This document shows positions 1-40,345 of a stretch of DNA of 40,345 bases, in pieces. Every line of letters begins with the position of its first letter. Within the stretch, counting starts at the first letter, position 1. Below the pieces are notes generated by a model. That model saw only the letters and a list, made by a program, of their open reading frames with translations. It was not told the origin of the DNA and did not search any database. This DNA comes from an uncultured Cellulophaga sp. (GTDB taxonomy: Bacteria > Bacteroidota > Bacteroidia > Flavobacteriales > Flavobacteriaceae), in contig CANLIE010000028.1 of NCBI GenBank assembly GCA_947491225.1, forward strand, positions 1 through 40,345. The letters run 5' to 3'. Made by a program: the position numbers and the translations under genes.

Positions 1-127
1 AATACAACGATGTGCAATGCATCAGCCTGTCACTATAAGTAGGCTAAAACTAATTGAGAACTAAATGGGTAACCCTAAAAAATAATTTGTATTGATTATT
101 TAATAAGATTAACTTAATTTTAAGCTT

Positions 128-2335
128 ATGATGAGTGAAGCAGACATAGAAAAAGAAAACAAAGAGATTACGCGCCAGTATAAAGAATTATTGCGCATAA
201 GTTATCAAACGCTTTCAGATGAAGACAAAAAACTCATTCGTTCAGCTTTTGAAATAGCAATGGATGCTCACAAAGATCAACGTAGAAAATCTGGTGAAGC
301 ATATATTTTTCATCCAATTGCTGTTGCAAGGATTGTAGCTTCAGAAATTGGATTAGATGCCACTTCCATTGCTTCTGCTCTGTTACATGATGTTGTTGAA
401 GATACAGAATATACTCTTATAGACATTGAAAGAATGTTTGGAGAGACTGTTGCAAAGATTGTAGATGGCCTAACAAAAATAGCTCACCTAAAGAAAGATA
501 TGAATGTATCTCAACAGGCAGAGAACTTTAGAAAAATGTTATTGACCTTAAATGACGATGTTAGGGTAATCATTATAAAAATTGCTGATCGCTATCACAA
601 TATGCTTACAATGGATTCTATGCCAGAGCACAAACAATTAAAGATAGCTTCTGAAACATTGTACATATACGCTCCGCTCGCTCATAGAATTGGGCTATAC
701 AATATTAAAACAGAATTAGAAGATTTAAGCTTAAAATACACAGAACCTGAAGTCTACAATGACATTCTAGACAAAATAGAAGAGACTAAAGAAGAACAAC
801 AAGCCTATATTGATGCATTCTCTAATACAATAAGAGATTCTTTAGATAGAGAAGGATTAAACTATACTATTAAAGGAAGAATGAAATCCATTTTTTCTAT
901 TCGTAGGAAAATGAAAATGCAAAATGTTCCATTTGATGAAATTTATGACAAATTTGCAATTCGGATTATTTATAAATCTGACCCTGCTAATGAAAAATTC
1001 TTAGCTTGGAAGATTTACTCTGTTGTAACTGATAATTTTATACCAAACCCTGTGCGCTTGCGTGATTGGATTTCCTCTCCAAAATCTACTGGTTATGAAG
1101 CCTTACACATAACCGTTATGGGACCTAAAGCAAAGTGGGTAGAAGTGCAAATACGAAGTGAACGTATGCATGAAATTGCAGAAAAAGGGTATGCAGCGCA
1201 CTTTAAGTATAAACACGGAGCTCAAAAAGAACAAGGTATAGAAGTTTGGTTAAATAGGTTGCAAGAGGCTTTAGAAAATGCAAATACCAATGCGGTAGAT
1301 TTTGTTGAAGAATTTAAGTTAAATCTTTATTCTAAAGAAATATTTGTATTTACCCCCAAAGGAGATTTAAAATCATTACCCAAGGGTTCCACTTCCTTAG
1401 ATTTTGCATTCCATATTCATTCAGAAATAGGCTTAAGAACAAGAGGAACCAAGGTTAATGGAAAATTAGTGCCGCTAAGTACTATATTACAAAGTGGAGA
1501 TCAAGTAGAAGTTATTACATCTGAAAAATCTAAACCAAACCAGAGTTGGTTAGACTACGCCACTACAGCACGTGCAAGATCCAAGATAAAATCATCTCTT
1601 AAAGAAGAAAAGAAAGAAGTAGCTGAAGATGGCAAAGAGATATTAAGACGTAAATTAAAATCTCAAAAAATTAATTTTAACGAAGATACTATAAACAAAA
1701 TGGTATCTCACTTTAAATTAAAAACAAGCTTAGACTTATTTTATAGGGTTGGTACAGGATCTATAGACAATACTCAAATAAAAGATTTTGCCTCATCATA
1801 CAGTAATGCATTTATTAGCTTCTTTAAAAATAGGATTAGAAGAACTCCAATTCCTGAGAATATTGACAAAGAAGAAATTACTGCCAAGTATGATCAATTA
1901 GTATTTGGTAAAGAAGAAGAAAAATTAAAGTATAAACTTTCTCAATGCTGTAACCCAATTCCTGGTGATGACATTTTTGGATTTATAAGTGTTAATGAAG
2001 GAGTAAAAGTGCACACTAAAAACTGTCCAAATGCAATTTCATTACAATCTAATTATGCATATAGAATTATATTAGCCAAATGGATAGATTCTTCTCAGCA
2101 AGAGTTTATGGCTAGTATAAAACTAACAGGAATAGATAATATTGGTGTTATTAGTGACCTAACTACCATTATTTCACAACAAATGCATGTAAATATGAAA
2201 AATCTGAATTTTAACACCAATGATGGCACATTTTCAGGGAAAATCACAGTTGTTGTCAAAAATAATTCTATATTAAATAAACTAATAATTAATCTAAAGA
2301 AAATTAACGGTATAGATAAAGTAGTGAGAATTTAA
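128..2335 (+). CDS. spoT: Bifunctional (p)ppGpp synthetase/hydrolase, Rel/SpoT family
   Basis: Cytoplasmic enzyme that makes and degrades the stringent-response alarmone (p)ppGpp. The 735-residue length is that of a long Rel protein, and all domains are present. The N-terminal HD hydrolase domain (about 40-190) has H48, H62, the HD pair H87-D88 and E91-D92, so the hydrolase looks intact. The synthetase domain (about 240-370) carries [13 protein letters not shown] and [20 protein letters not shown] domain (about 405-470, with [15 protein letters not shown]) and a C-terminal ACT domain (about 655-735) follow. A Cys-rich piece near 640 ([10 protein letters not shown]) precedes the ACT domain. 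ATG codons at 128 and 131 are both possible starts. It is followed at 43 nt by a Fur-family gene and then purA. Since purA commits IMP to adenine nucleotides, the grouping links purine supply and alarmone metabolism; co-regulation is inference. Confidence 0.95.
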
Positions 2336-2344
2336 AATTTACAC

Positions 2345-2352
2345 TACATTTG
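2345..2352 (+). promoter_or_regulatory. Candidate -7 promoter element for the Fur-family gene
   Basis: TACATTTG fits the Bacteroidota -7 consensus TAnnTTTG and lies 26 nt before the ATG at 2379, a normal distance. I see no TTTG at the -33 position. The match is short and AT-rich DNA gives chance hits, so this is tentative. If real, fur and purA can be transcribed apart from spoT. Confidence 0.4.
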
Positions 2353-2378
2353 CAAAATCTAAAGCTGTAGAAAACACT

Positions 2379-2828
2379 ATGGGTAGTAACAAAAATCAAG
2401 ACATTGTGAAAAGTGTCTTCACAAATTTCTTAGAAGAAAACGGACACAGAAAAACTCCCGAACGCTACGCTATACTGCAAGAAATTTACGAAAGTGAAGA
2501 TCATTTTGATATAGAATCACTATATATTAAAATGAAAAATAAAAATTACAGGGTTAGTAGAGCTACATTATACAATACTATTGAGCTTTTACTTGATTGT
2601 AAATTGGTACGAAAACACCAGTTTGGAAAAAATCAAGCTCAGTATGAAAAATCATATTTTGACAGACAACATGACCATGTTATTTTAACTGACACTGGTG
2701 AGGTTATGGAGTTTTGTGACCCTAGAATACAAACCATAAAAAAAACAATAGAAGAAGTGTTTGACATAAAAATAAACAACCACTCACTCTATTTCTACGG
2801 AACCAAAAACAAAAAAGAGAACAACTAA
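2379..2828 (+). CDS. Fur-family transcriptional regulator lacking the CxxC zinc pair
   Basis: A 149-residue regulator of the Fur superfamily (Fur, Zur, PerR). The N-terminal winged helix (about 8-85) has [10 protein letters not shown] and [12 protein letters not shown], the family's recognition helix. The C-terminal dimerisation half keeps the regulatory metal ligands: H98, H100, E111 and H135 in the NHSLYFYG motif. By alignment with E. coli Fur, the CxxC cysteines that bind structural zinc are replaced by Leu103 and Thr106 (LTDTG in place of CLDCG). The family is certain. Which metal or signal it senses cannot be told from sequence, so no symbol is given. It sits 13 nt before purA and probably shares its transcript, an unusual partner for a metal regulator. 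Confidence 0.9.
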
Positions 2829-2841
2829 CCAATTACGGCAA

Positions 2842-4113
2842 ATGGCAGTAGATTTACTACTAGGACTCCAATGGGGAGACGAAGGAAAAGGAAAAATTGT
2901 TGATGTACTAACCAAAGATTATGATATTATTGCACGCTTTCAAGGAGGTCCAAATGCAGGTCATACCTTAGAGTTTGATGGCATTAAACACGTCTTAAGA
3001 ACAATTCCATCTGGAATTTTTCATAAAAAAGCAATTAATGTCATTGGTAATGGTGTTGTTATAGACCCTGTTGTTTTTATAAAAGAATTAGAAGGCTTAG
3101 ATCAGTTTAATATAGATTATAAAGCAAAATTAATAATTTCAAGGAAAGCACACTTAATATTACCTACCCACCGTTTACTTGATGCTGCTTCTGAAGCATC
3201 TAAAGGAAAAGCCAAAATTGGCTCTACTTTAAAAGGAATAGGTCCAACTTATATGGATAAAACTGGCAGGAATGGTATTCGTGTTGGTGATTTGGAATTA
3301 GATTCTTGGAAAGAAAAGTATCGTAACCTTGCAGACAAGCATGAAGCTATGATAAAGTTTTACAATGTTGATGTACAGTACGATTTAGAAGAAATGGAAG
3401 TAGAGTTTTTTGAAGCTATAAAACTTTTAAAAGAACTAACTTTTATTGATAGTGAAGAATATCTGAACCAAGCTATAAAAGAAGGCAAAACAATTTTGGC
3501 AGAAGGTGCACAAGGATCATTATTAGATATAGATTTTGGAACATATCCGTTTGTAACATCTTCCAACACTACAGCAGCTGGTGCGTGTACTGGTTTAGGT
3601 ATTGCCCCAAACAAAGTAAAAGAAGTTTATGGCATCTTTAAAGCATACACAACTCGTGTAGGTTCTGGTCCATTCCCAACAGAATTGTTTGATGAAGTGG
3701 CATCTAATATGGCTAAAGTAGGACATGAGTTTGGCGCAGTAACTGGCAGACCTCGTCGTTGTGGATGGTTGGATTTGGTTGCCCTGAAATATGCTTGTCA
3801 AGTAAATGGAGTTACACAATTAAATATGATGAAAGGTGATGTTCTTTCTGGTTTTGGAAGTTTAAAAGTTTGTACTTCTTATAATTACAAAGGAAAAGCC
3901 ATATCACATTTACCGTACAATATAGAACCAGAAAACGTAACTCCAATATATACAGAATTTCCATGTTGGAAAGAAGACTTAACAAAAATGACAAGTCCAT
4001 CTCAATTCCCTAAAGAACTTAATGAATACATAGATTTTCTAGAAAAAGAATTAGAAATACCAATTAAGATTGTTTCTGTAGGACCAGACAGAAAACAAAC
4101 CATAAACAGATAA
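2842..4113 (+). CDS. purA: Adenylosuccinate synthase
   Basis: Cytoplasmic enzyme of purine synthesis. It joins IMP and aspartate, at the cost of GTP, to form adenylosuccinate, the first committed step to AMP. At 423 residues it is family length. The N-terminal signature WGDEGKGK holds the catalytic Asp13, and His41 lies in GGPNAGHTL, with the same numbering as in E. coli PurA. STLKGIGPTY, the switch region TSSNTTAAGACTGLG and GRPRRCGWLD are also intact. The ATG follows the Fur-family stop by 13 nt, pointing to one transcript. A bulged hairpin with a T-rich tail follows the stop. Confidence 0.97.
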   Translation: MAVDLLLGLQWGDEGKGKIVDVLTKDYDIIARFQGGPNAGHTLEFDGIKHVLRTIPSGIFHKKAINVIGNGVVIDPVVFIKELEGLDQFNIDYKAKLIISRKAHLILPTHRLLDAASEASKGKAKIGSTLKGIGPTYMDKTGRNGIRVGDLELDSWKEKYRNLADKHEAMIKFYNVDVQYDLEEMEVEFFEAIKLLKELTFIDSEEYLNQAIKEGKTILAEGAQGSLLDIDFGTYPFVTSSNTTAAGACTGLGIAPNKVKEVYGIFKAYTTRVGSGPFPTELFDEVASNMAKVGHEFGAVTGRPRRCGWLDLVALKYACQVNGVTQLNMMKGDVLSGFGSLKVCTSYNYKGKAISHLPYNIEPENVTPIYTEFPCWKEDLTKMTSPSQFPKELNEYIDFLEKELEIPIKIVSVGPDRKQTINR

Positions 4114-4153
4114 ATAAAAAACCATTTTATAAAAAAGCGGTATTTTTATTTTA
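4111..4153 (+). terminator. Likely rho-independent terminator after purA
   Basis: AAATAAAAAACC pairs with GGTATTTTTATTT across a loop of about 17 nt, with one bulged base, and the 3' arm is itself T-rich. Only the two G-C pairs at the loop end are strong, so efficiency is uncertain. It separates purA from the next gene, which has its own candidate promoter. Confidence 0.5.
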
Positions 4154-4223
4154 TAACATACTGAGTTATTTCTTCTTATTCTTAAAACTATGCAAATCTA
4201 TTAGAGAACAATCAAAAAAAACC

Positions 4224-4231
4224 TATTTTTG
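4224..4231 (+). promoter_or_regulatory. Candidate -7 promoter element for the OstA-like gene
   Basis: TATTTTTG matches TAnnTTTG and lies 16 nt before the TTG start at 4248. At the expected -33 place there is TTAG, a near match to TTTG at 4201-4204 with exactly 19 nt between the elements. If used, the mRNA leader would be only about ten bases. Confidence 0.45.
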
Positions 4232-4247
4232 AACAAAACTTTTAGAC

Positions 4248-5936
4248 TTGTTAAAATTAAATGTAGTCATAGGATTATTCCTTTTTGTTTTTGGTGTAAA
4301 TGCGCAAGAGCAACCGCCAGAAAAAAAACAAATAAATATAAAACACGGAGCTAACTTCACTAAAGATGAAGCTAATTACCCAGGTGCGTCCATCTTTAGT
4401 AGAGATAGTGAAAGACAAGTAGAATTTGAACACCAAGGAGCAACCCTTTGGTGTGATGTTGCCATATTTTATCCAAAAGAAAACAAACTTATTGCCATAA
4501 ACAACGTTCGTATGCAGCAAGGAGATTCCATACAAATGGATAGTGGAAAATTAGAGTATTTTGGAAACATAAAACTAGCAAAAGCATCAAAGAATGTAAC
4601 ATTACAAAGCCCAGATGCTACATTAAAAACAGATACTTTATATTTTGATAGAGAAAAACAAGAATCTTATTACAAACATTATGGAACCATTATAGATACA
4701 TCTAATGTAACCACCAGTAAAATTGGAAAGTACTATATGACCACAAAAAAATACCAGCTTTTAGATAGTGTAAAAATTACAAACCCAGATTACAAAATAG
4801 TTTCTGACCGAATGGATTATTACACGACTTCAGAAAATGTGTATATGTACGGTCCAACTACCATAACTGGAAAAGATTATAAAATGTATTGTGAACGTGG
4901 TTTTTACGAAACAAAAACAGAAACAGGATATGGTATTAAAAACACTCGTATAGATTACGATAACAAAATTATAGTAGGAGACAGTTTATATTTTGACAAA
5001 AGTAAGAAATTTGCATCTGCCACTAATAACATTACAGTTACAGACACCATTAACAATGGCGTCATTAGAGCACATTATGCTGAAGTTTACAAAGAACTTG
5101 ATTCTGTTTTTGCAACAAAAAAAGCCGTTTCAATAAGCGTTATGGAAAAAGACTCACTTTATATGCACGGAGATACGTTAATGGTTACAGGCAAACCAGA
5201 AAACAGAATTATACGTGCATTTAGAGGTGCTAAATTCTTTAAAACAGATATAAGTGGCAAATGCGATTCCATTCATTACGAGCAAAAAACAGGAATAACC
5301 CAGCTTATTACAAAGCCAATTGTATGGAATGTAGATAATCAAATGACAGGAGACAGCATTCACTTAATATCTAACCTAGAAACAGATAAATTAGACTCCT
5401 TAAAAGTTATAAACAATGCATTTATAATCTCTTTAGACACTATTGGAAAAACTGGTTACAACCAAGCAAAAGGAAAAAACTTATATGGAAAATTTGTGGA
5501 CAATAAACTTAAAATCATTGATCTGGTCCAAAATGTAGAGGTACTATATTATTCATATAACGATGAACAACGCTTAATTGGTATAGATAGATCTACGTGT
5601 GGAAAAGTAAATATGATAATGGAAAATAATGAAATTGACATTATTACCTACTACCTTAAACCATCTGGGATAACTTATCCAGAAGGAGAAGAACCAGAAA
5701 AAGGTTCTAAAATAGAAGGATTTATATGGTATGGAGATCAGCGAATATATACTAAAGATGATATTTTTGACGAAGATGACAAAAATTATATCTTACCAAT
5801 TATTAAGGGAATTAGCAATCCTATAGATATTGACGCTGAAGAACAAGAACGTCATAAAAATGAAAACGATCCCATAAATAATTTGCCAAATTCAAAAGCC
5901 ATTAGAAAAAGAGATGCAATTAAATCTACAAAATAA
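4248..5936 (+). CDS. OstA-like (LptA/OstA family) periplasmic LPS-transport protein
   Basis: A 562-residue exported protein of the OstA/LptA superfamily, whose members form the periplasmic bridge carrying lipopolysaccharide to the outer membrane. The N-terminus is a signal peptide: basic start, hydrophobic stretch VVIGLFLFVFG, and a likely cleavage site after VNA. The rest is beta-rich, with repeated blocks of the type 'x-DSLYFD-x' and 'KADxLxY' (for example TDTLYFDREK near 125 and GDSLYFDKSK near 245), typical of stacked OstA strands. The C-terminus is charged. At more than twice the length of E. coli LptA it is the large Bacteroidota form. The start is TTG at 4248: an in-frame TGA lies at 4230-4232 and no other start codon falls between. 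The next gene follows after 23 nt. Confidence 0.8.
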   Translation: MLKLNVVIGLFLFVFGVNAQEQPPEKKQINIKHGANFTKDEANYPGASIFSRDSERQVEFEHQGATLWCDVAIFYPKENKLIAINNVRMQQGDSIQMDSGKLEYFGNIKLAKASKNVTLQSPDATLKTDTLYFDREKQESYYKHYGTIIDTSNVTTSKIGKYYMTTKKYQLLDSVKITNPDYKIVSDRMDYYTTSENVYMYGPTTITGKDYKMYCERGFYETKTETGYGIKNTRIDYDNKIIVGDSLYFDKSKKFASATNNITVTDTINNGVIRAHYAEVYKELDSVFATKKAVSISVMEKDSLYMHGDTLMVTGKPENRIIRAFRGAKFFKTDISGKCDSIHYEQKTGITQLITKPIVWNVDNQMTGDSIHLISNLETDKLDSLKVINNAFIISLDTIGKTGYNQAKGKNLYGKFVDNKLKIIDLVQNVEVLYYSYNDEQRLIGIDRSTCGKVNMIMENNEIDIITYYLKPSGITYPEGEEPEKGSKIEGFIWYGDQRIYTKDDIFDEDDKNYILPIIKGISNPIDIDAEEQERHKNENDPINNLPNSKAIRKRDAIKSTK

Positions 5937-5959
5937 TCTCCTAAAAAATAAAATAAGTC

Positions 5960-7141
5960 TTGAAAGATGACTTTTTTAAATATCAGGCGCAAACAAGTCC
6001 ACATCCTTTAGCCCTTGAAGTATCAAAAGCTAAAGGAAGCTATATCTATGATAAAGACAACAACGCGCACCTTGATTTTATAGCAGGTGTTTCTGCTTGC
6101 ACACTTGGTCATTGTCATCCAAAAGTTGTAAAAGCTATAACAAAACAGGCAAATGAATATATGCACGTAATGGTATATGGAGAATATGCATTGAAACCAG
6201 CAGTTGAATACTCAAAAATATTAGCTTCATTATTACCAGATCCGTTACAAACAACTTATTTGGTTAATTCTGGAACAGAAGCTATAGAAGGCGCCATTAA
6301 ATTAGCTAGACGTTCTACAGGAAGATCTCAAATTATTTCCGCTCTTAATTCTTATCACGGTAACACAATGGGTAGTATGAGTGTTTCTGGAGTAGAAAGT
6401 CAAAAAAGTACATTTAGACCCTTAATACCAGATGTAACTTTTATCAATTTTAATAATGAACAAGATTTACAACAAATAACAAAAAAAACTGCAGCTGTGG
6501 TATTAGAAACGATACAAGGTGGAGCTGGCTTTATTGTACCAACCAATAATTACTTAAAAAAAGTAAAAGAACATTGCTCTAAAGTAGGCGCACTATTAAT
6601 TTTGGATGAGATACAACCAGGTTTTGGCAGAACAGGAAAATTATTTGCATTTGAGCACTATACATGTATCCCTGATATTTTAGTTATAGGTAAGGGTATG
6701 GCTTCTGGCCTTCCTGTTGGAGCATTTGTGGCTTCTTACAATTTAATGCAAAACTTACAAAGCAAACCCAAACTAGGACACATAACAACATTTGGTGGCA
6801 ATCCAGTAGTTGCAGCCGCTAGCCTGGCTACACTAAAAGAATTAACCAATACAAGCTTAATTAAGAATACCTTAGAAAAAGAAAAAATATTTAAAAAATA
6901 TTTAAAACATAAATACATTATAGAAATTCGTGGCAAAGGCTTAATGTTGGCTTTAATTATGGAAAATATAAAAATTACAAATTATGTTATAACACATTGT
7001 GCTCAAAACAGACTTATTCTATTTTGGTTATTATTTGAACCCAAAGCCATACGCATTTCTCCCCCATTAACCATTACCGAATCTGAAATTAAAAAAGGTT
7101 GTAAAATAATCATAGATGCCTTAAACACATATAAAAATTAG
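5960..7141 (+). CDS. Class III (ornithine/acetylornithine-type) PLP aminotransferase
   Basis: A 393-residue cytoplasmic PLP enzyme of aminotransferase class III. Visible features are NSGTEAIEGAIKLARR (phosphate-binding region, near 103), SYHGNTMGSMS (131-141), the cofactor Asp in LDEIQPGFGRTG (D216) and the PLP lysine K245 in IGKGMASGLPVGAF. The family transfers amino groups between omega-amino acids, or ornithine-like amines, and 2-oxo acids. The substrate cannot be assigned from sequence; no arg genes are nearby, so argD is not claimed. The start is TTG at 5960, giving KDDFFKYQAQTSPHPLALEV as the next residues, which matches the usual start of such proteins. It is probably co-transcribed with the OstA-like gene. 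Confidence 0.85.
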   Translation: MKDDFFKYQAQTSPHPLALEVSKAKGSYIYDKDNNAHLDFIAGVSACTLGHCHPKVVKAITKQANEYMHVMVYGEYALKPAVEYSKILASLLPDPLQTTYLVNSGTEAIEGAIKLARRSTGRSQIISALNSYHGNTMGSMSVSGVESQKSTFRPLIPDVTFINFNNEQDLQQITKKTAAVVLETIQGGAGFIVPTNNYLKKVKEHCSKVGALLILDEIQPGFGRTGKLFAFEHYTCIPDILVIGKGMASGLPVGAFVASYNLMQNLQSKPKLGHITTFGGNPVVAAASLATLKELTNTSLIKNTLEKEKIFKKYLKHKYIIEIRGKGLMLALIMENIKITNYVITHCAQNRLILFWLLFEPKAIRISPPLTITESEIKKGCKIIIDALNTYKN

Positions 7142-7186
7142 GTTGTTAACTATTTTGTTAATAATATAGATACAAATAAGCATTAA

Positions 7187-7204
7187 AAGGTAGTGTAATA
7201 CCTT
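7187..7204 (+). terminator. Short hairpin with T-rich tail after the aminotransferase gene
   Basis: AAGGTA and TACCTT form a 6-bp stem around a 6-nt loop, followed by ACTTTTATTTT. This is a weak but plausible terminator in the 98-nt gap before the TPR gene. No consensus promoter is evident between it and the ATG at 7240. Confidence 0.4.
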
Positions 7205-7239
7205 ACTTTTATTTTAATCATATATGCAAGAAATAATTT

Positions 7240-8640
7240 ATGGCGTTAGATGCTGACGAAAGACCTGACAGACCAATAGCAAAATTTGAGTCAATGCTAA
7301 AGACAGATGATGTCTATTTTTTTGACGCTGAAGATTTTGAAGATATTATTCACTACTATCTTAACAACGGAAAAATATCCTTGGCGAAAAAAGCTATAAA
7401 AATTGGATTAACACAACATCCTAGCACAATAGAATTAAAACTATTGGAAATTGAAGTTCATATCTTTGAGAACAATTTGGAAGTTGCTGAAATAATGTTA
7501 GATAGTCTACAAGTTATTGATAGTAACAACGAAGAAATATACATACAACGAGCCAATATTTTTTCTAAAAAAGATGATCATAAAACCGCTATAGAATTGC
7601 TAAAGAAAGCTTTAAGCTTATCAGAAGACACTATAGACATTCATTCTTTATTAGGAATGGAACATCTTTTTATGGATAATTTTGAAGAAGCTAAAAAGCA
7701 TTTCATACAATGTATTCTGTTTGATGAACATGATTTTGCATCACTTTACAATATTATTTATTGTTTTGAATATTTAGAAGATTATGACGGTGCTATTATT
7801 TTTCTTAATGAATATTTAGATAAAAATCCTTATTGCGAGGTGGCTTGGCATCAACTAGGGAAACAATATTTTACAAAAAAAATGTTCAAAGAAGCATTAA
7901 CAGCTTTTGATTTTGCCATTATTTCTGAAGATACATTCATAGGTGCTTATTTTGAAAAAGGTAAAGTATTGGAAAGGCTAAAACGTTACAATGAAGCTAT
8001 AGAAAATTATGAAATTACTATAGAAATTGAAGACCCGTCAGCTTTTGCTTATTTAAGAATTGGAAAATGTTATGAAAAACTAGACAATAGAGATATGGCT
8101 AAGTTTTATTTTTACCAAACTGTTCATGAAGATCCACTCTTAGATAAAGGTTGGCTTGCCATTACAGATTTCTACATTAGACAAAGAGAATACAATAAAG
8201 CCAAAGACTATATTACCAAAGCCATTAATATAGATGAAGAAAACTTAATGTATTGGGGAAAGTGTGCTCATATAAATGAAGCATTAAATTCATATGAAGA
8301 AGCTGAAGCTGCATATCAAAGAATGATAAATTTAGGAGATTGTGAATTAAATACTTGGTTATTATGGAGTAGTTTGGTCATAAAAAAGGGAGACCCCCAC
8401 TCAGCTCTTCAAATACTACAACAAGCATTGGCGTTTTATCCTAATAATGCAGATATATTATACAAAATTGCAGGTTCACATTTAATTCTAAACCAAACAA
8501 TTAAAGCAAAGAAATATCTGTTAATAGCATTAGAATACAACCCAAAAAAAATATCCGTTTTTAAAATGGAATTTCCTAAGTTTAAAAACAATAGTTGGGT
8601 TAATAATATTGTGGAAGAATTCAACAGTACTTCCAAATAA
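7240..8640 (+). CDS. Cytoplasmic tetratricopeptide-repeat protein
   Basis: A 466-residue protein with no signal peptide or membrane segment, made of about eleven to twelve TPR helix pairs. Clear repeats include AIELLKKALSLS (near 120), AIIFLNEYLDKNP (near 185), ALTAFDFAIISE (near 220), AIENYEITIEIEDPSAFAYLRIGKCYEKL (near 255-280) and ALQILQQALAFYPNN (near 390). TPRs are protein-binding scaffolds; no enzymatic domain is attached and I do not recognise a specific function. It lies 31 nt before the first DUF368 gene on the same strand, so an operon TPR-DUF368-DUF368-aroE is likely. Confidence 0.85.
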   Translation: MALDADERPDRPIAKFESMLKTDDVYFFDAEDFEDIIHYYLNNGKISLAKKAIKIGLTQHPSTIELKLLEIEVHIFENNLEVAEIMLDSLQVIDSNNEEIYIQRANIFSKKDDHKTAIELLKKALSLSEDTIDIHSLLGMEHLFMDNFEEAKKHFIQCILFDEHDFASLYNIIYCFEYLEDYDGAIIFLNEYLDKNPYCEVAWHQLGKQYFTKKMFKEALTAFDFAIISEDTFIGAYFEKGKVLERLKRYNEAIENYEITIEIEDPSAFAYLRIGKCYEKLDNRDMAKFYFYQTVHEDPLLDKGWLAITDFYIRQREYNKAKDYITKAINIDEENLMYWGKCAHINEALNSYEEAEAAYQRMINLGDCELNTWLLWSSLVIKKGDPHSALQILQQALAFYPNNADILYKIAGSHLILNQTIKAKKYLLIALEYNPKKISVFKMEFPKFKNNSWVNNIVEEFNSTSK

Positions 8641-8671
8641 ATATTTATTTTTACTGCTTTTTAACAATACT

Positions 8672-9589
8672 ATGAAACAACGCAATATACTTCAATATTT
8701 ATACATTACATTAAAAGGATTGGCAATGGGTGCTGCAGATGTTGTTCCAGGTGTTTCAGGAGGCACAATAGCCTTTATTTCAGGTATATATGAAGAATTG
8801 ATAGCAACCATAAACAATATAAATTTTTCCCTTATTAAAACATTTAAAGAAAATGGTTTTAAAGCAATGTGGACAAAATTAAATGGTAATTTTTTAGCAG
8901 CTCTTTTTTTAGGTATAGGAATAAGTATATTATCTTTAGCCAAGGGTATTAGTTGGTTATTAGAAAATCAACCTATTTTAGTATGGTCATTCTTTTTTGG
9001 ACTTGTAGTTGCTAGTATTATTATTGTTGGAAAATCAATAAAAAAATGGAATTTAGGAGCCATTATTGGGCTTGTCGTAGGTGCCTTAGCCGCATACTAT
9101 ATAACCACATTACCACCAAACGAAAACACAACAAGTTTACCATACTTATTTTTATCTGGATCCTTGGCAATTTGTGCTATGATTTTACCAGGTATATCTG
9201 GTGCATTTATCCTTGTATTGTTAGGTTCTTACAAAACCATTCTCGATGCATTGCATGAGTATGACCTAAAAACAATAATAGTTGTTGGGGCTGGAGCAAT
9301 TTTTGGATTGTTAAGTTTTGCAAGAATACTTAAATGGCTTTTTCATCATCAAAAAGATTTAACACTTGCTGTATTAACAGGTTTTATCATAGGTTCTTTA
9401 GCTAAAATATGGCCATGGAAAAAAGTATTGGAAACTAAAACTTTTGGAGACAAGATAATAACTGTTGCTGAACAAAATGTTTCTCCTTTCTCTTATAATG
9501 GAGATAATCAATTATTATTTGGGATTATTTTAGCCATTCTAGGTTTTTCACTTATTTTTATACTGGAAAAAGTAGCTTCCAAAAAATAA
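8672..9589 (+). CDS. DUF368 polyprenyl-phosphate translocase family protein (copy 1)
   Basis: A 305-residue integral membrane protein of the DUF368 (PopT) family. Characterised members recycle undecaprenyl phosphate across the cytoplasmic membrane for cell-wall and surface-polymer synthesis. It has two inverted halves, each with its signature: GAADVVPGVSGGT near residue 23 and LPGISGAFILVLLGSY near residue 175. Eight or so hydrophobic segments are visible. An in-frame GTG at 8609 would lengthen it by 21 residues but lies inside the TPR gene. The ATG at 8672 gives the compact start typical of the family, so I prefer it. A second copy follows after 9 nt. Confidence 0.87.
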   Translation: MKQRNILQYLYITLKGLAMGAADVVPGVSGGTIAFISGIYEELIATINNINFSLIKTFKENGFKAMWTKLNGNFLAALFLGIGISILSLAKGISWLLENQPILVWSFFFGLVVASIIIVGKSIKKWNLGAIIGLVVGALAAYYITTLPPNENTTSLPYLFLSGSLAICAMILPGISGAFILVLLGSYKTILDALHEYDLKTIIVVGAGAIFGLLSFARILKWLFHHQKDLTLAVLTGFIIGSLAKIWPWKKVLETKTFGDKIITVAEQNVSPFSYNGDNQLLFGIILAILGFSLIFILEKVASKK

Positions 9590-9598
9590 AATAATCTA

Positions 9599-10618
9599 AT
9601 GGCATATACGAGAACACTTATAGACAAGTTTTTCCTTGTTATAAAAGGGCTCTGTATGGGTGCCGCAAATAAAGTTCCTGGCGTATCTGGAGGCATTGTT
9701 GCTTTTGTTGGTGGTTTTTATGAAGAATTTATATACTCTTTGCAAAAAATAAACTTCAAAGCATTTAAGCTTCTTATAAACGGAAGGATTAAAAGCTTTT
9801 ATACTTATATAAATGGTTCCTTCTTATTTCTATTAATTTTTGGAATGCTCGTAAGCTATTTCAGCATCTCTAAGCTACTAGATTATTTTCTGTCGCATAA
9901 AGAGTTGTATGTTTGGTCAACCTTCTTTGGAATGATAGTAGGATCTATATACTATATTGGAAAAGATTTTAACCATTGGAACAAAAAAACAATACTTGCT
10001 GGAATAATTGGATTAGTTATAGGAATCTCAATAAGTTTTTTAAACCCTGCTAAAGAAAATAATAATCTTTTATTTATTTTTTTCTGTGGAATAATAAGTG
10101 TTTCTGGTATGACATTACCAGGCTTATCAGGGTCATTTATATTAATACTTTTAGGTAATTATGTACTGCTTTTAGTAGATTCTGTAAACGCCTTATACGA
10201 TACATTTTCTGAAATAATCAATGGAGATTTCAGTTTTACCAATAACCCTGAACGTATAAGTACCTTAAAAATATTAGGTGTTTTTACATTAGGATCAGCA
10301 ACAGGTTTAGTTACATTATCTCACATTATAAGTTATGTCCTTAAACATTACAAACATATAACCACTATAGTTATTATAGGTTTTATAACTGGTTCATTAG
10401 GAGTTGTTTGGCCGTGGAAAAAAACAGTTTACAAAATAGATGATTTCGGAAATATTTTAATGGATTCTGACGGAAATAAAATTATTAAAAATTATTCTCG
10501 ATATTTTCCTGATTTTCAAATTTCTGAAACTTGGTGGTCCATTTTTTTTGTTGTTATGGGAATAAGTATTTTATTAGTTTTAGATTGGTATGGAAAAAAC
10601 AGAAAAGCTACAACATAG
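9599..10618 (+). CDS. DUF368 polyprenyl-phosphate translocase family protein (copy 2)
   Basis: A 339-residue membrane protein, paralogous to the gene just before it and also of the DUF368 (PopT) family. The two share the frame KGLxMGAA..VPGVSGG and LPGxSGxFILxLLGxY. In this copy the first signature reads GAANKVPGVSGGI, so the Asp of copy 1 (GAADVV) is Asn and the next residue is Lys. An extra 25-30 residue polar loop between two C-terminal membrane segments (near 270-300, with DSDGNKIIKNYSRY) explains the greater length. The reading frame runs 29 nt into aroE. Whether the pair works as a heterodimer or on different lipids is not known. Confidence 0.85.
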   Translation: MAYTRTLIDKFFLVIKGLCMGAANKVPGVSGGIVAFVGGFYEEFIYSLQKINFKAFKLLINGRIKSFYTYINGSFLFLLIFGMLVSYFSISKLLDYFLSHKELYVWSTFFGMIVGSIYYIGKDFNHWNKKTILAGIIGLVIGISISFLNPAKENNNLLFIFFCGIISVSGMTLPGLSGSFILILLGNYVLLLVDSVNALYDTFSEIINGDFSFTNNPERISTLKILGVFTLGSATGLVTLSHIISYVLKHYKHITTIVIIGFITGSLGVVWPWKKTVYKIDDFGNILMDSDGNKIIKNYSRYFPDFQISETWWSIFFVVMGISILLVLDWYGKNRKATT

Positions 10619-11342
10619 GTTTGGGTTAATTGGTAAGAACATTTCTTATTCCTTTTCCAAAAGATATTTTATCCAAAAATTCAAGGAACTAGGTTTAGAT
10701 AATTATTCTTATGAAAACTATGACTTTCAGAATATTGAAGAATTTAAATCATTAATTAGTAGCAATTCAAACATAAAAGGATGTAATGTAACCATTCCAT
10801 ATAAAGAAAGCATTATTCAATTTTTAAACGAGATAGACTCTAAAGCAGAAAAAATTGGAGCTGTAAACACCATAAAATTCACAAACAAAGGCACTATTGG
10901 TTATAATACAGATGCTTACGGTTTTCAAAAATCTATTGAACCGCATCTAAAAAAGCATCATACAAATGCACTTATATTAGGAACTGGAGGAGCTTCAAAG
11001 GCTGTTAAATATGTTTTGGAAGAAATGGGGATTATATGTGTTTATGTCTCTAGAAAGCCTTTAAAAAACCAAATTGGTTATACAGATTTAGATGAAAAAA
11101 TAATAAAAAAGCACACAGTTATTATTAATTGCACCCCTTTAGGCACATATCCCAATGTAAATTTGAAACCAGACATTCCCTATTTGTATATAACTAAAAG
11201 CCATCTACTTTTTGACCTTATTTATAATCCTAATAAAACTGCTTTTCTAAGTGCAGGTGAAGAATATGGCGCTTGTATTTGTAACGGACAAGATATGCTA
11301 GAAAACCAAGCAGAAGAAGCATGGAGAATTTGGAATAGCTAA
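10590..11342 (+). CDS. aroE: Shikimate dehydrogenase
   Basis: Cytoplasmic NADPH-dependent enzyme that reduces 3-dehydroshikimate to shikimate in the chorismate pathway. At 250 residues it is slightly shorter than the usual 270. The substrate site (GLIGKNISYSFSKRYF, 12-27) has Tyr and Phe at places where many homologues have His and Leu. The catalytic Lys72 sits in CNVTIPYKESI and Asp108 in YNTDAYGF. The nucleotide-binding loop GTGGASKA spans 131-138. A C-terminal NGQDMLENQAEEAWRIW motif closes the fold. The ATG at 10590 lies within the end of the preceding DUF368 gene (29-nt overlap, different frame), which implies translational coupling. thrC follows after only 16 nt. Confidence 0.95.
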   Translation: MEKTEKLQHRFGLIGKNISYSFSKRYFIQKFKELGLDNYSYENYDFQNIEEFKSLISSNSNIKGCNVTIPYKESIIQFLNEIDSKAEKIGAVNTIKFTNKGTIGYNTDAYGFQKSIEPHLKKHHTNALILGTGGASKAVKYVLEEMGIICVYVSRKPLKNQIGYTDLDEKIIKKHTVIINCTPLGTYPNVNLKPDIPYLYITKSHLLFDLIYNPNKTAFLSAGEEYGACICNGQDMLENQAEEAWRIWNS

Positions 11343-11358
11343 AAAATTTTACAAAAAA

Positions 11359-12651
11359 ATGAATTATTACAGTTTAAATAAAAAAGCACCAAACACGTCA
11401 TTTAAAGATGCGGTAATTAGAGGAATTGCTCCAGACAGGGGTTTATATTTTCCTGAAAAGATTAATCCTCTAACTAATGAGTTCTTTTCAATATTAGATT
11501 CCTTGGATAATAATGAAATTGCTTACACTGCTATTAAACAATTTATTGGTGATGAAATACCTACAGAAAAATTAAAAGAAATAATAAAAGAAGTTTTAGA
11601 TTTTAATTTTCCTGTTGTACCTATTGAAGAAAATATAGGTACTTTAGAGCTTTTTCACGGACCAACAATGGCCTTTAAAGATGTAGGCGCTCGCTTTATG
11701 GCTCGCTGTCTGGGTTATTTTTCTGAAGGAAACACTAATGAGATAACTGTTTTGGTTGCCACATCTGGTGATACTGGTGGGGCTGTTGCAAATGGTTTTT
11801 TAGGAGTTAAAGGGGTTAACGTAGTTATACTTTACCCTAGTGGTAAAGTAAGTGAAATACAAGAAAAACAACTAACCACTCTTGGCAAAAACATCACCGC
11901 TTTAGAAGTAAATGGCACTTTTGATGATTGCCAAGCAATGGTTAAAAAATCTTTTTTAGATGAAGATTTATTAAAAAATATGCAGCTTACATCTGCTAAC
12001 TCCATTAATGTTGCTCGTTGGTTACCACAATTGTTTTATTTCCTATTTGCATATAAGCAGGCACTAGCAAAAGGTAAAGAAATTGTTTTTTCTATACCTA
12101 GTGGTAATTTTGGTAACATCTGTGCAGGTATTATAGCACAACAATTGGGTATGCCTGTAAAGCATTTTATAGCAGCTACTAATGTTAATGATGTAGTTCC
12201 TAAATTTATGCAAACTGGTAAATATGAGCCAAAACCATCTAAGACTACAATATCTAATGCAATGGATGTAGGTAATCCTAGTAATTTTATAAGAATTCAA
12301 CATATTTATCAGAATGATTTAAATATTATACGTCAAAACATTTCTTCATATTCTTTTTCAGATGTTGAAACAAAAACAGCAATGAAAGAACTATATGAAA
12401 ATAGTGATTATATTGCAGATCCTCATGGAGCAATTAGTTACTTAGGGCTAAAAAAATATTTAAAAGACAAACCAAACACCTACGGTATTTTCTTAGAAAC
12501 CGCACATCCTGTTAAGTTCTTAGGCGTAGTGGAAGAAACAATAAACAGGAAACTTACAATTCCTTCTCAAATTGAAAAAGTAATGCACAAAGAGAAGAAA
12601 TCCATTAAAATATCTACATACCTAGAGCTAAAAGAATATTTATTAAAATAG
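11359..12651 (+). CDS. thrC: Threonine synthase
   Basis: PLP enzyme that converts O-phosphohomoserine to threonine, the last step of the pathway whose earlier steps are encoded by thrA and thrB about 22 kb downstream. At 430 residues it is the E. coli ThrC-like class. The PLP lysine is K107 in GPTMAFKDVGARF. TSGDTGGAVANGF (near 135) and IPSGNFGNICAG (near 245) bind the cofactor phosphate, and ETAHPVKF lies near the C-terminus. It sits 16 nt behind aroE with no room for a promoter, so it should be read from the DUF368-aroE transcript. This is an unusual place for thrC; see findings. Confidence 0.96.
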   Translation: MNYYSLNKKAPNTSFKDAVIRGIAPDRGLYFPEKINPLTNEFFSILDSLDNNEIAYTAIKQFIGDEIPTEKLKEIIKEVLDFNFPVVPIEENIGTLELFHGPTMAFKDVGARFMARCLGYFSEGNTNEITVLVATSGDTGGAVANGFLGVKGVNVVILYPSGKVSEIQEKQLTTLGKNITALEVNGTFDDCQAMVKKSFLDEDLLKNMQLTSANSINVARWLPQLFYFLFAYKQALAKGKEIVFSIPSGNFGNICAGIIAQQLGMPVKHFIAATNVNDVVPKFMQTGKYEPKPSKTTISNAMDVGNPSNFIRIQHIYQNDLNIIRQNISSYSFSDVETKTAMKELYENSDYIADPHGAISYLGLKKYLKDKPNTYGIFLETAHPVKFLGVVEETINRKLTIPSQIEKVMHKEKKSIKISTYLELKEYLLK

Positions 12652-12660
12652 TTAAAAACT

Positions 12661-12690
12661 ACTACCTAAGTTAATTCTAACTTAGGTAGT
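12661..12690 (+). terminator. Strong hairpin after thrC
   Basis: ACTACCTAAGTTA and TAACTTAGGTAGT pair perfectly over 13 bp around the loop ATTC, nine bases after the thrC stop. The tail (ATAAAATTATC) is A/T-rich but not a T-run, so it may be a terminator or an mRNA 3'-end protector. It marks the end of the aroE-thrC transcript. Confidence 0.65.
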
Positions 12691-12811
12691 ATAAAATTAT
12701 CTAAAGCACTATAGAGAGGACATCATTTAGCTTTATTTCTTAAAATTAGTGGTGAATAAACAACCTATAAAAAAGTTTAAAACCTTACAGCTTTTCTCCA
12801 CTTATTTTCAA

Positions 12812-12819
12812 TAAATTTG
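12812..12819 (+). promoter_or_regulatory. Candidate -7 promoter element for gcvT
   Basis: TAAATTTG fits TAnnTTTG and ends 21 nt before the ATG at 12841. It overlaps the upstream TTG at 12817, which argues that translation starts at 12841 instead. No -33 TTTG is at the expected place. The 189-nt region shows no glycine-riboswitch sequence. Confidence 0.45.
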
Positions 12820-12840
12820 TTCATCAAAAAAAACTATACT

Positions 12841-13926
12841 ATGAAAGATACAGCTCTTACAAAAACACATAAAGCTTTAGGCGCAAAAATGGCTCCTTTT
12901 GCTGGTTATAATATGCCTATTTCTTACGCTGGTGTTACTATAGAACATAAAACCATCCGTGAAGGTGTAGGTGTTTTTGATGTATCACATATGGGAGAAT
13001 TTTTAATTGAAGGCCCTAAAGCTTTAGATTTAATACAGAAAGTAACATCTAATGATGCTTCAAAGTTAACCATTGGCAAAGCGCAGTATAGTTGTTTACC
13101 TAACGAAACAGGAGGAATTGTTGATGATTTAATTGTATACAGAATTAAAGAAGAACAATATTTATTAGTAGTTAATGCTTCTAATATTGATAAGGATTGG
13201 AGTCATATTTCTAAATACAATGAATCTATTGGTGCAGATATTCGTAACATATCTGAAAATTATTCGCTTTTGGCAATACAAGGTCCTAAGGCAATAGAAG
13301 CTATGCAATCTTTAACATCTGTAGATTTATCAACCATTAAGTTTTACACTTTTGAAGTATCTAATTTTGCTGGAATAGAAAATGTTATAATTTCTGCAAC
13401 TGGGTATACAGGATCTGGTGGGTTTGAAATATATTGTAAAAACGAAGAGGTAAAACAAATATGGGATAAAGTATTTGAAGCTGGATCTGCATATGAAATT
13501 AAACCAATTGGTTTGGCGGCAAGAGATACCTTACGCTTAGAAATGGGGTATTGCCTATACGGAAATGACATTGATGACACAACCTCTCCGTTTGAAGCTG
13601 GACTTGGGTGGATTACAAAATTTACCAAAGATTTTGTAAACAGTGAAGCTTTGGCAAAAGAAAAAGCACATGGTTCTGAACGTAAATTAATAGCTTTTAA
13701 ATTAAATGAAAGAGGTATTCCTAGACAAGGATATGATATTGTAGATACTAACGGAAATAAAGTTGGAGTTGTAACTTCTGGTACAATGTCTCCTTCTTTA
13801 AACAAAGGTATAGGCATGGGCTATGTACCTACCATCCTTTCTGATATTGGTAACCAAATTTACATACAAATTAGAAAAAAAGCAATCCCAGCAACAGTTG
13901 TAAAACTACCTTTTTACAAAGGGTAA
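12841..13926 (+). CDS. gcvT: Aminomethyltransferase, glycine cleavage T-protein
   Basis: Folate-dependent T-protein of the glycine cleavage system. It takes the aminomethyl group from lipoylated H-protein and releases ammonia and 5,10-methylene-tetrahydrofolate. The 361-residue length is standard. Family motifs are [30 protein letters not shown] at about 22-51 (Asp and His in VFDVSHMGE), the folate-site region [12 protein letters not shown] (about 188), [12 protein letters not shown] (about 226) and the C-terminal barrel with [21 protein letters not shown]. The ATG at 12841 gives the usual [19 protein letters not shown] start; a TTG eight codons upstream overlaps the candidate promoter. No gcvH or gcvP is in the window, so the system is scattered, as is common in this group. 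Confidence 0.95.
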
Positions 13927-13949
13927 CATACAACTTAAGGTAAAGATGC

Positions 13950-14780
13950 ATGGATGGAGATAGAAAGAATAAAATTTTAATATTAGGTGCAAGTGGATTT
14001 ATAGGAAATGCAATCTATAAAGAGCTTTGCACCTTTTATGATTCTTATGGAACGTATTGTTATAATGAAAACGAATACAAAGAAAATCAACAATTTTATA
14101 AGTATAATATAGAGGATATAGATACATATGAACTATTAAAAACTGTAAAACCAGATTTTATCATATCTGCCATACGTGGTGATTTTTCAGCACAAGTTCT
14201 AGCACACCAACACATTGTTGAATATGTTACTAAGCATAAAAGCAAACTAATATTTCTATCCTCTGCCAATGTATTTGATGCCTACAGCAAATACCCATCT
14301 TATGAATACGACAAAACCTTATCTCTTAGTATATATGGTAGATTAAAAATTACAATAGAAAATATGCTACTGAGGCTACCAAAGAATAAAGGTGTAATTA
14401 TTAGATTACCTATGGTTTTTGGCAACAATTCGCCTAGAATAAAAGAAATAAAGGCTGCAATTAATAAAAAAGAATCTATTGAAATTTTTCCTAATCTAAT
14501 ACTTAATGTGACCTACATTGATAAACTCACACAACAGATTCATTATATTATAAATCATAACAAAAACGGAATATTTCATCTAGGAAGCAATGACTTAGTT
14601 CATCATGACGAATTTATTAAAGACATCATAAAAAAAATAGGTCTATACAGCCCTATCTATAAACAAGTATATACAAGTAATGAAGACAGATATTTAGCTG
14701 TACTTCCAAAAAGTAACAAACTTCCAAAACATTTACGCTTTACATTCCAAGACACTATAGATCATCATCTTTTTTCCTAA
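13950..14780 (+). CDS. NAD(P)-dependent sugar-nucleotide epimerase/reductase-like SDR protein
   Basis: A 276-residue extended short-chain dehydrogenase/reductase resembling RmlD-type dTDP-4-dehydrorhamnose reductases. The Rossmann loop ILGASGFIGN is at 10-20. The active site is complete: Ser104 or Ser105 in FLSSANVF and the YxxxK pair Tyr129/Lys133 in SIYGRLK. RLPMVFGNNSPR (near 150) and VTYIDKLTQQ (near 188) are typical of the family's substrate half. The substrate cannot be assigned, as no other nucleotide-sugar genes are nearby. It starts 24 nt after gcvT and is probably co-transcribed with it. Confidence 0.75.
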   Translation: MDGDRKNKILILGASGFIGNAIYKELCTFYDSYGTYCYNENEYKENQQFYKYNIEDIDTYELLKTVKPDFIISAIRGDFSAQVLAHQHIVEYVTKHKSKLIFLSSANVFDAYSKYPSYEYDKTLSLSIYGRLKITIENMLLRLPKNKGVIIRLPMVFGNNSPRIKEIKAAINKKESIEIFPNLILNVTYIDKLTQQIHYIINHNKNGIFHLGSNDLVHHDEFIKDIIKKIGLYSPIYKQVYTSNEDRYLAVLPKSNKLPKHLRFTFQDTIDHHLFS

Positions 14781-14807
14781 TCGTAGTTTTTTAGTTTTTA
14801 CTTCATG

Positions 14808-14815
14808 TAACTTTG
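14808..14815 (+). promoter_or_regulatory. Candidate -7 promoter element for the pterin dehydratase gene
   Basis: TAACTTTG matches TAnnTTTG and ends 22 nt before the ATG at 14838. It lies in the 57-nt gap after the SDR gene. No clear -33 TTTG is seen. Confidence 0.45.
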
Positions 14816-14837
14816 CAACACACTAAATTTTAGAAAG

Positions 14838-15125
14838 ATGCAAAAATATACAACTGAAGAGATAACTAAGAAGCTAAATGATTTAGATGGTTGGGATTAC
14901 ACTGATGGTGTCTTAGAAACTACATTTGAGTTTAAAAATTTTAAAGAAACATTTTGTGTAATGACTCGTATCGCTTTTGAATGTGAAATTCAAAACCACC
15001 ATCCAGATTGGAGTAATGTATACAATACACTTACAATACGTTTACATACACATGATGCCAATGGTATAACGGAAAAAGATTTTAAACTTGCCAAAACCAT
15101 TGAAGATATTATTGAAAGTGAATAA
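14838..15125 (+). CDS. 4a-hydroxytetrahydrobiopterin dehydratase (pterin-4a-carbinolamine dehydratase)
   Basis: A 95-residue single-domain protein of the PCD/DCoH family. These enzymes dehydrate 4a-hydroxytetrahydrobiopterin, made by aromatic amino-acid hydroxylases, so the pterin cofactor can be recycled. The whole active-site pattern is present: H54-H55-P56 in QNHHPDWSN, then VYNTLTIRLHTHD with H72, then GITEKDFKLA with D81. Length is typical. No phenylalanine hydroxylase gene is in the window to pair it with. Confidence 0.93.
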   Translation: MQKYTTEEITKKLNDLDGWDYTDGVLETTFEFKNFKETFCVMTRIAFECEIQNHHPDWSNVYNTLTIRLHTHDANGITEKDFKLAKTIEDIIESE

Positions 15126-15309
15126 TGTATATATAAGCCATATCATATAAAGTTAAAAAGATTATAATCTTAGCTTGTTTTAAAATCTCTTTCTACTGTA
15201 AACCAACCTTCTGTAATGGAAACTGAAATGAATTTAAAAGGTAGTATTGTGCTTATATGTTTAAAAATGGACATACAAAAAAAGTTTAAAACACTTCAAT
15301 TTCAAAAAA

Positions 15310-16272
15310 CTAATCTAAAAGTTTAGCTTCAGTATTTTTTAATATTTCTCTTACTCGGTCTTTTAAACTCTCTGGCTTTAAGATTTTTGCATATTCTCCA
15401 AACATTAAATACCACCTTGGAAAGCTATGCTCCAAATCTGATGTCATAAAAGTCATTTCTGTATGGTTTTGTAATTTCTTTTCGGAAATATATCCATAAT
15501 GTTTTCGTCCTTCATTAATATATCTAGCTACTTCATTATTAACCAAAATTTTAACTTCAGTTTTAGGTGTAGCCACTTTTTTTTCATAATGATCATCTAG
15601 TGTACCATGCTCCATTGCAAAATTAATTGTAGCTCTCTTTATAAGCAACATTCTATCTGTTCTAAAATGTCTATAACTTTTTCTATTATGACAATACCCC
15701 AACACATACCAAAAACCATTTTCGTGAAAAAGCCCAACAGGCTCTATGTGACGTTCTGATGGTGTTGACGCTTCTAAAGATTGATATTTTAAAAAAACTT
15801 GCTTTTTCTGTGCAATACTTTCAAAAAGAATTTCAAAAACATTGGGAAGATTTGCATTAAAAAGAATTTGGGATGAATCTACTTTAATTTGGTTTTCCAA
15901 TACAGAGACCCAATCTTTTTCTCTTCCTCGTAATACAGATTTTATTTTATACATAGCAGATTTGTGATATTCTCCAAGTGATTTATCTACAAATTTTTGC
16001 ATCAATTTTTCGGCTGCAACAAAACTACTAGCTTCTTCCCGAGTGAACATAACAGGAGGTAGGCGATAGCCTTCCATTATGGAATACCCTACACCAGCTT
16101 CGCTTATAATTGGCACTCCAGATGCTTCCAACGTTCTAATATCCCTATAAATCGTACGTAAACTAACTTGAAAACGATTTGCTAATTCTAGGGCTTTTAC
16201 AATTCGTTTAGATTGCAGTTGAATAAAGATTGCCACAATACGATCAAATCGTTTTACTGTATCTACACTCAT
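15310..16272 (-). CDS. WYL-domain (YafY-type) transcriptional regulator
   Basis: A 320-residue DNA-binding regulator. The N-terminal HTH (about 5-60) contains ALELANRFQVSLRTIYRDIRTLEASGVPI, the classic DeoR/HTH_11 recognition segment, followed by GYRLPPVMF. The C-terminal WYL domain (about 140-225) includes ERHIEPVGLFHENGFWYVLGYC and YRHFRTDRM; it binds an effector, possibly a nucleic-acid or nucleotide ligand. An in-frame ATG at 16392 would add 40 hydrophobic residues unlike the family. A TAnnTTTG element at 16292-16299 (minus strand) lies inside that extension, so the start at 16272 is preferred. It is divergent from the DinB gene, whose promoter carries a palindrome: a likely repressor-target pair. 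Confidence 0.88.
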   Translation of the reverse strand: MSVDTVKRFDRIVAIFIQLQSKRIVKALELANRFQVSLRTIYRDIRTLEASGVPIISEAGVGYSIMEGYRLPPVMFTREEASSFVAAEKLMQKFVDKSLGEYHKSAMYKIKSVLRGREKDWVSVLENQIKVDSSQILFNANLPNVFEILFESIAQKKQVFLKYQSLEASTPSERHIEPVGLFHENGFWYVLGYCHNRKSYRHFRTDRMLLIKRATINFAMEHGTLDDHYEKKVATPKTEVKILVNNEVARYINEGRKHYGYISEKKLQNHTEMTFMTSDLEHSFPRWYLMFGEYAKILKPESLKDRVREILKNTEAKLLD

Positions 16273-16291
16273 AATTACATGACATATATTC

Positions 16292-16299
16292 CAAAGATA
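16292..16299 (-). promoter_or_regulatory. Candidate -7 promoter element for the WYL regulator gene
   Basis: On the minus strand this reads TATCTTTG, a match to TAnnTTTG, 19 nt before the preferred start at 16272. It makes the longer reading frame from 16392 unlikely. No convincing -33 element is seen. Confidence 0.4.
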
Positions 16300-16463
16300 G
16301 GACTTCAAATTAAAGTAAAAATTGAAAAATGATATCAATTTACTCATAATTACTAATAATTTATAAACAAAAGAAAAGTTGAATGGTAACAATCTAATGT
16401 AAACAGTAATTTTAAAATTGAACCCATTAAATAATGAATTTTAAAAATAGTAAATATACCTAC

Positions 16464-16479
16464 TGACACATAGTTGTCA
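16464..16479. promoter_or_regulatory. Candidate operator: TGACA-N6-TGTCA palindrome
   Basis: A perfect 5-bp inverted repeat with a 6-nt centre lies just upstream of the DinB -7 element and within the intergenic region shared with the divergent WYL regulator gene. Its place over the -33 region would let a dimeric repressor block DinB transcription. That the WYL protein binds here is inference from position and symmetry. Confidence 0.5.
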
Positions 16480-16490
16480 CAAAGGCTATT

Positions 16491-16498
16491 TAGTTTTG
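16491..16498 (+). promoter_or_regulatory. Candidate -7 promoter element for the DinB-family gene
   Basis: TAGTTTTG fits TAnnTTTG and ends 27 nt before the ATG at 16526. The palindrome at 16464-16479 lies where RNA polymerase would contact the -33 region. Confidence 0.5.
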
Positions 16499-16525
16499 TT
16501 CCAGAATCAATAAAATTTAACACTA

Positions 16526-17023
16526 ATGGAAACAACAATGAACGAAAACAAAAAATTACAAGAAGTCATTTCTTCATCAGACTTTTTAAACCATTGGCAA
16601 GGACACAGAAACCTTACGCGTAAGGTAATTGATGTTTTTCCTGAAGACGCCTTTTTTAATCACACCATAGGAGGAATGCGAACATTCTCTGCTATGATTA
16701 TGGAACTTCTTGGCATTGCCGGACCTGGTATAAAAGAAATTGCCACAGGAAAAACCGTTACTTTAAATGAGCATATGGAACATAATAATAGCAAAGAAAA
16801 TGTATTAAAAATGTGGGATAATGCAACTGATGAAATAAATGAATATTGGAACCAAATAAATTTAGAGGATTTTCAAAATAAAATCACACTTTTTGGACAA
16901 TATGAAGGAACTGTTACTTCATCTATACTTTATTTTATTGATAATGAAATACATCATAGAGGACAAGGCTATGTCTATTTAAGGTCTTTAGGAATTGAAC
17001 CTCCAATGTTTTGGGAACGCTAA
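16526..17023 (+). CDS. DinB-family four-helix protein
   Basis: A 165-residue member of the DinB/YfiT-like metalloenzyme superfamily, which includes thiol-S-transferases and damage- or stress-inducible proteins of unknown chemistry. It is predicted to be four long helices. Potential metal ligands are Glu60 in MIMELLGIA, where many relatives have His, and His143/His144 in DNEIHHRGQGYVYLRSLG. The GGMRTFSAMIMEL region (49-61) and the C-terminal YLRSLGIEPP are typical of the Bacteroidota branch. The ATG at 16526 is used; another Met is four codons later. Divergent from a WYL regulator, which probably controls it. The substrate is unknown. Confidence 0.8.
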   Translation: METTMNENKKLQEVISSSDFLNHWQGHRNLTRKVIDVFPEDAFFNHTIGGMRTFSAMIMELLGIAGPGIKEIATGKTVTLNEHMEHNNSKENVLKMWDNATDEINEYWNQINLEDFQNKITLFGQYEGTVTSSILYFIDNEIHHRGQGYVYLRSLGIEPPMFWER

Positions 17024-17040
17024 AAAATATAATTTACATT

Positions 17041-17259
17041 ATGCAAAAGACCATTTTAGTTTTTAAAACATCTGTTCGCTTTAAAAATGATATTAGAAAA
17101 TTAAAACCTATGTTAGATAATTTAATTAATGAATATGGGCGTTGGAGTTTTGATCTTGAAGACTGTGATAAAATCCTAAGGATTGAAACACAATCTCCTA
17201 ACTCTGTAATTATTTCATCAATATTGGAGCATAATGGGTTTTACTGTGAAGAACTATAA
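17041..17259 (+). CDS. Small HMA-like (ferredoxin-fold) protein without metal cysteines
   Basis: A 72-residue acidic protein. The pattern strand (KTILVFKTSV), helix (DIRKLKPMLDNLINEY), strand (WSFDLEDCDKILRIET), helix (SVIISSILEHNGF) fits a beta-alpha-beta-beta-alpha ferredoxin-like fold as in heavy-metal-associated domains. The CxxC metal site of true HMA domains is absent; only two isolated Cys remain. It begins with ATG at 17041, 17 nt after the DinB stop, so the two may share a transcript. I do not know its function. Confidence 0.65.
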   Translation: MQKTILVFKTSVRFKNDIRKLKPMLDNLINEYGRWSFDLEDCDKILRIETQSPNSVIISSILEHNGFYCEEL

Positions 17260-17266
17260 TACTTAC

Positions 17267-17471
17267 AACCTGAGAGTTCGGTTTAAGAATTTGATTAAAA
17301 AAAGCTGTTATATAGAGTGATTTTTCATAGTGAAACTATTAAAAATTGTATTGACCTTTTGGCAGGCTCAAGATTAAAAAGCTTTTGATTTAAAATTTAC
17401 TTGTCTTCAATACAATTTTCTATCGAAAATCAATCAGACTGACATAAATTTTCTTACATCGAACTCAGGTT
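17267..17471. repeat. Large imperfect palindrome (intergenic fold-back element)
   Basis: This 205-bp stretch lies in the 304-nt gene-free gap between two convergent genes. The left arm (17267-17354) and the right arm (17407-17471) are inverted copies of each other with gaps. The outer ends pair as AACCTGAG with CTCAGGTT, then TTCG with CGAA and TAAGAA with TTCTTA. The inner ends pair perfectly over 13 bp (AAAATTGTATTGA with TCAATACAATTTT). The 52-nt centre contains AAAAGCTTTT. No reading frame is evident. It looks like a decayed repetitive palindromic unit; only one copy is in this window. Confidence 0.6.
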
Positions 17472-17477
17472 TACACT

Positions 17478-17518
17478 TAAAAATGTTATGGCTAGTAACT
17501 TAATTTACTAACCATAAC
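17478..17518 (-). terminator. Rho-independent terminator of the carboxylase operon
   Basis: GTTATGG-C-TAGTAA (17485-17498) pairs with TTACTA-A-CCATAAC (17505-17518), a 13-bp stem with one mismatch and a 6-nt loop. Read on the minus strand the stem is followed by ATTTTTAAG. It lies 46 nt after the minus-strand stop at 17564, where the acyl-CoA carboxylase operon should end. Confidence 0.75.
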
Positions 17519-17563
17519 TTTAATTGTTACACTCATTCCTTTTTTATTAATTTTAAATTGTTC

Positions 17564-19111
17564 TTATAACGGAATATTACCATGTTTACGTTTTGGTACA
17601 TTCACTACCTTATCTTCTAACATAGCCATTGCTTTAATTAGTTTTTTACGTGTATCCTTAGGTAAAATAACCTCATCTATAAAACCTCTTTGCGCTGCAC
17701 TATATGGATTAGCAAACATATCTGCATACTGTTGTTCTTTTTCAGCTAATTTGGCAACCGGATCATCTGATGTTTGTATTTCTTTTCTAAAAATAATTTC
17801 ACTAGCCCCTTTAGCTCCCATTACAGCTATCTCTGCACCTGGCCAAGCATAGTTCATATCTGCTCCAATATGTTTAGAGTTCATAACATCATAAGCGCCA
17901 CCATAAGCCTTACGAGTAATAACTGTAATTTTTGGTACTGTAGCTTCACTTAAAGCATATAATAATTTAGCTCCGTTTGTAATAATGCCATTCCATTCTT
18001 GGTCTGTTCCTGGTAAAAATCCTGGTACATCTACCAATACCAATAACGGAATATTAAAACAATCACAAAAACGTGTAAAACGAGCCGCTTTTTTAGAGCT
18101 TTCTACATCTAACACACCTGCTAAACTCATTGGTTGGTTGGCAACAATACCAATACTTCTACCTGCTAAACGGGCAAAACCAACAACAATATTATCCGCA
18201 TAGTCTTTATGAATTTCAAAAAAGGAATCTTTATCTATAATTCCGTTTATAACATTACGCATATCATATGGCTGATTTGCGTTTGACGGAACCATAGTTT
18301 CTAATTCTTCTCTAATTTCATCACCCAAAATAAAAGGTAGCTTAGCTGGTTTATCCTCACAATTTTGGGGCATATAGCTAATCATTTGTTTTATTTGGTT
18401 AATACACTCTATATCATTTACTGCTGTAACGTGCGTTACTCCAGATTTTGTTGCGTGTGTTTTAGCGCCTCCTAACTCTTCTGAGGTTACCTCTTCATTA
18501 GTTACCGTTTTTACCACATTAGGGCCAGTTACAAACATATAACTAGAATTTTCTACCATAAGGGTAAAATCTGTCATAGCAGGTGAATACACAGCACCAC
18601 CAGCGCATGGCCCCATAATTGCTGATATTTGTGGTATAACACCAGAAGACATCACATTTCTATGAAAAATATCTGCATAACCACCTAAAGATCTAACACC
18701 TTCTTGTATTCTTGCTCCTCCACTATCGTTTAAACCAATTACAGGTACCCCTATTTTCATAGCCATATCCATAATTTTACATATTTTTTCTGCGTGTGTT
18801 TCAGATAATGCACCTCCAAAAACAGTAAAGTCTTGTGCAAAAACACAGATTTGTCTTCCGTTTATGGTTCCATAACCTGTAACAACACCATCCCCATAAA
18901 ACATTTGTTTGTCCATTCCAAAATCAGACGTTCTATGGGTTACCAAAATTCCTAACTCTTCAAAAGAACCTTCATCAACTAAAAAATGAATACGCTCACG
19001 AGCTGTTAATTTTCCTTTTGCATGCTGTTTTTCTATACGTGCTTTACCGCCACCTAATTTAGCTTGCTTTATTTTTGAGTGTAATATATTTTCTTTGCTT
19101 TGCTCTTCCAT
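17564..19111 (-). CDS. Acyl-CoA carboxylase, carboxyltransferase (beta) subunit
   Basis: A 515-residue carboxyltransferase of the propionyl/acetyl-CoA carboxylase beta family. It moves the carboxyl group from carboxybiotin to an acyl-CoA, yielding methylmalonyl- or malonyl-CoA. The two crotonase-like halves are present: the N-terminal half with [22 protein letters not shown] (about 15-36), [20 protein letters not shown] and [20 protein letters not shown] (about 130), and the C-terminal half with [27 protein letters not shown] (about 363-390) and [13 protein letters not shown]. Propionyl-CoA is the commoner substrate in this family, but the two cannot be separated by eye. It starts 1 nt after the biotin carboxylase stop. 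Confidence 0.92.
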
Positions 19112-19112
19112 A

Positions 19113-20591
19113 TTACTTAGTATTTCTATTATTTCTCCAATTGGAAGTTTCTTGTTTTGGTGTTTTAACTATTTTAATATGCTCGTTAAGTAGATACACT
19201 CCTAATAATGCTGCTACTTTATGTTCTGGCAAACGAGCCTTTATTAACTTATCTGAAGAGTAATAATTTTTTACAAATTGCGTATCAAAGTTTCCAGATG
19301 TAAATGCTGGATGCTCGCACACAAATTTCCCAAAAGATAGTGTAGTAGACACTCCTTCTATTTTATAATCTTCAATAGCCGAAATCATTAACTGGATGGC
19401 TTCTTCTCTTGTTTTTCCATACGTAATAAGCTTAGAAAGCATTGGATCGTAGTAAATAGGAATTTCCATACCCTGATTAAAACCATCATCTACTCTAATA
19501 CCATTACCCTTTGGTATTTTATAGGTTGATAAAGTTCCTATACTAGGCAAAAAATTATCTAACGGATCTTCTGCATATACCCTAACTTCTAGAGCGTGAC
19601 CTTTAATAGCTAAGTCTTTTTGTGTAATTTCTAATTTCTCATTTCTAGCAACTTTAATTTGCTGTTCCACCAAATCTAAACCCGTAATGAGTTCTGTTAC
19701 TGGATGCTCTACTTGTAAACGTGTGTTCATTTCTAAGAAATAGAAATTTTTATCTGCATCTAATAAAAATTCTACAGTACCAACACCAACATAATCACAA
19801 GCTTTTGCGACTTTAATAGCTGCATCTCCCATTGCTTCTCTAATAGTTGGCGTAAGCACAACAGATGGTGCTTCTTCTACTACTTTTTGGTGCCTACGCT
19901 GTATGCTGCATTCGCGTTCAAATAGATGAACAACATTTCCGTGATTGTCTGCTAAAACTTGAATTTCTATATGTCTAGGAGATGTAACATATTTTTCTAT
20001 AAAAACAGAACCATCTCCAAAAGCAGCTACTGCTTCACTAATGGCACGTTTCATTTGTTCTGGTAACTCTTCTATATTTTCTACAATTCGCATTCCTTTA
20101 CCACCACCACCTGCGGCAGCTTTAATAAGAATAGGAAAGCCAATTTCTTTAGCTATTTTAGTAGCCAAAAATACATCTGTAATAGCTTCTTCAATACCAG
20201 GAACCATAGGTATATTATACTTTTTAACAGCTTCTTTGGCTGCTAATTTATTACCCATAATCTCTATAGCATCTGGTTTAGGTCCTATAAATGTGATTCC
20301 TACATTTGTTACTTTTTTGGCAAATTCTGCATTTTCACTTAAAAATCCGTATCCAGGATGTATACCATCTGAGCCTGTATCTTTTGCAGCTTTTAGTACT
20401 TTATCCATTACCAAATAGGATTCTGAAGACGGAGCGTTACCTAAACATACAGCTTCATCTGCAAATTTCACATGTGGTGATTCTCTATCTACTTCAGAAA
20501 AAACAGCAACAGTTTTTATCCCCATTTTTTTAGCAGAACGCATTACTCGTAATGCAATTTCTCCTCTGTTTGCAATTAGAATTTTCTTCAT
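19113..20591 (-). CDS. Acyl-CoA carboxylase, biotin carboxylase (alpha) subunit
   Basis: A 492-residue ATP-grasp enzyme that carboxylates biotin with bicarbonate and ATP. The N-terminal domain starts [19 protein letters not shown]. The ATP-grasp part has K117, [17 protein letters not shown] with K157 (151-167), [19 protein letters not shown] (225-243), and [14 protein letters not shown] with catalytic R291. The C-terminal biotin-carboxylase domain ends near 450. About 40 extra residues follow, ending in a polar, Asn/Arg-rich tail. The biotin carrier is a separate protein encoded 2 nt upstream, so this is a split three-subunit enzyme, not the fused type of propionyl-CoA carboxylase. Confidence 0.94.
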
Positions 20592-20593
20592 TC

Positions 20594-21073
20594 TTATGAT
20601 ATCTCTATTAGTAATTGTCCCTTTTCTACAGCATCATCTTTTTTAATTTCAATCAATTTTACAACACCATCACTAGGTGCAGTAATAATGTTTTCCATTT
20701 TCATTGCAGACAATACCAATACTTGTTCTCCTTCTTTAATTTCTTGTCCTTCTATAACTAAAACATCTAGAATAAGACCAGGCATAGGAGCATTTATATT
20801 TTTCTCTTTTTTTGTACTTACCGCAAGAAGTCCCATTTTTTTAACCATCTGGTCATACTCATCTGCAATAGCAATGGTATAACTATTACCATTAACTTCT
20901 ATTTTTAAGGTTTTTTTTAGGTAATTTGTGCTAATTAATTTAGCGTTAAATTTTTTATTATCTTCTAATATATGGTATTCTTTATCTGAATTTTTAGCAA
21001 TATTTAGCTTAGAAACCTCCTTACTATTAATTACTATTTCTTCATCATTCACTGAAACAACATATGTTTTCAT
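20594..21073 (-). CDS. Biotin carboxyl carrier subunit of acyl-CoA carboxylase
   Basis: A 159-residue biotinyl-domain protein. The C-terminal domain (about 92-159) has the motif SAMKMEN with the biotinylated Lys125, preceded by APMPGLILDVLV and followed by APSDGVVKLIEI. The N-terminal 85 residues are lysine-rich and beta-like, similar to the linker region that docks the carrier on its partner subunits. It is the first of three carboxylase genes, spaced by 2 nt and 1 nt, and starts 41 nt after the stop of the 7TM-HD gene on the same strand. Confidence 0.92.
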   Translation of the reverse strand: MKTYVVSVNDEEIVINSKEVSKLNIAKNSDKEYHILEDNKKFNAKLISTNYLKKTLKIEVNGNSYTIAIADEYDQMVKKMGLLAVSTKKEKNINAPMPGLILDVLVIEGQEIKEGEQVLVLSAMKMENIITAPSDGVVKLIEIKKDDAVEKGQLLIEIS

Positions 21074-21114
21074 ACTATAATGTTTTATGTATTTGTGTTT
21101 AGTTAGAATCTATT

Positions 21115-23151
21115 TTACTCTGGATATTCAACTCTTAGATGATAAATATTGGTAAGCTTTAATTTTAATACCTTTTTAATTTCTACAATTTCTTTAAATG
21201 TAATGTTTGCGTTGGAAAACTGATTGGCTCTCATTTGACCGTCTATAATTTTATCTACAAACGCATCTATCATTAAAAAAGTAGGATTTTTTAAACTTTT
21301 AGAAGCGGCTTCTACAGCATCTGCCATCATTAAAATTGCCGTTTCTTTAGAAAAAGGTATAGGCCCAGGATATTTAAAATCATCCTCGTTTACGTTATCT
21401 TCTATCTCTGTCTGCTTTTTATAAAAATAATAAACTTTAGACGTTCCGTGATGAACTCTAATAAAATCTATTACCCTATCTGGCAAATTATTTTTACGCG
21501 CTATCTCTATACCGTCAATAACATGGTTTATAATAATTCTTGCGCTTTCTAATGGTGTATGTTCATTATGCGGATTTACATTAGTTATCTGGTTTTCTGT
21601 AAAATACGTAGTATTGTTCATCTTACCAATATCATGATACAAAGCTCCTACTCTAACTAACATTGCATTTGCTCCTATTTCTTGTGCTGCAGCTTCAGCC
21701 AAATTTGCAACTTGCAAAGAATGATGAAATGTTCCTGGTGCCTTATTAGACAATTCCTTCAATAATTTAGAATTTGTATCAGACAGCTCTAAAAGAGAAA
21801 CATCTGAAACTAAACCAAAAACTTTTTCATAAATATAAATTAGTGGCTGTACAAACAATGTTATCATTCCGTTTAGCAAAAACACGCCAAAGGTAATTCC
21901 CCTGATATTGTTTAGGCTTCCTTCATGAATAATATGGAATGCAAAATAACCAACAATATAAATAAGAGTTATCTGCCCAACTGAAATAAACAGATTGGCT
22001 CTCTTATACAATTCAGAAACTGTTAATATAGTTACTATGCCTGCCATTATTTGCAGAAAAATATACTCAAAACTATTAGGTACCACAAAACCTAAAATTA
22101 ATAAAGTAAGTACATGTACAAAAAGGCCTAAACGTGCGTCAAAAAAAGTTTTTAAGATTAAAGGTAAGATACATAATGGCACTACAAAAACATAGGCTTC
22201 ATTGTACTTTATAACCATTGTGGTTATAAATACCATAAATAAAATGTTAAAAAAGATAAAAGTAACCTTGGTGTTGTTTTTATAGACAGATGCTCTATAC
22301 TTTTTCAAGAATAACAAGAGCATTAGTAATACCAAAGCAACTAAAATAGTATATCCGGCAATAATTATATAATAATTACTGTCTGCCCATAATTCAGATT
22401 CATACTCATCTTTTAAGGAATTTAATATTTTATAGTTCTCTGCTTCTACAACTTCACCTTTAACTATGATTAATTTTCCTTCATCTATTGTTCCGCGTGT
22501 AACAGACACCTTAGACAATTCATCTGCATGTGCTTTTTTAGATATATTATTATTATAAAAAACATTTGGTTTAATGATATTAAAAAATAATTGTTTATAC
22601 AGTGAATTGTAATTTTTTAAACCCTTTTGTTCTAAAATTTGATACACTTTTTCATCAACATCTTGCAAACCGTAAACTTCATTAAAATTCATCTGAATTG
22701 CTTCATTATTTTTTAACAATAAAAGTTTATTCTTTTTTGATGCTGTATTCGCTTTTTTTAGAATACCGTTCTTATACAGTTTATTTAAAATCTCTTTACC
22801 GACTGATTTTAAGTAATTAAATTGATTTCTACTTATTTCTGATTGATTGAATACTTTGGAAAAGTTTGTATTATATTTTTTTTTAACTGACGCTACAATA
22901 TTCTCATCATACGTATAATAATCTAGTTGATTATTTTGTATGGCAATTTTTTCTTTTTCAATTTCAGTAGCGTCCTTTTTTATTGAAAAATCAAACGGAG
23001 CATATAAATTATCATATTGCCACGGTTTACCTTTTTGAAATTCATATTTAAACTTACCCCCTTTAGGAAAGAAAAATACAATTAAAAAAACTGTAAATGC
23101 GTAAAGAAAGCATTTGTATATTAATGACTGATTTTTATAAATTTTTTCCAA
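21115..23151 (-). CDS. 7TM-HD phosphohydrolase, PgpH-like (predicted c-di-AMP phosphodiesterase)
   Basis: A 678-residue membrane enzyme of the 7TMR-HD family; its best-studied members (PgpH of Listeria) break down cyclic di-AMP. Order: a first membrane segment (about 12-28), an extracytoplasmic 7TMR-HDED domain (about 35-255), seven membrane segments (about 260-440), and a cytoplasmic HD domain (about 470-678). The metal site is complete: H477 in TFHHSLQVANLA, H506-D507 in GALYHDIGK, H530 region NPHNEHTPLESA, H567-H568 in IRVHHGTSKVYYFY, and D611 in MMADAVEAASKS. The activity on c-di-AMP is inferred from the family. It may be the promoter-proximal gene of the carboxylase operon. Confidence 0.88.
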   Translation of the reverse strand: MEKIYKNQSLIYKCFLYAFTVFLIVFFFPKGGKFKYEFQKGKPWQYDNLYAPFDFSIKKDATEIEKEKIAIQNNQLDYYTYDENIVASVKKKYNTNFSKVFNQSEISRNQFNYLKSVGKEILNKLYKNGILKKANTASKKNKLLLLKNNEAIQMNFNEVYGLQDVDEKVYQILEQKGLKNYNSLYKQLFFNIIKPNVFYNNNISKKAHADELSKVSVTRGTIDEGKLIIVKGEVVEAENYKILNSLKDEYESELWADSNYYIIIAGYTILVALVLLMLLLFLKKYRASVYKNNTKVTFIFFNILFMVFITTMVIKYNEAYVFVVPLCILPLILKTFFDARLGLFVHVLTLLILGFVVPNSFEYIFLQIMAGIVTILTVSELYKRANLFISVGQITLIYIVGYFAFHIIHEGSLNNIRGITFGVFLLNGMITLFVQPLIYIYEKVFGLVSDVSLLELSDTNSKLLKELSNKAPGTFHHSLQVANLAEAAAQEIGANAMLVRVGALYHDIGKMNNTTYFTENQITNVNPHNEHTPLESARIIINHVIDGIEIARKNNLPDRVIDFIRVHHGTSKVYYFYKKQTEIEDNVNEDDFKYPGPIPFSKETAILMMADAVEAASKSLKNPTFLMIDAFVDKIIDGQMRANQFSNANITFKEIVEIKKVLKLKLTNIYHLRVEYPE

Positions 23152-23181
23152 GATTTATTTTATAGTTGCATATAACTTTTT

Positions 23182-23189
23182 CAAAAATA
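23182..23189 (-). promoter_or_regulatory. Candidate -7 promoter element for the 7TM-HD gene
   Basis: On the minus strand it reads TATTTTTG, matching TAnnTTTG, 30 nt before the start at 23151. It lies in the 130-nt region shared with the divergent thiolase promoter. No -33 TTTG at 19-nt spacing was found. Confidence 0.4.
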
Positions 23190-23252
23190 GAAAATTATGT
23201 GCTTAAAAAATGGTTTTGATGAAAGAACCCTGTTATATGTGCTTTAATTTAT

Positions 23253-23260
23253 TAATTTTG
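23253..23260 (+). promoter_or_regulatory. Candidate -7 promoter element for the thiolase gene
   Basis: TAATTTTG matches TAnnTTTG and ends 21 nt before the ATG at 23282. The -33 region is not clear. Confidence 0.45.
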
Positions 23261-23281
23261 TGACATTAAAATTTAGAATTT

Positions 23282-24457
23282 ATGAAAGATGTTGTTATAG
23301 TTTCTATGGCGAGAACTCCAATTGGAAGTTTTTTAGGATCATTATCTAGTGTTTCTGCACCAAAATTAGGTGCTGTTGCAATAAAAGGAGCATTAGATAA
23401 AATTAAACTAGATTCATCTCAAGTTCAAGAAGTTTTAATGGGTAATGTAATACAAGCTGGTGTAGGGCAAGCTCCTGCAAGGCAAGCAGCCATTTTTGCA
23501 GGCATACCAAATACAGTTCCTTGCACAACCATAAACAAGGTTTGTTCATCTGGTATGAAAACCATTATGCAAGCTGCACAATCTATTGCTTTAGGTGATA
23601 ATGATATAGTAGTTGCTGGTGGTATGGAAAATATGAGTATGGCACCGCACTATGTACACTTAAGAAACGGACAAAAATTTGGACCAACATCTTTAGTAGA
23701 CAGCCTACAAAATGATGGACTGGTAGATGCATACAACCATAATGCAATGGGTGTATGTGCAGATGCGTGCGCTACGGAATATAAATTTAGCAGGGAAGAC
23801 CAAGATAACTATGCAATACAGTCTTACAAAAGATCTGCTACAGCATGGGAACAAGGGAAGTTTAACAATGAAGTTGTTCCTGTAGAAGTTCCACAAAGAA
23901 GAGGTGAGCCAGTTATTGTTTCAGAAGATGAAGAGTTTAAAAATGTGAAACTTGAAAAGGTACCTGCATTACGCCCTGCTTTTACAAAAGAAGGTACGGT
24001 TACTGCTGCAAATGCATCCACTATTAATGATGGTGCCGCAGCACTCGTATTAATGAGTTCTGATAAAGCAAAAGAATTAAACTTGACACCTTTAGCCATA
24101 ATTAGAAGTTATGCTGATGCTGCACAACAACCAGAGTGGTTTACAACAGCTCCGGCCAAGGCTTTACCTAAAGCATTAGAAAAGGCTGGTATAGCTATGG
24201 AAAATGTAGATTTCTTTGAATTAAATGAAGCTTTCTCTGTAGTAGGCTTAGCTAATATGAAAATATTAGGCTTAACAGATAAAAACGTAAATATTAATGG
24301 TGGTGCTGTTTCATTAGGACATCCATTAGGATGTTCTGGTGCGAGAATAGTAATTACGCTTCTTAGTGTTTTAGAACAAAATAACGGTAAAATTGGTGCA
24401 GCTGCAATATGTAACGGAGGAGGAGGAGCATCTGCAATTGTTTTAGAAAAAGCTTAA
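23282..24457 (+). CDS. Acetyl-CoA C-acyltransferase (thiolase)
   Basis: A 391-residue thiolase that cleaves or forms 3-ketoacyl-CoA. The acylated nucleophile is Cys88 in NKVCSSGMK. His347 in GGAVSLGHPLGCSGAR and Cys377 in AICNGGGGAS complete the active site, and NASTINDGAAA is also present. The sequence resembles acetoacetyl-CoA type thiolases, but biosynthetic and degradative forms cannot be separated by eye. It has its own promoter, opposite the 7TM-HD/carboxylase operon, and the next gene follows after 30 nt. Its product could feed acetyl-CoA or propionyl-CoA to the neighbouring carboxylase; that link is inference. Confidence 0.94.
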   Translation: MKDVVIVSMARTPIGSFLGSLSSVSAPKLGAVAIKGALDKIKLDSSQVQEVLMGNVIQAGVGQAPARQAAIFAGIPNTVPCTTINKVCSSGMKTIMQAAQSIALGDNDIVVAGGMENMSMAPHYVHLRNGQKFGPTSLVDSLQNDGLVDAYNHNAMGVCADACATEYKFSREDQDNYAIQSYKRSATAWEQGKFNNEVVPVEVPQRRGEPVIVSEDEEFKNVKLEKVPALRPAFTKEGTVTAANASTINDGAAALVLMSSDKAKELNLTPLAIIRSYADAAQQPEWFTTAPAKALPKALEKAGIAMENVDFFELNEAFSVVGLANMKILGLTDKNVNINGGAVSLGHPLGCSGARIVITLLSVLEQNNGKIGAAAICNGGGGASAIVLEKA

Positions 24458-24487
24458 CTAATAATAGCAAAAGTCTAAAGCAGTTTT

Positions 24488-25243
24488 ATGCAATACGGTA
24501 TATGTAATCTTAGCATTGTTTCAATAAGACAAGACCCAAATGACACATCAGAAATGGTTGCTCAGCTATTGTATGGTGACCATATTAAGGTTTTGGAACA
24601 CCGTAAATTTTGGAGTAAAATAAGAGTTGCTTTTGATAATGTTGAAGGCTGGGTATGTAATAAACAATTTTTATTTATTGCCGAAGAAGATTATTCAAAA
24701 ATAGAAAATATAAAAGAAGTTCCCTTTAGTGCTGATTTAGTCTCTTTTGTAACATCATCTTCAGGTAATGATTTAATGCCAATAGTATTAGGATCATCTT
24801 TACAAAACTTATCATTACTCCAACATATTTTTGATGGAACCCAAATAAATGGAATTCAAAGTAAGGAAAAACTAATACCCACAGCATTACTATATTTAAA
24901 TAGTCCCTTTTTGTGGGGAGGCAAAACCCCTTTTGGCATAGATAGCTCTGGATTAACACAAATGGTTTACAAGATAAATGGATACAACTTACTTAGAAGT
25001 GCTATAGAGCAATCTCAACAAGGAGAAGCACTTAGTTTTATTGAAGAAAGTGAACCTGGAGATCTTGCTTTCTTTGATAACAACGATGGTATTATAAATC
25101 ATGTAGGGATTATAATGCAAGATAATTATATTATACATTCATTCGGAAAAGTTCGTGTTGACCGTATAGATCACACAGGTATCTTTAATACTGAAATTAA
25201 AAATTACACACATAAACTTAGAGTCATTAAAAAAATAATATAG
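24488..25243 (+). CDS. SH3-NlpC/P60-fold protein with Ser in place of the catalytic Cys
   Basis: A 251-residue protein with an N-terminal SH3-like domain (about 1-65; GDHIKVLEHRKFWSKIRVAFDNVEGW), a middle region, and a C-terminal NlpC/P60 domain (about 125-251). Such enzymes cut the stem peptides of peptidoglycan. The domain is otherwise intact: FLWGGKTPFGID, SEPGDLAFFDN, His205 in NHVGI and a third polar residue His217 in IIHSFGKVRVDRI. The catalytic motif, normally DCSG, reads D152-S153-S154-G155. The Cys codon is AGC at 24944-24946, one base from TGC. No signal peptide is visible. It is either an inactive homologue, an unusual Ser enzyme, or affected by a base error. Confidence 0.85.
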   Translation: MQYGICNLSIVSIRQDPNDTSEMVAQLLYGDHIKVLEHRKFWSKIRVAFDNVEGWVCNKQFLFIAEEDYSKIENIKEVPFSADLVSFVTSSSGNDLMPIVLGSSLQNLSLLQHIFDGTQINGIQSKEKLIPTALLYLNSPFLWGGKTPFGIDSSGLTQMVYKINGYNLLRSAIEQSQQGEALSFIEESEPGDLAFFDNNDGIINHVGIIMQDNYIIHSFGKVRVDRIDHTGIFNTEIKNYTHKLRVIKKII

Positions 25244-25386
25244 TAGTTTAGTACTATAAAAATGTTGTCTAAAAAGTGATTTTTGATATAACTTAGTTGA
25301 GATATTCATAATAATTTCTCAAAAACTCTTTTCAAAAACTCTTTGTTTCTTTCAGTAAACTATTTTTTAAAAAAATCCATAATAAA

Positions 25387-25420
25387 AAAGAGGGTGTATG
25401 AAAAGTCAAACACCCTCTTT
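25387..25420. terminator. Bidirectional terminator between convergent genes
   Basis: AAAGAGGGTGT and ACACCCTCTTT form an 11-bp stem around a 12-nt loop. A-rich DNA to the left and T-rich DNA to the right make it work in both directions, serving the NlpC/P60-type gene (+) and the TPR gene of the gyrA operon (-). Its core is shared with the clpC terminator. Confidence 0.85.
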
Positions 25421-25442
25421 CTTTATTTTATTAAATATTATA

Positions 25443-26708
25443 TTATTCTCCCAGTAATTTTTTTAGGCGCATAAAGTTTTCTGTATCACCTAATGCTCCA
25501 TAAATGTTTTTTAACTGCGATAACAAACCTTGATTATCAGGATTTTCTTTTAAAGCATCTTCCAATATTTGAGCTCCTTCTCTGAACAAATCATCCTTCT
25601 TAGATTTCAGTTCATCATATTTAGCTATATCTGCTTTTGAATTTCCTAATTTGTTCATTGAATCTATCAAACCATTACCTTCATTTACATATGTTGTAGA
25701 AAGGTTTAACTGTGCATTTACATAACCTGGGTTTAATTCTATAGCTTTAGAATATGCAACTCTTGCTTCTTCTATATTATTTTGCTCCATATTTATAACT
25801 CCAATATTGTAAAACAAATCTGGGTTATCAGGATCAACAGTTGTTGCCTCGGCCATTAATTCCTTAAACTTGTCTTTATTACCTAACTTATAGTGTAAAT
25901 TAGCTTCATTTAGAATTAAATTAACATCATTGGGATTATTAGCCCTAGCTTCCTGATATGCAGATAACGCTTTATCATCTTTTCCTAACTGAGTGTATAT
26001 AAGAGCAATATTTTTTACAATTTCTGCCTTTCTTGAAGGTGTTTTTACCTCTTTTGGATCTTTATATTCTTTAGACTTCACCATTAAATCCCTTTGAGTC
26101 TTATTCATTTCTTCTGCTTTACCAGTACTCACATTTACTGCTGTATACTTAACTTCACTACCATCATAGTTTATATCTTTAAGTTCATTGTAAAACTTAA
26201 GTGCTTTTTCCATATTCTGAGCATTCACGGCACTATTAGCTGCATAATAAAGATAAACAGTATCTTTTTTACTTAAATTATATGCTAAATAGAGTTTATC
26301 TGCCCCTTCATCAAACTTCTTTTCGTTGTTATCTTTTATTGCAGCATTTACAATATCACCTGACATAGCAGACATAGCCTGTTTTGCTTGCACAGAATAC
26401 TTCTTTTTACCTGTTTGATCTTCAAATGCTATCAAATCATTATAAGATTTAATAGATTCTTCAAAAGCACTATCTTCACCTGACTTAGCAAGTTTAGCAT
26501 ACGTATTTCCTTTTACGAAATAATACAAGGCTTTTGTTTTATTATCTGCACCACTTAATAATGGCTCGGCTTTATCCAAAGCAGATTTTGCTTCAGCAAC
26601 ATTATTAGCTTTTAGAGCTTTATCAGCAGCTTTTACTTCATTTTTTTGCGCAAATGTCATAACGGAGAATGACATTGTTGCTGTTAATATTAAAAATTTA
26701 GTTTTCAT
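25443..26708 (-). CDS. Exported tetratricopeptide-repeat protein
   Basis: A 421-residue protein with a signal peptide: MKTKFLILTATMSFSVMTFAQ, cleaved probably after TFA. The mature part consists of TPR-like helix pairs, clearest in ALIYTQLGKDDKALSAYQEA (about 240-260), NLHYKLGNKDKFKELMAEA, DLFYNIGVINMEQNNIEEARVAYSKAIELNPGYVNAQLNLS (about 305-345) and ILEDALKENPDN. It is lysine-rich and likely periplasmic; no lipoprotein cysteine is seen. An in-frame ATG 26 codons upstream (26786) lies inside gyrA and adds a piece with no signal character, so the start at 26708 is used. It follows gyrA after 34 nt. I do not recognise a specific function. Confidence 0.85.
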   Translation of the reverse strand: MKTKFLILTATMSFSVMTFAQKNEVKAADKALKANNVAEAKSALDKAEPLLSGADNKTKALYYFVKGNTYAKLAKSGEDSAFEESIKSYNDLIAFEDQTGKKKYSVQAKQAMSAMSGDIVNAAIKDNNEKKFDEGADKLYLAYNLSKKDTVYLYYAANSAVNAQNMEKALKFYNELKDINYDGSEVKYTAVNVSTGKAEEMNKTQRDLMVKSKEYKDPKEVKTPSRKAEIVKNIALIYTQLGKDDKALSAYQEARANNPNDVNLILNEANLHYKLGNKDKFKELMAEATTVDPDNPDLFYNIGVINMEQNNIEEARVAYSKAIELNPGYVNAQLNLSTTYVNEGNGLIDSMNKLGNSKADIAKYDELKSKKDDLFREGAQILEDALKENPDNQGLLSQLKNIYGALGDTENFMRLKKLLGE

Positions 26709-26742
26709 TTCAATTTCTATTAATTTATTTAGTGTATATAGT

Positions 26743-29274
26743 TTATTCTTCTGTTTTGTTAGTATCAGTATCAATAGCCGTGCCATCTTCTGTATTCACA
26801 TCTATATTCAAAACACTTTCATCATCCACTGCATCTTCATCTTTAATAACTTTAGCAACGGCAGCTATGGAATCATTCCCTTTAATATTGATTAATTTTA
26901 CTCCTTGAGTTGCCCTACCCATTACTCTTAAATCTTCTACGCCCATACGTATTGCAATACCAGATTTATTAATAATCATTAAATCATCTGTATCTGACAC
27001 GTTTTTGATTGCTACTAGACCTCCTGTTTTTTCTGTAATAGAAATTGTTTTAACTCCTTTTCCTCCTCTGTTGGTTATTCTATAGTCTTCTAAACTAGAA
27101 CGTTTTCCGTAACCATTTTCAGATACTACCAATATATCTTGTTCAAAATCATTAATAGATACCATTCCTACAACTTCATCTTTATCATCTGCTAGAGTAA
27201 TACCTCTTACACCAGATGCATTTCTACCCATTGGTCTTGTCTTACCTTCTTCAAACCTTATTGCTTTACCAGATTTTAATCCTAAGAATATTTGACTTGT
27301 TCCTGTCGTCAATTTAGCTTCTAAAAGTTCATCACCCTCCCTAACACCTATGGCATTTATACCATTTAAACGTGGCCTAGAATATTGTTCTAAAGAAGTC
27401 TTTTTAACAGTTCCTTTTTTGGTAGCCATAATAACATAGTGACTGTTAACGTACTCCTCATCTTTAAGGTCTTGAGTACATATAAATGCCATTACCTTAT
27501 CATCTTGTTCTATATTAATTAAGTTTTGAATAGCTCTTCCTTTAGATGTTTTACTACCTTCTGGAATTTCATATACACGCATCCAGAAACATTTTCCTTT
27601 TTGCGTAAAGAACAACATATACTGGTGGTTTGTACCAACAAATAAATGTTCTAAGAAATCTTCATTCCTTGTTGATGATGCTTTTTGTCCAACTCCTCCC
27701 CTGTTCTGAGTTTTATATTCAGTTAATGCAGTTCTCTTTATATAACCTGCATGAGAAATGGTAATAACCACTTGCTCATCTGGTATCATATCTTCTATAC
27801 TTAAATTACCACCTGCAAAATTAATCTCAGACCTTCTTTTGTCTCCGTATTTTTCTTTAACTTCTAAAAGTTCGTCTTTAATAATTTGCATCCTACGATC
27901 TTCATTTGCAAGAATATCTTTTAAGTCTGCAATTGTTTTTACTATCTCTTCATACTCAGCCCTTAACTTATCTTGCTCTAGACCAGTTAATTGACGCAAA
28001 CGCATTTCTACAATTGCTTTTGCTTGTATTTCAGAAAGTTTAAACCTTTCTATTAAATTTTCTCTAGCCTCATCTGCGTTAGAAGACCCTCTTATAATGG
28101 CTATTACTTCGTCTATATTATCAGACGCAATAATTAATCCTTCCAAAATATGAGCTCTATCTTCTGCTTTTTTAAGCTCAAACTGTGTTCTACGTACAAC
28201 TACTTCATGACGATGTTCCACAAAATAGTGAATCATTTCCTTAACATTAAGTAATTGCGGTCTACCTTTTACTAGAGCAATATTATTAACACTAAAAGAT
28301 GTCTGTAGAGCAGTGTATTTATATAGAGTATTTAAAACTATATTAGGTATTGCATCTCTTTTTAGTATATATACGATTCGCATACCATTTCTATCAGATT
28401 CATCCCTGATAATAGAAATACCTTCTATTTTTTTGTCATTTACTAGGTCTGCAGTTTTTTTAATCATATCAGCTTTATTTACCTGATATGGTATCTCTGT
28501 AACAACAATACATTCTCTACCTTGAACTTCTTCAAAAGTAGCTTTAGCACGCATCATTACACGCCCACGACCTGTTTTAAAGGCTTCTTTAACACCATCA
28601 TAACCATATATAATACCTCCTGTTGGAAAATCTGGTGCTTTAATATGAGTTATTAACTCATCTATCTCAATATCATTATTGTCAATATAAGCAATGGTAC
28701 CGTCTACAACTTCTGTTAAGTTATGCGGAGGCATATTTGTTGCCATACCTACTGCAATACCGGAAGCACCATTTACTAATAAGTTTGGAATTCTTGCTGG
28801 TAAAACAGTGGGTTCTTTTAAAGAATCATCAAAGTTCAACTGATGATCTACAGTATCTTTTTCAATATCTGCCAACATGTCATCAGCAATCTTACGCATA
28901 CGTGCTTCAGTATAACGCATTGCTGCTGGACTATCACCGTCAATAGAACCAAAGTTACCTTGCCCATCAACCAGCATATATCTTAGACTCCACTCCTGTG
29001 CCATACGCACCATAGAATCATATACAGAAGTATCTCCATGTGGATGATACTTACCTAGAACCTCACCCACAATACGGGCAGATTTCTTATGTGCGCTATT
29101 GGAACGAACACCCAACTCATGCATACCATACAAAACCCTTCTATGTACTGGCTTTAACCCATCTCTTACATCTGGTAAGGCTCGTGATACAATAACCGAC
29201 ATTGAATAATCAATGTAGGCAGATTTCATTTCGTCTTCTATGTTTATTGGAATAATTTTTTCCCCTTCTGCCAT
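26743..29274 (-). CDS. gyrA: DNA gyrase subunit A
   Basis: The cutting and religating subunit of DNA gyrase, which introduces negative supercoils using ATP hydrolysed by GyrB. The 843-residue protein has the winged-helix/tower breakage domain with catalytic Tyr121 in [10 protein letters not shown], and a C-terminal beta-pinwheel. GyrA-box-like motifs are QNRGGVGQ and TNRGGKGV. The quinolone-resistance region reads [17 protein letters not shown]: Thr82 corresponds to E. coli Ser83 and Asp86 to Asp87. Thr at that place is the wild-type state in Flavobacterium, so it is not by itself evidence of resistance. The C-terminal tail is acidic ([20 protein letters not shown]). The 258-nt gap to clpC shows no clear consensus promoter. 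Confidence 0.97.
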
Positions 29275-29532
29275 ATTAAAATCTTATATACTATTTTGAT
29301 TAAAAATTGATGCCAATATACATAAAATGCTAACGAGAAAAGTATATTAAATAGACTTTAATACATTTTTTATTAACACTTATTTAAATGAAAATAGTTA
29401 ATAATTTATTTCGATTTTATTAAAATGGTTGGTTTTTTCGTCAAATAATGCAACTTTAACGAATAATAGGTATGGTATTTGTCGTAGGTAACAATAGATT
29501 TATTACTTTTATAATTGATTAAGGATTAATTT

Positions 29533-32079
29533 ATGGATGACAATTTTTCACCTAGAGTAAAAGATGTAATTGCCTATAGCAAAGAAGAAGCTTTAAGGCT
29601 CGGACACGACTTCATTGGCACCGAGCACTTAATGCTAGGTCTTTTACGCGATGGTAATGGAAAAGCAATTAATATATTAGATGCACTAGAAGTAGATTTA
29701 GATCATTTGCGACGCAAAGTGGAAATACTTAGCCCAGCAAATCCTAATTCTGATAATCTTCAAAAGGACAAAAAGAACTTGCATTTGACAAGACAAGCAG
29801 AACGCGCATTAAAAACAACCTTTTTAGAAGCCAAGCTTTTTCAAAGCTCTTCTATTAATACTGCACATCTTTTGCTATGTATTTTAAGAAACGAAAACGA
29901 TCCTACAACAAAATTACTACATAAATTAAAAGTAGATTATGATAGTGTTAAAGGTGAGTTTAAATCCATCATTACAAAAGATGAAGATTATATTGACGCT
30001 CCTAGGGCAGAATCTTTTTCTAGTGACTCTGATAGTGACAATGATGAAAAAGAAAACTTTGGGTCTTCTTCTGGTCAAAAAGGCAACAAAAAGTCCAAAA
30101 CTCCTGTTTTAGATAATTTTGGTAGAGATTTAACAAAAATGGCAGAAGAAAATAAATTAGATCCTGTTGTTGGACGTGAAAAAGAAATAGAAAGAGTTTC
30201 TCAAATACTAAGCAGAAGAAAGAAAAATAATCCCCTTCTAATAGGTGAACCTGGTGTTGGTAAAAGTGCTATAGCAGAAGGTTTAGCACTACGGATTATT
30301 AACAAAAAAGTATCTAGAATTCTATATAACAAGCGAGTGGTAACTCTAGATTTAGCATCATTGGTTGCAGGCACAAAATACAGAGGTCAGTTTGAAGAGC
30401 GTATGAAAGCAGTGATGAATGAGTTGGAAAAAAATGAAGATATTATTCTTTTTATTGATGAAATTCATACAATTGTTGGTGCTGGAGGGGCAACTGGAAG
30501 TTTAGATGCATCCAATATGTTTAAACCTGCATTGGCACGTGGAGAAATACAATGTATAGGAGCTACTACTCTAGATGAATATAGGCAATACATAGAAAAA
30601 GATGGAGCATTAGAACGTCGTTTTCAAAAAGTAATAGTAGAGCCTACCACAGTAGATGAGACCATTGAAATTTTACAAAATATTAAAGGCAAATACGAGG
30701 AACATCATAATGTAAATTACACTGACGAAGCTATTCTTGCTTGCGTAAAACTAACGAACCGTTATATGACTGACCGTTTTTTACCAGATAAAGCTATTGA
30801 TGCCTTAGATGAAGCTGGGTCCAGAGTACACATAGTTAATATGGATGTTCCTAAGCAAATTTTAGAACTAGAAAAACAGCTAGAAGATGTAAGGGATCTT
30901 AAAATTACCGTTGTAAAAAAACAACGCTATGAAGAAGCTGCTAAGCTAAGAGATGATGAAAAAAGAATTGAAAAAGACTTAGCTATTGCTCAAGAAAAGT
31001 GGGAAGAAGAAAGTAAATTACATAGAGAAACTGTTACTGAAAGTAATGTTGCAGATGTAGTTTCTATGATGAGTGGTATTCCTGTAAATAGAATTGCACA
31101 AACTGAAATTAATAAATTAGCAGAATTACCCAACTTAATAAAAGGTAATGTAATTGGTCAAGATGATGCTGTTGCTAAAGTATCTAAAGCTATACAACGT
31201 AACAGGGCTGGGCTAAAAGATCCTAACAAACCCATTGGATCATTTATATTTTTAGGACAAACTGGTGTTGGCAAGACTCAATTAGCTAAAGTATTGGCTA
31301 AAGAATTATTTGATTCTGAAGATGCTCTAATACGCATTGATATGAGTGAGTATATGGAGAAATTTGCCATATCTAGATTAGTGGGTGCACCTCCAGGATA
31401 TGTTGGTTATGAAGAAGGAGGGCAGTTAACCGAAAAAGTTCGTAGAAAACCATACTCTGTTGTATTGCTAGATGAAGTTGAAAAAGCCCATCCTGATGTA
31501 TTTAATATGATGCTACAGGTATTGGATGATGGTTTCTTAACAGATAGTTTAGGTCGTAAGATAGATTTTAGAAATACAATCATAATTATGACCTCAAACA
31601 TAGGTGCCCGTCAATTAAAAGACTTTGGGCAAGGCGTCGGTTTTGGTACTTCAGCTAAAAAAGCACAAGCAGACTCATACCAAAAAAGTGTGATAGAAAA
31701 TGCACTTAAAAAAGCATTTGCTCCTGAGTTCTTAAACAGAATTGATGATGTTATTGTATTTAATCCTTTAGAAAGAGAAGATATCCATAAGATTATAGAT
31801 ATAGAGTTAAATAAGCTTTATGCTAGGATTAAAGATTTAGGGTACAACCTAACTTTATCAGAAAAAGCTAAAGATTATATAGCTGACAAAGGTTTTGATA
31901 AACAATATGGGGCAAGACCATTAAAAAGGGCTATTCAAAAATACATAGAAGATGCCTTAGCTGAAGAAATTGTTAATTCAAAATTAGAAGAAGGTAATAG
32001 TATTTTTATGGACTTAAATGAAAGTAAAGAAGAGCTTACTATTAAAATAAAGAAAGAAGGAAAAGCCTCAGAAGCTTAA
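29533..32079 (+). CDS. clpC: ClpC-type AAA+ unfoldase of the Clp protease
   Basis: An 848-residue Hsp100 chaperone that unfolds proteins and threads them into the ClpP peptidase. Domain order: two N-terminal Clp_N repeats (about 1-145); a Ser/Asp-rich linker (about 157-190); AAA+ module 1 with Walker [10 protein letters not shown] (about 236) and Walker B ILFIDEIH; a middle coiled segment with a UVR-like motif ([18 protein letters not shown], about 473); AAA+ module 2 with GQTGVGKTQ (about 575), [14 protein letters not shown], and the GVGFGTS loop that fits the IGF-type ClpP-docking motif; and a D2 small domain with [11 protein letters not shown]. This pattern is ClpC, not ClpA or ClpB. It is divergent from gyrA and ends in a strong terminator. 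Confidence 0.95.
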
Positions 32080-32091
32080 AAATCAAAAAAG

Positions 32092-32129
32092 AAGAGGGTG
32101 TCTAAAAAATTAAGACACCCTCTTTTTTT
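32092..32129 (+). terminator. Rho-independent terminator of clpC
   Basis: AAGAGGGTGTCT (32092-32103) pairs with AGACACCCTCTT (32113-32124) over 12 bp, with a 9-nt A/T loop, and is followed by TTTTTG. It starts 12 nt after the clpC stop. The rest of the 315-nt gap up to 32395 is A/T-rich; I see no gene and no consensus promoter there. Confidence 0.92.
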
Positions 32130-32394
32130 GTTATGGGTTTTTCAAAAAATAGTCTTAAAAGACGGTTTTGCTAAAAGAAAAAGAATATTTATTTCCCTTT
32201 ATTTAAACCATTAAAAACTGATTTCGATTCAAATATTAAAAAGCACTTGAATTGACAGCCTTTTTATGGTGTACATCTGAATGGTAATCAAACCCAATTT
32301 AAAAGGATATTTCTACCTTTTATCTATTTTTTTTCAATTTAAATAGATATAGATATAATTTAGCAGTAGAACACTTTTTTACGCATATCTGAAG

Positions 32395-32802
32395 ATGGGG
32401 CAAATCAAAAAACCAGTAGTTATTAAAGAATATCAATTAGAAACTGGAAAAGTTTTTATTTATGATAATTATATGGTTACATCCTTCAATGAAGGAACAA
32501 CAGTTACTTTAGATAAAGTCTTTCAAATAATAGGAATATCTGAAATACATTTTAGGAATAAAGATTTTGGATATATAAGTTTACGTAAATATTCTTATGC
32601 AATAGATCCCACTATATACAATTACATAAGAGGTTTAGAAAATCTTAAAGCTTTTGCTATTGTTTCTATTAAAGAAATAGATATGCATAATTTTAAAATA
32701 GAAAAAATGTTCTATAAAAAGCCTATGAAGTTCTTTATTGAATACAATAATGCCCTTACTTGGGTAAAAAGAAGATTAACAATAACCGCTTCCAAAAAGT
32801 AA
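32395..32802 (+). CDS. Unknown 135-residue protein, possible STAS/SpoIIAA-like fold
   Basis: A 135-residue soluble, basic protein with no signal peptide. I do not recognise it by sequence. The alternation of strands (GKVFIYDNYMVTSF, GYISLRKYSYAID, LKAFAIVS, KFFIEYNN) and helices, with a closing ALTWVKRRL helix, resembles the small STAS/SpoIIAA-like proteins that are common in Bacteroidota. That assignment is tentative. The start is ATG at 32395. It lies alone on its strand after the clpC terminator, and its stop is only 2 nt from that of the convergent NAD(P)HX repair gene, so transcripts from the two sides must overlap. Confidence 0.65.
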   Translation: MGQIKKPVVIKEYQLETGKVFIYDNYMVTSFNEGTTVTLDKVFQIIGISEIHFRNKDFGYISLRKYSYAIDPTIYNYIRGLENLKAFAIVSIKEIDMHNFKIEKMFYKKPMKFFIEYNNALTWVKRRLTITASKK

Positions 32803-32804
32803 AA

Positions 32805-34355
32805 CTACCCTTGTTGTTTTTGTTGTTGATTTTGTATAGGAGCTTCTGGCCTACTAAACAATTCTATAAACGCCCCACCAATAGTGTTGGCTATACTAGA
32901 AGCAGTTAATGATTGGTAACCTAAATTCTCTACAGCTATGTCCCCAGCACTTCCATGAAGATAAACCCCAAAAATTGCAGCTATTACTGGTGAATAACCC
33001 TGAGCAATTAGCCCCGTAACCAATCCTGTTAAAACATCTCCGCTTCCTGCAGTGGCCATTCCTGGATTACCAGATGTATTTATAAAACCTTTCCCTTTAT
33101 ATAAAGTTATAGTATGTGCTCCTTTTATTACCAATACACAATTAAACTTGTTAGAAAATTCTTTTGCTTTTTCTAATTTATCAAAATCATTTTTCCAACT
33201 ACCAATCAAACATTCTAACTCTTTAGGATGTGGAGTTAACACTGTATCTACTGGTAATAACTTTAATAATTCCTTATTTTTAGCTAAAATGTTCAGTGCA
33301 TCTGCATCTATTACTAGAGACTGAGTATTCTTTGAAAGGAATTTCTCAAAAGCTTCTCTTGTTTTTTTATCTGTTCCCAACCCAGGTCCCACTCCAATTA
33401 CTGTAGAATTAACAGAAAAATCAAAATCATCCATAATTTGTTCGGAAGTTGTAGTTTGCACCATTATTTCTGGCAAAGCAGTTTGCATTGGTACATAACC
33501 ACATTTAGGTATATATGCAGAAACTAATCCGCTACCAGAATGTAATGCACCTTTAGCAGCCAAAATAGCTGCACCTATTTTACCATAACTACCTCCTACA
33601 ATAAGTGAATGTCCATAAGTTCCTTTGTGTGTAAATTTTTCTCTTGGCAAATACCATTGTAACACTTCATTTTTACTAATTAAATCAAATTCAGTTTCTG
33701 TAGCAGTCAAATATTCTGAATCAATACCTATATCAATAATTTCCCAATGATTACAATAAATACCCGTTTCTGGCAAAAAGAAAGCTAATTTTGGGGACTG
33801 AAAAGTTAAAATATGATTTGCCTGTATTATGGCATTTGAACTTTTTACTAACCTATCTAAAAACAAACCTGAAGGCACGTCTACTGATAAAATAAAAGCA
33901 CCAGAACTATTAATATGACCCATTAATTGAGTAACCCAATAAACAGGTGTTCTATTTAAGCCAATCCCAAAAATAGCATCAATTACAATATCTTCCTTAG
34001 TTATTTGAGGCATTTCACTATCTTCAGAAAGAAAATTAGGCCATATTTTCCTATCTTTAAGACGCTTTAAATTGATTAAAAAATCATCTGTCCTTTTTTC
34101 ATTATAATCTACAATATATACCTCAATATTATAGCCATGCTCTTGTAAATGTCTTGCAACAGCCAAACCATTTCCTCCATTATTTCCTATACCACAAAAC
34201 AAGTGTATTTTTGGTTGCGCCCCCTTCAATCTTAAATGCAACCAGTTAAAAATCTGTAGCGCTACACGCTCCATTAACTCATTACTTGTAATTTGTTGTT
34301 TTTTAATTGTAAACTTATTAGCTTCATATATTTGTTCTCCTGTAAAAATTTTCAT
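32805..34355 (-). CDS. nnr: Bifunctional NAD(P)HX epimerase / ADP-dependent dehydratase
   Basis: A 516-residue repair enzyme. Its N-terminal epimerase (YjeF_N, about 1-215) interconverts R- and S-NAD(P)HX, with CGIGNNGGNGLAVARHL and DAIFGIGLNR. Its C-terminal ribokinase-like dehydratase (about 225-500) uses ADP to restore NAD(P)H: KGTYGHSLIVGGSYGKIGAAILAAKGAL, VIGVGPGLG, VLTPHPKELECL and the catalytic Asp in GMATAGSGDVLTGL. Both halves look complete. The last dozen residues are Gln-rich (NQQQKQQG) and low-complexity. It is divergent from the thr locus, and the 276-nt region between them belongs mostly to the thrA leader. Confidence 0.94.
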   Translation of the reverse strand: MKIFTGEQIYEANKFTIKKQQITSNELMERVALQIFNWLHLRLKGAQPKIHLFCGIGNNGGNGLAVARHLQEHGYNIEVYIVDYNEKRTDDFLINLKRLKDRKIWPNFLSEDSEMPQITKEDIVIDAIFGIGLNRTPVYWVTQLMGHINSSGAFILSVDVPSGLFLDRLVKSSNAIIQANHILTFQSPKLAFFLPETGIYCNHWEIIDIGIDSEYLTATETEFDLISKNEVLQWYLPREKFTHKGTYGHSLIVGGSYGKIGAAILAAKGALHSGSGLVSAYIPKCGYVPMQTALPEIMVQTTTSEQIMDDFDFSVNSTVIGVGPGLGTDKKTREAFEKFLSKNTQSLVIDADALNILAKNKELLKLLPVDTVLTPHPKELECLIGSWKNDFDKLEKAKEFSNKFNCVLVIKGAHTITLYKGKGFINTSGNPGMATAGSGDVLTGLVTGLIAQGYSPVIAAIFGVYLHGSAGDIAVENLGYQSLTASSIANTIGGAFIELFSRPEAPIQNQQQKQQG

Positions 34356-34400
34356 CCAATAAAAATATTAGTCTTTTACTATTAAATATGTAAAAATTAT

Positions 34401-34413
34401 ACAAATCATTTGT
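34401..34413. promoter_or_regulatory. Palindrome overlapping the -33 element of the thrA promoter
   Basis: ACAAAT-C-ATTTGT is a perfect 6-bp inverted repeat that includes the -33 TTTG. It could be an operator or just chance in AT-rich DNA. Confidence 0.3.
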
Positions 34414-34439
34414 TTAAAAAAACAAAAGTACTACATTTG
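34409..34439 (+). promoter_or_regulatory. Consensus Bacteroidota promoter of the thr operon
   Basis: TTTG at 34409-34412, a spacer of exactly 19 nt, then TACATTTG at 34432-34439. This is a full match to the known TTTG-N19-TAnnTTTG consensus and the best promoter in the window. Transcription would start near 34446, about 26 nt before the leader peptide and about 186 nt before thrA. Confidence 0.85.
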
Positions 34440-34471
34440 GGTTATTAATAAGCATTGCTTAAATAAACATT

Positions 34472-34549
34472 TTGGACAACATAACTACATTTTCTATATC
34501 TATTATTACTTGTGTTACAACTAACACAACAATTACCCCAAAGGGGTAA
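34472..34549 (+). CDS. Thr/Ile-rich leader peptide of the thr operon
   Basis: A 25-codon reading frame starting with TTG at 34472 and ending with TAA at 34547-34549. An in-frame stop lies at 34460-34462, and no ATG is available. Thr occupies eight positions (5, 6, 13, 16, 17, 19, 20, 22) and Ile five (4, 9, 11, 12, 21), so 13 of 25 codons call for these two amino acids. The peptide begins DNITTFSIS and ends TTITPKG. This composition, right behind a consensus promoter and ahead of thrA, is the mark of ribosome-mediated attenuation, as in E. coli thrL, which also senses Thr and Ile. It is not homologous in sequence to thrL. Confidence 0.82.
   Translation: MDNITTFSISIITCVTTNTTITPKG
34510..34529 (+). 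promoter_or_regulatory. Pause or alternative hairpin within the thr leader
   Basis: TTGTGTT and AACACAA pair over 7 bp around the loop ACAACT. It covers Thr codons 16, 17, 19 and 20 of the leader peptide, so ribosomes on those codons would melt it. It could be the polymerase pause structure that keeps transcription and translation in step. Confidence 0.55.
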
Positions 34550-34562
34550 TCTTTATATATAA
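34532..34562 (+). terminator. Attenuator hairpin of the thr operon
   Basis: ATTACCCC (34532-34539) pairs with GGGGTAAT (34543-34550) over 8 bp around the loop AAA, followed by CTTTATATATAAT. The stem holds the last codons and the stop codon of the leader peptide. A further hairpin, GTATTG with CAATAC (34578-34595), lies between it and thrA. That it terminates transcription is inferred; the T-tract is interrupted by A residues. Confidence 0.75.
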
Positions 34563-34631
34563 TACACGTCCATTTACGTATTGTTCTCTCAATACAAATA
34601 CATATAAAAATCTATAATTATCTTATTTACA

Positions 34632-37076
34632 ATGAAAATATTAAAGTTTGGTGGAACTTCAATTGACAGTGCCAAAAATATAGAATTGGTAAAAAATATA
34701 GTTTCACAATCTACTTCAAAAATAGCTGTTATTGTTTCTGCTTTTGGTGGTATAACAGACCTTTTATTAGAAGCTGCTAAATTGGCATCATTACATAAAG
34801 GAGGATACAAAAAAATATTCCTTAAAATTGAAGATAAACATATAAATATTATAAAAAAATTAATTCCTATAACTAACCAAAGTAGAGTTTTAAGCACCGT
34901 AAAAAGTGAATTGAATACTTTAGAAACTTTGTTAGAAAGTGCTTTTCTTATTGGTGAAATAACACCAAAACTATCTTATAAAATAGTAAGTTATGGTGAA
35001 TTATTATCCTCTTATATTATTAGTGAATTTTTTATAGCTGAAGAATTGAATGCTATTTATAAAGATAGCAGGGAGCTTATGCAAACAGATTTTAATTATG
35101 ATAAAGCTTACATATCTGATATTAGCAATACTAATAAATTAATATTAGATTTCTTTACTAAAAACAAAAACGCAATAACAGTGTTGGGTGGTTTTATAGC
35201 CTCTTCTACTAACGAAAACTCCTCAACTTTACATCATAGTGGGGCAGATTATACTGCATCTATAATAGCTGCTGCAGTAAATGCAGATAGTTTAGAAATA
35301 TGGACAGACGTTAGTGGTATGTATACTGCAAATCCAAAAATAGTAAAGCAAGCCAAACCCATTAAAAATATATCATATGAAGAAGCAATGGAACTTTCTC
35401 ATTTTGGAGCCAAGGTTTTATACCCTCCTGCCATTCAACCTGTAATGAACAAAGGTATATCCATATACATTAAAAATACTTTTAATCCAGAATCTAAGGG
35501 TACACTAATAACAAAAAAGCATAAAGAAAATGGAAAAACCGTACGCGGTATAAGTCATATAGAAAATATAAGCCTTTTATCTTTGGAAGGCTCTGGTATG
35601 GTAGGTATGCCAGGAATGTCAAAACGTTTTTTTGAAGTTCTTTCTTTAGTAAAAATAAATATTGTATTAATAACACAAGCATCTTCTGAACATTCTATAT
35701 GCATTGCTATTTCAGCGGATGATGTAGCTCTTGCTGAAAAAGCTATAAATGCTGAATTTAAATATGAAATCTCCTTAAAAAAGATTAATTCAGTTCTAGT
35801 TGAAAACAATTTAGCAATCATTGCTTTGGTTGGTGATAATATGAAAAACCATCAAGGGTTAAGTGGTAAAATGTTTAGCACTCTTGGTAAAAACAATGTA
35901 AACATTAGAGTAATAGCACAAGGATCGTCTGAACGAAATATTTCTTCAGTTATAAACAAATATGATGTTAAAAAAGCTTTAAATTCCTTACACGAAGAAT
36001 TTTTTGAAGAAAACACAAAACAACTAAACTTATTTATTATGGGAGTTGGTAATGTTGGTTCTAGATTAATTCATCAAATTAAGCAACAAAGAAAATACTT
36101 AAAAGAAAACCTTAAATTAAATTTAAGAATAATTGGTATTTCAAATTCCAGAACTATGTTCTTCAATGAAGATGGAATCTCTTTAAAAAATTGGGAAGTT
36201 GAATTAACTAATGGAGAAAAAGCAGACAAGGAAGTTTTTTTTAATACTATAAAAAAATTAAACTACAGAAATAGTATTTTTATTGATAATACCGCCAGTA
36301 GTGTAATTTCACAAACATATGCACAATATTTAAGTAACAGTATTTCTGTTGTTACATGTAACAAAATTGCTTGCTCATCTAAGTATAAAAACTATAAAAA
36401 CCTAAAATACTTGGCTCAAAAATACAATGCCCCATTTCTATTTGAAACCAATGTTGGTGCGGGCTTACCTATTATAGATACATTAAAACACCTTATTGCT
36501 TCAGGAGATAAAATTTTAAAAATCCAAGCAATGCTATCAGGAAGTTTAAACTTCGTTTTTAATACTTTTAATGATACAACAACTTTTTATAATGTTGTGA
36601 AACAAGCACAAGAAGAAGGTTATACAGAACCAGATCCTAAAATAGATTTAAGCGGTGTAGATGTTGCTAGAAAAATATTGATTTTAGCTAGGGAAAGTGG
36701 TTATGAAATTGATATAAGTGAAATAGAAAACAATCCTTTTTTATCACAAGAAAGTTTAAACACAACTAATAATGATGACTTTTTTGCATCGCTTACAAAA
36801 GACGAAACTTATTTTCAAAAACTGTATAATGATGCCAAAAAGAACAATTGTATACTTAAATATGTAGCCCAGTTTGAAAACGGCAAAGCAAGTGTTGGTC
36901 TACAACAAATTCCTATAGGGCATACCTTTTACAATCTAGAAGGTAGTGATAATATTGTATTATTTTATACAGAAAGATACCCTAACCGACCTATGATTAT
37001 AAAAGGAGCAGGTGCAGGAGCAGATGTTACAGCTTCTGGTATATTTGCAGATATTATAAGAATAGGAAATTACTAA
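34632..37076 (+). CDS. thrA: Bifunctional aspartokinase / homoserine dehydrogenase I
   Basis: An 814-residue fused enzyme catalysing the first and third steps of the aspartate pathway to threonine, methionine and isoleucine. The N-terminal aspartokinase (about 1-300) has KFGGTS (5-10), GELLSSYI, GGFIASSTNENSSTLHHSGADYTASI (about 186-211) and EIWTDVSGMYTANPK. Two ACT domains (about 311-460) should bind the feedback effector, threonine. The homoserine dehydrogenase half (about 465-814) begins with the nucleotide loop MGVGNVGSR (470-478). It also has TNVGAGLPIIDTL, MLSGSLNFVFN, EGYTEPDPKIDLSGVDVARKILILARE and GAGAGADVTASGIFADI. It is the first structural gene after the attenuator and is followed by thrB after 4 nt. 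Confidence 0.97.
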   Translation: MKILKFGGTSIDSAKNIELVKNIVSQSTSKIAVIVSAFGGITDLLLEAAKLASLHKGGYKKIFLKIEDKHINIIKKLIPITNQSRVLSTVKSELNTLETLLESAFLIGEITPKLSYKIVSYGELLSSYIISEFFIAEELNAIYKDSRELMQTDFNYDKAYISDISNTNKLILDFFTKNKNAITVLGGFIASSTNENSSTLHHSGADYTASIIAAAVNADSLEIWTDVSGMYTANPKIVKQAKPIKNISYEEAMELSHFGAKVLYPPAIQPVMNKGISIYIKNTFNPESKGTLITKKHKENGKTVRGISHIENISLLSLEGSGMVGMPGMSKRFFEVLSLVKINIVLITQASSEHSICIAISADDVALAEKAINAEFKYEISLKKINSVLVENNLAIIALVGDNMKNHQGLSGKMFSTLGKNNVNIRVIAQGSSERNISSVINKYDVKKALNSLHEEFFEENTKQLNLFIMGVGNVGSRLIHQIKQQRKYLKENLKLNLRIIGISNSRTMFFNEDGISLKNWEVELTNGEKADKEVFFNTIKKLNYRNSIFIDNTASSVISQTYAQYLSNSISVVTCNKIACSSKYKNYKNLKYLAQKYNAPFLFETNVGAGLPIIDTLKHLIASGDKILKIQAMLSGSLNFVFNTFNDTTTFYNVVKQAQEEGYTEPDPKIDLSGVDVARKILILARESGYEIDISEIENNPFLSQESLNTTNNDDFFASLTKDETYFQKLYNDAKKNNCILKYVAQFENGKASVGLQQIPIGHTFYNLEGSDNIVLFYTERYPNRPMIIKGAGAGADVTASGIFADIIRIGNY

Positions 37077-37080
37077 AACT

Positions 37081-38004
37081 ATGGAAAATGAAATCAAGGT
37101 ATTTTGCTCAGCAACAATAGCAAATATCTCTTGCGGTTTTGATGTACTTGGGCTAGCCTTAGATGGTATAGGTGATGAAATGATTGTAAAAAAAACAATC
37201 AAAAAAGGTATAACAATCACAAAACTAACAGGACAAAAATTACCTATGGAAACCCATAAAAATGTTGCTGGGGTTGCTGGTTTAGCGTTATTATCAGTTT
37301 CAGATTATAATGGTGGATTTGAAATAGAAATTCACAAAAAAATTAAAGCTGGTAGTGGCATAGGTAGTAGCGCTGCAAGTTCTACTGGCGCAGTATGGGC
37401 AATGAATAAATTATTAGGAGAACCTTTTACCAATATGGAATTAGTAAAATTTGCTATGAAAGGGGAAGAATTAGCTAGTGGTGTTCCTCATGCAGATAAT
37501 GTAGCACCAGGAATTTATGGAGGTTTTACTCTAGTACGTAGTTATGATCCGTTGGATATTATCAAAATTAATACTCCAAAGGAATTATATGCTACTGTAA
37601 TACATCCACAAATTGAGGTAAAAACCTCTGATTCAAGAAAAATATTAAAAACAAACATTTCATTATCAGACGGCATAAAACAATGGGGCAATGTAGGGGG
37701 GTTAATTGCTGGTCTTTATACAGAAGATTATGATTTAATAAGTAGATCTTTAAAAGACCATATTGTAGAACCAATACGTTCAATTCTTATTCCTGCTTTT
37801 GATGCTGTAAAATCAGAATCTATGCAAGTTGGTGCTTTAGGCTGTGGAATATCTGGTTCTGGACCATCAATTTTTGCATTAAGCAAAGGAAAAGAAAATG
37901 CTTTAAAAGTAGCAGCAGCTATGAAAGGCGTTTATAACAAAATAGGAATAACATATGATATATATGTATCCAGTATAAATTTAGAAGGTGTTAAAATAAT
38001 GTAG
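37081..38004 (+). CDS. thrB: Homoserine kinase
   Basis: A 307-residue GHMP-superfamily kinase that phosphorylates homoserine to O-phosphohomoserine, the substrate of threonine synthase. Motif 1 region: ATIANISCGFDVLGLAL (11-27). The ATP loop GSGIGSSAASSTGA spans 91-104. GVPHADNVAPGIYGGF follows near 138. Motif 3 is GCGISGSGPSIFAL near 258-271. Length is normal. It starts 4 nt after thrA and is certainly co-transcribed. Instead of thrC, the next gene is a DUF349 protein after a 154-nt gap. Confidence 0.96.
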   Translation: MENEIKVFCSATIANISCGFDVLGLALDGIGDEMIVKKTIKKGITITKLTGQKLPMETHKNVAGVAGLALLSVSDYNGGFEIEIHKKIKAGSGIGSSAASSTGAVWAMNKLLGEPFTNMELVKFAMKGEELASGVPHADNVAPGIYGGFTLVRSYDPLDIIKINTPKELYATVIHPQIEVKTSDSRKILKTNISLSDGIKQWGNVGGLIAGLYTEDYDLISRSLKDHIVEPIRSILIPAFDAVKSESMQVGALGCGISGSGPSIFALSKGKENALKVAAAMKGVYNKIGITYDIYVSSINLEGVKIM

Positions 38005-38158
38005 GCAAAAGCAAATAAATGTAACGGCACTAAAAATAAATTATCATTTATAGTAAAAATAACACGGTAATATTTAACTCTAAAAAAGCATATTAAGTTT
38101 TGTGGTTTGTTTGGTTGTTAGTATATTACCAATATATAGAAATCCAAATACACGTATT

Positions 38159-40150
38159 ATGTTGGAAGACAACAAAGATGAACTACAAAACAATGTAGAG
38201 GTTGATAAAAATTCAGAAACTACTGAAAGAAATAATACTTTAGAAATAAATACTAAAAATAAGAATGAACATCTAGAAGTAGAAAATACTATTGAGAAAG
38301 TAGAAGATGAAAAAGAAATTTTAGATGAAATTGAAGAGACCAATGCGGAAGACGCAGAGGATAAAGACAATCAAAAAAGACATGAAATACCCTTATTAGA
38401 TTACCATGCAATGAGTATGGAGAATTTAGTAGGTGAATTACAGCGTTTAGTAAAAAATGAAAAGGTACAAGCCATAAAAAAGCATATTGATGCTATTAAG
38501 TATGAATTTGATTTAAAATTTCAAGAATTTCTTGAGCATAAAAAAGAAGAATTTATAGCAAATGGTGGTAATGAAATAGACTTCAGTTATAATTCTGTAA
38601 CAAAAAGACAATTTAATGAGGTTTATTCTGATTATAGAGAAAAAAAAGATCAATACTATAAAAACCTTGAACACAATTTAAAAGATAATCTTACAAAAAG
38701 ATTACAAATAATTGAAGAATTAAAAAGCCTAGTTAATGTTGAAGAAGATATAAATACAACATATAAAAACTTTAAAAACTTACAAGAAAGTTGGCGTAAT
38801 GCAGGTCCAATTCCAAGGACAGATTACAACAATGTTTGGCGCACATATCACCATCATATTGAGATTTTTTATGATTTTCTACATCTAAACAGAGAATTAA
38901 GAGATTTAGATTTTAAACATAACTTAGAAGAAAAATTAAAGTTAATCTCAAGTGCAGAGGCCTTAGCTAATGAGCCAGATCTAGGAAAAGCTTTTAGAGA
39001 ACTTCAAACCCTACACAAAATTTGGAAAGAAGATATTGGCCCTGTAGACAAAGAACATAGAGAACTTATCTGGGAACAATTTAGTAATGCAACAAAAGTT
39101 TTACACCAACGAAGACAAGATTATTATAAAGATTTAGATAAAATATATGATTTAAATCTTGGGAAAAAAAATCAAATTATTGCTCAAATAAATAGTATAG
39201 CAGCAAATACATCTTTAAACCATAAAGAACTACAAAGACAGATTAAAGAAGTAGAAACTTTAAGAGAATCTTTCTTTAATGCAGGCAAAGTGCCGCAAAA
39301 AGTTAACGAAGCTACTTGGGCATCTTTTAAAGAAGCTGTAAAAACATTTAATAAATCTAAGAATGCTTTTTATAAGAACTTAAAAAAAGAGCAACAAGAT
39401 AATTTAGTTAAAAAAAGAGCTTTATTAGCCATTGCAATAGATAACAAAGATAATGAAGATTGGGATTCAGCTACAAAAGAAATGAAGCGTATTCAAGGGG
39501 AATGGAAAAAAATAGGGCATGTACCAAGAAAATACTCTGATAAAATATGGAATGAATTTAAAAGTGTCTGTAATTATTATTTTGATAGACTTCATTCTCA
39601 AAAAAACAAATCAAATAGTGAAGATATTGAAAATTTAGAACACAAAACTGCTTGTCTTGAAAAGTTAAAAGAATTTCAACTTACTGGTGACAGATCAAAA
39701 GATTTATCAAGTATTAAAGAATTCATTAATGAATGGAAAACTTATGGACATGTTCCTTTTAAAAAGAAAAATATAAATAATAAGTTTAATACAATATTAG
39801 ATGCCATATTCAAAAAGTTAGATATAAGCAGACAAGAGTCTGAATTATTAAAATATGGTAACAAAATTCAACAATTATCATCTAGCTCAAATGATAATGC
39901 CATATACAAGGAGCGTATATACGTTAGACGAAAAATAGATGAAAGCAAAAATGAAATTCGTCAACTAGAGAACAACCTACAGTTCTTTTCCAATGCCTCA
40001 GAAGACAACCCATTGGTAAAAGAAGTAATCAAAAACATAAACAACCATAAAGAAGCCTTGAGCACTTGGCAAGCCAAGTTAAAGAAGTTAAATATTATGG
40101 AAAACAACAAAAACAAGGAAGAAGATGTAAATGGTACTGAGGAAGAATAG
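38159..40150 (+). CDS. DUF349-repeat, coiled-coil protein
   Basis: A 663-residue soluble protein. The first 80 or so residues are very acidic and low in complexity. Five helical DUF349 repeats follow, each introduced by a motif of the form W..xG.VP: WRNAGPIPRTDYNNVW, WKEDIGPVDKEHRELIW, FFNAGKVPQKVNEATW, WKKIGHVPRKYSDKIW and WKTYGHVPFKKKNINN. The last 90 residues form a probable coiled coil (ESKNEIRQLENNLQFF). The function of DUF349 is not established to my knowledge. A GTG at 38102 would add 19 residues (VCLVVSILPIYR) unlike the acidic start of the family, so the ATG at 38159 is used. In relatives I remember this gene next to aroE; see findings. Confidence 0.85.
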   Translation: MLEDNKDELQNNVEVDKNSETTERNNTLEINTKNKNEHLEVENTIEKVEDEKEILDEIEETNAEDAEDKDNQKRHEIPLLDYHAMSMENLVGELQRLVKNEKVQAIKKHIDAIKYEFDLKFQEFLEHKKEEFIANGGNEIDFSYNSVTKRQFNEVYSDYREKKDQYYKNLEHNLKDNLTKRLQIIEELKSLVNVEEDINTTYKNFKNLQESWRNAGPIPRTDYNNVWRTYHHHIEIFYDFLHLNRELRDLDFKHNLEEKLKLISSAEALANEPDLGKAFRELQTLHKIWKEDIGPVDKEHRELIWEQFSNATKVLHQRRQDYYKDLDKIYDLNLGKKNQIIAQINSIAANTSLNHKELQRQIKEVETLRESFFNAGKVPQKVNEATWASFKEAVKTFNKSKNAFYKNLKKEQQDNLVKKRALLAIAIDNKDNEDWDSATKEMKRIQGEWKKIGHVPRKYSDKIWNEFKSVCNYYFDRLHSQKNKSNSEDIENLEHKTACLEKLKEFQLTGDRSKDLSSIKEFINEWKTYGHVPFKKKNINNKFNTILDAIFKKLDISRQESELLKYGNKIQQLSSSSNDNAIYKERIYVRRKIDESKNEIRQLENNLQFFSNASEDNPLVKEVIKNINNHKEALSTWQAKLKKLNIMENNKNKEEDVNGTEEE

Positions 40151-40166
40151 ACTCTTTGTTACAAAT

Positions 40167-40212
40167 AAAAAAGGAGGAAAGTTAAACTTGTGTTTCTTTC
40201 CTTTTTTGTTTT
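40167..40212 (+). terminator. Probable terminator after the DUF349 gene
   Basis: AAAAAAGGAGGAAAG (40167-40181) can pair with CTTTCCTTTTTT (40196-40207) with a bulge, and a T-rich tail (GTTTTTCTTC) follows. The A-rich left arm would allow use from the minus strand too. It lies 17 nt after the stop. Confidence 0.65.
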
Positions 40213-40309
40213 TCTTCTATACAACAATCCTATCTAATTTTCATATCCTAGCTCCTCATTCTTGTTTGTAATACCATTTCTTAATTAAAAACACTGTTAT
40301 AATTATTTA

Positions 40310-40345
40310 CTAAGTATTGATATGCTGTAATGCTTTTAACTTTTT
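40310..40345 (-). CDS. Possible 3' end of a minus-strand gene at the window edge
   Basis: Read on the minus strand from the right edge, an open frame of eleven codons (KKLKALQHINT) ends with TAG at 40312-40310. A convergent gene would fit the terminator on its downstream side. The piece is too short for a family call and may be chance. Confidence 0.25.
   Translation of the reverse strand, partial: KKLKALQHINT

Follow-up and report, generated by a model that had tools for sequence, protein, structure and literature searches.

The window considered here, i.e., the whole analysed stretch of 40,345 nt from an uncultured Cellulophaga sp. (contig CANLIE010000028.1), encodes ThrA and ThrB, preceded on the same strand by a promoter-like site, a short leader frame and three predicted hairpins, denoted P1, P2 and P3:

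34409..34439, + strand: promoter-like sequence TTTG-N19-TACATTTG (TTTG-N19-TAnnTTTG), from a pattern match and comparison with relatives
34472..34549, + strand: leader frame of 25 codons plus stop, with a TTG start, 8 Thr and 5 Ile codons and the end TPKG
34510..34529, + strand: P1, an 8-bp hairpin within the leader frame (fold)
34532..34550, + strand: P2, an 8-bp hairpin whose 3' arm includes the leader stop codon (fold, conservation, model)
34551..34577, + strand: linker, predicted to be unstructured, an A/U stretch followed by GTCC (base frequencies, fold z +0.30)
34578..34595, + strand: P3, a 6-bp hairpin ahead of thrA (fold, covariation)
34632..37076, + strand: thrA, bifunctional aspartate kinase/homoserine dehydrogenase (NF006959, 1008 bits)
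37081..38004, + strand: thrB, homoserine kinase (NF002288 and TIGR00191)

The fold predicted for the thrA leader region surpasses those of all shuffled versions (200/200; z -3.98), and the window has no Rfam hit at or above a family's gathering score. The leader frame agrees in length, Thr and Ile content and TTG start (TTG at 34472, TAA ending at 34549) with the one put forward in an earlier, sequence-only reading of this DNA, as does P2, whose 8 pairs begin at codon 21 and end one base past the stop codon. The same reading had placed a 7-bp hairpin over the Thr cluster of the frame; the hairpin is present, but has 8 pairs, and the reading had missed both the conserved linker and the covarying hairpin P3. 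The promoter coordinates given earlier are correct. The bare TTTG-N19-TAnnTTTG pattern is not rare, with 2.19 occurrences expected in the window from shuffles; a TAnnTTTG box is found upstream of the leader at all 18 loci of the genus and, for 93 of 100 family leaders, in the 190 nt preceding P2, compared with 41 of 100 on the other strand.

A leader frame with P2 precedes thrA in all 18 genomes of the genus. The start codon at the leader position is TTG in seven of these, ATG in 10 and neither in L011, and the frame ends, over the hairpin, with TP followed by L, K or M and then G (18/18). At L004 and L005, the stop is lost at P2 and the frame continues for four codons, whereas the leader stop of L008 is TGA. 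Within the family Flavobacteriaceae, thrA was detected at the cut-off in 120 of 149 genomes, and we considered 127 upstream regions, 18 from the genus and 109 from the 119 other genomes with thrA. P2 was found by script in 107 of the 127; among the remaining 20, L050 and L116 have P2 by eye, L136 carries a canonical attenuator and 17 have no such leader. The comparison of relatives suggested earlier accordingly finds the Thr/Ile-rich frame ahead of thrA conserved both in the genus (18/18) and family-wide. The counts below refer to 100 leaders, i.e., the 107 minus seven that are displaced or degenerate (L053, L061, L063, L101, L121, L131 and L132), although L053 and L061 look like true members. 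L121 (genome G066) is peculiar in that its P2 is a perfect 14-bp palindrome and its frame has few Thr codons.

In all 100 leaders, the first base of the stop codon lies -2 to +19 nt from that of the P2 3' arm, and no further than +12 in 92. Covariation of the arms, another check proposed from the sequence, was assessed in the 91 leaders on which the P2 model was also built, close relatives having been dropped, and is apparent on part of the measures: cells with two-sided change number 54, compared with 38.1 in shuffles, and the covariation score is.140, compared with.103, with neither value reached in any of 500 shuffles (0/500), whereas the numbers of pairs with two-sided change (4 vs 3.7) and of pair types (9 vs 9.7) are not above the shuffles, such that P2 fails to exceed them on two of five measures. 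Thirty-three genomes were searched with a model covering P2 and the linker, with 150 candidates scored in each. Of 22 family genomes, most of which had contributed to the model, 21 had the thrA leader as their top match, with E at 1e-5 or lower, and in those 21 no other match fell below E 0.05; G025, which has thrA and no visible leader, gave no match. Among 11 genomes from outside the family, none of them in the model, the best match lay beside thrA in six (E 1e-4 to 0.3) and elsewhere in one, and four had none. Given that G258, G212 and G239 possess the hairpin by eye and have no match, the model misses distant forms.

The Thr and Ile codons crowd into the seven codons before the P2 loop, where their combined fraction, from codon -1 to codon -7, is 1.00,.90,.81,.52,.65,.73 and.69 (100 leaders), Thr at -1 being forced by the ACCC anchor and the frame having initially been picked for Thr and Ile; at codons -8 to -14 the fraction is.20-.42. 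When the frame is set by the hairpin instead, 72% of the six codons before the ACC codon are Thr or Ile, compared with 5% and 2% in the other frames, and this frame is open for at least 18 codons in 99 of 100 relatives, compared with 47 and 51 for the other two. Since a ribosome shields about 12 nt downstream of the codon being read, according to PMC4833913, we infer from the geometry that a stall within the last seven codons (-1 to -7) would cover the 5' arm of P2. The control codons are limited to that zone, in agreement with the supposition of the sequence-only reading that a ribosome stalled on Thr codons 19-22 would lie over the arm.

On these grounds, we consider it somewhat probable that the thrAB leader is a Thr/Ile-sensing leader-peptide attenuator of a variant type, in which the stalled ribosome itself blocks P2. 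The most likely sensor would be the ribosome on the Thr and Ile codons, and the most likely switch P2 under the stalled ribosome. The leader would be translated by ribosomes, which, when charged Thr- or Ile-tRNA is scarce, would stall within the seven codons that precede the P2 loop; with the ribosome over its 5' arm, P2 could not form, and RNA polymerase would proceed into thrAB. When Thr and Ile are both plentiful, the ribosome would arrive at the stop codon in P2 and be released, P2 would fold, and transcription would be ended shortly downstream without a canonical U tract, by a weak intrinsic stop or by Rho. Besides the two covariation measures on which P2 does not exceed shuffles, further points count against this reading. 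P2 would likewise be covered by a ribosome that has reached the stop codon, so that timing must matter, and 17 of the 127 family loci lack a leader of this kind, with L136 having a canonical one instead.

The thrL leader of Escherichia coli is the classic Thr/Ile leader-peptide attenuator. As in thrL, a short frame rich in end-product codons, here Thr and Ile, stands ahead of thrA, and ribosome stalling is the natural reading; unlike in thrL, the hairpin includes the leader stop, the control codons run into the hairpin, and there is neither a detectable antiterminator nor a canonical U tract. A thrL-like attenuator with a hidden antiterminator might be read from the position of P1 upstream of P2, where a pause hairpin would be, and from one weak signal among 20 segment-swap tests between genomes (92 loci, split into groups of 41 and 51), namely between the 5' arm of P2 and the sequence downstream (z -2.3, p 0.011). 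The same swaps revealed no upstream partner for either arm of P2; P1 itself showed cognate preference with z -3.9 in one group and -1.0 in the other. Moreover, P2 pairs with the upstream leader no better than with a shuffled leader (mean z 0.05, n = 100), whereas the antiterminators of his and trp leaders are detected by the same test (z -2.65 and -1.48, respectively; 22 leaders each). The earlier claim that a separate antiterminator is missing is thus upheld as far as this test detects one and, considering also the lack of a canonical U tract and of an Rfam match, we regard the thrL-like alternative as very improbable.

The his and trp leaders derive from the same cells and, like the thr leader, contain control codons in a leader frame. 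Classic leaders with His and Trp runs were found by pattern in 22 of 22 genomes each, including the source genome, where L182 ahead of hisG and L248 ahead of trpE are classic attenuators carrying leader peptides, antiterminator elements and U-tract terminators. The differences from the thr leader concern the separate downstream terminators and the detectable antiterminators: in his and trp, the median distance to the hairpin is 60 and 56 nt from the last control codon and 36 and 35 nt from the stop codon, whereas the thr control codons run into the hairpin.

A further difference pertains to the sequence that follows the hairpin. P2 had been labelled a terminator with a short A/T tail, and a simple scan does list it as terminator-like, with 5 T in 8 bases (8 such sites in the stretch vs 5.2 by chance); the A/T tail exists, but no U run in it exceeds three, and in the lack of a canonical U tract the label is doubtful. 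In the 100 relatives, the 8 nt after the P2 stem contain 3.28 U on average, near background (5 in the window), and the best 8 nt near the stem contain 4.52, with at least 6 U in 11 of 100; neither the U tract of a thrL-type intrinsic terminator nor the U residues of a tlrB-type one are seen. By comparison, his and trp terminators from 22 of these genomes have 6.76 U (21 scored) and 6.86 U (22 scored) in 8 nt, a richness indicating that these cells do use U tracts in classic attenuators. Consequently, a stop near P2 is an assumption of the occlusion scheme. One form that the scheme could take, with P2 as a weak intrinsic terminator followed by an A/U-rich tail, gains from the scan result and from positions +12 to +18 from the start of the P2 3' arm, which are nearly free of G and C and leave room for a weak intrinsic stop. 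It loses from the U counts, so much lower than those of his and trp in the same genomes, and from the report that termination at the tlrB leader is nearly abolished by C residues directly after the hairpin (PMC6851288); we consider this form unlikely.

Alternatively, P2 might be no terminator at all, and Rho might load between P2 and thrA once the ribosome has been released, with the stalled ribosome, or the loss of a pause stabilised by P2, freeing the polymerase. From P2 to the thrA start, the RNA is C-rich, G-poor and open, with a C/G ratio of 2.50, 7% G and 0.102 YC dimers per nt (n = 100), compared with C/G ratios of 1.06, 1.26 and 0.72 in the 80 nt ahead of hisG, trpE and ilvD (22 each), and the predicted lack of structure in the linker and of a canonical U tract would fit such a readout. 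The composition is Rho-site-like, but composition says little by itself; the C-rich stretch would be left uncovered by a ribosome stalled ahead of P2, and P2, the most conserved element, would play only an indirect part. This Rho-gated form of the preferred explanation appears possible, if somewhat unlikely.

The hairpin P3 has no place in ribosome occlusion of P2 and is explained by neither the Rho-gated nor the weak-terminator readout. Over the 100 relatives, the P3 window folds with z -2.43, compared with -1.57 for P2, -0.93 for P1 and +0.30 for the linker. In 29 loci, which were chosen from the group with four-nt loops after P3 had first been noticed, P3 pairs in 93.5% of cells, with 21 two-sided changes compared with 5.8 in shuffles (0/500), 5 pairs with two-sided change compared with 3.2 (22/500) and 10 pair types compared with 8.7 (139/500). 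The P3 tail is not terminator-like. These properties, together with the position of the A/U-rich, unstructured linker between two conserved hairpins, lend themselves to post-transcriptional control, whereby the leader would influence how the mRNA is processed, how stable it is or how thrA is translated, e.g., through cleavage in the linker, with P3 guarding the new 5' end. However, neither P2 nor P3 pairs with the thrA start in the folds of the 44 loci shown, and the leader keeps no fixed frame relative to thrA, the stop-to-ATG distance modulo 3 being distributed as 32, 40 and 28; control at this level seems rather unlikely. The putative occlusion switch would act through Rho, through a weak intrinsic stop or at a later step. 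In addition, GGAC at the leader start (34474-34477) can pair with GTCC after P2 (34568-34571), enclosing the leader. This possible long-range pair is predicted in the folds and has weak comparative support, with one compensatory change in the 18 genus loci (L011) and swap-test z values of -1.9 and -0.5 in the two groups.

Direct prevention of a hairpin by a stalled ribosome has been described for the tlrB (yxjB) leader of Bacillus subtilis, for which no overlapping antiterminator was identified (PMC6851288). The thr leader resembles tlrB in the overlap of a stalled ribosome with the hairpin, here by geometry only, and in the lack of a detectable antiterminator, but tlrB senses tylosin through an arrest motif, depends on an intrinsic terminator that requires U residues and, in addition, conceals the ribosome binding site (PMC6851288). 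Short frames with branched-chain codons overlap hairpins in actinobacterial ilvB leaders as well, although in that case the hairpins precede poly-U runs and act in a way that was called unclear (PMC1262725). Closer to the present case, strong clues of leader-peptide attenuation ahead of amino-acid operons are reported, in general terms, for Flavobacterium psychrophilum, a member of the same family (PMC9723704). Given that occlusion, leader-hairpin overlap and leader attenuation in the family have already been reported, the thr leader would represent a variant of such attenuation; a thr leader of this design is not described in the available portions of the open-licence literature searched (including PMC9723704, PMC7366714, PMC2864571, PMC6851288, PMC1262725, PMC4833913 and PMC2965389).

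We tentatively suggest, with slightly less than even confidence, that the phylum harbours a distinct class of leaders, whose switch would be a single hairpin containing the leader's own stop codon, with ribosome occlusion alone deciding its state and the conserved open linker and P3, not an intrinsic terminator, providing the readout, in cells that retain classic attenuators for his and trp. One cell would then appear to build the same kind of sensor in two ways, with a terminator and antiterminator for his and trp and with a stop-codon hairpin, lacking a detectable antiterminator, for thr. The conserved and easily mutated thr system could show whether transcription can be set by nothing more than a stalled ribosome, and bears on whether Rho or an unusual terminator is the executor. 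To our knowledge, there is little experimental work on termination in the phylum Bacteroidota.

Beyond thrA, the leader was sought at several related loci. In the other 17 genomes of the genus, a second ThrA-like match falls within an open frame roughly 1130 codons long; the source genome has no second match at E 1e-100, and no such leader precedes the second ThrA-like gene of relatives at the 12 loci read (L021-L032). None was seen by eye at 23 ilvD upstreams. In the source genome, a thrC match lies at 11554-12546 of the window, away from thrAB; thrC is also distant in G004 and G008, and close to thrA in G001, G017, G142 and G105. By eye, no stop-codon-hairpin leader occurs at the distant thrC of the source genome, G004 and G008 (L296, L299).

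Both designs recur ahead of thrA. Within the family, L136 (G160) presents a natural swap of designs, in which a canonical Thr attenuator with a U-tract terminator replaces the stop-codon hairpin. Outside the family, 49 of the 85 other genomes of the phylum have a match, and the 41 upstreams read by eye comprise 10 with a stop-codon hairpin, five with a canonical Thr attenuator (L211, L212, L213, L218 and L221) and 26 with neither. The stop codon is in or overlaps the loop, by eye, in L195-L199, L202 and L203 from other families. L208, L210 and L217, which belong to a single other family, share an ACGGG/CCCGT hairpin whose loop contains the leader stop codon; in L208 and L210 this loop is GTAA or GTGA, i.e., a GUAA or GUGA tetraloop holding the stop codon.
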